Source: Treponema brennaborense DSM 12168
GTDB taxonomy: Bacteria > Spirochaetota > Spirochaetia > Treponematales > Treponemataceae
DNA: 64,000 bases
NCBI RefSeq assembly: GCF_000212415.1
Contig: NC_015500.1
Span: forward strand, 124,001-188,000
Reading direction: 5' to 3'
In this document: positions 1 through 64,000 of the stretch, piece by piece
Numbering within the stretch: position 1 is the stretch's first letter
Layout of the letters: every line of letters starts with the position of its first letter
Made by a program: the position numbers and the translations under genes
The notes under the pieces: model-generated
Databases searched by the model: none
What the model was told of the DNA's origin: nothing
The model's input: only the letters and a program-made list of their open reading frames with translations

Positions 1-1
1 G

Positions 2-874
2 GACATTTCGATTCCGAACGTGCTGCGCCAGTGTTTGCGCCTGATAGCGCAGTTTCCGAGTTTGATGGTGTACGGATTCCAGTCGTATGCGTATTATTAC
101 AACAAACAGAGTCTGATTATCCATTCGCCCGACCCGCAGCTGTCCGCGGCGGAAAACATTCTGCACATGCTGCACCCGGATTCCCGTTTTACTCCGCTTG
201 AAGCGCGCATTTTGGATTTGGCGCTCGTGCTGCACGCTGAGCACGGCGGCGGCAACAATTCGACGTTTACGAATCATGTCGTAACGTCTTCCGGCACTGA
301 TACGTATTCGGCTATGGCGTCGTCCCTGTGCTCGCTCAAAGGGCCGCGGCACGGCGGGGCGAACATAAAAGTGATGCAGATGTTCGACGATATGAAAACC
401 TCCATTAGGGACTGGCACGACGACGACGAAATCTGCGCGTATATTGAAAAGCTGCTGGATAAGCAGGCGTTCGATAAAAGCGGACTTGTGTACGGTATCG
501 GGCACGCCGTGTATTCGCTGTCCGATCCGCGCGCGCTTATTTTTCGGGGCTTCGTGGAGGAGCTTGCCGAAGCGAAAAACGCCGGTGAAGAATATCTGTT
601 GTATTCCAAAGTGGAAACGCTTGCGCCGCGCGTCATCAGCCGCCGCCGGAAAATGTATAAAGGCGTGAGTGCGAACATCGATTTTTATTCCGGATTCGTA
701 TACCGGATGCTCGGTCTGCCGCCCGAATTGTACACGCCGCTTTTTGCGACCGCGCGAATGGCCGGCTGGTCCGCGCATCGGATCGAAGAACTTTCAAATA
801 ACGGAAAAATCATCCGTCCGGCGTACAAGTCGGTTTCGGGGCATAAAGACTACGTGCCGATGGCGGGGCGCTGA
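2..874 (+). CDS. citrate synthase family protein (3' part)
   Basis: This is the C-terminal part of a citrate/2-methylcitrate synthase, which condenses acetyl-CoA (or propionyl-CoA) with oxaloacetate in the cytosol. The reading frame is open from the first bases of the window with no stop, so the true start lies upstream. The GTG at position 20 is probably internal. Visible family motifs are HAEHGGGNNSTFTNHV, the CoA/histidine segment GPRHGGANIKVMQMF and the active-site segment GIGHAVYSLSDPR. The C-terminal small-domain pattern RMAGWSAHRIEEL is also present. The gene ends 45 bases before the convergent end of the TIG/barrel gene. Citrate versus methylcitrate specificity cannot be told from this part. 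Confidence 0.93.
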   Translation, partial: DISIPNVLRQCLRLIAQFPSLMVYGFQSYAYYYNKQSLIIHSPDPQLSAAENILHMLHPDSRFTPLEARILDLALVLHAEHGGGNNSTFTNHVVTSSGTDTYSAMASSLCSLKGPRHGGANIKVMQMFDDMKTSIRDWHDDDEICAYIEKLLDKQAFDKSGLVYGIGHAVYSLSDPRALIFRGFVEELAEAKNAGEEYLLYSKVETLAPRVISRRRKMYKGVSANIDFYSGFVYRMLGLPPELYTPLFATARMAGWSAHRIEELSNNGKIIRPAYKSVSGHKDYVPMAGR

Positions 875-918
875 ACCGGCGGCTCGGTTCCGTGCCTGCC
901 GCAGCCCGCTGCGGATAA

Positions 919-3426
919 TCAGAAGCGTACGCCGGCTGCAAGGCGCGGCGTCAGGAATCCCATAAAAGCGGTGGTGCCGGTAACGTGCGTAAAATCCGTT
1001 CCCACGGTAAAAAACACGTGGCGGTACGGAAAATACGTAACCGAAACGCCGGCGGTGAACGAAATGAAGCCCGCCAGCCCCGACGGTATCGGTTCCGTAT
1101 ACGAATCGTCGCGGTATGTGTTCTGCTGATTGATAAAAGTAACTCCCATACCGGTTTTTGCGCCGAGACGCAGCTGTTCGTTCAGCAGCGGATACTGATA
1201 CAGCAAGTTAAAACCGAACGACGTCAGCGTGTTCCGCAAGGCGTATTCGCTCTGCCGGTACGCCCAGGTTTGATTCCGAATCGAGATTTCAGCACCGTAA
1301 TAACCGTTGTCCTTTTTGGTTTGAATGCAGGACAGCGATATCTGCGCCGCTCTTGCAATGGCCGGAACGGCGTATTCTGCGCCGCCGTACGTACGGATTG
1401 CGGTACCGAACGCCGCTTCGGCGGCAACGTCTATGCGCGTGATGAGCGTAAACGTCATGTCTCCTTCCGCGTCCCGCAAGCTGCCCGGATTTTCCGCCAG
1501 AAGCGCATATTCGGTTTCTTTAAGCTGCTGCGAGCTGAACACGGCCGTCCCCGCCGCTCCGTCGAACGTCGTTTCGCGGGCGGGAATCGCCCGGCGCGGC
1601 AGCTTCGGTTTTGAAAGATCGGCGGCGCGGGGTATCAAATAGAATCGCGTTTTCGGCGTAATTCCTTCGGCTTCAAATAGAACAGTGAACGCGGTTCCCT
1701 GTTTTAAGATTTTCGCCTGCGTTTCCGCCTTGATTACGTCTGGCTGTTCGGTTTTAACGATCGAAAACGACCCGGTTGCGGCGGAAAGACTGCGGCTGTT
1801 GGTAATTCGGATCGAATACGTTCCTTCCTGAATGGCGTCTGCGCCGAACGTCAGTTCGATCGGCTGCGTGCCGTTTTTTTTGGGCGCAGGACGTTCGACC
1901 GTTTCGGGAAATAGTTCCGTGCCGTCGTCGCCGATCAGCCGTACTGCGGCGTCCGGCTGCACACCGCGTGCGCTGAACGTTATGAGAAGCGGCTGCGCTT
2001 TGACGGCGCAGTACTCGTTTGCCGGTTCCGACACGATAACGGGACGTGCGGTGAATCGAAGGGATACGGCGGCTGATTGGTCGGTCAGGTTTGCCGGGTT
2101 TTCAACGGTAACGACGAACGAACCGCCTTCATACGCTTCGGGAACGGCCGGAAATTCGAGCCGTGCGGAATCCGCGTACACCGTCCGCGCCTCGGGGGCA
2201 AGGATGAGCACGTCTTCCCGTTTCGGATCAGCCGGGTCGTCGCTGCAAACGAGCAGAAACACCGATTTTTCAAAAAAGCCGGAGCCGTCGATCGTAACGG
2301 ATACCGATTCGTCGGCAATCAGCACCGACTGCGCCGGTGTGATGGAGACGACGTGCGGCCGGAACGTTTCCTCGACGGTCAGCGGTTCCGATTGATCGGC
2401 AAGTCCGCCGGGGTTCACCGCCGACAGCCGCCATATGCCCGGCGCGAGCGGCGCGTCCGATCCGTTTTGAACGGTCAATTCCGCCGTCGTTTCGGGCGCG
2501 CCTTTATTGCCGGAATCGCCGGTATTATTTCGACCGGAACCGGTGCCGGACTTACCGCCGACTGTTCCGCCCGCAGTGTCAAAATTGCCCGAATTGCTGC
2601 CGGCGATGCGCAGCTGCGCCGGGATTCGCACGGCGTCGTCTGCGGAAACGAGTTCAATCACGGTCTGCGGGGTCAGTCCCGAACCGGTTATTGCCGCGTG
2701 CAGCGGTTCGTCCGGTTGCAGCAGAAATTCATTCGGAACGACAGACCGTATATGCGGAGCCAGCGCGGCCGTCAAAGATACCGCTTCGCTTTCCGATTCG
2801 AGCCCCGCGGGGTTTGCAATGTGCACCGTGTATCGGCCGGGAACGGCCGCGCTGCTGCTGAACGAGACGCGGACTTCGGATTCCGTGATTGCGGCGATAG
2901 AACAGGGTATTGTTTCTCCGGTTTGTTCGGAAACGAGACTGATCGTGCTTTCGGAGGTAACGCCGTACGCGCTCACGACCAGTTCTGCGGTCGCTTTGTT
3001 CGGCATCAGCGGCGGTATCTCCGCGACTCCGGTAACGACCGGCTGCACCGCCTGCAGAATTTCAAAGTGTTGCCATTCGGTAACCGACGCGGGGCGGCCC
3101 AATAAATCGTATACCTGAATCCGATAGCGGTAGCTGCCGGGCGGAAGTGAAAGTTCCAGCGAATTCCGTTCGGTGGCGTACGATTTCGTTTCGGAACGTT
3201 CGTCCTGAATTTCGAGTTCGTATGAAAGCGCGTATTCATCGGCTTCCCATGAGAATTGCTGCATAAAGGTCGTTCGCCCGTCCAATTCCCGTTTTTCATA
3301 CGTAACGGCGGAGCGCCGCGGTGTTTCGGTTGGAGCCGACGGCTGTGCCGCCGCCGGAGTGCGGAAAAGCAGAAGGCACAGAAGTGCATACGGTATGTGG
3401 CGGCGAGCCGGTTTTTTAATTTCCAT
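919..3426 (-). CDS. secreted multi-domain protein with TIG-like repeats and C-terminal outer-membrane barrel
   Basis: I start at the ATG at 3426 (MEIKKPARRH), which gives a signal peptide with a hydrophobic run ending in AAAQ; frame upstream of it is in the FecR gene's end. About five repeated modules of roughly 90 residues follow, each opening like PHIRSVVPNEF or PHVVSITPAQS and carrying an ITGSGLTP-type motif, resembling IPT/TIG immunoglobulin folds. A Gly/Ser/Asn-rich linker sits around residues 280-310. The last 170 residues alternate polar and hydrophobic, are rich in Tyr, Gly and Phe, and end in Phe, which fits an outer-membrane beta barrel. The start overlaps the FecR gene stop by 11 bases, so the two are translationally coupled. 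No enzymatic motif is visible; an envelope or surface role is inferred. Confidence 0.7.
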   Translation of the reverse strand: MEIKKPARRHIPYALLCLLLFRTPAAAQPSAPTETPRRSAVTYEKRELDGRTTFMQQFSWEADEYALSYELEIQDERSETKSYATERNSLELSLPPGSYRYRIQVYDLLGRPASVTEWQHFEILQAVQPVVTGVAEIPPLMPNKATAELVVSAYGVTSESTISLVSEQTGETIPCSIAAITESEVRVSFSSSAAVPGRYTVHIANPAGLESESEAVSLTAALAPHIRSVVPNEFLLQPDEPLHAAITGSGLTPQTVIELVSADDAVRIPAQLRIAGSNSGNFDTAGGTVGGKSGTGSGRNNTGDSGNKGAPETTAELTVQNGSDAPLAPGIWRLSAVNPGGLADQSEPLTVEETFRPHVVSITPAQSVLIADESVSVTIDGSGFFEKSVFLLVCSDDPADPKREDVLILAPEARTVYADSARLEFPAVPEAYEGGSFVVTVENPANLTDQSAAVSLRFTARPVIVSEPANEYCAVKAQPLLITFSARGVQPDAAVRLIGDDGTELFPETVERPAPKKNGTQPIELTFGADAIQEGTYSIRITNSRSLSAATGSFSIVKTEQPDVIKAETQAKILKQGTAFTVLFEAEGITPKTRFYLIPRAADLSKPKLPRRAIPARETTFDGAAGTAVFSSQQLKETEYALLAENPGSLRDAEGDMTFTLITRIDVAAEAAFGTAIRTYGGAEYAVPAIARAAQISLSCIQTKKDNGYYGAEISIRNQTWAYRQSEYALRNTLTSFGFNLLYQYPLLNEQLRLGAKTGMGVTFINQQNTYRDDSYTEPIPSGLAGFISFTAGVSVTYFPYRHVFFTVGTDFTHVTGTTAFMGFLTPRLAAGVRF

Positions 3427-6400
3427 ATAATGTTCCGGGCGTTTCGGGTAATATTTTGCCCGGCAGCGCAATATCTACGGTAAATTCTGCTTGGGACGAA
3501 GTACCTTGCCGTTCAATATAGCCGTCTTTTGCGCGGGCGTTCGTATCAATATTCCATATAAAAGTGCCCGCGTCAAGAATGGACATGTCGCGCAGCGTCA
3601 GCTCCGTTTTTTCGGCGGAAAGCGTCTTCCTGATGAGCGGGTCTGCGACTGTTCCGTCGGGCGTTTTACGGTACAGGGTGAACGTATACTCGGTTGCTTC
3701 GGGAACGCTCTGCCATGCGAATCTCAGCGTACGATGCGTGCGGAAGTACGCGGGGCCGAATACGGTCCCTGCTTCGGGCTGAAGCAGTACCGCCGGCGAA
3801 AGGCGTTCGGGAGCGGAGACGGTGAACGTCCGCGGTTTACGCGCCCGTATGTCCGCGCCGTCGCTCGTGCGTGCTTCCACCGTCCATTGATACGTTCCCG
3901 CGCTCAGCCGTTCCAAATACAGCGGACGGGCGGGATCCGTTCTGGTGAGTACGGTCTGCGTGATGCCGCCGGGAAGCAGCCGCCGCAGGATGAACACGGT
4001 CTGTGCGGCGGGATCCGTTTCTGTCCAAGTGAATCGCAGCGGCGAGCGGAGCGCTTGCAGGCCGTCGATCAGTTCGTTATCGGCAGGGTATGAGAGCGTA
4101 ACGGGAATCGGGCTTCTGACGCTGACCGTCCGTTCCGTTTTGCGGCCGGTGCGGGCTGCCGCGTTCTCCGTTTCTTCCGCAGCGGCTTCAATGCTCCACG
4201 TGTACGACACCGGCTGTTCCGCCGCAGGCAAATGCAGGCTGACTGAGGTGCCGGTGATGCGGCGGTGTTCGGCGATCGGTTCCGCGTCTGCCGGGACTGT
4301 TGCGTTTGCAGCCAAAGCGGAGTTTGCAATCAAAGCGGAGTTTGCCGGTGCGCTTTCGGTTGCCGCCGTCCGGTACACGCGGAGTGTGTAATGCTGTGCG
4401 CCGATCACCGGCTGCCAGCTGAACGTAACGGGATTTCCGTTATGTGCGACGACCGTCGCCCCGTCTGCGGGTAAAATCGGCTGCGGCGCGTCCAATTCGG
4501 GTACGACGGTAACCGCTCGTGCCGGCGAATACAGCGGATCGCCCGTTTCGGCGTCCGCCGCACAGATCCGCCAGTACCAGGTTCCGGCGGCAAGCGCGAC
4601 GCCGTCCGCCGTCTGTCCGTTGATTTGCGTATCGATAACGGGATTTGAAAACGTCTCATCCTGTGCGAATTGCAGTCTGCATTCGTTTTGTGCGTCCGTC
4701 GTTTTCCAGTTGAATTGCACTGCGGAAACGGAGGAAGCCTGAACGGTATAGTTTTCAGGCGGATAGAGCAGCAGCCGATCGGGAATTTTACGCGGTTCAA
4801 CCGAAAATCGGAACGCCGGCGACGGTTCGGAAACGTCGCTTTCACCGTCGCGCTGCGTTACGCTCCAGTACCAGGTGCCGATATCCAGCGTTTCCGCCGA
4901 AAACGGAACCGAAACGTACGGATCCGTCGTGTTCAGTTCAAGTACCGGCTGTTCCGACTGCGGATCCGCCGCTACGGTGAGCGTATAGGCTGCGGCGTCG
5001 GGATCCGCTTTCCAGGCGAATTTGACGCTTTCCGCTTCAGAGGCGCGGCGGGTGATGACGCTTCCGTCTCCGGGCGTTACGGGAACGGGAGCGGACAACT
5101 TTTCTTTTTTATATATAGTGAACGGCGTTACGGGCGACGGTTCGGCCTCCGCGGCGTTCTGCGTAAGATACCGCGGCGTAACGCGCCAAAACCAAGTGCC
5201 TTCCGCCAAATCTGCGGTTACGGCGGAATTGCCTGAAACCGACTGTTTGACGGCCGGATCGGTCATTTCCGGAGACCCCGATACTTCCAATTCGTAACCG
5301 GCGGCCCAGTCGCTGCCGTCCCAGGCAAAGCGGATGACGGGATTTCCCGTTCGGTATGAAATGACGGTTCCGGCCGGCGGATAGCGCGGCTGCGGCTGCG
5401 GAACTGCGGCGAGTACCGCTTTGCCGGAAACCGATGCGGGTGCAGCGGCTGCGGCATCAGTTTCGGCTGCGGCATTGTTTTCAGTTGTGTCGTTTCCGGC
5501 CGTGCCGTCCGTGTCCGTGCCGGTATCGGCCCGGCTGCCGTCCGTTCGGTTCGCCTCGATTCGCGTAACGCGCCAATAAACGGTTCCGCTTTTGCACGGG
5601 AAAACCGCATTGCCGGAGGCCGCTTCCGTGCGGCTTTCGGTAATTCGCGTAAAATCGGGGTCGTACGATAATTCTATCAGAACCGAATCGGCAGGTTCCG
5701 GCCTATTCGATTTCCATGAAAAAAGCAGCGGAACGGCCGCAGTTTCTTCGTCCGTTCCGTCCGCCGGCGTTTGCATAAAATGCAGGATACGCGCGTTCGG
5801 GAGCGGAGCGGTAACGGTGAGCGGCGGTTCGCTGATGCCGCCGTCAGCGGAAACGCGCAATTCGGTGCCGTTCGAGGCGGTGCGCACCGTACCGTCGGCG
5901 GAAGCGACGAGCGCCATTCCGTTTTGTATTTGTACGGCGAATCCGTCCGCCGCGGTCTGCGCGCTCAGCGTCGCACCGGTTCCCGTTTCTATGCGCGAAC
6001 CGTTTTCGGTAACGATGGTAAATCCGGCCGAGCCTGCGGTTGTGTCGAGCGAAATGGTTCCGCCGTTCGTAACGAGCGCCGCGCCGGTTTCGGTATAGAA
6101 GATTTGAATCATCGTGTTTTCGTCCATATTCAGGACGTTGCCGTCTTTCAGGTGAATCATCGCTTCAGATTGTTCCGCAGTGCGCAGCGTGTCTCCGTCG
6201 TACACGGGAGATTCCTGACGCAGCCGGTCCCAGATGACGCGGCCGTTCAGTTTGCGTTGGGCGGTGCGATATTTGAAAGTGATCGTCGCGATGGCCTGTT
6301 CGTTGCGCTTCGTCTGAATTCGGGTGATATCCTTGTAAAACAGGAATAAACTCGCGATCAGTACCAGCAGACAGAGAACCGTTATGACCGCGTCACTTGC

Positions 6401-6433
6401 CTTGAATCTGATATTTCTTTTCTTCCTCGTCAA
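3416..6433 (-). CDS. membrane-anchored FecR-domain protein with repeated beta-sandwich modules
   Basis: A 1005-residue protein with one N-terminal transmembrane helix (about residues 14-33) and a FecR-type domain at about residues 65-170 (RTAEQSEAMIHLKDGNVL). At least five repeats follow, each carrying the signature GTWYWRV or a variant and resembling fibronectin-like folds. It probably spans the periplasm from an inner-membrane anchor. The start is TTG, supported by GGAG six bases upstream, inside the end of the cyclase gene (41-base overlap). Two low-complexity stretches, TDTDGTAGNDTTENNAAAET near residues 300-320 and a repeated NSAL(I/A)AN near 700, are encoded by short tandem repeats. FecR domains elsewhere transmit signals or bind surface polymers; here the ligand is unknown. 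Confidence 0.75.
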   Translation of the reverse strand: MTRKKRNIRFKASDAVITVLCLLVLIASLFLFYKDITRIQTKRNEQAIATITFKYRTAQRKLNGRVIWDRLRQESPVYDGDTLRTAEQSEAMIHLKDGNVLNMDENTMIQIFYTETGAALVTNGGTISLDTTAGSAGFTIVTENGSRIETGTGATLSAQTAADGFAVQIQNGMALVASADGTVRTASNGTELRVSADGGISEPPLTVTAPLPNARILHFMQTPADGTDEETAAVPLLFSWKSNRPEPADSVLIELSYDPDFTRITESRTEAASGNAVFPCKSGTVYWRVTRIEANRTDGSRADTGTDTDGTAGNDTTENNAAAETDAAAAAPASVSGKAVLAAVPQPQPRYPPAGTVISYRTGNPVIRFAWDGSDWAAGYELEVSGSPEMTDPAVKQSVSGNSAVTADLAEGTWFWRVTPRYLTQNAAEAEPSPVTPFTIYKKEKLSAPVPVTPGDGSVITRRASEAESVKFAWKADPDAAAYTLTVAADPQSEQPVLELNTTDPYVSVPFSAETLDIGTWYWSVTQRDGESDVSEPSPAFRFSVEPRKIPDRLLLYPPENYTVQASSVSAVQFNWKTTDAQNECRLQFAQDETFSNPVIDTQINGQTADGVALAAGTWYWRICAADAETGDPLYSPARAVTVVPELDAPQPILPADGATVVAHNGNPVTFSWQPVIGAQHYTLRVYRTAATESAPANSALIANSALAANATVPADAEPIAEHRRITGTSVSLHLPAAEQPVSYTWSIEAAAEETENAAARTGRKTERTVSVRSPIPVTLSYPADNELIDGLQALRSPLRFTWTETDPAAQTVFILRRLLPGGITQTVLTRTDPARPLYLERLSAGTYQWTVEARTSDGADIRARKPRTFTVSAPERLSPAVLLQPEAGTVFGPAYFRTHRTLRFAWQSVPEATEYTFTLYRKTPDGTVADPLIRKTLSAEKTELTLRDMSILDAGTFIWNIDTNARAKDGYIERQGTSSQAEFTVDIALPGKILPETPGTLYGN

Positions 6434-8852
6434 GGTTTACTCCGTTTAGATTCGGCTCGGGAATACCGAGCAGGGCTCTGATTTCACGCACCGACTGCGG
6501 GCCGTCCGCGCCCGCGCCGGGAATGTCCCGCGCTTCGGGCATATTGACGACCGCGTAAATTCTGACCGGTTGTTCCTTGCCCTTTACCGTAACCGCCGGC
6601 ATTTGTTCGGCAAGAATATGGTCTTTTATCAATTCATACGTGTTTTCCGTTATCAGGATATCCGTGCCGAGCGGTTTGTTCAGCGATTCGGTGCGGGAGG
6701 CGAAGTTAACCGCGTCGCCGATAACGGTATATTCCATACGTTCCGTTGAACCGATCTGTCCGGCAACGACCGGACCGGTGTTTATGCCGCATCCGATTCT
6801 GATGATAGGATTTTTGTCTCCGCCGCGGTTTTTATTGAACTCGATAAGCACGCTGCGCATCAGGAGCGCCGTGCGGACGCAGTTGAGCGCGTCCCGTTCG
6901 GGACTGCCGGAAGAAACGGGCGCGCCCCAAACCGCCATAACCGCGTCGCCGATGAATTTATCTACGACGCCGCCGGTTCGGTTGACGCAGTCGACCATGC
7001 GCGTCATGTATTCGTTCAGGAATTCAACGACTTCCGCCGGTTCCAGTTTTTCCGATATGGCGGTGAACGAACGTATGTCCGAAAAAAAGATGGTGGTCAG
7101 TTTGGTTTCTCCGCCGAGCGACAGTTCGCCGCGCATGGCCTTTTCGGCGATATCCTTATTGATGAATCTGCCGAACGTATCTTTCAGCCGTTCCCGTTCG
7201 GCAAGTCCTTTGCCCATGCTGACGAAACTTTCGGTCAAAAGTCCGAGTTCGTCTTTCGTATGCGGCTTTAAGTTCAGCTCGAATTTGCCTTCTTTTATTT
7301 CCTGCGCGGCGGCGGCGAGCGCCTTGACCGGCGTGCTGATCGTTTTTGAAAAAAACCAAATGACGGCTACCGACACGGCCAATACGGCAATCGTCAGGTA
7401 AATGTTCCGCCGCGTAGTCGCTTTGACCGACTCGAACACGATGGACGCCTGCACGACGGTGATGACGCCCGCATCGGCGAACGCGGGCAGCTTCCGATAC
7501 GCGCCGAAAAACGATTCTCCGGCAGCGTCGTCGTAGAGCAGCTGGCGGTTTTCGTAACTGTTTTCACGCATTTCGCGGACGATAGGGATTGCGGATAAGT
7601 CGGCCGCTTTCAGGACAAGATCGGCGTCGGGATGTGCGATAACGCGGCCTTCGTTGTTCACCAAATACGAGGAATTCGTGGAACTTATACCGAACGTTTC
7701 GCTCAGCGTTTCAGGTGAAAACAGAATGACCAGCGCGTGCTGTTCGCCGTCCCGCGGGTCGGGAAGCAGCAGTGCGATGAGCGGTGTTGAAAAATACGGC
7801 GAAACGTTTAAAAGCGCCGTCGTTCCCGCCGCCGCCTGCGCCAGGCGGTTCTTTTCTCCGGTCAAAAAAGCGGAAACGTCCGTCGGCGTCAATTTTCCGA
7901 TTCCGGCAAAAACGGCGTTTATCAGTACGTCCTGCTGCGTGCCGGCAACCGCCGCTATATCCTGATTCCGCTCGAAAAAAAGCACGGCGGCTTGTTCCGG
8001 CGGAACCGCTGACGCGCCGTCTCTGCCGGTTATGTCGAGCAGCGTGCGGACGTTCGTTACGATGGATTGCAGCCGGGTTTCCGCTTCGGCGGCGGTGCGG
8101 CGGTTTATGGCGAGGTTGTTTTCTTCGGCGGAAATGCGGACGTCGTTCGTAACGTAATGCGAAACGAGCATCGTGATGAGGCCGAGCGCGCTCACGACGA
8201 TGAGCGATATGATGCCGATGAGTTTTGCGCTGATGCGATATTTCGATTTCGGCGTGCTGTCGGCGAGCGTATAGTAATCGTCTTCGGGAGTACGGGCCGG
8301 TTCGGGTTCCGGAACGGCGGATTGCCCGGCTGCCGGAGGAATCGCGTTTTCAAATACCGGCGGCTTGCCCGGCAGCGTGTTCTCGGCAGGCATAGCTTCC
8401 GCAGAAGATTTTTCGGCTTCGGCAGGCGGTACGTCCGTCGGCGGCTGTTCAGGTACGGCCGTTTCTATTTTTTCAGGATATACGAACGTTCCGTACGGCA
8501 GTGTTCGGCTCTGCCGTGTGCGTGTGTTCGCAATCCTGAAGGTGAGTACGTTCGGTTCGTTCATATCCGCGTACAAAACGGTAACGACGAGCAGCCGTTC
8601 CTTTTCAAATCCGATTTCTACGACGACGGACTTGCGTGCCGACTTTGTGCCGGAAGGGATGACGATTTCAAACTCGCCGATTTTTTCGTCCAGATCCGTT
8701 TTCGTTTCACTGCGGCGCAGTATAAGCGGAACGGCGGTGCGTGCGTTTTGTCCGCCGGATAAAACGATCCGCTTGCGGGCAGTGCTTCCCAACGGAAGCA
8801 GCGGAACGAACGGCCGGTCGGAGACTTGTATGCCGATCATCGGCTGAGCCAT
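6393..8852 (-). CDS. membrane class III adenylate/guanylate cyclase with extracytoplasmic sensor and Hsp70-SBD-like N-terminus
   Basis: Makes a cyclic nucleotide in the cytosol in response to an envelope signal. Domains in order: residues 1-120 resemble the substrate-binding beta domain of Hsp70/DnaK (IGIQVSDRPFVPLLPLGS, IGEFEIVIPSG, VVVEIGFEKERLLVV); a Pro/Glu-rich linker to about 195; a transmembrane helix near 205-228; an extracytoplasmic sensor region to about 475; a second helix; a HAMP domain at about 495-545; and the class III catalytic domain at about 575-760. The two metal-binding aspartates are visible in FFSDIRSF and KFIGDAVMAVWG. AGGAGTGTCAT precedes the ATG. Cyclase is first in the operon with the FecR and TIG/barrel genes. 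ATP versus GTP preference is not settled. Confidence 0.88.
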   Translation of the reverse strand: MAQPMIGIQVSDRPFVPLLPLGSTARKRIVLSGGQNARTAVPLILRRSETKTDLDEKIGEFEIVIPSGTKSARKSVVVEIGFEKERLLVVTVLYADMNEPNVLTFRIANTRTRQSRTLPYGTFVYPEKIETAVPEQPPTDVPPAEAEKSSAEAMPAENTLPGKPPVFENAIPPAAGQSAVPEPEPARTPEDDYYTLADSTPKSKYRISAKLIGIISLIVVSALGLITMLVSHYVTNDVRISAEENNLAINRRTAAEAETRLQSIVTNVRTLLDITGRDGASAVPPEQAAVLFFERNQDIAAVAGTQQDVLINAVFAGIGKLTPTDVSAFLTGEKNRLAQAAAGTTALLNVSPYFSTPLIALLLPDPRDGEQHALVILFSPETLSETFGISSTNSSYLVNNEGRVIAHPDADLVLKAADLSAIPIVREMRENSYENRQLLYDDAAGESFFGAYRKLPAFADAGVITVVQASIVFESVKATTRRNIYLTIAVLAVSVAVIWFFSKTISTPVKALAAAAQEIKEGKFELNLKPHTKDELGLLTESFVSMGKGLAERERLKDTFGRFINKDIAEKAMRGELSLGGETKLTTIFFSDIRSFTAISEKLEPAEVVEFLNEYMTRMVDCVNRTGGVVDKFIGDAVMAVWGAPVSSGSPERDALNCVRTALLMRSVLIEFNKNRGGDKNPIIRIGCGINTGPVVAGQIGSTERMEYTVIGDAVNFASRTESLNKPLGTDILITENTYELIKDHILAEQMPAVTVKGKEQPVRIYAVVNMPEARDIPGAGADGPQSVREIRALLGIPEPNLNGVNLDEEEKKYQIQGK

Positions 8853-8972
8853 ATGACACTCCTGTAATGGACTGATGCGCGGGTCCGTACGAAATAAACC
8901 TGCTTTTTATATATCGGCTGCCGCACTGATAAATCATAGTATTTTATCCTGAAAATGTGGTATGATACCGGC

Positions 8973-10145
8973 ATGAATTCAGCTAATGATACGCGTTCGA
9001 TACGCAATTCCGCGCGCAAAACGGTGCGCGACGTGTGTGCGATAAAATCCGGCGAACGGGTTCTGATCGTTACGAACCGCTCCCTGAAAAACGGAGCGGC
9101 TCAAACGTATGAGATTTCGCAGGCGATTTACGACGAATGCCGAGAGGCCGGCGCTCAGCCCGTGCTGATCGTGCAGCCGGAAAAGGCTTCGCTTGATTCG
9201 GCGGATCCTGTGGTGCTTGCGGCGCTCAAGACCGAACCGGACGTGTTTTTTTCCGTCTCCGAAAATAAACTCGGCAAGGATCCCGAAGGAATCGCGAATC
9301 CGTATATTGCCGAAGACGGCTCGAAGCACGATCATATTTTCGATTATCTATTATATGGAAAGAAATCGATGCGGGCGGTTTGGACGCCGGGCATTACGCT
9401 CGATATGTTTGCGCGGACGGTCGATATCGATTATGACGAATTGGACGGACGGTGCAGGGAGCTGTGCGCCCGGTACGAGGGCGTCGTAAGCGTGCACGTT
9501 ACGGCTCCCGGCGGAACCGATATAACGGTGCCCGTCGCCGGGCGTAAGGCGCTTACCGACGACGGTTCGTTCCGCACGGCGGGTTCCGGCGGAAACGTTC
9601 CCGCCGGAGAAGTGTTCATCAGTCCGGTTGTCGGAAAAGGTTCAGACCGCACCGGCGGCGAAAATCCCGCTGATGCCGGCGCACCCGGCGGCTGCAGCGG
9701 ACGGATCGTGTTCGACGGTTCCATGTCGCTGAACGAAGGCGACATTGTCATAAAAACGCCGATTACGGTTGAAGTGCGCGGCGGGTTCGCCGTGTCCGTT
9801 TCCGGCGGTGAAGAAGCGGCGAAGCTGAACGCGACGATCGCCGCCGCGGAACGCTCCGCGCTCGATATGGAAAAAGTCGGAATACTGAGCGCCGAACAGG
9901 CGGCCGTGTATAAACGGAACGCGCGCAACATCGGCGAATTGGGGATCGGTTTGAATCCGGCCGCGCGGATCACCGGCAACATGCTGGAAGACGAAAAAGC
10001 GTTCGGTACGTGTCATTTTGCAATCGGCTCGAATTACGACGGAGACGCGCCGTCTCTGATTCATTTGGACGGCGTCGTGCGCGATCCGGTCGTCACGTTC
10101 CGGTATGCCGACGGCGGCACGTATACGGTGGACGTTTGGCGCTGA
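8973..10145 (+). CDS. M29-family aminopeptidase
   Basis: A metal-dependent aminopeptidase of the thermophilic M29 family, removing N-terminal residues from peptides in the cytosol. Family blocks are GGNVPAGEVF, the metal-ligand segment NIGELGIGLNP, EKAFGTCHFAIGSNYDG and HLDGVVRDPVV. I prefer the ATG at 8973 to the one at 8955, because a good -10 box (TATGAT, 8961-8966) lies between them, six bases before 8973. The mRNA is then probably leaderless; the -35 region is weak. An insertion rich in Gly, Ala, Asp and Pro (roughly positions 9633-9701) interrupts the protein between conserved blocks. No Shine-Dalgarno sequence is visible. The gene is divergent from the cyclase operon. Confidence 0.87.
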   Translation: MNSANDTRSIRNSARKTVRDVCAIKSGERVLIVTNRSLKNGAAQTYEISQAIYDECREAGAQPVLIVQPEKASLDSADPVVLAALKTEPDVFFSVSENKLGKDPEGIANPYIAEDGSKHDHIFDYLLYGKKSMRAVWTPGITLDMFARTVDIDYDELDGRCRELCARYEGVVSVHVTAPGGTDITVPVAGRKALTDDGSFRTAGSGGNVPAGEVFISPVVGKGSDRTGGENPADAGAPGGCSGRIVFDGSMSLNEGDIVIKTPITVEVRGGFAVSVSGGEEAAKLNATIAAAERSALDMEKVGILSAEQAAVYKRNARNIGELGIGLNPAARITGNMLEDEKAFGTCHFAIGSNYDGDAPSLIHLDGVVRDPVVTFRYADGGTYTVDVWR

Positions 10146-10173
10146 CCCCGGCGCTTGCAGATTAGAGCCGGGG
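10146..10173 (+). terminator. possible transcription-stop hairpin after the aminopeptidase gene
   Basis: CCCCGGC (10146-10152) pairs perfectly with GCCGGGG (10167-10173), directly after the aminopeptidase stop codon. There is no T-tract, so intrinsic termination is uncertain. Confidence 0.35.
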
Positions 10174-10210
10174 CGTTCGCACGACGCGGCAGGGGGCGTT
10201 GCCGGTATAC

Positions 10211-10283
10211 TTTTGCGCAGCAAAAGATAAAGGCAAGCACCCGGTCCGACCTGGCCGGCTGACGATGCGGGACAGGTCGGAGC
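10211..10283. other. pair of inverted repeats between convergent genes
   Basis: CTTTTGC-GCA-GCAAAAG (about 10211-10227) is followed by CCGACCTG paired with CAGGTCGG (about 10246-10281). They lie between the convergent aminopeptidase and PfkB-like genes. No T-tract follows either, so they may be RNA-stability or rho-dependent end structures. Confidence 0.35.
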
Positions 10284-10294
10284 CGCCCGAAAGA

Positions 10295-11239
10295 TCAGAA
10301 GCCCATAATGTCGAACTCGAACGTTCGCGTATTTTGTCCGGAGATTTTGAATTCCGGGTGAACCGCCGCCCCCCAACTGTCGTCTCCGCCGACGCCGCTT
10401 TGTGCCGCTGCGGATTTTTCGGCAAGCGAAGCTGCATCCGCTAACATCGCGAGCCGAACGGTGGCGGAGATCTTTTTCCGAACGTCCGGCGGCAGAATCC
10501 CGACGTGCGATTCGGCCTCGTTTTCGGTTGTTTTCAGCAAGTCGCCTTCATCGGACAGCGGAAGTCCGGTCGTACCGGGTTCTGCCGTTTGGCAGTGTTC
10601 GTTTTCGGGAAAAAGGGGGATTCGTCGGTTCGTCGCTTCCCGAACGGCAAAGTCGACGGTCTGCGGCGACAAACCGAACGGCAGCACGACGAGGGCGGCG
10701 AGCGGTTCCGCAAGCGAATCGGTGTGTTCAAAAAACAGGGCGACGTCCGGAATGCTTACCCTGCCGTTCGCGCCGTCGTGTACGAAGCGTCGCGTACCGT
10801 TTTCCTCCTTTAATAACGTGATTATTCCGGTAGCGGCGTGCGGGTCGGCGCTCAAATGCGTGCAGTTTACGCCCGCGTTTGCAAGATACGAACGGAGCGA
10901 ACCGCCGTACGGATCGGCACAGACGGCATCGCATTTTGGCGGAGAAGCGGGGATTTCTGCTGCGAGTGCCGGTTCCGCCGGTACTGATGATGTTATCTGT
11001 GCCGCTGATGTTGCCGTTGTCGATACTACTGCCGGTGCGGGGCAGGGTTGTCTGCCGCCTATCCGGCCGCAAAACAGTACGCCGTATCCTGCACGTGAAA
11101 GGTTGAGCGCCGCCGTAAACGCGCCGCCGGCCGGTTCTGCCGTAAAAAACGGTACGGCTGCGGTTCCGTCGTGCGGCTGCTGCCCCGCGGTTCGCATCAA
11201 TTGCGCAATGTAGATACTGCCTATTACACCGATATTCAT
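10295..11239 (-). CDS. PfkB/ribokinase-like protein lacking the catalytic motif
   Basis: The first 220 residues follow the ribokinase/PfkB fold: MNIGVIGSIYIAQLMR, the sugar-binding loop as EPAGGAFTAALNLSRAGY, GRIGG, and the lid region DPHAATGIITLLKEENGTRR. The anion-hole/catalytic DTxGAGD motif that ends a normal kinase is absent. The last 80 residues (AMLADAASLAEKSAAAQSG) only loosely resemble the closing helices of the family. An Ala/Thr/Ser/Pro-rich insertion (about positions 10935-11050) interrupts the domain. A -10 box (TATAGT, 11251 to 11246) stands six bases before the ATG with TTGTGC 17 bases further up, so the mRNA is probably leaderless. It may be a non-catalytic sugar sensor or a decayed kinase. 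Confidence 0.6.
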   Translation of the reverse strand: MNIGVIGSIYIAQLMRTAGQQPHDGTAAVPFFTAEPAGGAFTAALNLSRAGYGVLFCGRIGGRQPCPAPAVVSTTATSAAQITSSVPAEPALAAEIPASPPKCDAVCADPYGGSLRSYLANAGVNCTHLSADPHAATGIITLLKEENGTRRFVHDGANGRVSIPDVALFFEHTDSLAEPLAALVVLPFGLSPQTVDFAVREATNRRIPLFPENEHCQTAEPGTTGLPLSDEGDLLKTTENEAESHVGILPPDVRKKISATVRLAMLADAASLAEKSAAAQSGVGGDDSWGAAVHPEFKISGQNTRTFEFDIMGF

Positions 11240-11245
11240 GGGCTT

Positions 11246-11274
11246 ACTATATCATCGGAGGCGGAGCGGCACAA
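11246..11274 (-). promoter_or_regulatory. promoter of the PfkB-like gene (probable leaderless)
   Basis: On the minus strand TTGTGC (11274-11269), a 17-base spacer, then TATAGT (11251-11246). The ATG begins six bases after the -10 box, leaving no room for a ribosome-binding site. Confidence 0.55.
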
Positions 11275-11384
11275 GCCGCCGCCGGATACCGATGAGGCAC
11301 GAGCTGCCGGTACGGTTCGGCGCGCGTCGGGAATCCGTCTGAAAGGCGAAGGGCGAAAGCGCTGCTGCGTACGCGGATTTTCGG

Positions 11385-14609
<3,225 letters not shown>

Positions 14610-14635
14610 TTACGGAAACTCGGTATTTTTGTAAC

Positions 14636-14664
14636 TTGTGCCCTGAAAAGACCGATCGTATACT
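14636..14664 (+). promoter_or_regulatory. promoter of the sugar ABC transporter operon
   Basis: TTGTGC (14636-14641), a 17-base spacer, TATACT (14659-14664). Transcription would begin near 14671, leaving a leader of about 48 bases with an AAGGGGG ribosome-binding site before the ATG at 14719. Confidence 0.6.
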
Positions 14665-14676
14665 TGACTGATGATA

Positions 14677-14691
14677 CCGATACCGTATCGG
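14677..14691. promoter_or_regulatory. candidate operator, perfect 7-1-7 inverted repeat
   Basis: CCGATAC-C-GTATCGG lies a few bases downstream of the predicted transcription start of the sugar transporter operon. This is a typical place for a repressor roadblock. The cognate regulator is not obvious; the adjacent NarL-type regulator is one candidate. Confidence 0.5.
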
Positions 14692-14718
14692 AGAATACAA
14701 GTTTCAAGGGGGAATCTG

Positions 14719-16014
14719 ATGAAAAAACTGGCAATCGCCGTGTGTACTGCCGCGCTCTGCGCTGCCGTAGTGTTTGCAGGAGGCGGAAAGGACGCTGCCG
14801 TAAAAGATCCGAATGCGCCTGTTACGCTCACTGTGTGGTGCTGGGATCCTATGTTCAACATTTTTGCGATGAACGAGGCCGCAAAAATCTATAAAACCGA
14901 TCATCCCAACGTAACGGTTCAGGTCGTGGAAACTCCCTGGCCGGATTTGCAGCAAAAACTGATAACGTCGCTGTCTTCCGGACAGACGGAAACGCTGCCC
15001 GATATCATTCTATGTCAGGACAACGCCATTCAGAAAAACGTGATGAATTATAAGAACGCGTTTTTGCCGCTGAACGGTAAAGTGGATTTATCCCGTTTTG
15101 CCCAATTTAAAGTGGGCAGCGGTACGATCGACGGAAAAAGTTACGCCGTACCGTTCGATAACGGTGTGACCGGAACGTTCCTGCGCAGGGATATTATCGA
15201 ACAAGCCGGATTACGGGTTTCCGATTTTAACGATATTACCTGGGAGCGCTTCATCGAACTGGGTAAAACCGTAAAAGCCGCAACCGGCAAGCCGATGGTT
15301 TCTACGATGGCAAACGAGCCGGACTTTATAATGATCATGCTGCAAAGCTGCGGGATATGGTTGTTCGACGATGCCGGAAACCCGTATTTAAAAGATAACG
15401 CTGCACTGCGCGAGGCCGTTCGGTTATATGCCGAAATGATCAAAGAAGGCATTTGTATTCAGGTTCCCGATTGGAACGCCTATATTGCTACGCTGAACAA
15501 CGGTTCCGTTGCCGCAACGATCAACGGCTGCTGGATTATCGGTTCCATTTCGGCGGAAAAATCGCAGTCCGGTAAATGGGCTGTTGTCAATACGCCGCGC
15601 TTCGCTTCGATTTCCCGTTCCGTCAATTACAGTAATCAAGGCGGTTCCAGTTGGATGATTATGGCGGCTTCCAAAAACGCCGACACTGCGGCGGATTTTT
15701 TGAGCAAGACGTTCGGCGGCAGCGTAAAGCTGTATGAGACGATACTTCCTGCGTCGGGTGCAATCGCGACGTGGCTGCCTGCGGCCGAATCTTCTGTATA
15801 TGCGGAACCGAATGCATTTTTCGGCGGGCAGAAGATATATGAAGATCTCGTCCGTTTTGCCGGTAAAGTACCGCTGGTAAAATACGGCGTGTTCAATTAT
15901 GAAGCCCGCGACGCTATCGGTCAGCAGATAACGGATATCGTTTCCGGTAAGAAAACGATTGAAAAAGCGCTTGCCGATGCTCAGAAGCAGGTTGAATTCC
16001 TGATGGGAATGTAA
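14719..16014 (+). CDS. ABC sugar transporter, extracellular solute-binding protein
   Basis: Periplasmic binding protein of the family 1 (MalE/UgpB) type, capturing a sugar or oligosaccharide for the two downstream permeases. I start at the ATG at 14719, preceded by AAGGGGG, which gives a clean signal peptide (MKKLAIAVCTAALCAAVVFA followed by GGGKD). There is no lipobox cysteine, so it is predicted to be soluble in the periplasm. Family features include TLTVWCWDPMFNIFAMNEAA near the mature N-terminus and the ligand-site style NQGGSSWMIMAASKNADTAADF. A stable hairpin follows the stop, so it is probably made in excess over the permeases. Its neighbour LacZ suggests a galactoside ligand, but this is inference. 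Confidence 0.88.
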   Translation: MKKLAIAVCTAALCAAVVFAGGGKDAAVKDPNAPVTLTVWCWDPMFNIFAMNEAAKIYKTDHPNVTVQVVETPWPDLQQKLITSLSSGQTETLPDIILCQDNAIQKNVMNYKNAFLPLNGKVDLSRFAQFKVGSGTIDGKSYAVPFDNGVTGTFLRRDIIEQAGLRVSDFNDITWERFIELGKTVKAATGKPMVSTMANEPDFIMIMLQSCGIWLFDDAGNPYLKDNAALREAVRLYAEMIKEGICIQVPDWNAYIATLNNGSVAATINGCWIIGSISAEKSQSGKWAVVNTPRFASISRSVNYSNQGGSSWMIMAASKNADTAADFLSKTFGGSVKLYETILPASGAIATWLPAAESSVYAEPNAFFGGQKIYEDLVRFAGKVPLVKYGVFNYEARDAIGQQITDIVSGKKTIEKALADAQKQVEFLMGM

Positions 16015-16020
16015 AAAAAA

Positions 16021-16056
16021 GGAACCGGTAAAACGCATGTTTTTTCATCCGGTTCC
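16021..16056 (+). terminator. intra-operon hairpin after the binding-protein gene
   Basis: GGAACCGG (16021-16028) pairs perfectly with CCGGTTCC (16049-16056) across a 20-base loop, seven bases after the stop codon. No T-tract follows it, so it probably slows 3' decay or partially terminates, raising binding-protein levels relative to the permeases. Confidence 0.55.
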
Positions 16057-16126
16057 GTTCGGCTGCCGTTTGCTCTTCCGACGGCAGTCGTTTTCATCAG
16101 CCGGGAGTCCGGCGGGAGGTACCATT

Positions 16127-17014
16127 GTGCGACAATTGAAACTTGAAGAAAAATATAAACGCTGCGGTTGGTTTTTTATTGCACCGGCGAGTCTGTTGAT
16201 TTTCGTGTTCAGTTTTTATCCGATGATGCAGGCGCTTGTTCTGTCTCTACAGTCGGGACTTGGCAATAATTTACGTTTTACCGGTCTTAAAAATTATTTG
16301 CGATTATTTCAGGATGAAATTTTTCTTACGTCCGTAGGAAACGTATTCGTGTATCTTATTTTTCAAGTTCCCGTGATGCTGCTGCTTGCGCTCGTGTTAG
16401 CCTCGATTTTGAACAAACCCGATTTGAAGTTCAAAGGAGTGTTTAGGACTATCGTTTTTTTACCCTGCGCGACGGCTTTGGTTTCTTCCGCACTTATTTT
16501 TAAATCGTTTTTTGCCGTAGACGGAATCGTAAACGCATATTTCATGAAATTCGGTATTATCGATTCGGCGGTAAATTGGTTAGGACATCCGCGGTGGGCG
16601 AAGGTGATCATCATTATCGCCATCACGTGGCGTTGGACGGGATACAATACCATTTTTTATTTAGCGGGATTTCAAAATATAGATGCGTCCCTTTACGAAG
16701 CGGCCCGTATAGACGGCGCGTCCGACCGGCAGCAATTTTTCAAGCTTACCGTACCGCTTTTGAAACCGGTTATTTTGCTTACGGCGATCATGTCTACGAA
16801 CGGAACCCTGCAATTGTTTGATGAAGTCAAGAACATTACGAACGGCGGTCCGGGAAACGCGACGATCACCATTTCAAACTACATATACAATCTTTCTTTC
16901 AAGTATAATCCGCAGTTCAGTTACGCGGCGGCGGTATCGTATTCGATACTGATAATGGTGGCCGTGCTGTCTTTTATTCAGATGAAAATAGGAGATTCGG
17001 ATGCGAACAGGTAG
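16127..17014 (+). CDS. ABC sugar transporter permease (MalF type)
   Basis: Inner-membrane permease of the carbohydrate CUT1 class, with six predicted transmembrane helices. The inner-membrane coupling loop that contacts the ATPase is visible as EAARIDGASDRQQFFKLTVP. I start at GTG 16127 because GGGAGG lies seven bases upstream; the frame is open further upstream but without a ribosome-binding site. It overlaps the next permease gene by 14 bases. No ATPase gene is present in this operon, so the transporter probably borrows a shared MsmK/UgpC-type ATPase encoded elsewhere, as is common for CUT1 systems. Confidence 0.9.
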   Translation: MRQLKLEEKYKRCGWFFIAPASLLIFVFSFYPMMQALVLSLQSGLGNNLRFTGLKNYLRLFQDEIFLTSVGNVFVYLIFQVPVMLLLALVLASILNKPDLKFKGVFRTIVFLPCATALVSSALIFKSFFAVDGIVNAYFMKFGIIDSAVNWLGHPRWAKVIIIIAITWRWTGYNTIFYLAGFQNIDASLYEAARIDGASDRQQFFKLTVPLLKPVILLTAIMSTNGTLQLFDEVKNITNGGPGNATITISNYIYNLSFKYNPQFSYAAAVSYSILIMVAVLSFIQMKIGDSDANR

Positions 17015-17816
17015 AATTCATTCGCGCGTCGTCATGTACGCGTTTTTAACGGTAGTGTGTTTGGCTTCCGTGTTTCCGTTTTACTGGATGCTGGTTGCCG
17101 CAACGAATTACAGTGTCGACGTTATTAAGGGAAGTAATTTTTTTGGGACGGCGCTGATTGATAACGTGAAGACGTTGACGGCGACGGTAAATCTTGGTGG
17201 TGCTTTTTGGAATTCACTGCGGAATACCGTTGCGGGGACGGCTGCCAGTTTATTCGTCTGTTCATTGGCCGGTTACGGATTTCAGGTGTATCGTGATAAA
17301 AACAAGGACATGCTGATGAAAATACTGCTGCTTTCGATAATGGTTCCGTTTGCTTCCATTATGGTGCCGCTTTTCAGATTGTTCAGCCAGGTTAAAATGC
17401 TCGACACAACGATGGGTTTTATTTTGCCTTCCGTTTCCACGGCTTTTCTTATCTTTTTCTTTCGTCAGAATTCCATGTCGTTTCCGATAGAAACGGTGCA
17501 GGCAGCGCGGGTGGACGGATTAAGCGAATTCGGTATTTACCTGAAAATCTATCTGCCGGTTATGATGCCTTCGTTCGTTGCCGCCGGAATCGTGACGTTT
17601 ATGAACAATTGGAACAGTTATCTGTGGCCGCTCATTATCATGCAGACGCAGCGAAGTCAGACTATGCCGCTGCTCATTGCGGGTATGACTGCCGGATACA
17701 CAACCGATTACGGTGCGCTGATGCTTGCCGTTACCGTATGCACGCTGCCGACCGTGATCCTGTTTTTTACGCAGCAGAAACGCTTTGTGTCCGGTATTCT
17801 GGGTTCCGTCAAATAA
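17001..17816 (+). CDS. ABC sugar transporter permease (MalG type)
   Basis: Second inner-membrane subunit of the CUT1 importer, 271 residues with about six helices. The coupling motif is ETVQAARVDGLSEFGIYLKI followed by LPVMMPSF. The ATG lies inside the end of the first permease gene (14-base overlap), which implies translational coupling. The C-terminus ends in the family-typical pattern QQKRFVSGILGSVK. One base separates its stop from the convergent response-regulator gene. It forms the membrane channel together with the upstream MalF-type protein; the ligand is set by the binding protein. Confidence 0.91.
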   Translation: MRTGRIHSRVVMYAFLTVVCLASVFPFYWMLVAATNYSVDVIKGSNFFGTALIDNVKTLTATVNLGGAFWNSLRNTVAGTAASLFVCSLAGYGFQVYRDKNKDMLMKILLLSIMVPFASIMVPLFRLFSQVKMLDTTMGFILPSVSTAFLIFFFRQNSMSFPIETVQAARVDGLSEFGIYLKIYLPVMMPSFVAAGIVTFMNNWNSYLWPLIIMQTQRSQTMPLLIAGMTAGYTTDYGALMLAVTVCTLPTVILFFTQQKRFVSGILGSVK

Positions 17817-17817
17817 G

Positions 17818-18495
17818 TTAAATGGTGCAAGGATCGTTTCTGTTGGCCAACCGGATCATTTCAAAGCGATCCTTTACCCCGGTTTTAAAATAAATTGCGC
17901 TCACCTGATTTCGTACCGTTTGAATGGCCAAATGCAGTTTTTCGGCAATTTGCTCGTTGCTGTATCCGGTTACCAGCAGCGTCGCTATTTCCCGTTCCCG
18001 GTTAGTCAGTTCCTTGAGCCACGGCGCGTCGTCCGGGTCGGGGCGGCTTGCGGGGGTGAACCGTTCTTTTACCAGTTTTTTTATTATACCAGGGGAAATC
18101 TGCATTATACCGCTTTTCAGAGCACGAATTGCCGTTATCAATTCCGTGGGTGAAATGTCTTTTAGCAGATATCCTGAAGCTCCGGCAAGCAGTGCCGAAC
18201 GTACCAATTCGTCTTCCTGATACGTGGAAAGCATGATAATTTTAGTTTCCGGCAGCAGGTTTTTTATCTGCCGAACGGCTTCTATTCCGTCCATTTCCGG
18301 CATGGAAACGTCCATTACGATAATATGCGGAAGAAACTGTCGGGCGAGTGCGACGGCTTCTATTCCGTTATGCGCAGTTCCGACTATTTCTATGTCGTCC
18401 GCGTAGTTGGTCAGATACGTACTCAGACTTTCGATAAAAATTATCTGGTCGTCTGCCAGCAGAATTTTTGATGTTTCCTGTCGTTCAGTCGTCAT
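17818..18495 (-). CDS. NarL/LuxR-family response regulator
   Basis: Cytosolic DNA-binding response regulator. The receiver domain (about residues 10-125) carries the phospho-acceptor aspartate in IIVMDVSMPEMDG and the lysine in GYLLKDISP. The LuxR-type helix-turn-helix (about 160-215) is LTNREREIATLLVTGYSNEQ. I start at ATG 18495, preceded by GGGAGACACTC, rather than at the upstream ATG inside the kinase gene. The start overlaps the kinase stop by 11 bases, so the pair is translationally coupled. Next to the lacZ/sugar-ABC cluster, it may control those genes; the target is not shown by sequence. Confidence 0.92.
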   Translation of the reverse strand: MTTERQETSKILLADDQIIFIESLSTYLTNYADDIEIVGTAHNGIEAVALARQFLPHIIVMDVSMPEMDGIEAVRQIKNLLPETKIIMLSTYQEDELVRSALLAGASGYLLKDISPTELITAIRALKSGIMQISPGIIKKLVKERFTPASRPDPDDAPWLKELTNREREIATLLVTGYSNEQIAEKLHLAIQTVRNQVSAIYFKTGVKDRFEMIRLANRNDPCTI

Positions 18496-19789
18496 GAGTG
18501 TCTCCCGCTCCGCCGAATTCCGATTCCGCACCGGTAAGCGGAATTGAAATGATCAGTCTGAAACCGCCGTCTTCCGGCGAAAAAAATGAAAGAGTACCGC
18601 CGATTTCGCGCAGCCGCTCTTCCATTCCGGCAAAACCGATGCCTTTTACGATCTGTTTTGCTCCGATTCCGTTGTCGCTCACCGTTATCGTCAGGTTTCC
18701 TTCAAATTCCTGAAAATGGATCAGAATGTGAGTCGCATGTCCGTGCCGCAGGGAATTGGTGAACGCTTCTCGTATGATTTTCCGCAGCGTGGAATTGACA
18801 GCGCGTCCGTATTCATGTTCCATGTTTCCCGTTTCTATGTCGATTGAAATACCGGTTACTTCTTCAAATATGGTTTTCAGCTGATAAATATCCTGTATAC
18901 CAGTTGCGACGGGATCCTGTATGTTGCGAATGAGATGCAGGATTTCGCGCGTATGTTTGAGTCCGTCGGCCGCCTGCGTGCGGATCAGCTGAAACATCCG
19001 ATGGGCGTATTGATCGTCCATATTGGCAGTGCTCATCGCCGCATCGGAAAGTGCGATAATGTTCGTAAATACATAGCCGCAGCTGTCGTGCATATCTCGG
19101 GTGATACGCGAACGTTCCCGTTTGCTTGCCTGTTCTCCGCGGGTTTTTGCATTTTCCTGCAGATGCTGGTTGACTGCGGCAAGTTGCGTTTCGGTAAGGT
19201 GCAAATGCGCAACCGTTTCACGGAATGTGTCGCAATATTTTGAAAGTCGTTTGGAATACAATGCGCCGCCCCAAAAGAGGAGTACGAGCACGTAAAAGAA
19301 AAGCGCTTCAGGTACGGTCGGGTTGAATTGTTTCAGACTGATGTTTCCTTTGCCGAGTTGATCGGGATGGAAGAGTGCCGCCGAAAAAAGAAACAATGTC
19401 GCCGTCGGATATGCAATATTTTGCGGAAAAGGAAACACCGTGTAAGCGACGACGTGCGAAGCACATATTGCAAATTTTATGGTAAACAGATCGGGAACGG
19501 TATACGCCGAGAGTGTTGCGGAAAAAATACCTGCTGAACAGAAAAGCAGGCGGGGAAACCACCGGTCGTTAAAGAATGCGCCGGCGAGGGTGAGCGATGC
19601 CGTTAAAAGCGGTACGTAAAAATTTACGTAAAACAGGAACGAATTTCCGGCGACGTCGTTTTCAAACACGAGAGGAATCCGTGTCCTGATCCGATATTTT
19701 ATCAGAAATAAAACGTACGCGAGAAGAATGAAAAGCAGAGTGATTCCTGCCGTAACATACGAATGTCGTTTCTGATAGTGTTCTTTCAT
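18485..19789 (-). CDS. membrane sensor histidine kinase (NarX/DesK type, HisKA_3)
   Basis: An inner-membrane sensor with about five N-terminal transmembrane helices (residues 10-165) and almost no periplasmic domain. A short coiled-coil follows, then a HisKA_3 dimerisation domain with the phospho-accepting histidine in ERSRITRDMHDSCGYVFTN. The HATPase domain shows the N box LRKIIREAFTNSLRHGHA and the G1 box DNGIGAK. I start at ATG 19789 (MKEHYQKRHS), which lies 18 bases after a consensus -10 box. It phosphorylates the coupled NarL-type regulator. Its signal is unknown, but the location beside a sugar-import cluster suggests nutrient sensing. Confidence 0.9.
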   Translation of the reverse strand: MKEHYQKRHSYVTAGITLLFILLAYVLFLIKYRIRTRIPLVFENDVAGNSFLFYVNFYVPLLTASLTLAGAFFNDRWFPRLLFCSAGIFSATLSAYTVPDLFTIKFAICASHVVAYTVFPFPQNIAYPTATLFLFSAALFHPDQLGKGNISLKQFNPTVPEALFFYVLVLLFWGGALYSKRLSKYCDTFRETVAHLHLTETQLAAVNQHLQENAKTRGEQASKRERSRITRDMHDSCGYVFTNIIALSDAAMSTANMDDQYAHRMFQLIRTQAADGLKHTREILHLIRNIQDPVATGIQDIYQLKTIFEEVTGISIDIETGNMEHEYGRAVNSTLRKIIREAFTNSLRHGHATHILIHFQEFEGNLTITVSDNGIGAKQIVKGIGFAGMEERLREIGGTLSFFSPEDGGFRLIISIPLTGAESEFGGAGDTHDD

Positions 19790-19807
19790 ATTCTTACACC
19801 GGCTATA

Positions 19808-19836
19808 ATTATATGGTATAACCGGTGATCGGGCAA
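19808..19836 (-). promoter_or_regulatory. promoter of the histidine kinase / response regulator pair
   Basis: Minus strand TTGCCC (19836-19831), a 17-base spacer, TATAAT (19813-19808). Confidence 0.65.
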
Positions 19837-19878
19837 GCATTGTTTTCTTTCAGGAGTATTGTAAATTACGTGCTGCAT

Positions 19879-19919
19879 AAAAAAGCGACCCGTTACGGAA
19901 GCTGTGCCTCCGGAACGGG
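19879..19919 (-). terminator. rho-independent terminator of the fucose catabolic operon
   Basis: Read on the minus strand, AACGGG/CCCGTT (19919-19914 with 19894-19889) and an inner CGGA/TCCG pairing form the stem. A run of six T residues follows (complement of 19879-19884). It lies about 95 bases after the fucO stop. Confidence 0.75.
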
Positions 19920-20012
19920 CCGCCTGCACCATGTGCTCAGAGCCTTACGGGTCTTGCGCGCTGCGCTTTATGCGCACGCTTTGCGCGTCCGGCGTACCTT
20001 ACGCGCCTGCGT

Positions 20013-21161
20013 TTACAGCAGCGACGTATACAGCGCCGAAATGTCTGCAACCGTCGGATCGCGCGGATTACCCGGCGTACATGCGTCGGCAATCGCGGAC
20101 ATCGCCAGCTGCGGTACGTCCTCCGCTTTCGCGATGTTTTTCAGATTCATCGGAATGCCGACGTCAGCCGCCAGTTTTTTAACTGCGTCCACCGCAGCTT
20201 TCCGGTATTCGGCTTCGGTCATTTTTTCCGTACCGGTAACGCCCATAACGCGCGCGATGTCGCGGTATTTGGTTCCCGTCGTCGGCGCGTTGTATTCCAT
20301 TATAGTCGGAAGCAGAATCGCGTTCGCAATACCGTGCGGCGTGTCGTAAAACGCACCCAGCGAATGCGCCATCGAATGCACGATGCCCAGCCCGACGTTT
20401 GAAAACCCCATTCCGGCGACGTATTGGCCGAGCGCCATATCGGTACGGCCTTCCGGCGTGCCGGCGACGGCGTTCCGCAGCGAACGGGAGATTATTTCGA
20501 TCGCCTTTATATGGAACATATCGCTCAATTCCCACGCGCCTTTGGTTATAAAACCTTCGATTGCGTGCGTGAGCGCGTCCATTCCGGTAGCGGCGGTCAG
20601 CCCTTTGGGCATACTCGACATCATATCGGGATCTATGACGGCAAGAATCGGAATATCGTGCGGATCGACGCAGACGAATTTCCGTTTTTTCTCCGTGTCA
20701 GTGATAACGTAATTTATCGTAACTTCCGCCGCGGTTCCCGCCGTCGTCGGTACGGCTATGATCGGAACGCTTTTGTTTTTGGTGTCGGCCACGCCTTCGA
20801 GCGAGCGGACGTCGGCAAATTCGGGATTAGCCGCGATAATGCCGATCGCTTTCGCCGTGTCCATGGACGAACCGCCGCCGATGGCGATCAGGTAATCGGC
20901 GCCGCTTTTGGTAAACGCGGCGACTCCGGTCTGTACGTTTTCAATCGTGGGATTCGGCTTGATGTTCGAGTACAGTTCGTATTTCATTCCCTCCGCGCCG
21001 AGCAAATCCGTTACTTTTGAAGTAACGTTGAATTTGACCAAATCGGGATCGGAACAGACGAACGCTTTTTTGAACCCTCTTCTTTTGACTTCCGGAACTA
21101 TCGCGGTGATAGCACCGGAACCGTGATACGATGTTTCGTTCAATACGAATCTTTGTGCCAT
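20013..21161 (-). CDS. fucO: lactaldehyde reductase (iron-dependent alcohol dehydrogenase)
   Basis: Reduces L-lactaldehyde to 1,2-propanediol with NADH, re-oxidising the cofactor during anaerobic fucose use. At 382 residues it matches FucO length. The nucleotide-binding signature GGGSSMDTAKAIGI, the segment PTTAGTAAEVT, and the iron-binding histidines in GMDALTHAIEGF and GIVHSMAHSLGAFYDTPHG are all present. It is the last gene of the minus-strand operon. It starts 12 bases after the fucI stop, with GGAGG overlapping that junction. A strong terminator follows about 95 bases downstream. Specificity is inferred from the operon. Confidence 0.94.
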   Translation of the reverse strand: MAQRFVLNETSYHGSGAITAIVPEVKRRGFKKAFVCSDPDLVKFNVTSKVTDLLGAEGMKYELYSNIKPNPTIENVQTGVAAFTKSGADYLIAIGGGSSMDTAKAIGIIAANPEFADVRSLEGVADTKNKSVPIIAVPTTAGTAAEVTINYVITDTEKKRKFVCVDPHDIPILAVIDPDMMSSMPKGLTAATGMDALTHAIEGFITKGAWELSDMFHIKAIEIISRSLRNAVAGTPEGRTDMALGQYVAGMGFSNVGLGIVHSMAHSLGAFYDTPHGIANAILLPTIMEYNAPTTGTKYRDIARVMGVTGTEKMTEAEYRKAAVDAVKKLAADVGIPMNLKNIAKAEDVPQLAMSAIADACTPGNPRDPTVADISALYTSLL

Positions 21162-21173
21162 GTGAAATGCCTC

Positions 21174-22958
21174 CTAGCCGTACAACGGCCCGTAAAATTT
21201 GCAGGCCGAATAGTCGGCTGCCTGTTTGTCTTCAGTTCCGAAACCGGCCCAGCTGTGCGGGCGGTACACGGCGCTTTCTTCGACGTTGTGCATGGTAACC
21301 GGAATTCTGAGCATGGACGCCAGCGTGATAAGATCCGCGCCGACGTGTCCGTATACGGTAACGCCGTGATTCGCTCCCCAATTGGCCATTACGCTGTACA
21401 CGTCCGTAAACGCGCCGTGTCCGGTAAGGCGCGGGCAGAACCAGGTCGTCGGCCAGGTCCGGTCGGTACGTTTGTCGATGACGGAATGAATGTCGTCCGG
21501 CAGATGTGCGGTTCGGCCTTCCGCAATCTGCAGAACGGGTCCGATTCCTTCAACGATATTGAAACGCAGCATCGTAACGGGCATTTCGGCCGCACACCGG
21601 AAATGGCTTGAAAATCCGCCTCCGCGGAAATATTCGTAGTTCGCGCGGCACCAGTCGGTTGCCGAAAGGCACGCTTTTACGTCGGCTTCGGTCATCTGCC
21701 AGAACGGTTTCATGCAGTTTTCACCTTTCGCGTTCTTGCACGCGCCGCTTCCGTCGAGTGCGGTTGCGCCGGAGTTGATCAGGTGAATAAATCCGTCTTT
21801 CGCAACGCCCGAAGGTTTGCGTCCGGTTACCCGTTCGCAGGCTTCGGCGCTCCAATACGTGCGTACGTCGTGAAAGCACGGCGCGGTACCGGAAACGAGC
21901 GTTCCGAGCAGCATTGAAATGCCGTTGCAGGTGTCGTTTTCGGTTGCAAACGGAGTCGGCGGTTTGGTTCCGTTCCAGTCGAACGTGGAGGCCATGATCG
22001 CTTCGGTGAAGTCGGCGTTCGGCAGCCAGTCCGTCCAGTTGCGCTGCCCCTGGAAGCCTCCGGCCACGGCGTTTTTGCCCAGCGCTTCTTCATGCCAGCC
22101 GAGTTCGGCCAGTTTGGGGTTTCCGTAGAGAATGTCGCGCATGACCATCGTCATTTTGGTGATGAACGTCCAATCTTCTTCGGGCGGAACCGTTTTCGAT
22201 TTGGTAATGATTTCCGGCAGTTTTTTACCGGCGTTGCAGTCGAAACCTTCCTTGCAGTTCTTTTTTACCCATTCGCGCGCTTTTTCAAATTCATCCTGAT
22301 CGTAAATGCCGAGCGTGATGCGCCGCAGGATTTCGGTCATGTCTACCCATTCGGCGCGGATTCCGAAATATTTTTGCATTACCGAAGCGTCGCAGTAACT
22401 TCCCGCTATACCCATCGCCACGCCGCCGAGGTTGACGTACGATTTGTTTTTCATCCAGCCGACGGCGACGGCGCATCGGGCGAAACTGAGGATTTTATGC
22501 GCGACGTCTTCGGGAATCGACGTGTCGGCTGCGTCCTGCACGTCGTGTCCGTAAATGGAAAACGCCGGAAGTCCGCGCTGTGCGTGCGCCGCCATGACCG
22601 CCGCAAGATATACGGCTCCGGGGCGTTCGGTTCCGTTGAAACCCCACACCGCTTTAATGGTAGTCGGATCCATGTCGAACGTTTCCGTTCCGTAACACCA
22701 GCACGGCGTTACCGACAGAGTCGCGACGACGTTTTGTGCTGAAAACTGATCCGCAACGGCGGCCGCTTCCGCTCCGCCGCCGATGGTCGTGTCTGCGACG
22801 ACGCACCGAACGGGTGTTCCGTCCGGATATTTCAAGGTTTCGCTGATGAGTTTCGCGGCGCGTTCCGCCATTCCCATCGTCTGTTTTTCAAGACTTTCGC
22901 GAACTCCGCCCCAGCGCCCGTCTATTACCGGGCGTATACCGATTTTAGGATACAGCAT
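21174..22958 (-). CDS. fucI: L-fucose isomerase
   Basis: Cytosolic enzyme converting L-fucose to L-fuculose, with Mn2+ as the usual cofactor. The 594 residues match the roughly 590 of FucI, and conserved blocks run throughout: [39 protein letters not shown], the metal-site region [42 protein letters not shown], and [17 protein letters not shown] near the end. AGGAGG lies eight bases before the ATG. It is preceded by a 207-base spacer containing repeated hairpins after the kinase gene and followed closely by fucO. Confidence 0.97.
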
Positions 22959-23076
22959 GATCGATTTCCTCCTGATTAAATACTTGCAGCGAATATCTGC
23001 AGCGGCGGCTTCGTGGAAACCGGCCGCTTCAGTGCGTTTATTTCATTTCTGCCTCGACTGCGGTACGCTGCGGCCA

Positions 23077-23172
23077 CGACCGATTAGCGGTCGTTCCGCG
23101 CGTGTGCCACCGGACACTTTTCCCCTTACCGTGCGGCTTCCGTCAGCGACTGCGGCTGCGACCGATTAGCGG
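23077..23172 (-). repeat. 14-bp repeat and hairpins in the kinase-isomerase spacer
   Basis: CGACCGATTAGCGG occurs exactly at 23077-23090 and 23159-23172. Each copy can fold locally with its flanks (CGACCG with CGGTCG in the left copy). On the mRNA strand the right copy overlaps the kinase stop codon and forms a GACTGCGGC/GCCGCAGTC stem. The paired structures probably stabilise or separate the two parts of the operon message. Confidence 0.6.
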
Positions 23173-24602
23173 CCGCAGTCTATGATTTTCCGGAATTTTT
23201 CAAACACTTTGCCGTCTGACTCCGTTTTTGCCGGTTCGTACCGCTTGAGTTTTTCCGTTTTTCGCAGCAGCGCGCGTCCGGCGGCGATATCCGGAATGTC
23301 GCCCAGCGCCGTAAGCTGAATAAGTATGTTTCCGAGCGCGGTCGCTTCCACCGGACCCGCTACGACGGGTATACCGCAGAAATCCGCCGTAGTCTGACAT
23401 AAAAAGCGGTCGCGGCAGCCGCCGCCGAGCACGTGCAGCCGCTCGAACCGTTTTCCGGTCGTTTCGGAAAGCTGTTCGAGCGCCGACCGGTATTTAAACG
23501 CCAGACTTTCGTATACGCAGCGCATGATTTCTCCCGGACTGCGCGGAACGTACTGTCCCGTCTTGCGGCAGAATTCCCGGATCCGTTCGGGAACGTCGCC
23601 CGGCGGTGCGAACGACGGGTCGTCGGGGTCTATGCAGCAGCGCGCACCCGGCGCTTCCCGTGCGAGCGCTTCCAAATCCGCGAACGAATACGTCGTACCT
23701 TGCCGCTTCCATTCGCGCCGGCTTTCCTGTATGAGCCATAAGCCTATAATGTTTTTCAGATAGTTGATTTTTCCGTTCGCGCCGCATTCGTTGGACAGTT
23801 CCCGCTCCATGCTCGTTTCCGTCAGCACGGGCGCGTCGAGTTCCGTTCCGATGAGACTCCAGGTTCCGCACGAAAGGAACGCGACCTTTTCCGCTTTTAC
23901 CGCCGGAATCGCGGCGACGGCACACTGCGTGTCGTGTCCGGCGACGGAAATGATTTTCATGCCGTCGTACGTGCCCGCGACCGTTCCGCTTTCCGCAAGC
24001 GGAGCGAACAGCGTTTCAGGAATTCCAAACGCGGAAAGCACTTCCGCGCTCCATTCGCGTGTCGCCGGATTGAACATCTGGCTCGTAGACGCGATCGACC
24101 GTTCGCAGACGGCGTTTCCGCACAAGGAGTAGGCGAACAGATCCGGCATGAACAGCAGTCTGTCCGCCCGGGCGAACAGCGCGGGATCCTGTTCTTTAAG
24201 CGCGACGAGCTGGAACAGCGTGTTGATGTTCATAATCTGGTTGCCGGTCGCGGCGTACAGCGTTTTACCGGGCATGACGGATTCCGTTTTTGCCGGAAGT
24301 CCCGCCGTCCGCTTGTCGCGGTAATGTACGGGGCGAGCCAGCAGCGCGCCGTCTTTTCCGAGCAAACCGAAGTCGACGCCCCAAGTGTCGAACCCGATGC
24401 TGTCGACGCGTCCCGCTTTTTGTATGCCGGTGCGGACTTCGGCAAGCAGCGCGCCGAAGTCCCAGCAGAGTGTTCCGTTTTCTTCCACGGGCTTTTTTTC
24501 AAACCGGTGAATTTCTTCATATTCGAGTGTTCCGCTTCGATAAGTTGCTTTTACGGCGCGCCCGCCGGACGCACCGAAGTCGAATGCAAGTACGCTGCTC
24601 AT
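23166..24602 (-). CDS. FGGY-family sugar kinase, RhaB type, probable L-fuculokinase
   Basis: Phosphorylates a ketose at C1 with ATP. In this operon the substrate should be L-fuculose, although the sequence is closer in my reading to rhamnulokinase than to classical FucK. Evidence: the ATP-site start FDFGASGGRAVKATY, IDTWGVDF-like DSIGFDTWGVDFGLLG, MPDLFAYSLCG, the adenosine motif FLSCGTWSLIGTELD, NECGANGKINYLKNIIGLWL, and the C-terminal HVLGGGCRDRFLCQTTADF. The length of 478 residues suits the family. No rhamnose isomerase or rhamnulose-phosphate aldolase is present, while fucI, fucO and a fuculose-phosphate-type aldolase are. Confidence 0.9.
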   Translation of the reverse strand: MSSVLAFDFGASGGRAVKATYRSGTLEYEEIHRFEKKPVEENGTLCWDFGALLAEVRTGIQKAGRVDSIGFDTWGVDFGLLGKDGALLARPVHYRDKRTAGLPAKTESVMPGKTLYAATGNQIMNINTLFQLVALKEQDPALFARADRLLFMPDLFAYSLCGNAVCERSIASTSQMFNPATREWSAEVLSAFGIPETLFAPLAESGTVAGTYDGMKIISVAGHDTQCAVAAIPAVKAEKVAFLSCGTWSLIGTELDAPVLTETSMERELSNECGANGKINYLKNIIGLWLIQESRREWKRQGTTYSFADLEALAREAPGARCCIDPDDPSFAPPGDVPERIREFCRKTGQYVPRSPGEIMRCVYESLAFKYRSALEQLSETTGKRFERLHVLGGGCRDRFLCQTTADFCGIPVVAGPVEATALGNILIQLTALGDIPDIAAGRALLRKTEKLKRYEPAKTESDGKVFEKFRKIIDCGR

Positions 24603-24711
24603 CGTGTCCTCCCGTAAAAATCCAAAATGAAAACTTCAGTGTAAACGTGCATCGTGTAAACGCGTAAATAAAAGCCGGCGGCATTTCCGGCAGCTTTTAT
24701 CGCACCTTTCG

Positions 24712-25416
24712 CTATTTGTCCGTCGGTTCGTCGTTCCGCGGAGCGAATTTTTTGTATCCGGGATGTCTTCCCGTAACGCCGTAATAACCGCGCAGGTCGA
24801 TCAGTTTTTTGATGTTTTCACGGCTGATATCGCAGCTGCCGCCGAGGATGATTGCGTTTATGGTGATTTTCGCCCACAATTCGAGGCTTTCCATCCGGTA
24901 AAAAGCGGTGATAACGTCCGAACCGACTGCGAGCGCGCCGTGATTTTCAAGCAGCATGACGTCGTGCTCGTCGAGATACGGTTCAATCGCGTCGGGAACT
25001 TCGGTCGTCGACGGCGTGCCGTACGGTGTCAGCGGTACGGCACCCAATACGGCTACGTCTTCAATCATGTTGTACATGTCCATGGCCCGGTGTGCCACGG
25101 CGAACCCGGTGGCTGCCGGCGGATGCGCGTGGACGACGCTGCCCACGTCCGAACGTTTTTGGTAGCAGCGCAGGTGCATTTTAATTTCGCTCGAAGGGCG
25201 CAGCCCCTCTTTCGCTTCAAGCACTTTTCCGCTGCCGTCGATGCGGATGAGCTTTTCCGGCGTAATGAAACTTTTGCTCATACCGGTGGGCGTCGCAAGG
25301 TACGTACCGTCGTCAAGTTTTGCCGAAACGTTGCCGTCGTTCGCGGCTACCCAGCCGAGCTGCCACATTTTATGGCAGACGTCGCATATTTGGTCTTTGA
25401 TTTCTGAAATGTTCAT
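24712..25416 (-). CDS. fucA: L-fuculose-1-phosphate aldolase (class II aldolase/adducin family)
   Basis: Zinc-dependent cytosolic aldolase cleaving L-fuculose-1-phosphate to dihydroxyacetone phosphate and L-lactaldehyde. The family signature is clear: AANDGNVSAKLDDGTYLATP, the first zinc histidines in VVHAHPPAATGFA, and LLENHGALAVGSDVITA with the third. I start at ATG 25416 (MNISEIKDQI) because GGAGG lies eight bases upstream; the ATG 15 bases earlier has no such site. It is the first gene of the fucose catabolic operon and is divergent from the AraC-family regulator, the expected activator. The C-terminal tail is Lys/Asp/Pro-rich and unremarkable. Confidence 0.9.
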   Translation of the reverse strand: MNISEIKDQICDVCHKMWQLGWVAANDGNVSAKLDDGTYLATPTGMSKSFITPEKLIRIDGSGKVLEAKEGLRPSSEIKMHLRCYQKRSDVGSVVHAHPPAATGFAVAHRAMDMYNMIEDVAVLGAVPLTPYGTPSTTEVPDAIEPYLDEHDVMLLENHGALAVGSDVITAFYRMESLELWAKITINAIILGGSCDISRENIKKLIDLRGYYGVTGRHPGYKKFAPRNDEPTDK

Positions 25417-25498
25417 CGGGAAAGCCTCCATGTAAAAGTCCGGATCCGCTGCGTGCTGATGCTGCGCCCTGATTTTGCGGTCTGCTTTGATAATAACA

Positions 25499-25528
25499 TT
25501 GCTTTTTTTCCGGTGCTCCGCTTATAAT
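25499..25528 (+). promoter_or_regulatory. promoter of the AraC-family fucose regulator
   Basis: TTGCTT (25499-25504), an 18-base spacer and a perfect TATAAT (25523-25528), in the 150-base divergent region facing fucA. A convincing minus-strand promoter for fucA is not visible, as expected if it needs activation. Confidence 0.6.
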
Positions 25529-25566
25529 GAGTAAAAGTATGACGATATTCACTTTTGGGGGCGTTT

Positions 25567-26433
25567 ATGAAATATCTGGTCTGCCATGAAAAGGAAACGC
25601 GCGGTACGTTCGATTTTCCGATCGAATTGTATTACGTGAATCGATTTCATCCCCGCTACGAAATGCCGTTTCATTGGCATATGGAATGCGAGCTGATTCT
25701 GGTGCTGCAGGGACTGTTTGAACTGTCGCTCGACGGCAAGCCGCTTACGCTGCGCGCCGGAGAATCGGCGTTTATTCCCGAAGGCGTCGTTCACGGCGGA
25801 ATTCCGCGTAATTGCGTGTACGAGTGTCTGGTGTTCGATATGGAACGGTTCGTCAGCGACGGAACGGTTTGCCGCCGTCCGTACGCGGAACTGATCGGTA
25901 CCGGAATGCATATCAACGGATTGTTTCCGCCGGAGTCGATCGCCGGAGGTACGGTCAAGGCGCTGTTCGACGCGGTTAAAAAAAGGCAGATAGGATACGA
26001 GTTCACGACGACCGGTTTATTGTGGCAGCTTATCGGGATCGTGCTGCGCGAAGGTCTGTGTTCGCTTCCGACGGAAGAGGAGCGGCGCAACAGCCGCCGC
26101 GCGATGCAGATGAAGAACGCGCTGCGCCGGATACGGACGGATTACGCTTCGGTGCTTACGCTCGAACAGCTTGCCGAAGAGGCGTCCATGGTGCCCCAAT
26201 ATTTTTGCCGCGTGTTCCGGCAGGTAACGGGGCGCACTCCGGTGGATTATTTGAATTATTACCGCATCGAATGTGCGGCCGAACTGCTGCTTTCCACGCA
26301 GCTGTCCGTAACCGAAATCGCGCTGCAGTGCGGCTTTAACGACATAAGCTATTTCAGCAAACTGTTCAGAAAATACAAGGACGTATCCGCCAACGCGTTC
26401 CGCAAGGAAGGATCGGGCACGGGTTCGTCTTAA
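25567..26433 (+). CDS. AraC-family transcriptional regulator (cupin sensor), probable fucose operon activator
   Basis: Two-domain sugar-responsive regulator. The N-terminal cupin-like sensor domain (about residues 15-110) shows MPFHWHMECELILVLQG and an EGVVHGG turn. The C-terminal AraC domain (about 185-285) carries two helix-turn-helix units, with LTLEQLAEEASMVPQYFCRV and the signature ALQCGFNDISYFSKLFRKY. I start at ATG 25567, with GGGGG eight bases upstream; a TTG four codons earlier would also be open. It is divergent from the fucA-kinase-fucI-fucO operon, so it is the likely activator of that operon. L-fucose or a phosphorylated intermediate would be the inducer. Confidence 0.88.
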   Translation: MKYLVCHEKETRGTFDFPIELYYVNRFHPRYEMPFHWHMECELILVLQGLFELSLDGKPLTLRAGESAFIPEGVVHGGIPRNCVYECLVFDMERFVSDGTVCRRPYAELIGTGMHINGLFPPESIAGGTVKALFDAVKKRQIGYEFTTTGLLWQLIGIVLREGLCSLPTEEERRNSRRAMQMKNALRRIRTDYASVLTLEQLAEEASMVPQYFCRVFRQVTGRTPVDYLNYYRIECAAELLLSTQLSVTEIALQCGFNDISYFSKLFRKYKDVSANAFRKEGSGTGSS

Positions 26434-26632
26434 CACGGAACTCGCCGCCGGCATGTCGCGCTGCGATGTGTCGAGCCGCGCTGCGATGTGTTGCCGCCGG
26501 CATGTCGGCAACGGTATGTTGCACCGCCGGTGATGTACTATAAACTGCTGCAAACTGCCGTTGCCGGATCGTCCGATTCGGCCTGAAATGCGATTTCGGC
26601 GGAAAAAAAACGGATAAAACGCAAAAAAAAAC
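26434..26632. repeat. short interspersed direct repeats between araC-like gene and fucU
   Basis: GCCGCCGGCATGTCG occurs at 26444-26458 and 26493-26507, and CGCGCTGCGATGTGT at 26457-26471 and 26477-26491, in an interleaved pattern. No gene is visible here. The remainder up to the fucU promoter is an A-rich stretch. Confidence 0.65.
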
Positions 26633-26692
26633 TTGACAGATGAAAAATTCAGTGCGACCATATAACCAAGTTTGAATGTAATCGTTTACATT
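26633..26692 (+). promoter_or_regulatory. fucU-ABC operon promoter region with LacI-type operator
   Basis: TTGACA at 26633-26638 and a TATAAC box at 26661-26666 are separated by 22 bases, longer than usual, so the exact promoter is uncertain. AATGTAA-TCGT-TTACATT (26675-26692) is an 18-bp near-perfect palindrome with the central CG typical of LacI-family operators. A second inverted repeat, TTTACA-TTT-TGTAAA (26685-26699), overlaps it. The LacI-family gene at the end of this operon is the obvious ligand. Confidence 0.7.
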
Positions 26693-26720
26693 TTGTAAAT
26701 ACTTTTTTGGAGTACGTATC

Positions 26721-27176
26721 ATGCTTATAGGCGTTTCACCCGTTATCAGTCCCGATTTGCTCGCCGTTTTACACCGTATGGGTCACGGTGATGAAATCGT
26801 GCTTGCCGACGCGTTTTTTCCCGGCGACACGTGCAGTGCGCGTGTGATCCGAGCGGACGGAATCGGAATTCCGCGGCTGCTCGACGGTATTCTTCGGCTT
26901 ATGAATCTTGATGCATACGTTTCTTCGCCCGTCGCGATGATGGCTCCGGTCGCCGGAGACGAATTGGATATGTCGGTGGAATCGGCTTACAGAGACGTTA
27001 TCGACCGCCGCTGGCCCGGAACGCCGCCCGTGGAACGTATCGAACGTTTCGCTTTTTACGAGCGGGCGAAAACGGCGTTCGCCGTCGTAGTGACCGGCGA
27101 AACGGTCAAATACGGCAACGTCATTCTGAAAAAAGGCGTCGTTCCCGTTTCCGCCGAATTCCGGCAGCAGGGGTAA
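26721..27176 (+). CDS. fucU: L-fucose mutarotase (RbsD/FucU family)
   Basis: Interconverts the alpha and beta anomers of L-fucose so that imported sugar can enter the isomerase. The 151-residue protein begins MLIGVSPVISPDLLAVLHRM followed by GHGDEIVLADAFFPG, the family's N-terminal catalytic block, and ends with KYGNVILKKGVVP. The central RLLDGILRLMNLD also fits. It is the first gene of the plus-strand uptake operon, with GGAG upstream of the ATG and a LacI-type operator in the promoter. Linking it with transport genes rather than with fucI is a little unusual but functionally coherent. Confidence 0.92.
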   Translation: MLIGVSPVISPDLLAVLHRMGHGDEIVLADAFFPGDTCSARVIRADGIGIPRLLDGILRLMNLDAYVSSPVAMMAPVAGDELDMSVESAYRDVIDRRWPGTPPVERIERFAFYERAKTAFAVVVTGETVKYGNVILKKGVVPVSAEFRQQG

Positions 27177-27358
27177 ACGCCGGCGTGCGGACGCTTGCAC
27201 CGAGTACCGGCGTGCGTCCGCCGTTCGGACGGATTTCCGTTATCCGGCGGCATTTTTCCGTGCGGACGGACCTGCAAGACCGATCCTTTCGTCATTTCTG
27301 TTTTTGCGGAAGACCGTACCGGTTTTCCTGAAAATACGCATAAAGGAAGGAAACTACT

Positions 27359-28438
27359 ATGAAGAAAATGGCACTAGTACTGTTCGTGCTGCTTGCTACG
27401 GCAGGCATGGTCTTTGCCGGAGGCAAAAGTGACAGCGGTAGCGGAAAAATCGTTATGGGCGCGCTCATCAGAAACCTGAACGAAACGTTCGTCCGCGACT
27501 ATGCGGATAATCTGAAAAAACTGGCGAGTGCGAACAACGTGGATTTGCGCCTGCTGGACGGCAACGGCGACGTTGCGACGCAGCTGGACCAGCTGAACAC
27601 GCTGCTGACGCAGGGAGTGAAGTATTTCGTTATCATTCCGCAGGATACGAGCGCAACTGAACAGATGTGCAAAGCTATCCAGGCACGCGGCGGAGCGGCG
27701 GCGTTTTCCAATATACAGCCGTCCGTTGCCGCACTGAAAGTCGGAAAGAACTTCTTCCTTGCTTCTTCTCCCGAAACCGTCGCGGGCGACATTCAGGCGC
27801 AGATAGCCGACAGCTATTTCAAAAAATATCCCGATCAACTCGGCCCGAATAAGACGATTAACCTGATACTGCTTGAAGGACAGCTCGGCCACCCGGCTCA
27901 GGTAAACCGTGAAAAAGGCGCGCTTGAAGGACTGGCAAAACTCGGCTACAACGTGAACATCGTGGCTAAAGATACGGCCAACTGGGGCGCCGCCGAAGCG
28001 CAGCAGAAAATGGACGCCTGGATCGCCGCGTATCGCGGTCAGTTCAATCTGGTGCTTGCCCAGAACGACGATATGGCGCTGGGCGCCGTCGAATCCATGC
28101 TGACGAACAAATACACCGACGACCCCAACAATATCACCAAAGATACGAACGGTGACGGAACGGTGTTGAAGGTGCCGGTCATCGGTATCGACGCGACGGA
28201 AACGGGCAAACGGTCAATGCAGGAAAACAAAATGTACGCGACGGTTCTTCAGGATTCCGTCGGTCAGTCCACGACGGCGTTCGAGCTGGTGTACACGGTG
28301 GCCACGAAGGGTACCGCGATCGGTTCCATTGCCAACGGACTGAGCGCCGCTACGCTCGTAACGGGTGAAGATCCGGTTACCGACTGGTCGATTCTGGATC
28401 AGTGTTATCTGGTTCCGTTCGTTCCGGTTACCAAGTAA
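27359..28438 (+). CDS. periplasmic sugar-binding protein (MglB/RbsB type), probable L-fucose
   Basis: Captures a monosaccharide in the periplasm for the CUT2 importer encoded downstream. The signal peptide MKKMALVLFVLLATAGMVFA is followed by GGKSDSGSGK with no lipobox cysteine. The mature protein shows the type I periplasmic fold: GALIRNLNETFVRDYADNLK, NTLLTQGVKYFVIIPQD, LAQNDDMALGAVESM and VPVIGIDATETGKRSMQ. The length of 359 residues fits the family. It follows fucU by 182 bases with AAGGAAGG before the ATG. Fucose as ligand is inferred from the operon. Confidence 0.9.
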   Translation: MKKMALVLFVLLATAGMVFAGGKSDSGSGKIVMGALIRNLNETFVRDYADNLKKLASANNVDLRLLDGNGDVATQLDQLNTLLTQGVKYFVIIPQDTSATEQMCKAIQARGGAAAFSNIQPSVAALKVGKNFFLASSPETVAGDIQAQIADSYFKKYPDQLGPNKTINLILLEGQLGHPAQVNREKGALEGLAKLGYNVNIVAKDTANWGAAEAQQKMDAWIAAYRGQFNLVLAQNDDMALGAVESMLTNKYTDDPNNITKDTNGDGTVLKVPVIGIDATETGKRSMQENKMYATVLQDSVGQSTTAFELVYTVATKGTAIGSIANGLSAATLVTGEDPVTDWSILDQCYLVPFVPVTK

Positions 28439-28590
28439 ATAATCGGCGGAAACGGGGGCGCCCGCGGGGCGGTGTGAAAGTTCGTGCTTTCAGCGGTGCC
28501 GGCGCGCCCCTTTTCCTGTGCAGTTTGCGTTGCAGACATACTTATTTGCGTGTGCGTTCCGGACGCACCGATTCAACTACAGGAAGCAAT

Positions 28591-30093
28591 ATGAGTGAAG
28601 AATATATTCTCCGGATGGAACACATTACGAAGCAGTTCCCTGGAGTGCTCGCGCTGAACGATGTCAGTCTCAATATCCGGCCGGGAACGGTGCACGCGCT
28701 GATGGGTGAAAACGGTGCCGGAAAATCGACGCTGATGAAATGTCTGTTCGGCATCTATCATCCCGATTCCGGCTCCGTAATTTTGCATGATAAGGAAGTC
28801 AAATTTCACAGTGCGAAGGACGCCCTCGATTCGGGAATTTCGATGATTCATCAGGAATTGTCGAACGTTCCGCATCGGACGGTCTGCCAGAACATCTGGC
28901 TGGGGCGGGAACCGATGCGCCGCGGTACGCCGCTCATCGATCACGGCGAGATGTTCGGAAAAACGGCGGAACTTATGGAACGGCTCGGCCTCGGCATAGA
29001 CCCGCTGTGTAAAATGGGAACGCTGTCGATTTCGGAACAGCAGTCCTGTGAAATCGTAAAAGCCGTGTCGGCGGGCGCGTCCGTAGTAGTCATGGACGAA
29101 CCGACTTCGTCGCTTTCCGAACGGGAGGTGGAACATCTTTTCAGAATCATAAACGATCTGCGTTCTCAAGGGGTGGCGATCATTTATATTTCGCACCGAA
29201 TGAACGAAATATTTCAAATTGCGGATGAAATTTCAGTTATGCGCGACGGCAACATGATCGGTTCGTGGAGCGCCGCGGAACTGAATGAAGATAAATTGAT
29301 CAATCTGATGATCGGACGCGTAACGACGCAGCGTTTTCCGCCGGTCGAAGCTCGGCCCGGAGACGTTTGCCTGCACGTCGAACATCTGTGTTCAGCCGAA
29401 CCCAATTCGTTTCAGGATATTACGTTCGATTTGCACCGTTCCGAGATTCTCGGCATAGGAGGCTTGGTCGGTGCGCAGCGTTCCGAACTGGTGGAATCGA
29501 TTTTCGGTCTGCGGCAGATAAAATGCGGTACCGTTTCGGTCAACGGGCGGCACGTCGCGATTAAATCGCCGAAAGACGCCATCCGCAATAAAATTGGACT
29601 GATTACGGAGGACCGCCGCGGAACCGGAATTTTCCCGCTGCTTTCGATCACCGTAAACACGGCGGTTGCCGCGGTAGACAAATATCTGTCGCGATTCGGC
29701 TTTATCAGGCACAAAGACGTGGCGGCGAAAACGATGGAACTGAATAAGCTGCTGCATACGAAAACGCCGTCCATGAATTCCAAAATACAGAATCTTTCCG
29801 GCGGAAACCAGCAGAAAGTGATCGTGAGCCGCTGGCTCATGACCGATCCGGATATCCTGATCATGGACGAACCGACGCGCGGTATCGACGTGGGTGCGAA
29901 GTATGAAATCTACACGATCATGGCGGACCTGGTAAAACAGGGAAAGTCGATCATCATGGTGTCGTCGGAAATGCCGGAATTGCTGGGCATGGCGCACCGC
30001 GTTATGGTGCTGTGCAACGGGCGGCTGACCGGTGTGCTGGATAAAAAGGACGCGTCGCAGGAAGCCGTAATGCGTCTCGCCACCCAATTTTAG
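28591..30093 (+). CDS. sugar ABC transporter ATP-binding protein (MglA/RbsA type)
   Basis: Duplicated-ATPase subunit of a CUT2 monosaccharide importer, 500 residues. The first domain has a full Walker A (GENGAGKST), the signature LSISEQQSCEIVKA and Walker B (VVVMDEPTSSLSE). The second has the degenerate Walker A usual for this class (GLVGAQRSELVESIFG), the signature NLSGGNQQKVIVSRWL and LIMDEPTRGIDVG. I start at ATG 28591, with AGGA just upstream. The frame is open further back to 28402 but that part overlaps the binding-protein gene and has no family similarity. It energises uptake with the permease encoded next. Confidence 0.94.
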   Translation: MSEEYILRMEHITKQFPGVLALNDVSLNIRPGTVHALMGENGAGKSTLMKCLFGIYHPDSGSVILHDKEVKFHSAKDALDSGISMIHQELSNVPHRTVCQNIWLGREPMRRGTPLIDHGEMFGKTAELMERLGLGIDPLCKMGTLSISEQQSCEIVKAVSAGASVVVMDEPTSSLSEREVEHLFRIINDLRSQGVAIIYISHRMNEIFQIADEISVMRDGNMIGSWSAAELNEDKLINLMIGRVTTQRFPPVEARPGDVCLHVEHLCSAEPNSFQDITFDLHRSEILGIGGLVGAQRSELVESIFGLRQIKCGTVSVNGRHVAIKSPKDAIRNKIGLITEDRRGTGIFPLLSITVNTAVAAVDKYLSRFGFIRHKDVAAKTMELNKLLHTKTPSMNSKIQNLSGGNQQKVIVSRWLMTDPDILIMDEPTRGIDVGAKYEIYTIMADLVKQGKSIIMVSSEMPELLGMAHRVMVLCNGRLTGVLDKKDASQEAVMRLATQF

Positions 30094-30117
30094 CGGTCAT
30101 TTTAATAGGAGAATTGT

Positions 30118-31116
30118 ATGTCCGAAATCAAGAATACGTTAAAACTTTCGCCGAAAGAAATCCTGAACAAATATACGAACTATATCACGTTCGTGGTGCT
30201 GTTCGTCGTACTGGGAATTTTGACGCGCGGCGGTTCGCTGCAGCTCGCTTCTCTTCAGAATCTGGTGATCGCCGAATCGGTGCGGGCGTTCGCCGCGTTG
30301 GGCGTCGGAATGATCATTATCAGCCGCGGAATCGACTTGTCGATCGGATACGTCGTGTGTCTGACTACGAGCGTTGCGGCTTCGTTCGCGCAGAACGTGG
30401 ACTATTCGGCCGCCATGTATCCGGGCGTCGCGTTTCCGGTTATCGTACCGATCGTGGCGGGAATCGCCGTGGGCGGTCTGTTCGGTGCGTTCAACGGCGT
30501 GCTGGTCGCGTATGCAAAATTACCGCCGTTCATCGCGACGCTCGGTACGCTGTCTCTTGCAAGAGGCGCGCAACTGATTTATACTCAAGCTAAAGTCGTC
30601 GGCAGTTTGCGCGACGATTACAAGCATATTGCACAGGGTTTCGTAGGCCCGATACCGAATCTGGTCATTTTCGTCGCCATAGCGGCGCTGATCGTGTTCG
30701 TGCTGCTGCGGCATACGAAGATCGGTACGAATCTGTATGCGATCGGCGGTAATCCGCTGGCGGCGCGCGTGGCCGGTATCAACGTAGAACACAATCTGGT
30801 GTTCGTGTACTGCTTTGCCGGTCTGCTGTACGGCGTCGCCGGCGTGCTTCAGTCTTCGCGGCTGGGACTCGCGAACTCGCTGACCGGAAACGGTATGGAA
30901 CTCGACGCGATTGCGGCGGTTACCGTCGGCGGTGTGTCGCAGGCGGGAGGCGTCGGTACGATGGGCGGCATGATAATCGGCGTATTGACGCTCGGTATCA
31001 TAAATTACGGTATGACGTATTTGAGTATCGATTCGTATTACCAGCTGCTCATGAAAGGCGCGATTATCATTATCGCCGTATTTTTCGATATGCGCAAACA
31101 TGCTAAAAAATCGTAA
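30118..31116 (+). CDS. sugar ABC transporter permease (MglC/RbsC type)
   Basis: Inner-membrane channel subunit of the CUT2 importer, 332 residues with eight to ten predicted helices. Conserved family segments are GMIIISRGIDLSIGYVVCLT, KLPPFIATLGTLSLARGAQL, YAIGGNPLAARVAGINVE and the C-terminal TVGGVSQAGGVGTMGGMIIG. GGAG lies eight bases before the ATG, 24 bases after the ATPase gene. With the binding protein and ATPase it forms a complete monosaccharide importer, here probably for L-fucose, since no FucP-type permease is seen. Confidence 0.94.
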   Translation: MSEIKNTLKLSPKEILNKYTNYITFVVLFVVLGILTRGGSLQLASLQNLVIAESVRAFAALGVGMIIISRGIDLSIGYVVCLTTSVAASFAQNVDYSAAMYPGVAFPVIVPIVAGIAVGGLFGAFNGVLVAYAKLPPFIATLGTLSLARGAQLIYTQAKVVGSLRDDYKHIAQGFVGPIPNLVIFVAIAALIVFVLLRHTKIGTNLYAIGGNPLAARVAGINVEHNLVFVYCFAGLLYGVAGVLQSSRLGLANSLTGNGMELDAIAAVTVGGVSQAGGVGTMGGMIIGVLTLGIINYGMTYLSIDSYYQLLMKGAIIIIAVFFDMRKHAKKS

Positions 31117-31147
31117 CGGATCGTTCTAAAGGAGCTGCGTTTCGGAA

Positions 31148-32131
31148 GTGTTTACAATCAAGGATGTCGCTTCAGATGCCGGAGTTTCAACGGCTACCGT
31201 TTCAAGAGTTTTGAACCACGACAGCCGGGTAGCCGGCGTCACCCGCGAAAAAGTAATCACTTCCATTGAAAAACTGGGATACCGCCTGCATCCGGCAGCG
31301 CGGTCTCTCAAAGTGGGTGAAACGCGGTTCGTCGGCATCATCGTGCCGGAAGTATCCAACATATTTTTCATGTCGCTGTTCGGATATATGGAAGCCGTGC
31401 TGCGCAAGGAAGGTTACACGGCGATATTGTGTTCGTCGGCGAATTCCGTCGCAGGCGAAGTGGAACAGCTCAAGTATCTGACCGACAAATTCGTGGACGG
31501 ACTCATCGTCATTCCCGCCGGAAACGACGGGACCCATTTTTCCCATTTAAAAGAATGCAACATTCCGATCGTCATGATCGACCGCGAATATGCCGAAGTT
31601 GCCGGAGACAGCGTGCTCGTGCGGAACGACGAAGGGACGAAGGAAGCGGTTACCGCGCTGATAGGCGACGGATTCGACCGGATAGGATTTGTCGGCGGAG
31701 ACGTGAACCAGATGACCAGCCGCGAACGCTTCGAGGGATATAAACAGGCGCTCGCCGCCGCGGGCGTGGCGTTCGAGCCGGAATGCGTGGCGCTGTCCGG
31801 TATGGACGTGGAAAGCGGCTATTCGGGAATGAAAGAACTGCTTTCAAAACCGGATCATCCGCAGGCGTTTTTTTTCGTAAACCTGATGGTCGCGCTGGGC
31901 GCGGTGCAGTATCTGGTTGAAATGCCCGCCGCCGTTCAGGAAAAAATCGTCTGTGCGAGTTTCGACAACGTGTTCTATTCTTCACTGATGCAGCACTGCC
32001 GGTACTTCGTAGCACAGCCGGCGAAGGAAATGGGAACGCTCGCCGCGCAGCTGCTCATAGCGCGCATTCAGCACAAAAGCAGCGGCTCGTATCAGTCCAT
32101 CAGACTGAAAACGACGCTGATAAAAAAATAA
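31148..32131 (+). CDS. LacI-family transcriptional regulator
   Basis: DNA-binding repressor with the N-terminal LacI helix-turn-helix (FTIKDVASDAGVSTATVSRV, then LNHD) and hinge, and a periplasmic-binding-protein-like effector domain (VGIIVPEVSNIFFMSLFGY, DGLIVIPAGNDG, RIGFVGGDVNQMTSRERFEG). The start is GTG at 31148; AAAGGAG is somewhat far upstream. It is the last gene of the fucU-transporter operon, and the operon promoter carries a CG-centred palindrome typical of LacI operators. Autoregulation with derepression by fucose or a derivative is the simplest model. Confidence 0.92.
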   Translation: MFTIKDVASDAGVSTATVSRVLNHDSRVAGVTREKVITSIEKLGYRLHPAARSLKVGETRFVGIIVPEVSNIFFMSLFGYMEAVLRKEGYTAILCSSANSVAGEVEQLKYLTDKFVDGLIVIPAGNDGTHFSHLKECNIPIVMIDREYAEVAGDSVLVRNDEGTKEAVTALIGDGFDRIGFVGGDVNQMTSRERFEGYKQALAAAGVAFEPECVALSGMDVESGYSGMKELLSKPDHPQAFFFVNLMVALGAVQYLVEMPAAVQEKIVCASFDNVFYSSLMQHCRYFVAQPAKEMGTLAAQLLIARIQHKSSGSYQSIRLKTTLIKK

Positions 32132-32248
32132 CGAAAAAGTCCAAAAAAAAGCTTGCATTTCGGCGGATATGTGGTATCTTATAAGTGTAAGGGGTTGTGT
32201 GAAAACGGTCGGCAGAGTGACCGTAAAAACGTACGGCAAGGAGGTCTT

Positions 32249-32317
32249 ATGGATAATCCGCCTGAAACAGCGGTGCGGTCCGGAAACTTCGCTTTGCGGG
32301 CAGCCGCGTATTGTTAA
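32249..32317 (+). CDS. 22-residue small protein or leader peptide, unknown
   Basis: The ATG at 32249 follows AAGGAGG at ideal spacing, and the frame reads MDNPPETAVRSGNFALRAAA then YC and stop. No similarity is recognised. It lies inside the candidate small transcript between the LacI and MerR genes. The ribosome-binding site is the main support, so it remains tentative. Confidence 0.35.
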   Translation: MDNPPETAVRSGNFALRAAAYC

Positions 32318-32398
32318 AAGTACTACACCTGCTTTGTGCAGGAATATATCGGTTGACCAGAGCGGTTACATGCAGTGCGCATTCCGCAGGTCGATAAC

Positions 32399-32425
32399 AG
32401 CCGGCGTGAGGCCGGCTCTTTTTTT
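32399..32425 (+). terminator. strong rho-independent terminator
   Basis: AGCCGGC (32399-32405) pairs with AGCCGGC's complement GCCGGCT (32411-32417) across a five-base loop, followed by CTTTTTTT. It overlaps the 3' end of the convergent MerR gene. Confidence 0.88.
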
Positions 32426-32798
32426 ATTCCAACGAACTTTCTATCGGATAAACGATATCGTCGTAATGGTCTATTTTGTACGAAAGATATTCGAGCGTTT
32501 GCTGCATTTCGGCAATACGCTCTTGCAGCGCCGCCTGCTGTTCGACAAGCAGTGCTTTGCGTGCTTTTTTGGTCGATTCGCCTTGCTGAAAAAGCGATAC
32601 GTAGTCGATGAGCACTTCCAGCGGAAGACCGGCGCGTCTCATGCATTTGATAAAGCTTACCCAGTTGCAGTCGATTTCGGAATAGCTGCGGATTCCGCCG
32701 GCGGTTCGGCCGATCGGCGGAAGCAGTCCTATGCGCTCGTAATAGCGGAGCGTGTCGGTTGAAAGTCCGTATTTCTGCGCAACTTCTGCAATAGTCAT
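32424..32798 (-). CDS. MerR-family transcriptional regulator
   Basis: A 124-residue regulator with the winged-helix MerR DNA-binding domain (MTIAEVAQKYGLSTDTLRYY, then ERIGLLPPI), the wing GGIRSYSEID, and a C-terminal coiled coil (about residues 80-115) for dimerisation. It lacks the cysteine cluster of metal sensors; it has two cysteines in the middle (DCNW, KCMRRAG). The overall form resembles the AdhR/NmlR stress-response type. GGAGG lies before the ATG. It stands alone between the small transcript and the DXS-like gene. Two MerR-type promoters with 19-base spacers lie 2.2 kb away, between the DXS-like and DUF362 genes, and are the likely targets. Confidence 0.9.
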   Translation of the reverse strand: MTIAEVAQKYGLSTDTLRYYERIGLLPPIGRTAGGIRSYSEIDCNWVSFIKCMRRAGLPLEVLIDYVSLFQQGESTKKARKALLVEQQAALQERIAEMQQTLEYLSYKIDHYDDIVYPIESSLE

Positions 32799-33119
32799 GT
32801 GATCCTCCCATAAAAAGTCAAGGAGGAACTGTCAATTTCCGCCTTGGCTTTTTACGCAGCTCCGCAGCAAAGTGAGAAACTGCACTTGATAAGAAAGTTT
32901 GCAGCGCAAACTTATAAAAGATAAAAACCGACGATATGGTAGGCGGTTTTTATCTTACATTCTTTATGATGAGTTCGGGCGGCGGCGTAATATTAAACGC
33001 GGCGGAGCGATTGACGGCTGCGTCGCCCGCCGTGACCGCGATTCGTTCCTCTACCGCGTCGCCCGCTGCTGCAATTGACGGCCGTGCTGTAGTCGTTAAT
33101 CCGCCGCGCCCGCGCACGG
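32799..33119 (-). other. gene-free region with hairpins and DXS-like gene terminator
   Basis: No coding gene is seen. Next to merR, AAAAAGTCAAGG (32812-32823) pairs with CCTTGGCTTTTT (32842-32853), and the merR -35 box TTGACA (32835-32830) lies in its loop. A perfect hairpin, AAGTTTGC-AGC-GCAAACTT, spans 32895-32913. The stretch 32955-33119 is GC-rich without recognisable features. Confidence 0.6.
32920..32954 (-). terminator. rho-independent terminator downstream of the DXS-like gene
   Basis: GATAAAAACCG (32920-32930) pairs perfectly with CGGTTTTTATC (32944-32954), with T-rich sequence on both strands, so it can act in either direction. Confidence 0.7.
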
Positions 33120-34895
33120 TTATTGTAATACGTTCAGCACGTCTTCGGCAATCTGCGCCGGCATCATACGGTTTTCTTTCAGCAGTTCGGCGGGGTCGTA
33201 TCTGTCCGGAAAACTTTTGGCCACACCGTAATTCAGCACTTTCATGCCGGATGCGCCGTAAAACGACGCGATTTTTTCACCGAAGCCGCCTTCTTTTACG
33301 CCGTCTTCAATCGTAACCGTTACGGAGTGCTCTTTTTTCAGCGATTCAAGCAGCGTCGTGTCCAGTCCGGTGATGAATTTGGGGTTGATCAGCGTGGCGT
33401 GTATTCCGCGCTGCGCCAGCAGTTCCGCCGTTTTTTCGCCGGTGCCGTACATGCTGCCGAGCGCCAGAATCGCGACGGTTTCACCCGCGCGGGTTACCTG
33501 ATACGCGTTCAGTACGGAATAGTCGGTCGTATCTTCGATTCCGGTGGAAACGACGGGTCCGGCGGGAACGCGAATGGCGACGGGGTGTTCGGTCTGCCGC
33601 ATCGACCAGCGGAGCATGGCGAAATATTCTTCTTCGGAAACCGGTGCCAAGTAGATCAGGTTCGGAATGCTGCCCATCAGCGCGATGTCGAACAAGCCTA
33701 AATGCGTAACGTCGTTCATTCCCCAAACGGAAGCCCAAAATACCAGAACGGTGGCCGGGTTGCGGTCTATGCACAAATCCTGAGACAGCTGGTCGTAGGC
33801 GCGCTGGATGAACGTTCCGTATACGCCGTACACCGCTTTTCCGCCGTTTTTGGCGATGCCGGCTGCGAGCGCGACGGCGTGTTCTTCGGCTATACCGACG
33901 TCTATGAATTGCTTGCCCGCTGCGCGTCGTTTTTCTTCAGTAAAACCGATGACGGTCGGCGTTCCCGACGTAATGGCGGCGACGGTCGGATCTTTTTTCA
34001 TTTCTGCCAGCAGATACTCCGCCGTCAGCGCGGCGTAATCTTTTTCCCGTACCGCGGAACCGTTCGCCTGCGCAATGCGTTTCGGCATACCGGTGTTTTT
34101 GTCGAACGGCGCGCCGTAATGCCACGTTTCCTTGTCTGCTTCCGCCGGAGCGAACCCTTTTCCCTTGACGGTGTGAATATGGACGACGACGGGGCGGGTG
34201 CAGTCTTTAACGGCCCGGAACGCGCCGATGAGTGCGTGAACGTCGTTGCCGTCCCGCACGTAGATATACTCGAAGCCCATCGCCTTGAAAAAATTACATG
34301 CAGCCGCGCCGTTCGTGTCGCGTAACAGCCGCAGGTTGGCGTACAGTCCGCCGTGGTTTTCCGCAATGGACATTTCGTTGTCGTTGACGACGACGATCAG
34401 GTTCGTTCCGTTTTCGGCGGCGTAATCGAGCCCCTCGAACGCTTCTCCGCCGCTGAGCGAACCGTCGCCGATGACGGCGATCACGTTGTACCGTTCGTTT
34501 TTCAGGTCTCGTGCTTTTGCAAGGCCCGAAGCGAGACTCACCGACGTCGACGTGTGCCCGATCGTAAAAAAGTCGTGCTCGCTTTCTTTCGGATTTGAAA
34601 AGCCCGTTACGCTGCCGTACTTCGCGGAGTCCGTAAACGCGGCTTTCCGGCCGGTAAGCATTTTGTGGGCGTAACTTTGGTGCGAAACGTCGTAAACGAT
34701 TTTGTCTTTCGGCGAGTCGAACACGTAGTGCAGCGCGGTCGTCGCTTCAACCATGCCCAAATTCGGGCCGACGTGTCCGCCGCGTACGCTCAGTTCTTCG
34801 ATCAGTGCGGATCTCAGTTCCGCACACAGACTTTCCAATTCGCTTCCGTGCAGTTTTTTTACGTCTGCCGGAGAATCGATGTGTTCCAAATACAT
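33120..34895 (-). CDS. 1-deoxy-D-xylulose-5-phosphate synthase-like thiamine-diphosphate enzyme
   Basis: A 591-residue thiamine-diphosphate enzyme of the DXS family, which normally condenses pyruvate with glyceraldehyde 3-phosphate for isoprenoid synthesis. The cofactor motif GDGSLSGGEAFEG with VVVNDNEMSI, the N-terminal SVRGGHVGPNLGMVEAT, VSHQSYAHKMLTGR and the activating glutamate in DVGIAEEHAVALAAG are present. The segment that in DXS reads DRAG-VG-DG-TH is here FWASVWGMNDVTHLG. This would replace the arginine and aspartate thought to bind the acceptor substrate, so the true acceptor is open. Expression appears to come from a MerR-type promoter 63 bases upstream. It may be the housekeeping enzyme or a stress-linked paralogue. 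Confidence 0.8.
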   Translation of the reverse strand: MYLEHIDSPADVKKLHGSELESLCAELRSALIEELSVRGGHVGPNLGMVEATTALHYVFDSPKDKIVYDVSHQSYAHKMLTGRKAAFTDSAKYGSVTGFSNPKESEHDFFTIGHTSTSVSLASGLAKARDLKNERYNVIAVIGDGSLSGGEAFEGLDYAAENGTNLIVVVNDNEMSIAENHGGLYANLRLLRDTNGAAACNFFKAMGFEYIYVRDGNDVHALIGAFRAVKDCTRPVVVHIHTVKGKGFAPAEADKETWHYGAPFDKNTGMPKRIAQANGSAVREKDYAALTAEYLLAEMKKDPTVAAITSGTPTVIGFTEEKRRAAGKQFIDVGIAEEHAVALAAGIAKNGGKAVYGVYGTFIQRAYDQLSQDLCIDRNPATVLVFWASVWGMNDVTHLGLFDIALMGSIPNLIYLAPVSEEEYFAMLRWSMRQTEHPVAIRVPAGPVVSTGIEDTTDYSVLNAYQVTRAGETVAILALGSMYGTGEKTAELLAQRGIHATLINPKFITGLDTTLLESLKKEHSVTVTIEDGVKEGGFGEKIASFYGASGMKVLNYGVAKSFPDRYDPAELLKENRMMPAQIAEDVLNVLQ

Positions 34896-34957
34896 ATGTG
34901 TCTCTTTATCCTTATAATTTCCGATTGCTGCCGTAACCGGTTGCAGGGTATGACGTA

Positions 34958-34988
34958 AAGATACGTGTTGGAGTTAACTCCAAGTCAA
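34958..34988 (-). promoter_or_regulatory. MerR-type promoter of the DXS-like gene
   Basis: Minus strand TTGACT (34988-34983), exactly 19 bases of spacer, TATCTT (34963-34958). The spacer is filled by the perfect palindrome TTGGAGTTAACTCCAA (34968-34983), the arrangement used by MerR-family activators that untwist over-long spacers. Confidence 0.8.
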
Positions 34989-35019
34989 GCACATTCCTTT
35001 TTTTTTGAAAATATTTTTC

Positions 35020-35050
35020 TTGACTTAGAGTTAACTCCAGGTTGTAAAAT
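35020..35050 (+). promoter_or_regulatory. MerR-type promoter of the DUF362-permease operon
   Basis: TTGACT (35020-35025), exactly 19 bases of spacer, TAAAAT (35045-35050). GAGTTAACTC (35028-35037) is centred in the spacer. It mirrors the divergent promoter at 34958-34988. Confidence 0.8.
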
Positions 35051-35198
35051 TACCTGAATGTGTAAAAACGGGAACAGCCGGTACGCGGCTGATTCCTTTT
35101 TGCGAATAAAGTTGCGCTGCGCGTCGTTCTTGATTGCAGTTTTCGGTATTTTTATCATACATTGACTGTCGGGCTGTGCCCGTTTTCTCGGAGGCTCT

Positions 35199-36206
35199 AT
35201 GAAATTGTCGAAAAAAAAGGCGTTCGTACTTAAAAGTGCGGCGCTTGTCCTGCTGCTGAGCGTATGCGCCGGCAGCGCTGCCGCCCAAAATGTACGGAAC
35301 GTGCCGGTGGCGCTTGAGCACGAGCGGGCAGCCGGTCCCGTCGTGTATATGACTGCCGAAATCAGTCCCGCGAGTTTGCAGCGGGTGTACGAAGCGCTCG
35401 GTCGCAAAGCCGCCGCTTCAACGCCGGACGGCAAAGTTGCGGTAAAAATTTCCACGGGCGAGCCCGGCGGTAAGAATTTTTTGCAGCCGGCGCTGATCGG
35501 AAAATTCATCCGGGATTTGAACGGCACGATCGTCGAATGCAACACTGCGTACGGCGGACGGCGTGCGAGCACCGCGCTGCATAAACAGGTGCTCGCCGAT
35601 CACGGTTTTACGGCCGTCGCGCCGTGCGATATTTTGGATGAAGACGGTTCAACTTCCATTCCGGTAACCGGCGGTATCAGGATAAAAGAAGCGTTCGTCG
35701 GTTCCCATTTCGATCGGTACGATTTTTATGTTATCCTTTCCCATTTCAAAGGACACGCGATGGGCGGGTTCGGCGGCGCGATAAAAAATATCGCCATCGG
35801 AATGCAGTCGTCGATGGGCAAGGCGTGGGTTCACTCCGGAGGCAAAAGTAAAACCAATCCCTGGGGCGGAAAGCAGGACGAATTCCTTGAGGCGATGGCG
35901 GAAGCGACCAAAGGGTTCGCCGATTATCAGGGTGAGCGGATATTGTATATCAACGTCATGAACCGTCTTTCCGTCGACTGCGACTGTGATGCGAATCCCG
36001 CCGAACCCGATATGCACGATATCGGTATTCTTGCGTCGCTGGATCCGGTTGCCCTCGATCAGGCGTGCGTCGATTTCGTGTACGCGGCGGCTGACGGAGG
36101 TTCGCTCCGGCAGCGCATCGAAAGCCGCAACGGTATTCACACGCTGGAACACGCCGCCGCTGTCGGTTTGGGCAGCTGCACGTACCGGCTCGTTCGGCTT
36201 GAGTAG
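35199..36206 (+). CDS. secreted DUF362-family protein without iron-sulfur clusters
   Basis: A 335-residue protein with a signal peptide (hydrophobic run, then AGSAAAQ) followed by a DUF362 domain: VAVKISTGEPGGKNFLQP, IVECNTAYGGRR, ILSHFKGHAMGGFGGAIKNI, and DCDCDANPAEPDMHDIGILA with SLDPVALDQACVDFVY. The cytoplasmic paralogue at 55736-56848 has two ferredoxin-type 4Fe-4S motifs in the middle; here that segment is replaced by GGKSKTNPWGGKQ. Histidines and acidic residues suggest metal binding. GGAGG precedes the ATG. Expressed from the MerR-type promoter and followed by a permease gene 11 bases later. Function unknown. Confidence 0.8.
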   Translation: MKLSKKKAFVLKSAALVLLLSVCAGSAAAQNVRNVPVALEHERAAGPVVYMTAEISPASLQRVYEALGRKAAASTPDGKVAVKISTGEPGGKNFLQPALIGKFIRDLNGTIVECNTAYGGRRASTALHKQVLADHGFTAVAPCDILDEDGSTSIPVTGGIRIKEAFVGSHFDRYDFYVILSHFKGHAMGGFGGAIKNIAIGMQSSMGKAWVHSGGKSKTNPWGGKQDEFLEAMAEATKGFADYQGERILYINVMNRLSVDCDCDANPAEPDMHDIGILASLDPVALDQACVDFVYAAADGGSLRQRIESRNGIHTLEHAAAVGLGSCTYRLVRLE

Positions 36207-36217
36207 GACGGCGCCGT

Positions 36218-37213
36218 ATGTGGGAAATCGTCAGGCGGGAATGCGTTTATCTGTGGTATTACGTGTGCCTGCAAGTGCAGCTGATCGTTCCGTATTGGGT
36301 GCTCGGATTGCTGCTCGGTTCCGCCGTGTCGGTGTTTTTGAAAGACCGCATCGCTTCGCTGTTTTTGGCTTCGGCGCGAACCTCTGAACCGCAAAACGCT
36401 GAATTGCGAACCGCTGAATTGCAAAACGCCGCACCGCGGTTCGGCGGGAAAAAAAACGCTGAACCGCGAACCGTTTCTTTCAGGGGACTCGTACCGGCGA
36501 GCCTGCTGGGCATCGCTTCTCCGCTGTGCATGTACGGAACGGTTCCGCTCGCGGCGTCGTTTTCGGTCGCCGGAGCGGGCGACGGTATCCTCGCCGCGTT
36601 CATGACCGCTTCGGTACTGCTCAATCCCCAGCTTTTGCTGTATACGGCGGCGTTGGGAAAAACGGCGGTTGCGGTCAGATTCGCGTCGTGTCTGCTTTGC
36701 GGAGTGGCGGCGGGATTCGCCGTCCGTCTGTATTGCCGCGTGCGCGGCAAGCCGTTTTTTAAGTTTACCGGTTTTTCTGCCGCGACGAGTCGCGATACGG
36801 ATCCGAACGCGGCGCTGCGGTATCTTAAAAATCTGTGGCGGAACGTAAGGGCGACCGGACCGTGGTTTCTGGCGGGTATCGCGGCTGCGGCTGCGTATCA
36901 GCGGTACGTTCCCGCGGAAGTCGTGGGGCGCCTGTTCGGAAAACACGAAGCGTTCGGACTGCTCACGGCCGCGGCGCTCGGCGTTCCGTTGTACGTGTGC
37001 GGCGGCGGTACCGTCGCGCTGATGGCCGGCTGGCTTGCAGACGGGATGAGCATGGGCGCTGCCGCCGCGTTCATGATCAGCGGTCCGGCGACGAAAATAA
37101 CCAATCTGGGTGCGCTCAAAACGGTTCTCGGTTCGGGCCATTTTTTTGCGTACATCGGTTTTTCCGTCGTGTTCGCCGCCGCTGCCGGTTTCGTTACCGA
37201 TCTGTTCTGTTAA
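36218..37213 (+). CDS. PF03773-type permease (ArsP-like)
   Basis: An inner-membrane protein of about eight helices in the DUF318/ArsP permease family. Members export organoarsenicals or have unknown substrates. The two halves show the family repeats PLCMYGTVPLAASFSVAGAG with ASVLLNPQL, and PLYVCGGGTVALMAGWLADG with ISGPATKITNLGALK. A hydrophilic insertion at residues 53-88 is encoded by a 15-base tandem repeat (36376-36435) and has no family counterpart that I recall. It is co-transcribed with the secreted DUF362 protein under a MerR-type promoter, consistent with a metal or toxicant response. Confidence 0.82.
   Translation: MWEIVRRECVYLWYYVCLQVQLIVPYWVLGLLLGSAVSVFLKDRIASLFLASARTSEPQNAELRTAELQNAAPRFGGKKNAEPRTVSFRGLVPASLLGIASPLCMYGTVPLAASFSVAGAGDGILAAFMTASVLLNPQLLLYTAALGKTAVAVRFASCLLCGVAAGFAVRLYCRVRGKPFFKFTGFSAATSRDTDPNAALRYLKNLWRNVRATGPWFLAGIAAAAAYQRYVPAEVVGRLFGKHEAFGLLTAAALGVPLYVCGGGTVALMAGWLADGMSMGAAAAFMISGPATKITNLGALKTVLGSGHFFAYIGFSVVFAAAAGFVTDLFC
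36376..36435 (+). repeat. 15-bp in-frame tandem repeat inside the permease gene
   Basis: About four units of GC(A/G)AA(A/C)CGCTGAA(Y)(Y), starting at 36376, 36391, 36406 and 36421. A partial unit recurs at about 36153-36170 plus 300 (36453-36470). Each unit encodes five residues of the type QNAEL or RTAEL, so copy changes keep the frame. Confidence 0.75.
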
Positions 37214-37313
37214 ACGTCCGACCGGCGATCCGGCAGATCGCCGCCGCGCACGGATTGCCGCGCGGCGGCCCACTGCGCGGCGGTCTGTTACCGTACGGTT
37301 TTACCGTATGTTC

Positions 37314-38510
37314 CTACAGTACGGCGGTTCCGCTTTCCTGTTTTTTGATGCCGTGCTTTTCGGCGAATCCCGTCAGTATCAGCGTGAGCGCGCCGTCTCC
37401 GGTAACGTTGCAGGCGGTGCCGAAGCTATCCTGCAGCGCGAATATGGTCAGCATGAGCGCCGTTCCGCTTTCATCAAATCCCAGAACGCTGATGATGAGA
37501 CCGAGCGACGCCATAACGGTACCGCCGGGTACGCCCGGCGCGCCGATGGCGAAAATGCCCAGCAGAACGCAGAACAGTACCATCGTTCCGACGGAGGGGA
37601 CGGCACCGTACAGTATCTTTGAAACCGTCATCACGAAAAATACTTCGGTCAGAACGGAACCGCACAAATGGATGTTGGCGAACAGCGGAATGCCGAAGTC
37701 GACCATATCACCGCGCAGCGTGGGCTGCGATTTTTTTGCACAACGCAACGCGACGGCGAGCGTTGCGGCGGAAGACATCGTGCCGACCGCCGTAATGTAC
37801 GCCGGCCCGTAATTCTTGATAACGGCGAGCGGATTTTTCCGCGAATAAATTCCCGCCGCTCCGTACAGCAAGGCGAGCCAAATATAGTGGCCGACCATAA
37901 CGATGAGGACGACTTGCAGAAACACCGGCAGCTGTTTGGTGATAGTACCTTCGTATGAAAGCGCGCAGAACGTAAACGCAATGAACACCGGCAGCAGCGG
38001 AATGACGACTTTAGTTACGATAACCAGTACGATTTCCTGAAATTCGTCCAAAATGCCGGTGATGAGTTTGGCCTTCGTCCAGGTAGCGGCCAAACCGAGC
38101 AGCAGCGAAAATACGAGCGCGCTCATGACCGGAATGATCTGCGGAATGTCGAGGCGGAACAGGATGCCGGGCAGATCTTTCAGCCCGGTAACGTCGGAAG
38201 AAATGGAAAGATGCGGTATCAGTATGAATCCCGCCGTCATGGAAAAAAGCGCGGCGCCGAGCGATGAAACGTACGCAATCAGTACCGCTATACCGAGCAT
38301 TTTGGACGCGTTGCTGCCCAGCTTCGTGATCGACGGGGCGATAAACCCGATGATGATCAGCGGTACGCAGAATACGATAACCTGATTCAGAACGTACTTG
38401 ATCGTTACGACGACGTGCATGACACTTTCGGTGGCGACAAGCCCTGCCAGAATACCGAGTACGACCCCCAGCAGCAGCTTGAACGGCAGACTCTTCACGA
38501 TGTTTTTCAT
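37314..38510 (-). CDS. dicarboxylate/amino acid:cation symporter (DAACS family)
   Basis: Inner-membrane sodium- or proton-coupled symporter with about eight helices and two re-entrant loops, importing an amino acid or dicarboxylate. Family motifs: FCVPLIIIGFIAPSITKLG, the serine-rich re-entrant loop AVGTMSSAATLAVALRCA, IPLFANIHLCGSVLTEVFFV, and the C-terminal GAPGVPGGTVMASLGLI. I start at ATG 38510 (MKNIVKSLPFK), preceded by AAGGAGGC. The gene follows the cysteine-desulfidase-family gene in the same operon, so its substrate may be cysteine, serine or a related amino acid. That is inference. Confidence 0.9.
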   Translation of the reverse strand: MKNIVKSLPFKLLLGVVLGILAGLVATESVMHVVVTIKYVLNQVIVFCVPLIIIGFIAPSITKLGSNASKMLGIAVLIAYVSSLGAALFSMTAGFILIPHLSISSDVTGLKDLPGILFRLDIPQIIPVMSALVFSLLLGLAATWTKAKLITGILDEFQEIVLVIVTKVVIPLLPVFIAFTFCALSYEGTITKQLPVFLQVVLIVMVGHYIWLALLYGAAGIYSRKNPLAVIKNYGPAYITAVGTMSSAATLAVALRCAKKSQPTLRGDMVDFGIPLFANIHLCGSVLTEVFFVMTVSKILYGAVPSVGTMVLFCVLLGIFAIGAPGVPGGTVMASLGLIISVLGFDESGTALMLTIFALQDSFGTACNVTGDGALTLILTGFAEKHGIKKQESGTAVL

Positions 38511-38636
38511 ATTTAGCCTCCTTAAAAATTCCGCGCAGCGAATCATCCGCCGTTCCGTACACGCCGGTCGCCCCGAGACCGAGCGCAGTAATCGCGCCAG
38601 ACCGGATACGCCGAACGTGCAGGAAACAGGGTTCCG

Positions 38637-39926
38637 CTACGATTCTATCATCATTTTTATAATCTGTTCGTTGGTTTCTCTCATACCTTCTTTACCCAGC
38701 CGTCCGATATTTTTGAGCGTCGCTTCCACCCCTTTGGTAACGATTCCGTCACCGCCGTAAAACTGCTGTCCGTGCGCGTACATATCGTAGCCGAGAATTC
38801 CCGCTTCTATGGAAGAGGCGATTTTCGCCGCACACGAAGCTTTTGCGCCGTCGCACACGATGCCCGATACGATTGCGAGCGCGTTGACGACGGTGTGTAT
38901 CACTTCCTCATAGCCGCCGCCGGACAGATACGCAATGCCCGCGCCCGCGCCCGCGCCGGCGTTGACTGCGCCGCAGTACGCCGACAATCTGCCGATAGGC
39001 GTTTTGACGTGAATGGCGGTCAGATTCGAGAGCGTGAGCGCGCGCAGCAGTTTTTCCCTGCCGGTGTTCAATGCTTCGGCGTACACGATCAGCGGTACCG
39101 ACACCGTAATGCCCTGATTGCCGCTGCCGGAATTGATGACCACCGGCAGTTCGCAGCCGTTCATTCGGGCGTCCGATCCGGCGGCGGCCATCGCTTTCGC
39201 TTTACCGGCGACAGTACCGCCCGCGCTCGTCATAAGTACTTTACCGATGTTCGCTCCGTAATCGCCGCGAAGTCCTTCTTCGGCAATAGCCAGATTATAC
39301 TGCATCTGCCGTTCGAGTACGTCGCGCACGTCGCCCACGTCGACGGTCGTGCTGAAATCCCAAATATCGGCCATGTTGAGCAGTTCCCGGTTCGTCAGAG
39401 ATTCGGTTTCCGCCGTTACTTCGCGCTGTTCGAGGATCCGGCCGTTTTTTTCTATCCGGACGATGTTCGTGTGATAGTTCGCGATTCGGACGAGCGCCGT
39501 TTCCCCGCTCTCCGTTCCGCCGTCCGCGTGCAGTTCGACGATAATGTCGAACGTAATGCCGTTATCCACGTGTTCGACGGTAACGGGTGTTTCCGTCATA
39601 AATGATTTGATGCGGGCGATTTGGGCGTCCGTGACTTCGGCAAGAACTTCAAGCTGTTTTTCAGGATTTCCGGCGACGATTCCCGCCGCCGCTGCCGCCG
39701 CGATGCCTTTCAGCCCGCCGGTGTGCGGTACGATGACCGACTTGACGTTTTTGAGGATGCTTCCGCTGACGCCGACGGTAACGCGGTCGGGCAGCGTTCC
39801 GAGTACCCGGCGCGCTTCGGCCGCCGCGTAGGCGACGGCGATCGGTTCGGTGCAGCCCATCGCCGAAACCAGTTCTTCTTTCAGTATCTGCACGTATGCG
39901 GCATATTTTTCGTCTGTTTTTTTCAT
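38637..39926 (-). CDS. UPF0597/CyuA-type L-cysteine desulfidase family protein
   Basis: A 429-residue cytosolic protein of the serine-dehydratase-alpha/UPF0597 family, whose studied members degrade L-cysteine to pyruvate, ammonia and sulfide using a 4Fe-4S cluster. The N-terminal MGCTEPIAVAYAAAEAR, the glycine-rich SGSGNQGITVSVPLIVYAEA, LSAYCGAVNAGAGAGAGIAY and GIVCDGAKASCAAKIASSIE are seen, with cysteines in positions suited to cluster binding. The operon partner is a DAACS symporter and a LysR-type regulator is divergent, forming an amino-acid uptake and degradation unit. Serine or another amino acid as substrate cannot be excluded. Confidence 0.85.
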   Translation of the reverse strand: MKKTDEKYAAYVQILKEELVSAMGCTEPIAVAYAAAEARRVLGTLPDRVTVGVSGSILKNVKSVIVPHTGGLKGIAAAAAAGIVAGNPEKQLEVLAEVTDAQIARIKSFMTETPVTVEHVDNGITFDIIVELHADGGTESGETALVRIANYHTNIVRIEKNGRILEQREVTAETESLTNRELLNMADIWDFSTTVDVGDVRDVLERQMQYNLAIAEEGLRGDYGANIGKVLMTSAGGTVAGKAKAMAAAGSDARMNGCELPVVINSGSGNQGITVSVPLIVYAEALNTGREKLLRALTLSNLTAIHVKTPIGRLSAYCGAVNAGAGAGAGIAYLSGGGYEEVIHTVVNALAIVSGIVCDGAKASCAAKIASSIEAGILGYDMYAHGQQFYGGDGIVTKGVEATLKNIGRLGKEGMRETNEQIIKMMIES

Positions 39927-39978
39927 GAGAATGCTCCCGGATTTTCATTGCAACGATGTTGCTTTTTCTGTCGTTTTT

Positions 39979-40035
39979 ACTGTAGCATGGATATGACTAT
40001 ATGTAAAATTAAATGTTTTTATTGAAACGTTTAAT
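39979..40035 (-). promoter_or_regulatory. promoter of the desulfidase-symporter operon with adjacent LysR-type operator
   Basis: Minus strand TTTACA (40007-40002), a 17-base spacer, TACAGT (39984-39979). Directly upstream of the -35 box lies a 28-bp dyad, ATTAAA-T-GTTT-(6)-AAAC-G-TTTAAT (40008-40035), perfect in both arms. It is well placed for activation by the divergent LysR-type regulator. Confidence 0.7.
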
Positions 40036-40058
40036 TATTTTTAATAATCGGGCAACCG

Positions 40059-40123
40059 AGCAATTGAACAATTGAACAATCAGGCAATTGAACAATCGGG
40101 CAATTGAACAATCGGGCAATCGG
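40059..40123. repeat. 16-bp tandem repeat upstream of the LysR-type gene
   Basis: CAATTGAACAATCRGG units start at 40069, 40085 and 40101, preceded and followed by partial copies. The period is exactly 16 bases. It lies between the dyad operator and the regulator's start codon. Confidence 0.85.
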
Positions 40124-40197
40124 AAACCCGAGCCGCCGGCAGTCGGAAACTTGGGTAACCGAAATTCAGTCTGCGCGGCAATCGCCGGAGGCAGCGT

Positions 40198-41094
40198 ATG
40201 GAAATCCGTGAATTGAAAACTTTTCTGCAAGTCGCAAAGCAGAGCAGCTTCTGCAAGGCCGCCGACGTTTTGGGCTATTCGCAGGCGGCGGTTACGATTC
40301 AAATCAAAAGTCTTGAAAGAGATCTGGGCGTGCAGCTGTTCGATCGTATCGGAAAGCGGATTTCGCTGACGCACGCGGGCACGACGTTTTATCAGTACGC
40401 GCTGAACGTGATCCGCGATTTAAATCACGTGAAAGGGATGCTTTCCGAGTCGGCCCAGCTGCAAGGAATGCTGGTTATCGGCACGATAGAATCCGTGTGC
40501 AGTTCGCTGCTTCCGCCGCTCGCCGCTGAATTTCACCGGCTGTATCCGAACGTCGCGCTGAAAATCGTCGTCGACACGCCAAATGTACTGCTTTCCATGC
40601 TGAACGCAAACACCTTGGATCTGGTGTACTTTCTTGACCGGCGGATATACGACGCAAAATGGATCAAAGTGCTGGAACAGCCGGAAGCGGTTATTTTTGC
40701 CGCTTCAACCAGATTTCCGCTCGCCGGAAAAAAGCAGCTGTCCATAGACGAGGTTATCGCGCAGCCGATGCTGCTGACCGAGTACAACGCCAGTTACCGG
40801 CTGGCGCTGGAACAGCGGCTCGCTGCCGCCGGTAAAAGTATTCGGCCTTTTTTGGAAATCGGCGATACGGGTTTTATCGTTACGCTGCTGCGGGACAACG
40901 CGGGCGTTTCGTTTTTGCCGGAATTTACCGTCCGTGCCGATATTGCGTGCGGTTCGCTTACCGCGCTCGACGTGGCCGATTTTCAGCTGCGTACGTGGCG
41001 GCAGCTGGTTTACCACAAGGATAAATGGGTCAGCCGTGAAATGAAAGCGTTTATCGCCCTGGTGCAGGAAAAAGAACTCGGCGCGGATGCGTGA
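40198..41094 (+). CDS. LysR-family transcriptional regulator
   Basis: A 298-residue regulator with the N-terminal LysR winged helix (MEIRELKTFLQVAKQSSFCK, then AADVLGYSQAAVTIQIKSLE) and linker helix, and a two-lobed periplasmic-binding-type effector domain beginning at GMLVIGTIESVCSSLLPP. It is divergent from the desulfidase-symporter operon, and a 28-bp dyad with LysR-like symmetry sits beside that operon's promoter. It is therefore the likely sensor of the amino-acid substrate. A tandem repeat occupies its own leader region, which may tune its expression. Confidence 0.92.
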   Translation: MEIRELKTFLQVAKQSSFCKAADVLGYSQAAVTIQIKSLERDLGVQLFDRIGKRISLTHAGTTFYQYALNVIRDLNHVKGMLSESAQLQGMLVIGTIESVCSSLLPPLAAEFHRLYPNVALKIVVDTPNVLLSMLNANTLDLVYFLDRRIYDAKWIKVLEQPEAVIFAASTRFPLAGKKQLSIDEVIAQPMLLTEYNASYRLALEQRLAAAGKSIRPFLEIGDTGFIVTLLRDNAGVSFLPEFTVRADIACGSLTALDVADFQLRTWRQLVYHKDKWVSREMKAFIALVQEKELGADA

Positions 41095-41137
41095 ACGCGA
41101 TTCGTGCCACGCGGTGCGCTTCGTACGGCGATTGTGC

Positions 41138-41166
41138 TTGCACACATGCCCGATTTTTTCTATAGT
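41138..41166 (+). promoter_or_regulatory. promoter of the S1-domain gene
   Basis: TTGCAC (41138-41143), a 17-base spacer, TATAGT (41161-41166). A short leader carries TAGGAG before the ATG at 41191. Confidence 0.7.
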
Positions 41167-41190
41167 CTATGGATACGATAGGAGCGTGAC

Positions 41191-42279
41191 ATGAAATTTT
41201 TGGAACCCGGGCAGGAAATAGAGACGACGGTGGTTGCCGTTTCAGCGGATAGTATTTTTCTCGATTTGAATATGAAAAGCGAGGGCGTTGCCGATCGCGC
41301 CGAATTTACCGATGCGGACGGTAAGCTTACGGTAAAAGAAGGCGATACGGTAAAAGTTTTTTTCATGGGTGATAAAAACGGCGAAATGCGTTTTACCGCC
41401 AAAATCAGCGGCGACAAGGCCGATAAAACCGTGCTCGAAAACGCGTATAAAAGCGGTATCCCCGTCGAGGGTCACGTTGAAAAAGAAATTAAAGGCGGTT
41501 TTGAAATTAAGATAGGAACGAGCCGCGCGTTCTGTCCGTATTCGCAGATGGGTTTCAGACAAAAAGAAAGTCCCGATTTTTATATCGGTAAATCGCTGCC
41601 GTTCAAGATTCAGGAATACAAGGAAAACGGCCGGAACATTCTGGTGTCGAACCGCGTGATGGGTGAAGAATCGTATGAAGAAAATTTGGCGAAATTGCAG
41701 GAAACGCTGAAAATCGGTTCTACGGTGGCCGGCGTTATAGAGGCCGTTCAAAGCTACGGCGCGTTCGTCGATATCGGCGGATTCAGGGCGCTGCTGCCCG
41801 TTTCCGAGATTTCGCACAGCCGCGTGGACGATATCCGCAGCGTGCTTTCCGAAGGACAGAAAATCGAAGCGCAGATTATCAAACTCGATTGGAATAACGA
41901 ACGGATTTCGCTCAGTCTGAAGGCACTTGAGCGCGATCCGTGGGACGACGTTGTGCGCAAATATCCGGCAGATTCAAAACACGCGGGGACGGTTTCGCGG
42001 ATTGCCGAATTCGGTCTGTTCGTTGCACTGGAACCGGGGGTGGACGGGTTGGTTCACGTTTCCGAGCTGGAAGACGCAAACCGGAACACGAATCTGCGTA
42101 AGCTCTATAAAATCGGCGACAAACTGTCGGTCGTGGTCAAAGCGGTCGACGCGGAGCAGAAACGCTTGTCGCTGAAACCCGCGGCTTCGAGCGAACAGGA
42201 CTCGTCGGCGGCGAAATATCTGAAAAATCAGGACGATTCGGACACGTATAATCCGTTCGCCGCGCTGCTCAAAAAATAA
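41191..42279 (+). CDS. S1 RNA-binding domain protein (ribosomal protein S1-like)
   Basis: A 362-residue cytosolic protein made of four S1 folds, at about residues 1-75, 85-160, 175-245 and 260-330. The third and fourth show the best signature: GSTVAGVIEAVQSYGAFVDI followed by GGFRALLPVSEIS, and HAGTVSRIAEFGLFVALEPG followed by VDGLVHVSEL. The first two are more diverged. It is shorter than the six-domain S1 of enterobacteria and could be a ribosome-associated S1 or an RNA-binding regulator. It has its own consensus promoter, and no operon partner lies close by. Confidence 0.88.
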   Translation: MKFLEPGQEIETTVVAVSADSIFLDLNMKSEGVADRAEFTDADGKLTVKEGDTVKVFFMGDKNGEMRFTAKISGDKADKTVLENAYKSGIPVEGHVEKEIKGGFEIKIGTSRAFCPYSQMGFRQKESPDFYIGKSLPFKIQEYKENGRNILVSNRVMGEESYEENLAKLQETLKIGSTVAGVIEAVQSYGAFVDIGGFRALLPVSEISHSRVDDIRSVLSEGQKIEAQIIKLDWNNERISLSLKALERDPWDDVVRKYPADSKHAGTVSRIAEFGLFVALEPGVDGLVHVSELEDANRNTNLRKLYKIGDKLSVVVKAVDAEQKRLSLKPAASSEQDSSAAKYLKNQDDSDTYNPFAALLKK

Positions 42280-42508
42280 CGCCGCGCCGACAGGTACCGC
42301 AGCCGCGTGCGGTAGTGCCGGTGCGACTCGCCGCCATGACCGCTGCGGTTAGCAATACCGCAATTCGTTTTACACACTTCATTGAATCCTCTCGTGTTTT
42401 TTATCTTTCACGAGGTATAACACGGAAAAATCGGAAATTTGTTACTTTAAAAAATAATGGGCCGTCCGCGGAGGTGACGGAAAAGCGAATTTCCTTTATC
42501 GTATACCC
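42280..42508. other. gene-free spacer with an inverted repeat
   Basis: The inverted repeat CTCGTG / CACGAG lies around 42389-42416, with an AT-rich stretch after it. No promoter is convincing. The inverted repeat could end transcription of the S1 gene. Confidence 0.4.
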
Positions 42509-43342
42509 ATGATTACGTGTGAAATCGTGAACAAGGCGATAGACTTCATACTGGCCAATTTACGGAACGATATTTCGGTGGACGACGTCGCCGCGTACTG
42601 CGGATATTCCAAATTCCATTTCTGCCGTTTATTCAAAACGCAGACCGGTGAGAGCGTGTACGCGTTCGTCAAACGGATGCGGATGGAACAATGTGCGTTC
42701 CGGCTTAAAGTGGAGCGGCACCGCACCGTGAGCGACATCGGAATCGATTACGGTTTGAGTTCGTCGAACTTTGCGACGCTTTTCAGGGAATTTCAGGACA
42801 CGTCGCCGTACTATTTCCGAAAAGGTGCCGTCCGGCGTTCCGTGGAACATCCGTTTTTTCACGCGGAAAACGACGAACTCGAATCGTTCGACGAATGCCG
42901 GAAAAAAATCACCATAGAAATGCTGCCCGATTATCACGTGGTTTATGAGCGCCGAAAAGGCAATTATCACAATTTATCGGGCGACTGGTGCGCGTTTATT
43001 GAAAAATACGGAACATATCATACTGAAAACAGCCTGCTGTTCGAGCGCACCTACAGCGACCCGTCCGTTACCGACGCCGATAGCTGTTTGTACGATATCT
43101 GTATGGAAGTGCCGCTCGGCTGTCCGCTTGAAAACACGTGCACGCTGACCGGCGGAAAGTTCGCCGTGTACCATTTCAACGGATCTCCGAAACTGATATT
43201 CGCCGCGTATCAGAGCGTGTTCAACGTATGGATGCCGTGCACGGGCGCGCTGACCGACAATCGGTACGGGTTCGACATTTACCGGAATGTCGCCGCCGAC
43301 GCGTCGCATATGGAAATCGATTTGTGTATTCCGATTTGCTGA
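42509..43342 (+). CDS. AraC-family regulator with GyrI-like effector domain
   Basis: An N-terminal AraC-type DNA-binding domain (residues 1-105: ISVDDVAAYCGYSKFHFCRL, then FKTQTGESVYAFVKRMRMEQ, and IGIDYGLSSSNFATLFREF) is joined to a C-terminal GyrI-like small-molecule binding domain (about 130-277) with GGKFAVYHFNGSPKLIFAAY. This is the Rob/SoxS-relative architecture linked with multidrug or stress responses. Its 3' end and downstream sequence recur imperfectly at 49118-49234, beyond the AT-rich island. Target genes are unknown. Confidence 0.88.
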   Translation: MITCEIVNKAIDFILANLRNDISVDDVAAYCGYSKFHFCRLFKTQTGESVYAFVKRMRMEQCAFRLKVERHRTVSDIGIDYGLSSSNFATLFREFQDTSPYYFRKGAVRRSVEHPFFHAENDELESFDECRKKITIEMLPDYHVVYERRKGNYHNLSGDWCAFIEKYGTYHTENSLLFERTYSDPSVTDADSCLYDICMEVPLGCPLENTCTLTGGKFAVYHFNGSPKLIFAAYQSVFNVWMPCTGALTDNRYGFDIYRNVAADASHMEIDLCIPIC

Positions 43343-43414
43343 ACCTGCGCGCCTCCCGGCCGCAGCGATGCCATTCCGGCGGCGATAGTGACCTGTGCGG
43401 GTTTTGCCGAAGCG
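43325..43414 (+). repeat. left copy of island-flanking imperfect direct repeat
   Basis: Covers the last codons of the AraC/GyrI-like gene and the following bases. Blocks shared with 49118-49234 are TGTATTCCGAT(Y)TGCTGAACC, GCAGCGATGCCATTCCGG and GGGTTTTGCCGAAGCG, in the same order and orientation. Confidence 0.75.
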
Positions 43415-43456
43415 GATTGGCAATGTCAGATTGAAGCAGTTGTCAGATGAAAATTC

Positions 43457-44032
43457 TTATTTTCCCATAGCCTTATCCCAACGGTTGTCAAGACAAACAC
43501 TTACATCAATTGTTGCAGGGCTCGGTGCATTTTGTGCTTGAGTGCAGTTTTCAAGTTTTACGATCTTACATTCCTGTTTCCGTTTTTTCAGTGTTTCTGC
43601 AAGTTCAGCTGCAACATGATATTCGGTAAAGGAACAGCGATTTGAATAATAAACGACATATCTCTTTTTATGTTCGCACTTTCACTTTCTTGCAGAATCA
43701 TTAAAACTCATAGCAAGAAGACTATATCCGTAGGGAAGGACGTCGCATTCAACAAATCCCTGTTTTAAAAGCCATTTTGTGTCGCTCAAAAAATGCAGTT
43801 TTTTGTTCCGACAACAGCAACAATTCCGCTCTTTTCATTTTTTTGGCTTCCGTTATCACATATTCCAATAATGCTTTTCCATGACCTTTTCCTTTATATT
43901 GTCCCGATACCAAAAAGCATCCAAGTGCATAGTAATTCGACGCCGAGATTGGAAGTCAGGCTTTTTCGGACGGACCATATTCAATAAAAGCTTTTACCCG
44001 CTCGTTTAATTTTCTAACGTCAGATTCAGATA
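43457..44032 (-). pseudogene. broken GNAT acetyltransferase with YoaP-type C-terminal domain
   Basis: Reading the minus strand in more than one frame gives the remains of a YoaP-like acetyltransferase: ERVKAFIEYGPSEKA, then after a stop GCFLVSGQYKGKGHGKALLE, then in another frame SDTKWLLKQGFVECD-like sequence with LLAMSF, then YYSNRCSFTEYHVAAELAE, and finally SVCLDNRWDKAMGK before the stop at 43457. At least two frame changes and internal stops interrupt it. The N-terminal 50 or so residues are missing, and it begins directly after the DUF3795 gene. No intact product is possible. It belongs to the AT-rich island and differs in base composition from the flanking genes. Confidence 0.75.
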
Positions 44033-44040
44033 GCTCCTTT

Positions 44041-44508
44041 TTACTCCTTATCTGAATCTGAGCAAATTTGCACCGCCTGATCAGCGTCGTTCATTCTTGT
44101 TTTTCCGCATTCCGTACATACAGTATCATGCAATGATATTATACCGTCACAGTCTGAACAGCCGTATTTTTGTATCTGTGTTTCCATAAGGTGCGGTATG
44201 CCTTGTTCCTTTGCAATTCTGCTGTTTTCAACAAGGCTTTCACAATATCGTTGATTATAGCTTTTTTCAAGGTTTTTTATCAGCCTGCACGGAAAATCAC
44301 TGCATTCAAAGCAATAGGACAGGGATTTTTCTTTGACACACTCTTTAATCTTACATTTGCGGCAATGTTGCGGCTTTCCCTTGCTTTCAAGCAGACATCC
44401 CTGGCAAGGTTGGTGCGTTTTTTTTGTATGGCAATGTTTATAACAGACCAGACAGTTCATACCGCACGGCGCAAGCATTTCCGTATCAATTTTCACAGGC
44501 ATTTTCAT
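44041..44508 (-). CDS. DUF3795-type cysteine-rich protein
   Basis: A 155-residue cysteine-rich cytosolic protein: MLAPCGMNCLVCYKHCHTKK, CQGCLLESKGKPQHCRKCKI, SYCFECSDFPCRLIKNLEKS and a C-terminal zinc-ribbon-like CSDCDG...CTECG pair. The cysteine spacing fits the DUF3795 family, probably zinc-binding, of unknown function. I start at ATG 44508, with GGGAGG nine bases upstream; an upstream ATG 39 bases earlier is less supported. It lies in the AT-rich island next to the broken YoaP-type acetyltransferase and the MazEF-type pair. Confidence 0.78.
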   Translation of the reverse strand: MKMPVKIDTEMLAPCGMNCLVCYKHCHTKKTHQPCQGCLLESKGKPQHCRKCKIKECVKEKSLSYCFECSDFPCRLIKNLEKSYNQRYCESLVENSRIAKEQGIPHLMETQIQKYGCSDCDGIISLHDTVCTECGKTRMNDADQAVQICSDSDKE

Positions 44509-44584
44509 TAGCCTTTTCCTCCCTTCCGTCCTTTTATCATTTTTCAAAAACCGCTTTTCCTACAATCGCGTTAGACGAGTGATT

Positions 44585-44914
44585 CTAATCAATGAGCATT
44601 TCCATCAAGACTTCTTTCACTTTCTTTATTGTTTTTGTTTCAATCTTTCCCACCTTCTTCACTAAGCGAACCTTGTCTATTGTTCGTATTTGATCCAACA
44701 CAATCCACCCTTGCTTTTCTGCAAATTTCAATTGTACTCGCGTTGGAAAACTGTGTGATTTCGTTGTCATAGGTGCAACGATTACTGTACTAATATGATG
44801 ATTCATTTCATTTGGCGAGAGCACTAAACAAGGTCTTGTTTTCTGCATATCATGTCCCATCGTTGGGTCTAAATCAATGAGAAATACTTCATATTGATTA
44901 ACTACCATACCCAT
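44585..44914 (-). CDS. MazF/PemK-family toxin (mRNA interferase)
   Basis: A 109-residue protein of the type II toxin family that cleaves mRNA at short motifs. The family start QYEVFLIDLDPTMGHDMQKT, RPCLVLSPNEMN, STVIVAPMTTKSHSFPTRV and VLDQIRTIDKVRLVKKVGKI are all present, including the basic and acidic residues usually near the active site. The ATG at 44914 overlaps the antitoxin stop by 13 bases (a second ATG two codons later is possible), the classic coupled arrangement. It lies in the AT-rich island and may help keep it in the genome. Confidence 0.9.
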   Translation of the reverse strand: MGMVVNQYEVFLIDLDPTMGHDMQKTRPCLVLSPNEMNHHISTVIVAPMTTKSHSFPTRVQLKFAEKQGWIVLDQIRTIDKVRLVKKVGKIETKTIKKVKEVLMEMLID

Positions 44915-45150
44915 TCAAATGCCTCGGATTCAATCGGAGCCTCATCAATGATAGTATCCTCATTTGTTTGATGCATGTTGATAAATGATTCATTCCAGCC
45001 TTGCCGAGCTTTTGACTTTACTGGTTTAAGCACAATCTTGCTGTCTTCTATTTCTAATTCGAGCTTATCCTTTACTTGTAGTTGATCTATGACTGTTTTG
45101 GGCAGTCTTATTCCTTTGGAATTACCTATTACGACAAGCGACACTAGCAT
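44902..45150 (-). CDS. MazE/AbrB-type antitoxin
   Basis: An 82-residue protein with an N-terminal SpoVT/AbrB swapped-hairpin DNA-binding domain (VVIGNSKGIRLPKTVIDQLQ, then DKLELEIEDSKIVLKP). The acidic C-terminal tail (EDTIIDEAPIESEAFEW) is typical of the toxin-wrapping part of MazE. It overlaps the toxin gene by 13 bases. The antitoxin probably represses its own promoter, in the AT-rich bases just upstream of 45150. The IS110-family element is inserted about 120 bases upstream of this start. Confidence 0.86.
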   Translation of the reverse strand: MLVSLVVIGNSKGIRLPKTVIDQLQVKDKLELEIEDSKIVLKPVKSKARQGWNESFINMHQTNEDTIIDEAPIESEAFEWVW

Positions 45151-45287
45151 ATGATTAACTCTTTACACAATAAGTAATTATATTGTTATTACATCACGAA
45201 GTCAAGGCTTTTTCGCCGCAGGCGTCCGCCCAACAGTTGCTTGACCTGCGATGCGCCATAGCCGAGTCAGACAATATGAAGAGACCT

Positions 45288-45324
45288 CCAGTATGTTATT
45301 AATCGCGGATTAGCAGCATACTGG
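45288..45324 (+). ncRNA. left-end hairpin of the IS element
   Basis: CCAGTATG (45288-45295) pairs perfectly with CATACTGG (45317-45324), with an inner TAATC/GATTA stem and a GCG loop. It lies directly inside the left inverted repeat and upstream of the transposase gene. It may be part of the end recognised by the transposase or of its guide RNA. Confidence 0.5.
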
Positions 45325-45365
45325 AAACCAATACGTGCATACCGCACACAAACGGAGGCCCCTTC

Positions 45366-46496
45366 ATGAATAGAATAGTTTATATTGGAATGGATGTCCA
45401 TAAGGACACGTACAGTCTTTGCAGTTTTGACTCTCATGAAAACTATATGTTTTCAGAGACAACGATTAAATCAGAGACTACTGCAGTACTTGCATATATT
45501 AAGACGATCGAAAATCGTTTTAAGGATGATGATGTGATGGTCGTCTGCGGATACGAGGCAGGGCCAACTGGATTTTCATTATGTCGAGAGCTCCAAAAGA
45601 AAAATATATCCTGCGTTGTTATGGCGCCATCATCACTGCCTAAATCGACAGATGATAAAAAAAGAAAAACTGATAAAATCGATGCTCGTCAGCTCGCCCT
45701 GCATTTAGCCCATAACACCTATAAATCAGTGAACGTCTTAACGCCAGAAATGGAAACGATTAAGGAATTAACCCGAACCAGAGCTACCGCATTGAAAGCC
45801 CAAAAGAGAGCAAAGCAAATTTTGCTGTCCTTCTTACTGAGAAAAGGCATGGTATATCCCTATGGCAACAGATCTAAATACTGGACGCAAAAGTTTTATG
45901 CTTGGCTCAAGACTCTCGAGTTCACTAATGATATCGAACGCTACTCTTTTGAAGAATATCTTTCCGAGGTCAATCACCAAATGAGCAGGGTATCCAGGCT
46001 CGATGACAAAATCGCAGAAATTGCGGAAACCCCCTTAATCAAAGATGACGTTAAAAAACTATGCTGTTTCAGCGGTATCAGCATTCTTACCGCCGTAACT
46101 CTTATTTCTGAGGTCGAAGACTTCAATCGTTTTGAAAAGGCAACGTATTTCGCAAGCTATCTTGGTTTATGTCCGGGTATTCATGCAAGTGGTTTATCAA
46201 GCCAAAACAGGGGAATCACAAAGGCAGGAAATAAACACTTGCGATGTCTATTGATCGAGGCCGCACAATCCATGAGCCACTCGCAGTTATGCGGGAAAAA
46301 ATCGCTTCGTTTATTAGCGCGGCAGAAAGACATGAATCCTTTGATTGTTTTCTATGCCGATAAAGCCACCGAACGTATCAAACGAAAAAGGAACTCAATG
46401 ATTTTTCGTGGTGTCAACCCAAACAAAGCGACGACTGCAGCCGCCCGTGAAATGGCCTGTTTTATTTGGGGAATGATGACGAATAATATTGCATAA
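45366..46496 (+). CDS. IS110-family transposase (DEDD RuvC-like plus Tnp_20)
   Basis: A 376-residue recombinase. The N-terminal RuvC-like domain shows the first acidic residue in YIGMDVHKDTYSLCSFDSHE, the second in CGYEAGPTGFSLCRELQKK and the pair in KTDKIDARQLALHLA. The C-terminal transposase_20 domain carries LCCFSGISILTAVTLISEVE, FASYLGLCPGIHASG and the invariant serine region GLSSQNRGITKAGNKHLRCL. Members are guided by a structured RNA made from the element's own non-coding end. The gene appears intact, so the element may be active. GGAGGC lies before the ATG. Confidence 0.95.
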   Translation: MNRIVYIGMDVHKDTYSLCSFDSHENYMFSETTIKSETTAVLAYIKTIENRFKDDDVMVVCGYEAGPTGFSLCRELQKKNISCVVMAPSSLPKSTDDKKRKTDKIDARQLALHLAHNTYKSVNVLTPEMETIKELTRTRATALKAQKRAKQILLSFLLRKGMVYPYGNRSKYWTQKFYAWLKTLEFTNDIERYSFEEYLSEVNHQMSRVSRLDDKIAEIAETPLIKDDVKKLCCFSGISILTAVTLISEVEDFNRFEKATYFASYLGLCPGIHASGLSSQNRGITKAGNKHLRCLLIEAAQSMSHSQLCGKKSLRLLARQKDMNPLIVFYADKATERIKRKRNSMIFRGVNPNKATTAAAREMACFIWGMMTNNIA

Positions 46497-46511
46497 TTAT
46501 TGTGTTTTGCT

Positions 46512-46706
46512 CGGGGACAAAGTTTGACGATTACGCTATTCAAGTCATCGTCGATTCAACCGTAAGGACAGTTCTTTTTATTACAAAGATCTGAATCCTA
46601 TTGTCAGAGAGGACGGACTTATTTCTGGCGGACCATTGACCTGTGGTATCCAATCCACGTATATGAGAGTGGTCAAGCCGTTATAAATCGTCAGCTTTGT
46701 CCCTTT
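46512..46706 (+). ncRNA. candidate bridge (guide) RNA region of the IS element
   Basis: GGGACAAAG (46514-46522) and TGACGATT (46525-46532) pair with CTTTGTCCC (46695-46703) and AATCGTCA (46686-46693), closing a region of about 150 bases between the transposase stop and the right inverted repeat. In IS1111-group elements the guide RNA is reported to come from this side. Internal loops that would pair with target and donor are not assigned. Confidence 0.5.
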
Positions 46707-46765
46707 TCTATGTTGACAGAGGTCTCATCATATGAGGTTGAAGCGATTGTTATACGTTTATTTTT

Positions 46766-47509
46766 CTAATACTTCATGGTAAATCTACAATTTGGATAAT
46801 TTGAGCATCCATAAAATTTACCATATTTTCCTTCTCTTAATTTCAATTCCGAATTACATCTCGGACAAATTAAGCTTTCCTTTTTTAATTGTTTTTCAAA
46901 AATACTTTGATGAATTTCTTCTACATGCTCTTTTTTAGCACCTTTCTCTGTTATTTTTTTTGATTCTAGTAAATTCTTAATTTGTAGAACTTCTTCATTT
47001 GTTAAGCATTTTTCTGTGCTGTAATTTCTAATTGTTTGATTTAATGAAGATTCATAAATTACAGGAACTGACGATTCTATATCTTTCAATGTTGCATTTC
47101 CGGAAAAAACAACAATTGGATAATACCTTATTTTCTTATATTCAAATAAAATATCTTTTAGCGCATAAATATGACTCCAATTTTGTTTAACTGGATTTCT
47201 AAACTTATGCTTTTCTTTGAAAAGAACCTGTGTCCAGTATTCTGATTTTTCATTTCCAAAAATCCATCCTTTATAATTTTTTGTTTCTATTACAAAAATT
47301 CCGTATTCCGATAAAACTAAGTGATCAATTTGGGAAGTTGATCCTTTTGAATTCCTTATCATCATGTCGTGCAAAGAAATACATTCAAAATTAAGAAAAC
47401 TTAATATTGTATTTACTTTGAACTCTCCAACAGAACCTTTAATCTTTGAAGAGTTAACTCTAAATATAATTACAATAATTACGATTAAAATTACTAATAA
47501 TATGCTCAT
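46766..47509 (-). CDS. NERD-domain membrane protein with C-terminal zinc ribbon
   Basis: A 247-residue protein: one N-terminal transmembrane helix (residues 2-17), a NERD nuclease-related domain (about 25-150: GSVGEFKVNTILSFL, STSQIDHLVLSEYGIFVIET, KNYKGWIFG), and a C-terminal topoisomerase-type C4 zinc finger (CPRCNSELKLREGKYGKFYG, CSNYPNCRF). The E, D and ETK residues suit a PD-(D/E)XK-like nuclease fold. It starts directly after the stop of a small secreted protein gene (no spacer), so the two are co-translated. It is AT-rich like the rest of the island. Roles in DNA processing or defence are inferred only. Confidence 0.82.
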   Translation of the reverse strand: MSILLVILIVIIVIIFRVNSSKIKGSVGEFKVNTILSFLNFECISLHDMMIRNSKGSTSQIDHLVLSEYGIFVIETKNYKGWIFGNEKSEYWTQVLFKEKHKFRNPVKQNWSHIYALKDILFEYKKIRYYPIVVFSGNATLKDIESSVPVIYESSLNQTIRNYSTEKCLTNEEVLQIKNLLESKKITEKGAKKEHVEEIHQSIFEKQLKKESLICPRCNSELKLREGKYGKFYGCSNYPNCRFTMKY

Positions 47510-47962
47510 TTATTCTGTTTTATCGGACATGTTTTCAAAGAAAGCAAAATCTTTTTCTGTTATTACCTTTCCCCACCATGTAAAATCATCTTTTCCAGTA
47601 ATTGTTACCAAAAGAACAATTGCTTCTGTTGCGTAAGCATTATCTGCACATATTACTAGATAGTATTCTCCTTTCTTATAATCCCATTCATTTAAAGCTT
47701 TTCTGCATAACCATAAATTGTTTCTTGTTAGTTTTGAGATATTTCGTATATCTTCAGGAAATTTATTTTTAAATTCTTCTATCATTTCATCATCAACTTC
47801 AGTTGAATCGCCTAAAAAAATTGCAGCTGCAACTCCTTTGAAATTATTATCATAATCGCCATCTTGAATCGAAGAATAGTACTTTAAATCTGTATTTTGG
47901 GCAAAACAGTTTTCCATATTAATTATTAGTAAGAGTGGTAATAAACAAAAAAGCCTTTTCAT
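47510..47962 (-). CDS. small secreted protein of unknown function
   Basis: A 150-residue protein with a signal peptide (MKRLFCLLPLLLIIN, ending near CFAQ) and an acidic mature part with many Tyr, Trp and Asp residues (YYSSIQDGDYDNNFKGVAAA). A cysteine before AQ could be a lipoprotein-like site but does not fit the lipobox well. No family is recognised. It is directly abutted by the NERD gene, suggesting a functional pair. Base composition is AT-rich. Confidence 0.65.
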   Translation of the reverse strand: MKRLFCLLPLLLIINMENCFAQNTDLKYYSSIQDGDYDNNFKGVAAAIFLGDSTEVDDEMIEEFKNKFPEDIRNISKLTRNNLWLCRKALNEWDYKKGEYYLVICADNAYATEAIVLLVTITGKDDFTWWGKVITEKDFAFFENMSDKTE

Positions 47963-48259
47963 TCTCTATTCTCCTTTCAGCGCCGGATCGTCCGGCGTCC
48001 GTATAACATTTCTTCGTCGGTTCCGCATAACATCCTCACAACCCTGCTTTCCGTCAGTATAAAATGCCGTTCTGTTTTGATTATTCATTATATTACCATA
48101 AATTGTCTGTTTTTACAAAAATTTTACGAAGATCCGTAAAAATGAATCATATGACTCCGTTGAATCAACTGTTGTCCGCTCCAATATGCATGACATGTGG
48201 GAGGAACTGAAAAATAACACACGGCGAGATTCCTCATATCCGAAATAATGGGAAAGCAA
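47963..48259. other. gene-free AT-rich stretch
   Basis: No coding gene, promoter or repeat is convincing. It separates the secreted-protein gene's upstream end from the DUF1697 remnant. Confidence 0.5.
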
Positions 48260-48481
48260 TTATATTCCCATTATTTTCCCGACAGTATGTGCCGTTCTTA
48301 TTGTCAGTTTGTTGCCGATGCTTGCACTCGCCGTTTTTGACCACCAGTTTGTTTTTTGATAATCTTTTCGGCTGAAAGACCAGAACACCGCTTTTTCATA
48401 GTCCTTTTTTAATTCTGCCATTGGAATCTCATTTTTACCGCTTATATTGACACCACGCAAAAAGGCAATATATCTTTTCAT
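48260..48481 (-). pseudogene. internally deleted DUF1697-family gene
   Basis: The first 30 residues (MKRYIAFLRGVNISGKNEIP, MAELKK) are the standard N-terminus of DUF1697 proteins, and the last 40 (DYQKTNWWSKTASASIGNKL, TIRTAHTV) are the standard C-terminus. The whole frame is only 73 residues, whereas the family is about 170-180, so roughly 100 residues are missing from the middle. An in-frame deletion removed the core of the fold. It is unlikely to work. Confidence 0.8.
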
Positions 48482-48523
48482 ATTCGCTGTCTCCCCTTAT
48501 GTCAACTGAATAAATCGGTATTG

Positions 48524-48766
48524 CTAATTTAATTTCATGTATAAAAGCGGATAGGGGTTCCCTTGTTCATCGTGGTCTGTTCTTTTATAGACTTGAAAAC
48601 CCATGTGTTCATAAAACCCTTTTGCAAGCGGATTTTGTTCATTAACAGCTAATTCTTTGATTGAAAAATTCTCTGTTCCATATCCCATTAATCGTTTCCC
48701 CAAACCGTTGCCTCTTCCTTCCGGTGTAATAAACAGCATTTCAAGTGTTTGTTCTTCTATTCCCAT
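48524..48766 (-). pseudogene. 5'-truncated GNAT acetyltransferase
   Basis: The 80 codons correspond to the C-terminal half of a GNAT enzyme: MGIEEQTLEMLFITPEGRGN includes the acetyl-CoA loop (RGNGLGKRL), then NEQNPLAKGFYEHMGFQVYK. The N-terminal strands and helices are missing, and sequence upstream does not encode them in any frame that I can follow. The apparent ATG is an internal methionine. It is a remnant lying next to the DUF1697 remnant. Confidence 0.72.
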
Positions 48767-49406
48767 GCTGCTTCTCTTTGTCCCGTCGATAAACGCAAAA
48801 TTATCGCTTCGGCAAATCGATTTACCGTTCTAGTTCTTTTATTTTACCACGATTTCCGGGGGAGTGAAAATCACTTCTTTTCAGCGGAATTTCCGACTTT
48901 ACGGATACGGTACGGGCGAGCAAAACGTGTAAACTTGGGTTAGTTCGTCGCCGGACAGACACAGGTGTATGACCGTCTGAAAGAGATATCGCAGAAACTC
49001 TCGCAACTCAAGTTGCGTAACGCTAAAAAAGCGCATCCGGTTCGCAAAAAGCGCGTATCCGGCGATAGAGATTTTTTTTTCAAATCCTGTTTTCCGTCAA
49101 ATACTATAAAAACGGGATGTATTCCGATCTGCTGAACCTGCGCTCCTCCCGGCTGCGATGGTGACTTTATGGCCGCAGTGGTAACTTTCCAGTCGCAGCG
49201 ATGCCATTCCGGCTCCGAGGGTTTTGCCGAAGCGATTCCTCCCTGAGCTCATATCGATTTAAAAGAGCAAGAATTCAGAGATATTAAATCCTTTTTTCTC
49301 CTATACTGAATCTGCAAGGAATAGATCGGAAGCTTCAAATCACTCCTCGTTCTCGAACCGCCGGTGCACGGCGGTATTGCTGTACAAATTCGTATAGGAG
49401 TTTTTC
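48767..49406. other. 640-base region without genes; right end of the AT-rich island
   Basis: It holds the right copy of the flanking repeat (49118-49234) and, further on, a perfect CCGCCG/CGGCGG hairpin at about 49361-49377 shortly before the MATE gene. A TATACT box at 49302-49307 may be that gene's -10 element, but no clear -35 is seen. A CGTTTTT-rich fragment near 49020-49080 shows no coding potential. Confidence 0.55.
49118..49234 (+). repeat. right copy of island-flanking imperfect direct repeat
   Basis: Same orientation and block order as 43325-43414, with an extra 25-50 bases between the first two blocks made of further GCGATGGTGAC/GCAGTGGTAAC-like repeats. Confidence 0.75.
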
Positions 49407-50729
49407 ATGAATTCATTGAACGTGGCCGCCATTCAGGCGCATAAAACCGGAACCATCATGCAGTTTTCACTTCCGGCTGTTATCGGTATGCTGCTGACGT
49501 CGTTTATCACGATCGCCGACGGCTTTTTTATGGGAAATTTTATCGGCAAAGAAGCTATCGCCGCCGTAAATTTGGGGCTGCCGATCATATATCTGTTTCT
49601 GGCAACCGGTCTGATGATTTCCGTCGGCGGCTCGGTAATCGCAGGCATCGCGCTCGGTTCCCGGAATCTTGAACGATGCCGCGCCGTTTTCAATCAGACT
49701 ATGGCGACGGTTACCGTCTGCCTTGTCGGGTTAAGCGCGGTCGTGCTGTTCTGCTTTGATCCCATGCTCCGCGTGTTGGGGGCCGAAGGAGCGGTCGCCG
49801 TCCATTTCAAGGCGTATTATCTGATCATGCTCGTCGAGCTGCCGCTGATGATTCTCAACTCGTTGTTTTCCATGTTTATCAGAAACGAAGGGCATCCGCT
49901 GTATTCGATGGGGGTGATGATTTTAGTCGTCGTGCTGAACATTGCGCTCGACTACGTGTTCGTCGGTCCGTGCCGCTTCGGTGTGCGGGGCATTGCGTTC
50001 GCGTCGCTGATTTCGGCGGCGGCGGGACTTTTATGCAGTCTGCTTTTCTTTTTGAAAAAATCGAGGGTTTTCGGATTCGCACGTTTCCGCTTTGACCGTG
50101 CGGTTTTTCGCAATACCGTTTTCAACGGATTTTCGGAGTTTATCGGTGAAATGTCCATGTGCGTGAGTATGTTCGCGTATAATTACGTCATTATGCACCG
50201 CATCGGTGTGGACGGCGTTACCGCTTTTACCGTCGTAGGATACGTTGCGTATCTGTTCAGCACTATCGTTATCGGTTTCGGGCAGGGAATAAGTCCGCTC
50301 GTCAGTTTTGCATACGGCGCCGGAGAAAAACCGCTTGCCCGGAGTTTACGCCGCCGGACGAACGCGCTGATATTCGCCGCGGGGCTGCTCATGATTTTGC
50401 TTATCAGCGGTACTTCGGTACGGTTCAGCACGTTGTTCGTCAAGGATCCCGGCGTTCAGTCGATGATCCGCACCGGTGTGCTTATTTTCATGACGAATTT
50501 CCTGTTCTGCGGCATAAACGCCGTCAGCTCGTTCTATTTTACTTCGATCGGAAAAGCGAAAGAATCCGCCGTCATTTCATCGGCTCGAGGGCTTGTCGTC
50601 CTTTTGATTTGCATTTTCACGCTGCCGGTGTTTTTCGGCATGAACGGTATTTGGCTCACCTCTCCGGTGTCTGAGGCGATTACGCTGTTCATTACGATTG
50701 CGTATATCGCCAAAGACAACCGGGCGTAA
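49407..50729 (+). CDS. MATE-family multidrug/cation antiporter
   Basis: A 440-residue inner-membrane protein with 12 predicted helices in two similar halves, exporting cationic drugs or metabolites in exchange for sodium or protons. The N-terminal half shows GTIMQFSLPAVIGMLLTSFI, TIADGFFMGNFIGKEAIAAV, NLGLPI and GGSVIAGIALGSRN. The C-terminal half repeats the pattern with GFGQGISPLVSFAYGAGEKP. Codon use is host-like again, so it lies outside the AT-rich island. GGAG lies before the ATG. Substrate unknown; the AraC/GyrI-like regulator gene lies before the island on the same strand and could once have been its neighbour. Confidence 0.93.
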   Translation: MNSLNVAAIQAHKTGTIMQFSLPAVIGMLLTSFITIADGFFMGNFIGKEAIAAVNLGLPIIYLFLATGLMISVGGSVIAGIALGSRNLERCRAVFNQTMATVTVCLVGLSAVVLFCFDPMLRVLGAEGAVAVHFKAYYLIMLVELPLMILNSLFSMFIRNEGHPLYSMGVMILVVVLNIALDYVFVGPCRFGVRGIAFASLISAAAGLLCSLLFFLKKSRVFGFARFRFDRAVFRNTVFNGFSEFIGEMSMCVSMFAYNYVIMHRIGVDGVTAFTVVGYVAYLFSTIVIGFGQGISPLVSFAYGAGEKPLARSLRRRTNALIFAAGLLMILLISGTSVRFSTLFVKDPGVQSMIRTGVLIFMTNFLFCGINAVSSFYFTSIGKAKESAVISSARGLVVLLICIFTLPVFFGMNGIWLTSPVSEAITLFITIAYIAKDNRA

Positions 50730-50803
50730 TCTGCATAAACGGGCGCCGGTTTACGCTGATGCGTAACCGTCCGTATTGATGTGCAGTTGTTCGCGGAATC
50801 CGG

Positions 50804-50904
50804 CCGCAAACGACCGCAGAAGCCGCAAAAGGCCGCGGAAGCCGCAAACGACCGCAGAAGCCGCAAACGACCGCAGAAGCCGCAGAAGCCGCAAACGGCC
50901 GCGC
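50804..50904. repeat. tandem repeat array of about 20-bp units beside the methyltransferase stop
   Basis: Units of CCGCAAACGACCGCAGAAG and the shorter CCGCAGAAG run for about 100 bases and end directly at the methyltransferase stop codon. The array lies between the MATE and methyltransferase genes, which converge here. Confidence 0.85.
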
Positions 50905-51804
50905 TCAGCGCTTTTTGCCTATGTAAAATACGTAACCGTAATATTGACAGTACTTTGCGTACAGAGCCTGTTCGTGTTTTTGCGCGGCGACCAGGTTGCG
51001 TGCGGCCGGGCTGTCGGCGTGTTTTTGCAGAAACGTTTTTTGCACGGCGGCGGCCGGTGCGTAAAAATGATCCGTCCAGCATTCGCTGCCCAGTGTGAAC
51101 GCGGCGATCGGCGTATATCCCGCTTTTTGCATCTGCGCGATTTTCTGCGGAATCGTTCCGATTTCGGGATACGCGTTGTTCCAAAACGCTTCGATTTCCG
51201 CCGGGCGTTCGTCGGTGAGCCACGTCGCTTCGGTTACGGCAAGATATCCGCCGGGTTTGAGAAAGCGCTTCCATTCGTTTACGCCGCGCTCAAAACCGAT
51301 GTTGTAAATCGCGCCTTCCGACCAGATCAGATCGAGCGATTCGGGTTCAAAATCGAGCTTGTCCATAGAACCGATTTTTCCGTGAACGTACGCGGAAACG
51401 CCGCGTTCACTCGCATTCCGGTTGAACAATTCGACAAACTGCGGAAACAGATCGATTCCCGTAACGCTGAACGTCGCATCTGTATCTGAATCCGTACCCG
51501 AATCTGTCGTTTCGGCCGCGCCGCGTGCGGAATTTTCGTGCCGTCGGGAAAATCGCCGTACGAGTTCTTCGGCAAGCACCGTCGTCTGACCGCCGGTACC
51601 GCAGCCTACATCGGCGATCCGCGCGTTTGCCGGCAAATTCTCAATAAAACCGAGCGCGCGCCGCGTCGTTTCCGGGCTGCCCGGCCCCTGTCGGTTGAAC
51701 GACGCAAAATATTCGCAGATGAGTGAAAAATCGAAATCGTGAATCGAATGCGGGGCCGCCGCATCGTGCGGAAGACCGCTGCCTGTGTCGTCGTTTGTTT
51801 TCAT
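50905..51804 (-). CDS. class I SAM-dependent methyltransferase
   Basis: A 299-residue cytosolic methyltransferase with the SAM-binding motif I ARIADVGCGTGGQTTVLAEE, motif II around VTGIDLFPQFVELF and post-motif ESLDLIWSEGAIYNIGFERG, as in UbiE-like small-molecule methyltransferases. A low-complexity insertion with repeated DS/DT units (TDSGTDSDTDATF, about 51474-51510) sits between motifs I and II. A -10 box, TATCAT (51816-51811), lies six bases before the ATG with TTTGAA 17 bases upstream, so the mRNA is probably leaderless. Substrate unknown. Confidence 0.88.
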   Translation of the reverse strand: MKTNDDTGSGLPHDAAAPHSIHDFDFSLICEYFASFNRQGPGSPETTRRALGFIENLPANARIADVGCGTGGQTTVLAEELVRRFSRRHENSARGAAETTDSGTDSDTDATFSVTGIDLFPQFVELFNRNASERGVSAYVHGKIGSMDKLDFEPESLDLIWSEGAIYNIGFERGVNEWKRFLKPGGYLAVTEATWLTDERPAEIEAFWNNAYPEIGTIPQKIAQMQKAGYTPIAAFTLGSECWTDHFYAPAAAVQKTFLQKHADSPAARNLVAAQKHEQALYAKYCQYYGYVFYIGKKR

Positions 51805-51810
51805 ATCAGT

Positions 51811-51839
51811 ATGATACTCTGAAACGCGCGCTTTTCAAA
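51811..51839 (-). promoter_or_regulatory. methyltransferase promoter (probable leaderless)
   Basis: Minus strand TTTGAA (51839-51834), a 17-base spacer, TATCAT (51816-51811), six bases before the ATG at 51804. Confidence 0.5.
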
Positions 51840-51861
51840 CCGCTTTATCAATTCGGAAAAG

Positions 51862-51902
51862 AAAAAGAGACTGCCGAAATCCTTTCGGATTTTGACAGTC
51901 TC
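51862..51902 (-). terminator. rho-independent terminator of the CD3324-like gene
   Basis: GAGACTG (51867-51873) pairs with CAGTCTC (51896-51902), with an inner AAATCC/GGATTT stem. On the minus strand it is followed by TTTTTC (complement of 51862-51866 and beyond). Confidence 0.85.
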
Positions 51903-51928
51903 CGTTCAGCATACGGATCGCCTGCGCG

Positions 51929-52210
51929 TTAAACGCGTTCCGTTTTCAAACGATCCGCAATGATTTTATAAATCCGCTTGCCGGAAAGAAAATATGTTTC
52001 GGCAAGAACGGAAACCGGAACTCCGTCCGCATATTTATCGCATATTTCACGGTTCCGCCGGGCGAGCTGTTCGCGGGAGCAATTTGCTTCGCCCCATTTT
52101 TTTCTGCTGTCTCCGCGCCGCGGAATATACAGATACACGCCGTCGGCGTATCGCTGTACTGCGTCGAGTAATTCGGCAGGCAGCACGTCGCCGGCTTTTA
52201 CGTAGCCCAT
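51929..52210 (-). CDS. CD3324-like small helix-turn-helix protein
   Basis: A 93-residue protein starting at ATG 52210 (MGYVKAGDVLPAELLDAVQR). It has a conserved Y(V)YLYIPRRGDSRKKWGEANC block, then a predicted helix-turn-helix (VPVSVLAETYFLSGKRIYKI). Similar small proteins are grouped with Mor-like transcription factors. The role is unknown. It is followed by a clear terminator and then the leaderless methyltransferase promoter. An ATG four codons earlier is possible. Confidence 0.65.
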   Translation of the reverse strand: MGYVKAGDVLPAELLDAVQRYADGVYLYIPRRGDSRKKWGEANCSREQLARRNREICDKYADGVPVSVLAETYFLSGKRIYKIIADRLKTERV

Positions 52211-52675
52211 TGTGCGCTCCAAACAAAATGATTTTTCAAACGATTTTGCCGAACGCGGTAGTGGCGCCGGATACCATCTCGAAACACGCCGTTACCGCGC
52301 GCTGCGAACAATATCCTTTTTCAAATTGATAGTATCGATAAGTCAAAACTCCTTATCCGTAAATCATACCACGGTCGACTCCGGAACGCAAGTACGGAAA
52401 CGGACTGTCGGAATGTGCCCCGTCCGGCTGAATTTGCGGTAATGACGTAACTATTTTTCAGTTCGCTGTAATCACCGGCCGGAGGGAAGATTGTCAACGT
52501 CCATAAGTCCCTGATAGTAACGGTTCCGGCGGGCGAGATTCGTTTTTGCGTCGGCTGAATCCCGATGTCGAAGCAGCAGCCGCTGCCGGTGACCTTACTG
52601 AGTTCAAGGCGTCCGCCCTATTTTTTACCTGTACGTGGGGGCGGCGGAACAGCTTCCGTTTGGAAAGGAGCTTTG
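52211..52675. other. 465-base region with no recognisable gene
   Basis: Short open frames exist but show no family similarity or ribosome-binding sites. Base composition is mixed. The racemase promoter begins at its right end. Confidence 0.5.
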
Positions 52676-52705
52676 TTGTGGAGAAAGATTGTTTTCTGCT
52701 ATACT
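52676..52705 (+). promoter_or_regulatory. promoter of the racemase gene
   Basis: TTGTGG (52676-52681), an 18-base spacer, TATACT (52700-52705). GGCGGAGG lies before the ATG at 52739. Confidence 0.6.
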
Positions 52706-52738
52706 TACGGAAAATACGATGCTGTGGCGGAGGCATAC

Positions 52739-53431
52739 ATGAAAACGATTGGGCTTATAGGCGGTATGAGTTGGGAAAGTACCGTAACGTATTACCGGAT
52801 AATAAACGAAACCGTTAAAACGCGCCTCGGCGGGCTCCATTCAGCCAAACTGCTGCTGTACAGCGTGGATTTTGCGGAGCTTGAAACGTGTCTGCAAACC
52901 GGTGATTGGCAGACTATCACGGAAAAACTTACGGAAGCCGCGCTGACGCTTCAGAAAGGCGGCGCCGATTTCATTCTTGTCGGAACGAACACAATGCACA
53001 AAGTGGTACCGCACGTACAATCGCGGGTCGCCGTTCCGATTATCCATATCGCCGACGCTACTGCCGAAGCAATCAAAGTCCGAAACCTGACGACGGCGGG
53101 GCTGCTCGGTACCCGTTTTACGATGTCGCAGGATTTTATCAAAACCCGCATTGCACAGCGGGGAATCGGCGTCGTCGTACCTGATGGAACGGATTCCGCG
53201 TATATCGACCGGGTTATTTTTGACGAATTGTGCCGCGGAGTCGTTTCCCGGCAGTCAAAAAACGGTTATCTTGCAATTATCGATAAGCTGGCCGCGCAGG
53301 GAGCTGATTGCGTCATTCTCGGCTGTACCGAGATCGGGCTGCTTGTCAGTCAGAACGATACTTCGTTGCCCGTGTTCGACACTACGCTGATTCACGCGGA
53401 GAAAGCCGTCGAGCTTGCACTTGAAACGTGA
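52739..53431 (+). CDS. aspartate/glutamate racemase family protein (YgeA/RacX-like)
   Basis: A 230-residue cytosolic racemase that interconverts L- and D-amino acids without a cofactor. The start MKTIGLIGGMSWESTVTYYR is diagnostic. The first active-site segment is ILVGTNTMHKVVPHV, with threonine where aspartate racemases carry cysteine, and the second is VILGCTEIGLLVSQND with the catalytic cysteine. This Thr/Cys pairing is like the broad-specificity YgeA enzymes. GGAGG and a consensus promoter support the start at 52739 over earlier in-frame codons. D-amino acids could serve cell-wall cross-linking or signalling. Confidence 0.9.
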   Translation: MKTIGLIGGMSWESTVTYYRIINETVKTRLGGLHSAKLLLYSVDFAELETCLQTGDWQTITEKLTEAALTLQKGGADFILVGTNTMHKVVPHVQSRVAVPIIHIADATAEAIKVRNLTTAGLLGTRFTMSQDFIKTRIAQRGIGVVVPDGTDSAYIDRVIFDELCRGVVSRQSKNGYLAIIDKLAAQGADCVILGCTEIGLLVSQNDTSLPVFDTTLIHAEKAVELALET

Positions 53432-53527
53432 TTCGGTAAGAACGGTTGTTCCGAGCGGCGGCCTTTGACGGTCCGGCGGATTTTTTTGGGAGACTTGGGG
53501 CCTGTTTCCGTCTGCACCGCAGGTGTT

Positions 53528-53854
53528 TCAAGCTCCGCGTGTACGCTTCTTTTTGGGTTCGGGAAGTTCGCAATACATTTGTCTGATCATTTGCGTAAGT
53601 TGTTCCCGATCTTCAAGAATCGTAACCGGCAGCATCGGTTTTGCTCCCTCGTACGGTGGTTCCGGTTCGCTGTCGCTCATGAATTTTTTGCTTGTTTCCG
53701 TAATCTTCACGAGGAACCCGTTGCCGTATATGCCGCCGAATATCCGTCCGTTATAATAGAAGATATAACCGCCCATCATCGGTATGCAGCGGACATTTTC
53801 CAACTCCGCCAGCTGATCCAGTATGTATGCCGCCAATTCCTTGTTGCCGCTCAT
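53528..53854 (-). CDS. TfoX N-terminal-domain-like protein
   Basis: A 108-residue protein starting at ATG 53854 (MSGNKELAAYILDQLAELEN), with GAGGAG upstream. The segment VRCIPMMGGYIFYYNGRIFG followed by GIYGNGFLVKIT matches the small TfoX N-terminal domain found alone in many bacteria. The Lys/Arg-rich C-terminus (EPKKKRTRGA) is probably flexible. It is co-directional with the VOC-type gene upstream, 17 bases away, forming a two-gene unit. No evidence links it to natural competence here. Confidence 0.72.
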   Translation of the reverse strand: MSGNKELAAYILDQLAELENVRCIPMMGGYIFYYNGRIFGGIYGNGFLVKITETSKKFMSDSEPEPPYEGAKPMLPVTILEDREQLTQMIRQMYCELPEPKKKRTRGA

Positions 53855-53871
53855 GCGCTCCTCCGCTGTGT

Positions 53872-54237
53872 TCAAATAAACAGGCACCATCGTACGCCGT
53901 ACGCATCGATAAAATCCGTCATCAGCGGGCTGAAATCGCACGGGGCGAGCGGGACCAGAATTTGAGCGTCGTCTTGAAGGGTTTCATACGCGCGCCGGAT
54001 TTTAGCTTCGTTTCCTTCACCGTAGTGCAGGCAGAACTGCATCACGTTTCCGCAAACGGCGGATTCCTGCCGCTCGGCAACGGCGAGAATTTCGCCTTCA
54101 ATATCGAGTTCACAATGGTAGTACGACCCGTTTTCGTTCAGATAACTGCTGACGATCACCGCTGCGAACGCTTTTTTGTAACGTTCAACGGCTTGGATGC
54201 TGCCGGTAACGTACGCTTGCATTAAAACTCTTTTCAT
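53872..54237 (-). CDS. VOC/PhnB-like superfamily protein
   Basis: A 121-residue protein of the vicinal-oxygen-chelate fold, similar to PhnB/3-demethylubiquinone-type sets: MQAYVTGSIQAVERYKKAFA, an ELDIEGEILAVAERQ strand pair, and the C-terminal SPLMTDFIDAYGVRWCLFI. Metal-ligand residues are not all clear, so catalysis is uncertain. It lies 17 bases upstream of the TfoX-like gene. The promoter is not identified in the 300-base spacer to the right. Confidence 0.72.
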   Translation of the reverse strand: MKRVLMQAYVTGSIQAVERYKKAFAAVIVSSYLNENGSYYHCELDIEGEILAVAERQESAVCGNVMQFCLHYGEGNEAKIRRAYETLQDDAQILVPLAPCDFSPLMTDFIDAYGVRWCLFI

Positions 54238-54497
54238 ATGAATGCTCCCGTAAAAAACAGTTTGAACGCGAATTCGGCAGGTTTTATCTTACATTCCTGC
54301 TATCGTTTTGTCTACTTCGCAGTATACCGGAACAAGCGGCGTCAGTCTTGTAAAAATACGACATGCGACGCGGTTACGGCCGCATACCGTTTCGATTCAG
54401 GATCCGCGCAATCGAGTTTAAAAGCAGTACGTTCGCTTTCTCAGGTGTCGGGCGTAACGATCCGCAGTGTTTCCGCCGCCAAGTGCGTTTGCGAATC
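54238..54497. other. 260-base divergent spacer
   Basis: Between the VOC-type and DUF3781 genes. No gene is seen; it should hold the VOC-type gene's promoter, which I cannot pinpoint. Confidence 0.45.
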
Positions 54498-54526
54498 TTG
54501 TCATGCGCTCGCGGCAGCGGTATACT
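54498..54526 (+). promoter_or_regulatory. promoter of the DUF3781 gene (near-leaderless)
   Basis: TTGTCA (54498-54503), a 17-base spacer, TATACT (54521-54526). The ATG at 54536 follows nine bases after the -10 box, so any leader is only two to three bases. Confidence 0.65.
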
Positions 54527-54535
54527 GAAACGGTT

Positions 54536-54820
54536 ATGGATAATACCGAATCGATCGACGTGCTGAGAAACCACGTACGGCACGTGCACACGACGCCGCT
54601 GGGCGCCGAGCGTATAAAACGGAATCTGGGCCTTTCCGTCCCAGACGTCGTCGCCTGGTGCCGGAACAAAATACTGGATTCCCGCAGCCGCATAACGCGT
54701 CGCGGTAAAAACTGGTACGTGCTCACCGATGACTGCGAAATCACCGTAAATGCGTACAGCTATACGGTGATTACCGCGCATACTATAGAGGCATCGGTAA
54801 CAATTGTCGAGTGCATTTGA
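54536..54820 (+). CDS. DUF3781-family protein
   Basis: A 94-residue protein: MDNTESIDVLRNHVRHVHTT, LGAERIKRNLGLSVPDVVAW followed by CRNKILDSRSRITRRGKNWY, then ITVNAYSYTVITAHTIEASV. This fits the DUF3781 family of small cytosolic proteins with no known function. The start at 54536 follows a consensus promoter closely, leaving virtually no 5' leader. It converges on an AT-rich acetyltransferase gene with only a few bases between the stops. Confidence 0.8.
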   Translation: MDNTESIDVLRNHVRHVHTTPLGAERIKRNLGLSVPDVVAWCRNKILDSRSRITRRGKNWYVLTDDCEITVNAYSYTVITAHTIEASVTIVECI

Positions 54821-54825
54821 AGTAA

Positions 54826-55698
54826 TTATCGGCAAGTATTTTTGTTTTTTCTCCAACAATAAAACCCTGAAGATTCTGCAAACCCTATTTTGTGATAAAA
54901 CTCTTGATCTGAAAGAACAATTGCCCGTTCTGCTCCCGACTCTCGTACCCTGTTTAATCCTTCATAAACGGCGGCTTTTGCGAGTCCAAGATTTCGGCAA
55001 CGAGGTATCGTTACAACAGGTTCTATATATGCACTTCTGCCTTTCGTATACCATATCCCACAATGTGCGCAATAGTCATCCTTGTCAAATATGAATATTT
55101 TCAATTCTTCATCATAATTCGGGGAAGGGCTGAAAAACGAACGTTCCCGTTTGGCAGGAAGTCCGTCGTGATCAAACCCCCTATGAATTGCTATTTGATA
55201 TTTCCAATTATCGATATCGAAATTCCTTGAACTGATTGTAAAGTCTTTGGGTAATTGATACTCAAACTTTCTGTTCAGTTTAATTTCCAACAGTTTTTCT
55301 TCAAGATTCTTTTTTATAAAACCGTACTCTGGCAAAATGGTTATCATGAATTTATCTTTTTCATTTATCTTTACATTATACTCGTCGTTTTTCAAAAGAT
55401 ATTCTATCATTTTCCTTAATAATTCTTCATCATCTCCTAAATGGATCAGATAATTTCTATCTTCATATGATGTATCATATAGTATCATTCCTATGATTTT
55501 TTCTTTGCTGTCTCTGAATATGGCAATCTTTTCAAGTTTTTCTTCATCAAGCATTGAATGATTCATCATCCATTCAAATCGTCCCCAATGGAAGTGTTCG
55601 TTATATCCGTAATCAGATGCTTCTGTCAGGAACTGATATATTTCTTCATACTGTTCATTAAATCTTTTGCGATTCATGTAATTTTCAATCCTCAACAC
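54826..55698 (-). CDS. GNAT-family N-acetyltransferase, AT-rich
   Basis: About 290 residues with two GNAT-like halves; the second shows EPVVTIPRCRNLGLAKAAVY and GAERAIVLSDQEFYHKIGFA, the acetyl-CoA-binding and C-terminal signature. I start at GTG 55698 (TTG one codon later is equally possible), with AAGGAG upstream; the open frame further upstream runs into the DUF362 gene's end without a site. Base composition is clearly more AT-rich than its neighbours on both sides, which suggests recent acquisition. Substrate unknown. Confidence 0.78.
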   Translation of the reverse strand: MLRIENYMNRKRFNEQYEEIYQFLTEASDYGYNEHFHWGRFEWMMNHSMLDEEKLEKIAIFRDSKEKIIGMILYDTSYEDRNYLIHLGDDEELLRKMIEYLLKNDEYNVKINEKDKFMITILPEYGFIKKNLEEKLLEIKLNRKFEYQLPKDFTISSRNFDIDNWKYQIAIHRGFDHDGLPAKRERSFFSPSPNYDEELKIFIFDKDDYCAHCGIWYTKGRSAYIEPVVTIPRCRNLGLAKAAVYEGLNRVRESGAERAIVLSDQEFYHKIGFAESSGFYCWRKNKNTCR

Positions 55699-55735
55699 TT
55701 CTTTCTCCTTGTACTGAAAACGTCTTTTGGCTTTA

Positions 55736-56848
55736 TCAGATATGCACCAACTCGTATTTTCTGGTGCCGAGGTGCATCTTTTCCGCGTGGGAGATCTGCG
55801 TTTTCCAATTGGTGGAAGGATGGATGTCGCAGAAATGATCGCCGTGCGTGTGCTCTTTTTCATCCAGATACGAACCTTCGAGCACCGGCTGGGCGTTCAC
55901 CGCGTCGGCGCACGCCTGATCGAGTGCAACCGGATCGAACGACGCGAACATACCTACGTCCGGCACGATCGGCGCGTCGTTTTCGGCATGACAATCGCAG
56001 AACGGCGACACGTCCATAACAAGGCTTATATGAAAATGCGGCCGCCCGCGCAGCACTGCCGCCGCGTATTCGGCCATTTTGCAGTTGAGAACGTCGCCGG
56101 AATGATCGGCTCCGGGATGAACGGCGTCTTTGGGACATGCGCCGATACAGCGGCCGCAGCCGACGCATTTATCGTGATTTATGGAAGCTTTTTTCGCTTC
56201 AATCGTGATGGCGCCGTGTGCGCAGTTTTTCCGGCACATACCGCAGCCGACGCACGCTTCCTGCGTGACTGAAGGTTTTCCGCTCGAATGCATTTCCATT
56301 TTACCGGCGCGCGAACCGCAGCCCATGCCGATATTTTTAATGGCGCCGCCGAATCCGGTTCCTTCGTGCGCTTTGAAGTGCGTCAGTGAGATGAAAATAT
56401 CCGCATCCATAACGGCGCGTCCGATTTTGGCCTGTTTTACGTATTCTCCGTCGCTTAGATCGACGTACGCTTCGTCGGTACCTTTCAGCCCGTCGCCGAT
56501 AATGACGTGGCATCCGGTGGAAAACGGACTGAATCCGTTCACATACGCGGCGTCCATATGGTCGAGCGCGTTTTTGCGGCCGCCCACGTACAGCGTGTTG
56601 CAGTCGGTCAAAAACGGTTTTCCGCCGAGTTCTTTAATCAGATCCGCAACGACTTTCGCATAATTGGGCCGCAAAAACGCGAGGTTGCCCGGCTCGCCGA
56701 AATGTATTTTTATCGCTGCGTACTTGTCGGTAAAATCGATGGTTTTCATACCGGCGGTGATCGCGAGCCGGCGCAATTTCTGTAGCAGATTTTCCGTCTG
56801 CGTCGTTCTGAACGATGTAACGTATACTTTCGATTTTTCAGTATTCAT
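55736..56848 (-). CDS. DUF362 protein with two ferredoxin-type 4Fe-4S clusters
   Basis: A 370-residue cytosolic protein: N-terminal DUF362 part (YAAIKIHFGEPGNLAFLRP, TDCNTLYVGGRKNALDH, SLTHFKAHEGTGFGGAIKNI), two 4Fe-4S motifs CVGCGMCRKNC and CVGCGRCIGACP (about residues 198-240), then DVSPFCDCHAENDAPIVPDV with GMFASFDPVALDQACADAV. It is a paralogue of the secreted protein at 35199-36206, which shares the GFGGAIKNI and DPVALDQAC blocks but lacks the clusters and has a signal peptide. It probably performs electron transfer to an unknown partner. Confidence 0.88.
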   Translation of the reverse strand: MNTEKSKVYVTSFRTTQTENLLQKLRRLAITAGMKTIDFTDKYAAIKIHFGEPGNLAFLRPNYAKVVADLIKELGGKPFLTDCNTLYVGGRKNALDHMDAAYVNGFSPFSTGCHVIIGDGLKGTDEAYVDLSDGEYVKQAKIGRAVMDADIFISLTHFKAHEGTGFGGAIKNIGMGCGSRAGKMEMHSSGKPSVTQEACVGCGMCRKNCAHGAITIEAKKASINHDKCVGCGRCIGACPKDAVHPGADHSGDVLNCKMAEYAAAVLRGRPHFHISLVMDVSPFCDCHAENDAPIVPDVGMFASFDPVALDQACADAVNAQPVLEGSYLDEKEHTHGDHFCDIHPSTNWKTQISHAEKMHLGTRKYELVHI

Positions 56849-56890
56849 TGAATGGCCTCCGTATACAGCAGCTTATCAGTATATCCGATT

Positions 56891-58651
56891 TTACGACCTT
56901 TGCAAAGGGAGCCTGACCGTAAAGACGCTGCCGTGGGACGAACTCGATTCGAGCTCAAGCGAGCCGCCGTGCAGCGCTACGATGCGCCGCGACAAATTGA
57001 GTCCGATACCGCTTCCTTCCGTCTGATTTTCAACGGCCGCGTTGCCGCGCTGAAACGCGTCGAAGATCCGCTTGCGTTCTTTGCGGGGAACGCCGCCTCC
57101 GCGATCCGTAAACCGAACTACGGCGAACTCCTGTTCCCGGGAGGCTTCTATGTGCAGATAGCGGCCCGCCGCGGCGTGTTTTATTGCGTTTTCGGCAAGA
57201 TTGCGGAAAACGCTCCTGATTGCGTTTTCGTCGCAGCCGACGGACAGCTCCTGCGGCGGCAGCGACAGTTCGACGCGCATCTGCGCTTCGCGTGCCGCCG
57301 GCGCAAGCAGCGCTGCAACGGATTCCAGCAGCGTACCGATATTGCATTCCCTGCACGGCAGTTTTGCCGCAGTGTTCATTTTTGCGTACAGCAGAAAATA
57401 TTCAATGGAATTCCTGAGTTTTTCGCTTTCCGTGCAGATCATTTTTCCGTATTTCCTGATTTTTTCGGCGTCGGTTATGATGCCGTCGGCCATGTTCTGC
57501 GCGGAAGACGAAATAACGGTCAGCGGCGTTTTCAGTTCGTGCGTTACGGACGCAATGAATTCCTGCTGCCGATCCGCCAGGTTCTGTGCCTTCGCCATGT
57601 TCCGCAGCAAAATTCCGATTCCCGCAGTCAGTATGATGAACGCAATGAAAGAAAGCGTCATGTTCAGCGCCGCCGCCTTTTTGGCAGCGGACAGAACCGA
57701 ACCGTCTTTATGAACGACTTCCAGTGTCAAATTGTACGGAAACGGTTTGATACCGCTCGAAAAATCGTCGTTGAAGGCGGCTTTCGTGCGCATATGGCTG
57801 CGCAATCCGGCGATTTCGTTTTCCTGTTTGAGCGAAAACAGTTCAATCGGCAAATCCCACGACGGATTGATCCTGTTGAACGCACCGTTTTTCTGCCGGT
57901 CGCTGCCGAAAAGCCGGTATGAAAAATCGGGATCGGTAAAATGTGCCGGATTGTAGGATTTTTCATTCGTATAGATAAGATTGCCGGTCGTTTCATCGTA
58001 CACGCGAATTCGGTACGACGAATCACCGGTAAAAAACTTGGCGGTAAGAATCGGAATCAATTTTGAAGAAAGAACGGTCGAATCGATTTGGGATATCAGA
58101 ACATAATCCGACTCTTCCGTCGTTATGGGCGAAACGATCAATTCGCCTATATCGGGAGATGAAATGTACCAAAGATCCGCGATTTCGGGCTTGCTTTGCA
58201 GAACCGAGTCGAGCATATCCGTAATGATCCGAGTCTGAGTCGGCGGTGCGCCGGCGAATCCCGTTCCGTCCCAGAGCTGCAGCGTTGCCGCACCGCTTTC
58301 CGTCAGGCTGTTTTTTGCATACAGATATATCGCGGAAAACAGTTCCGAAACGATCGCGTGTTTATTCCAGAATTTGACTGCATTCGATACGTTCGATGCG
58401 ACTTGTTCATATGAAATATCCTGCGAATCGGTTTTTCCGCTCATTTTTGCGAGTACCGGCAGCAAAAGCAGTTCGTCTTCTATCATAAAAGCCGTCTGCG
58501 TCGTGTTGCGTGTTACTTCGTCAGTCAAATAACCGAGTTCCGCCCGATACTGGCCCAGCGTGAATCGTATCTGCATGATGAACAGTACGACGACGGCGAG
58601 TATGAGCGTCGCCGGCAGCGCAACTAAAACGATTGTTTTCGAGTGTTTCAT
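56891..58651 (-). CDS. membrane sensor histidine kinase with large periplasmic domain
   Basis: A 586-residue sensor: a helix at residues 7-30, a periplasmic domain of about 300 residues, a second helix near 330-352 (FIAFIILTAGIGILLRNM), then HisKA with the histidine in EFIASVTHELKTPLTVISSS and a HATPase domain (N box VFRNLAENAIKHAAA, G1 DRGGGVP, G2 GSGIGLNLSRRIV). No HAMP domain is obvious. The ATG at 58651 faces the small secreted protein gene, and the OmpR-type regulator gene lies beyond that. The three-gene layout suggests one signalling unit. Confidence 0.92.
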   Translation of the reverse strand: MKHSKTIVLVALPATLILAVVVLFIMQIRFTLGQYRAELGYLTDEVTRNTTQTAFMIEDELLLLPVLAKMSGKTDSQDISYEQVASNVSNAVKFWNKHAIVSELFSAIYLYAKNSLTESGAATLQLWDGTGFAGAPPTQTRIITDMLDSVLQSKPEIADLWYISSPDIGELIVSPITTEESDYVLISQIDSTVLSSKLIPILTAKFFTGDSSYRIRVYDETTGNLIYTNEKSYNPAHFTDPDFSYRLFGSDRQKNGAFNRINPSWDLPIELFSLKQENEIAGLRSHMRTKAAFNDDFSSGIKPFPYNLTLEVVHKDGSVLSAAKKAAALNMTLSFIAFIILTAGIGILLRNMAKAQNLADRQQEFIASVTHELKTPLTVISSSAQNMADGIITDAEKIRKYGKMICTESEKLRNSIEYFLLYAKMNTAAKLPCRECNIGTLLESVAALLAPAAREAQMRVELSLPPQELSVGCDENAIRSVFRNLAENAIKHAAAGRYLHIEASREQEFAVVRFTDRGGGVPRKERKRIFDAFQRGNAAVENQTEGSGIGLNLSRRIVALHGGSLELESSSSHGSVFTVRLPLQRS

Positions 58652-58699
58652 ACGTATATCATACTCCGTTTTAAGAAATCGTTCAGCGTTTTAAACATC

Positions 58700-58732
58700 A
58701 TTTAGAATGCATTTCAGATGGATTTCAGATAC
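58700..58732. promoter_or_regulatory. OmpR-type regulator boxes: three 11-bp direct repeats
   Basis: ATTTAGAATGC (58700-58710), ATTTCAGATGG (58711-58721) and ATTTCAGATAC (58722-58732) repeat with an 11-bp period; TTTTAAGGTAC (58733-58743) is a weaker fourth. They run up to the -35 position of a promoter whose -10 box may be TATGTT (58761-58766). OmpR/PhoB regulators bind just such direct repeats. Confidence 0.7.
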
Positions 58733-58824
58733 TTTTAAGGTACAAACCGCCGGACTTGAGTATGTTATATCCGTAAGGCGAACGGAAAGTTTGCTAACGA
58801 AACAACATACAGGAGTGTACTATT

Positions 58825-59253
58825 ATGAAAGCAAAGAAAATGATCGTTACCGTGTTATTGGCCGCCGTCGTAAGTGTGGGAGCGTTTGCGTCCGGTTCTG
58901 CGGATTCCGCACCGGTATATTTGAGCGCGTCGGTAAAAGGGCTGGGTACGCCGGTGATGCCGCTGGTGGTGGATCCGCCCGCAGCTATCGTGGACTGGTT
59001 TGCCGATCACGGACTGGATACGGCTTCCGTCGGAACGACGCTTGAATCGATGCCGGTCGCGTACCGCAATAAGATCCGCAGCGTATATGCCGATAACGAA
59101 TCGGAACTGCGCGCCGTTGCCGCCGCCGCGCTGAAACCGTATCTGCAGGAAGGTGTCGTTGAAACCGTAACTACGACGTACGGACCGTTTTCCTGGACCG
59201 TTTCCTACGGAAAAGAAGTGGATGAAGATCTGTACGCACCGAAAGATTTATAA
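58825..59253 (+). CDS. small secreted protein of unknown function between sensor kinase and regulator
   Basis: A 142-residue protein with a clear signal peptide (MKAKKMIVTVLLAAVVSVGA, then FASGSADSA) and a mature part with no recognised family. It includes DPPAAIVDWFADHGLDTASV and VETVTTTYGPFSWTVSYGKE. AGGAG precedes the ATG. Three 11-bp direct repeats of OmpR type lie upstream, so the regulator encoded next door probably controls it. It may be the output of the system, or a periplasmic partner that modulates the kinase's large sensor domain. A terminator follows. Confidence 0.7.
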   Translation: MKAKKMIVTVLLAAVVSVGAFASGSADSAPVYLSASVKGLGTPVMPLVVDPPAAIVDWFADHGLDTASVGTTLESMPVAYRNKIRSVYADNESELRAVAAAALKPYLQEGVVETVTTTYGPFSWTVSYGKEVDEDLYAPKDL

Positions 59254-59340
59254 TGCGGTGCGCGGCGGACCAGCTTACGCCGGAATCGCTTGCGCTGAAC
59301 AAGCGCGTGCGGTTTCCGGTGTGAACGGTTCCGCTTTCCG

Positions 59341-59382
59341 AAAGCCGAGGCGTCCGATTTTCAGGACAGTCCCGGCTTTTTT
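59341..59382 (+). terminator. rho-independent terminator, usable from both sides
   Basis: AAAGCCG (59341-59347) pairs with CGGCTTT (59373-59379), inner GTCC/GGAC pairing, then TTTTTT. It separates the secreted-protein gene from the convergent response-regulator gene. Confidence 0.85.
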
Positions 59383-59385
59383 CAT

Positions 59386-60102
59386 TTACTGACCGGAAAA
59401 AATATAGCCGATGTTCCTGACCGTTTCGATATAACCGCCGGGGACTTGCGGCGTTTTCAGTTTTTTGCGGAGCCACGAAATATGCGTGTACAGCGTTCCG
59501 GATGCGGCGGCCGTTTCGTAACCCCACACGTATTCCATGAGCGTGTCTGTTTTTACCAGTTCTCCGCGGTGTACGACCAGATACATGAGCAGTTTGCATT
59601 CCATGAGCGAAAGCGGTACTGGTTTTCCGTCTTTTAAAAGCTGTACTTTTTTGAAAACCAGTCTGAACGGACCGAACACGTAATCGTTTTCATCGGTATA
59701 GTCGAGTTCGGCGGGAGAGTCCTCCGTTTCCGTTTGCGTTTTGGTGCGGCGAAGGAGCGCTTCTATGCGGGCGATCAGTTCGGGAAAATCGTACGGCTTC
59801 GTCACGTAGTCGTCCGCTCCCAATCGGAGGCCGGACACTTTATCCGTGAGTTCCGATTTTGCGCTGACGAATATGACCGGAACGCTGCCGCCGGCGCGCC
59901 GGTAATCGGTGATGATGTCGAATCCGTTTTTTCCGGGAAGCATGATGTCTATCAGCGCCAAGCTGCATATGTTTTTGGCAAGCAGCTGCGCGCCGGTCGT
60001 ACCGTCCGAGGCGGACAGTACGTCGTACCCCTCCGCTTTCAGCCGGTCGGTCAGCGCTTCAAGCTGATTTTTATTGTCTTCTATAACAAGTATTTTACTC
60101 AT
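59386..60102 (-). CDS. OmpR/PhoB-family response regulator
   Basis: A 238-residue regulator. The receiver domain carries ILVIEDNKNQLEALTDRLKA, the phospho-acceptor aspartate in CSLALIDIMLPGKNGFDII and the lysine in LGADDYVTKPYDFPEL. The C-terminal winged helix is of OmpR type (VPLSLMECKLLMYLVVHRGE, ending TVRNIGYIFSG). I start at ATG 60102. It is separated from its likely kinase (56891-58651) by the secreted-protein gene and transcribed from the right; its start lies five bases from the MFS gene's stop, so it may be co-transcribed with it. Confidence 0.92.
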   Translation of the reverse strand: MSKILVIEDNKNQLEALTDRLKAEGYDVLSASDGTTGAQLLAKNICSLALIDIMLPGKNGFDIITDYRRAGGSVPVIFVSAKSELTDKVSGLRLGADDYVTKPYDFPELIARIEALLRRTKTQTETEDSPAELDYTDENDYVFGPFRLVFKKVQLLKDGKPVPLSLMECKLLMYLVVHRGELVKTDTLMEYVWGYETAAASGTLYTHISWLRKKLKTPQVPGGYIETVRNIGYIFSGQ

Positions 60103-60106
60103 ACTT

Positions 60107-61417
60107 TCAAAACCCCGTTTTTTCCGCAAAATTACAGCGGCGGGAAGTGATCGTTTTGACGGCGGCCAACAGCAGCATGATTGCAAGCGCGAACGATATG
60201 GCGGCAATACCGCCGGCAATACCCGCCGTTTCGGCAACGGCGCCGACGATAATCGGCATCAGAATCGCACCGATCGTGGCCGTGGCGATGCACGTTCCCG
60301 TTGCCACGGTGGAAGACAAATACTGCTGCGGCATCGTGGACATCGTAGTCGGATAAATGCCGGACATGCTCAATCCCGTTCCCAAAAGGCCGGTAATGAT
60401 GAGCGCCATATTCCGCGTGGAAATCATCAGTATGAAAAACACCGTCTGCGCCGCGGCCAAAATCAGAATGAGGACGTTTCGGTTCGTTTTTCCCGAAATC
60501 GATGCGCAGAACAATCTGCCCGCCATGATCATGATCCATAAAAACGTCGACGTGCTTTGCGCGAAAGCCTGTCCCATAAGGCCGCTGTCTTTGAAATAAG
60601 TTACGAGCCAGCCGACGATTGCCGATTCTCCGCATAAATAGAAAAACAGGAGCATCGTGTTAAGCCAATACCGGTACGATTTAAAGAACGGAACGGTATC
60701 CGCTGTCCGTCCGCTTTCCGGTGCGCGGGTGTCAGCCGAACCGTGTGCGTACGTGTCAGCCGAAGTTTGAATGTCAGCAGCCGGCCGCGCGCTCGTACGC
60801 GCCGGATGTCTGAGCGGCGGTGTGTTTGAAAGTTTAGATCCTGCCAAACAGATCAGCGCCGCCACTTCAAACGCCGCGACGACGTATACGGCGAATTTCC
60901 AGCCGTGAGGAAGCACCGCCGACGCGGCGATCGTAACGACGGGCGCGATGAGCGCGCCGACGGCAAAGCAGGCGTGCAGCAGGTTCAGCCCGGCGGTTTT
61001 GTTTCCGGTCGTTTCGGAAACGATTACGTTGCTGATATTGCTCATCGTGCCGCGCCCGACGCCGGTTGCGCCGAACGCGATCAAAAGCAGAACGGGGTTG
61101 CCGGTAAGTGTCGTGAGAACCAACCCGATCACGATACCGGTGCACAGCCCAACAGTCGATTTTTTCCGTCCGATAATATACGGCAGAAATCCCGCGATCA
61201 GTACGGCCGCCAGGTTTCCGATTTGATGAGCGGAAAGCATCATGCCGCCGAGTACGTAATTCAGCCCGTATTCTTCAGTCATTGCGGGAAGCACGGCGCC
61301 CAGCAGCGTGCTCATCATGCCGCTGGTAAAAAACGCAAAATAAACGATAAGCAGCAGCGCTGCGTCCTGTTCGCCGACCTTAGTCTGCGACAATACCGGT
61401 ATAGCAGAAAGTTTCAT
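60107..61417 (-). CDS. MFS transporter
   Basis: A 436-residue inner-membrane transporter with 12 predicted helices. The N-terminal half has YFAFFTSGMMSTLLGAVLPA and the loop GFLPYIIGRKKSTVGLCTGI. The central cytosolic loop carries a low-complexity insertion with repeated TSADTYAHGSADTRAPESG (about 60710-60812), encoded by GTCAGCCGAA repeats. The second half includes YLCGESAIVGWLVTYFKDSG, as in sugar-type FucP/FHS relatives. A TATACT box (61430-61425) lies seven bases before the ATG, so the mRNA is probably leaderless. Substrate unknown. Confidence 0.88.
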   Translation of the reverse strand: MKLSAIPVLSQTKVGEQDAALLLIVYFAFFTSGMMSTLLGAVLPAMTEEYGLNYVLGGMMLSAHQIGNLAAVLIAGFLPYIIGRKKSTVGLCTGIVIGLVLTTLTGNPVLLLIAFGATGVGRGTMSNISNVIVSETTGNKTAGLNLLHACFAVGALIAPVVTIAASAVLPHGWKFAVYVVAAFEVAALICLAGSKLSNTPPLRHPARTSARPAADIQTSADTYAHGSADTRAPESGRTADTVPFFKSYRYWLNTMLLFFYLCGESAIVGWLVTYFKDSGLMGQAFAQSTSTFLWIMIMAGRLFCASISGKTNRNVLILILAAAQTVFFILMISTRNMALIITGLLGTGLSMSGIYPTTMSTMPQQYLSSTVATGTCIATATIGAILMPIIVGAVAETAGIAGGIAAISFALAIMLLLAAVKTITSRRCNFAEKTGF

Positions 61418-61424
61418 GAGGCCG

Positions 61425-61430
61425 AGTATA
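61425..61430 (-). promoter_or_regulatory. -10 box of the MFS transporter gene (probable leaderless)
   Basis: TATACT on the minus strand, seven bases before the ATG at 61417. The -35 region (TAGATT, 17 bases upstream) is poor. Confidence 0.45.
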
Positions 61431-61457
61431 GCACGTTTGCGGTGCGCAATCTACAAC

Positions 61458-63332
61458 CTATGAAACCGCCGGTTCGGTGCTGCGGTCGGGCAGCGTGATT
61501 TCAAAACACGCACCCGGTTCTCCGCCGGGGCGGCCGCAGGCGCGAATGGTTCCGCCGTGCAGTTCCACGATATGCCGTGCGATCGACAGCCCCAATCCCG
61601 TTCCGCCGGTTTCCCGGCTGCGTCCTTTATCCACACGGAAAAACCGCTCGAAGATGCGCTTCCGGTATTCTTCGGGAATACCCGCCCCGTCGTCTTCTAT
61701 GACGATTTTGACGGCAGGGTAGCGCCGTGCCGCCGTGCCTTCCTGCGCGGGAATCCGTTCCGCGCTGACGGAAACGGTAGAGCCGTCGGGACAATATTTG
61801 ACCGCGTTGTTGACGATGTTCCCCAGCGCCTGCTCGAAAAGGCCCTCGTTCACCGCTATGCGTATGGGTTCGTTTTCCGGCACGTACGTTTGGCGGAACG
61901 CAATGTGTTTTGCATCGGCGGCGATTTGCTGGCTCAGCAGCACGTCCGCAACGCATTCCTGAACCGTCGTTTGCTGCGTTGCGAGCGTAAATCCGGTTTG
62001 TTCGAGTTTTGAAAGCGTCAGCAGATCTTCTATTATATTTATGAGCCGCGTCGACTGCTGATCCATAATGGAAAGGAACCGTTTCGCGGTTTCCGGTTCG
62101 TTCAGCGCGCCGTCCTGCAGCGTTTCTATAAATCCCTTGATGGAGGTTATCGGCGTTTTCAGTTCGTGCGAAACGTTCGCAACGAAATCCTTTCGCACCC
62201 GTTCGAGCCGTTTGAGCCGCGAAATATCGGTGATTACCAAAAGGAATTTGCTGTCCGGCTGCACGGTCGTTTTGATCGTTACGCAGCGAACCAGTACCGA
62301 CCGGGTGCCGTTCCGTTCACTGTCTGCCGAGCCTGAAGACAGCAGCTGCGTTTCTATTTCGGTTTTGTTTTTTTTGCCGGAACCGTGGACGGTGTCCTTG
62401 ATAAAATTGATGATATCCGTGTTCCGCAGCACCGCGATCAGCGACTTGTTTTCGGGCAGCGGCGCGTTTTGGGGAACGGAAAAAAAATCACGCGCCGCGT
62501 CGTTCATTTCCTGAATTTGGAACGATTCGTCGAACAGGATGAGCGCTTCGGTAATACCGGAAAACACCGCCACGAATTTATCCCTTCTGCGCGAAATGTC
62601 TTCGATATTTTTTTGAATGGTGCGCGCCATGCCGCTGAACGTTTCCGCCAATTCCGAAAATTCACGGGGAGAAGACACCGCCGGTACGTAGTCGAAGTCG
62701 CCCTGCTTGTACTGCTGGGCGGCTTTTTCCAGTTCTTCCAGCGGGCTGATGATACGCGCTGCGATTGCGAACGAAATGACCAAAACGATGAGCAGTACGA
62801 TCACCGCCGACACGATGCTGTCCGTGCGCACGGTTGATGAAAAAAACACGTTTTTACGTACCGGAATGGAAAGCCTCAGCGCAAGGTTCCGATTCTGATA
62901 CTGAAACGGTATTGCGTAGTACACGAGTGATTCGGCGTATACGGTGCTGACGCGCACCGCCGAGCTTTCCTTGCCGGCAAGGGCCGATCTTACTTCGGTA
63001 CGCTGCAAATGGTTTTCGAGAATGGCCGGATCGGCGTCCGAATCGCCCAAAACGGTGCCGTCTTCGGCGATGATGGAAATGCGGAACCCCGGATCGTGCG
63101 ACGCAATCTGTTTTACCAGATTGTCCAGCTGCGGCAGCGGCGCCTGATTCTGCATGAGTATTTTTTCAATCGCATACGCGAACGTCCGCAGGTTTTGCTG
63201 CGTCTGTTTGATGGACGTTTTTTCAAGCGTATTCAGACTGAGTACGATGAACGAAATAAATCCGAAACAGAGCGTGAGGCCGTTTATGAGAAAGAGATAA
63301 AACGACGTTTTAAGCGGTTTATGCTTTATCAC
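61458..63332 (-). CDS. PhoR/PnpS-type sensor histidine kinase
   Basis: A 624-residue sensor: a helix at about residues 11-33, an extracytoplasmic domain to about 165, a second helix (SAVIVLLIVLVISFAIAARI), a HAMP domain (about 190-240), a PAS domain (about 250-345; ITEALILFDESFQIQEMNDA), HisKA with ADFVANVSHELKTPITSIKG-like FVANVSHELKTPITSIKG, and HATPase (N box GNIVNNAVKYCPDGS; G2 GGTGLGLSIARHIVELHGG). The order helix-HAMP-PAS-HisKA-HATPase is that of PhoR/WalK kinases. The start overlaps the regulator's stop by 14 bases. A phosphate or envelope signal is inferred only from architecture. Confidence 0.93.
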   Translation of the reverse strand: MIKHKPLKTSFYLFLINGLTLCFGFISFIVLSLNTLEKTSIKQTQQNLRTFAYAIEKILMQNQAPLPQLDNLVKQIASHDPGFRISIIAEDGTVLGDSDADPAILENHLQRTEVRSALAGKESSAVRVSTVYAESLVYYAIPFQYQNRNLALRLSIPVRKNVFFSSTVRTDSIVSAVIVLLIVLVISFAIAARIISPLEELEKAAQQYKQGDFDYVPAVSSPREFSELAETFSGMARTIQKNIEDISRRRDKFVAVFSGITEALILFDESFQIQEMNDAARDFFSVPQNAPLPENKSLIAVLRNTDIINFIKDTVHGSGKKNKTEIETQLLSSGSADSERNGTRSVLVRCVTIKTTVQPDSKFLLVITDISRLKRLERVRKDFVANVSHELKTPITSIKGFIETLQDGALNEPETAKRFLSIMDQQSTRLINIIEDLLTLSKLEQTGFTLATQQTTVQECVADVLLSQQIAADAKHIAFRQTYVPENEPIRIAVNEGLFEQALGNIVNNAVKYCPDGSTVSVSAERIPAQEGTAARRYPAVKIVIEDDGAGIPEEYRKRIFERFFRVDKGRSRETGGTGLGLSIARHIVELHGGTIRACGRPGGEPGACFEITLPDRSTEPAVS

Positions 63333-64000
63333 CCGATGCTCCGGTATCTTCGGTCATGCGATAACCGACGCCGCGGACGGTTTCTATGATATTCTGAGCC
63401 GAATCGTTGCCTGCGGCTTCGGAAAGTTTTTTACGGATGCTCAGTATCTGCACGTCTATGGAACGTTCCGTTACCGGATACGAATCCCCTTTGATCGCAT
63501 TGATGATCTGCTGCCGTGAAAACACGCGGCCGGGATTCTGGGCAAGGTGCAGCAGTATTGCGAATTCAGTCGCCGAAAACTGCACCTGTTTGCCGCTCAC
63601 GGTGACTTCAAATTTTTCCGGCTTGATGACGAGGAAATGCCTGCTGACCGTTTGCAATCGGTCGAACGGCGACGCGGCGGTATCGGCCGGCTTCGCTTCC
63701 TGAGCGCGGCGCAGTATGTTTTTAACGCGGGCAACCAGTACTTTCGGTGAAAACGGCTTGGTTACGTAGTCGTCCGCGCCGAGTTCCAGTCCGGAAACGA
63801 CGTCCGTATCTTCGGTTTTTGCCGTCGCCATCACGATCGGAATTACGGCCGTGGTTTTATCGTTGCGCAGGATTCGGCATATGTCGAATCCGCTCATATC
63901 GGGAAGCATCAGATCAAGTATGATAAGATCAGGATGTTCACTGCGGGCTATCTGGAGCGCCTTCGTGCCGTTTTCTGCGGTCACTACCGAAAAACCTTCT
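63319..64000 (-). CDS. PhoB/OmpR-family response regulator (5' end outside window)
   Basis: The frame stays open to the window's right edge and reads EGFSVVTAENGTKALQIARS from its first bases, so the true start lies beyond 64000. The receiver aspartate is in DLIILDLMLPDMSGFDICRI, the lysine in LGADDYVTKPFSPKVLVAR, and the winged helix ends RSIDVQILSIRKKLSEAAGN with TVRGVGYRM. It is coupled by a 14-base overlap to the PhoR-type kinase. It is the PhoB-like partner of that kinase; target genes are not visible in the window. Confidence 0.93.
   Translation of the reverse strand, partial: EGFSVVTAENGTKALQIARSEHPDLIILDLMLPDMSGFDICRILRNDKTTAVIPIVMATAKTEDTDVVSGLELGADDYVTKPFSPKVLVARVKNILRRAQEAKPADTAASPFDRLQTVSRHFLVIKPEKFEVTVSGKQVQFSATEFAILLHLAQNPGRVFSRQQIINAIKGDSYPVTERSIDVQILSIRKKLSEAAGNDSAQNIIETVRGVGYRMTEDTGASGDKA

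Follow-up and report, generated by a model that had tools for sequence, protein, structure and literature searches.

The locus described here lies in a 64,000-nucleotide stretch of Treponema brennaborense DSM 12168 DNA (the window, whose numbering is used throughout). A DXS-like ThDP enzyme gene and a MerR gene run leftward from an intergenic gap, while genes for a DUF362 protein and an ArsP_1-family permease, separated by 12 bp, run rightward (Table 1). Profile matches bore out the initial annotation of all four genes. The DUF362 protein, presumably secreted, has no sequence relative in the PDB, and its AlphaFold model, which is of low confidence (pLDDT 64), returned no significant fold match. 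A terminator-like hairpin parts the DXS-like gene from the MerR gene, and downstream of it a TD-1-like RNA element fills the MerR leader, spanning the full model length with a score below gathering. The genome contains 21 such copies (20 besides this one), all of full length and all below the gathering score; several lie near start codons, and three occur in tandem at G000:C1:2300530-2300951.

Table 1. Features of the locus, in window coordinates
Feature	Positions	Strand	Basis
MerR-family regulator, NmlR/AdhR-like, 124 aa, Cys52	32424-32798	-	Pfam, NCBIfam, PDB, orthologue alignment
TD-1-like RNA element in MerR leader	32806-32926	-	RF03155, 44.2 bits (gathering 64.5)
Terminator-like hairpin, DXS-like gene/MerR interval	32919-32956	-	Fold z -5.8
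DXS-like ThDP enzyme, PRK12315 subfamily	33120-34895	-	NF008968, 882 bits; active-site alignment
MerR-type promoter/operator of DXS-like gene	34958-34988	-	Sequence; pattern search of window and genome
MerR-type promoter/operator facing DUF362-ArsP	35020-35050	+	Sequence; pattern search of window and genome
Strong terminator-like hairpin	35061-35104	+	-21.8 kcal/mol, z -4.8, 0/200 shuffles as stable; terminator scan
Second promoter-like site, TTGATT-17-TATCAT, hairpin-DUF362 interval	35130-35158	+	Weak, chance level
DUF362 protein, hydrophobic N-terminus	35199-36206	+	PF04015, 154.8 bits; orthologues behind operator in loci L233, L046, L235
ArsP_1-family permease	36218-37213	+	PF03773, 103.5 bits; orthologues behind operator in loci L242, L225, L046

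Two divergent promoters with 19-base spacers

The initial annotation had reported two divergent promoters with exact 19-base spacers carrying palindromes, and both were recovered as described, one on each strand, in the window and in the genome. On the minus strand, TTGACT (34988-34983) and TATCTT (34963-34958) enclose the 19-nt spacer TGGAGTTAACTCCAACACG (34982-34964), and the site holds a perfect 16-base palindrome, TTGGAGTTAACTCCAA, at 34968-34983. On the plus strand, TTGACT (35020-35025) and TAAAAT (35045-35050) enclose TAGAGTTAACTCCAGGTTG (35026-35044), with the 10-base palindrome core GAGTTAACTC at 35028-35037; this core is present in the spacers on both strands. In both cases 7 bases separate the dyad centre from the 3′ end of the -35 box. 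Both sites therefore have the spacer of 19 to 20 bases, and the dyad operator inside it at a fixed distance from the -35 box, that are expected of MerR promoters. Geometry of this 19-base type is their defining mark (PMC9909328; PMC5045206), and a 7-base distance is likewise reported for CueR and CadR sites, the value being that for 21-bp sites (PMC5045206).

In the window, 0.04 matches to the combined pattern would be expected with up to three mismatches, against the two found with zero mismatches, and none of 100 shuffled controls contained two matches. A search for further 19-base-spacer copies of the palindrome, which had been proposed earlier, was run across the 3.06-Mb genome and returned these two exact sites only. 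The next-best matches have three mismatches, the level of the reversed control, and no regulon beyond the two sites was found in this genome with the pattern. Searching the literature with the operator sequence brought up unrelated matches only. Rfam matches to ohsC and to miRNA families were rejected, being accounted for by the local hairpin and the two inverted operators.

Transcription is predicted to start near 34951 on the minus strand and near 35057 on the plus strand. A strong hairpin begins a few bases past the predicted plus-strand start and is possibly a leader attenuator or a short RNA. It is flanked by an A-tract and a U-tract and could terminate in either direction. Because so strong a hairpin follows the start, read-through into DUF362 may be regulated. 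Together with the second promoter-like site behind it (the scan gave 4 promoter-like matches against 2.6 expected), the hairpin makes the plus promoter's control of the DUF362 operon less simple than had been claimed. The promoter sites assigned to the DXS-like gene and to the DUF362-permease operon stand, and control of DUF362 is qualified to this extent.

The putative regulator and the operator class in other genomes

The window's MerR protein matches the Pfam families MerR_1, MerR and MerR-DNA-bind. Its DNA-binding domain is followed by a short effector helix with no metal-binding tail, as in NmlR and AdhR, and the chain stops at residue 124, in the coiled helix. The best NCBIfam model is that for NmlR (NF041849), at 139.5 bits, which is below the cut-off of 175; relatives of the protein score 127-142. 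It aligns with PDB 3gp4 and with HiNmlR (PDB 5e01), and its Cys52, within FIKCMRRAG, is aligned with the HiNmlR cysteine (Cys54) and kept in all 14 MerR relatives aligned. Cys52 is the sensor position of AdhR and is needed for AdhR function (PMC4776306, review). The earlier impression of NmlR/AdhR resemblance holds in the light of the conserved cysteine.

Protein searching alone identified the nearest MerR orthologues (61, 54 and 53% identity), from three related genomes, and every one of them has an operator of this class immediately 5′ of its gene. By this comparison the assignment of the local MerR is strong, and the protein is likely the regulator of both promoters. Its gene has no operator of its own in this genome. 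The gene itself is as first described, except that the label of orphan does not fit, since in relatives the gene is under its own control and shares an operon with DUF362, ArsP or the DXS-like gene.

The geometry is conserved in related sites. For the spacer test, sites in other genomes were picked on the -35 box and palindrome only, disregarding the -10 box, in loci retrieved because they encode a protein resembling the DXS-like enzyme or MerR; 17 sites were left once near-duplicates had been removed. A TAnnnT lies at exactly spacer 19 in 16 of these 17, and at the other spacer lengths, from 13 to 24, the count is 0-2. This conservation, along with the operators beside the MerR orthologues found by protein, upholds the MerR-type architecture proposed for the two promoters. 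Searched with the full pattern, 244 same-order genomes contained 37 sites, spread over 22 of them, and no match to the reversed pattern; with the window's own two set aside, the tally is 35 sites in 21 of the 243 related genomes that remain.

Operator, regulator and target genes are linked across these genomes. For example, the operator is followed by MerR and DUF362 in L233, by MerR, AKR/Fer4, DUF362 and ArsP in L046, by MerR, AKR/Fer4 and ArsP in L225, by ArsP in L242, and by two genes and then DUF362 in L235. Similarly, in Ruminococcus-type genomes it precedes MerR and a DXS-like gene (L058 and L065) or MerR, CMD/cupin and a DXS-like gene (L061). Because some of the DUF362/ArsP loci were found via the operator search, they show what the operator controls and not how frequently. 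In spirochaetes the operator also targets, among others, flavodoxin, FMN reductase, AKR, SDR, CMD and DJ-1/PfpI genes, and some operators have no DXS-like, DUF362 or ArsP target.

Of 76 DXS-like loci, ten have an operator directly 5′ of the gene, against an expectation of 0.42 and none with the reversed pattern. These ten, several of which are close relatives of each other, belong to Elusimicrobia, Clostridia (Romboutsia, Clostridium), a selenomonad and Fibrobacter. No operator was detectable by the DXS-like genes of rumen and other Treponema, so MerR control is not universal. In six Bacteroidales loci (L071, L073, L074, L078, L080, L132) an AraC-type regulator, not MerR, lies at most 1.4 kb from the DXS-like gene. 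In nine other genomes of the same genus the DXS-like gene, DUF362 and the operator were all absent, which suggests that the locus was gained by transfer or lost elsewhere. A literature search for the gene combination found nothing relevant, and the initial annotation had regarded it as unfamiliar; it is no one-off, as the same operator, regulator and targets recur in other genomes. The comparisons support a recurrent module in which a MerR-type switch is repeatedly linked with the same unusual genes across phyla.

Active-site residues of the DXS-like enzyme

The genome encodes a separate canonical DXS (G000:C1:1382696), of which the DXS-like gene is a paralogue. The active sites were aligned, in E. 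coli numbering, against this canonical DXS and an E. coli DXS fragment that served as a ruler, its numbering being supported by residues that fall where published work places them. Equivalents of R420 and R478 are both absent in 75 of 75 DXS-like rows, the window protein having W and A instead, and both are kept in the three canonical-type rows. The catalytic E370 and H431 equivalents are invariant (78 of 78 rows), and the 75 DXS-like rows retain the R398 equivalent as well. The window protein thus shares with canonical DXS the ThDP-enzyme domains and the equivalents of E370, R398 and H431, whereas it differs in lacking R420 and R478, in having N for D427, in being a paralogue and in its predicted inducible MerR-type promoter.

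In E. coli DXS, R420 and R478 bind GAP (glyceraldehyde 3-phosphate) (PMC11908136); in the R478A variant the Km for GAP is about 1.4 mM (PMC11019550), and turnover by R420A is extremely inefficient (PMC11908136). Aldehydes other than GAP are also accepted by DXS (PMC11908136). Since the GAP-binding arginines are lost and DXS takes other aldehydes, the DXS-like enzyme may use an acceptor other than GAP. A DXS-like structure, PDB 9kpq, belongs to the same subfamily and matches the window protein over residues 1-589; a literature search found no paper naming it.

The neighbourhood of the DXS-like gene in other Treponema holds genes for flavodoxin, AKR, cyclophilin-like and DUF362 proteins. One Treponema MAG encodes a DXS-like protein with a fused C-terminal cupin domain (L101 2982-5183), and near DXS-like genes an FGE-sulfatase domain is fused to flavodoxin_4 in Fibrobacter (L076 3809-5245) and Treponema (L112 8758-10161). 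The DXS-like gene of a Treponema relative (L246, G080:C24) has one in-frame TAA and is possibly a pseudogene or an assembly error.

A candidate electrophile-responsive regulon

Taken together, we consider it probable that the two divergent promoters form an electrophile- or carbonyl-responsive regulon of the NmlR/AdhR type. In the proposed mechanism a MerR dimer, most likely from 32424-32798, would bind the palindromes within both 19-base spacers, and in the resting state the over-long spacer would hold the -35 and -10 boxes out of register. Modification or liganding of MerR at or near Cys52 by an electrophile or carbonyl would then kink and untwist the DNA, and the distorted DNA would let RNA polymerase initiate in both directions. 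The leftward output would be the DXS-like ThDP enzyme. Because this enzyme lacks the arginines that hold the phosphate-bearing aldehyde of DXS, it may couple two carbons derived from pyruvate with a different aldehyde, probably one that is non-phosphorylated or reactive. The rightward output would be the DUF362 protein and the ArsP-family permease. What the comparisons show is the promoter geometry, its conservation and the way operator, regulator and targets go together in different genomes; that this MerR binds the sites, what induces it, which substrate the enzyme takes and what the DUF362 protein and permease do are inferred. Counted against the regulon are the NmlR score below cut-off, the lack of a MerR operator here, where a hairpin sets the MerR gene apart from the DXS-like one and a TD-1-like element fills its leader, and the hairpin before DUF362, as are the rumen Treponema DXS-like genes that lack an operator and the operators with other targets.

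Several other readings were weighed against this regulon. That the two sites are chance palindromes might be entertained because the flanking gap is AT-rich and few bases separate them, but the expectation for the window, the conservation across genomes with zero reversed-control matches and the spacer-19 test rule this out, and we dismiss it almost completely. A MerR-type regulon could instead answer to another genomic MerR or to a metal or metalloid signal, the ArsP-like permease being its chief effector. The genome does encode four MerR_1 proteins over cut-off, three besides 32424-32798, the permease belongs to an ArsP_1 and Cu/Zn-efflux-like family, and the dyad distance is that of CueR and CadR sites (PMC5045206). 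However, only one of the other MerR proteins is detectable from the local one, weakly (E 2.8e-4); the local MerR, with its short chain, falls far below the CueR, MerR, ZntR and CadR cut-offs; orthologous MerR genes lie directly behind such operators; and the other targets of the operator class are redox and carbonyl enzymes. We therefore think a metal signal or a different MerR unlikely.

The outputs can also be read differently. The position and stability of the hairpin, along with the promoter-like TTGATT-17-TATCAT, would fit a plus promoter whose sole product is a short terminated RNA or an attenuated leader, DUF362-ArsP being expressed from its own promoter at 35130-35158. Such promoter-like matches occur at chance level, however, and in L233 and L046 DUF362 lies in a MerR operon behind the operator without such a gap, which leaves this arrangement unlikely. 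On the leftward side, the DXS-like protein scores over the TIGR00204 dxs cut-off and retains E370, R398 and H431 equivalents, as would be expected if it were no more than an additional, inducible DXS raising the supply of precursors for isoprenoids, thiamine or pyridoxal during stress. Against a second DXS stand the canonical enzyme already present, the loss of R420 and R478 in all 75 non-canonical rows where the single E. coli replacements are impaired, and neighbours that are flavodoxin, AKR, CMD, cupin and DUF362 genes; no MEP-pathway genes were recognised among the neighbour clusters examined. We regard that role as quite unlikely.

Within the favoured electrophile-responsive regulon, a bolder and tentative possibility, which we hold at well under even chances, is that the members of this widespread DXS-paralogue subfamily are MerR-controlled, inducible ThDP carboligases, which would detoxify or salvage reactive aldehydes by condensation with pyruvate-derived hydroxyethyl-ThDP, together with DUF362 and an ArsP-family exporter. 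If true, such an aldehyde-carboligase pathway would be an electrophile defence not described in the literature searched, and isoprenoid-pathway annotation and the logic of DXS-targeted inhibitors would need correcting. DUF362 and the ArsP-type permease would thereby be placed in a physiological setting, and the clear operator sequence would make the electrophile regulon predictable across phyla.

The comparison with characterised systems supports a variant of the known NmlR/AdhR kind, in which the new elements are the DXS-like, DUF362 and ArsP targets. Bacillus subtilis AdhR (YraB) is likewise an NmlR/AdhR-type MerR with a sensing Cys52 and a MerR-type promoter, and the genes of its regulon encode an alcohol dehydrogenase, a CMD protein and a cysteine proteinase (PMC4776306, review). 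CMD and reductase-type enzymes of that regulon also occur in the wider operator family, whose targets by analogy appear to resemble it. In contrast to AdhR, the targets here are the DXS-like enzyme, DUF362 and the ArsP permease, and no adhA partner lies at the locus. Similarly, the NmlR of Haemophilus influenzae and Neisseria (adhC-estD) provides the best NCBIfam model, an aligned PDB structure and the conserved cysteine, whereas the window's protein scores below the equivalog cut-off, has no adhC or estD and is not encoded divergently beside its target.
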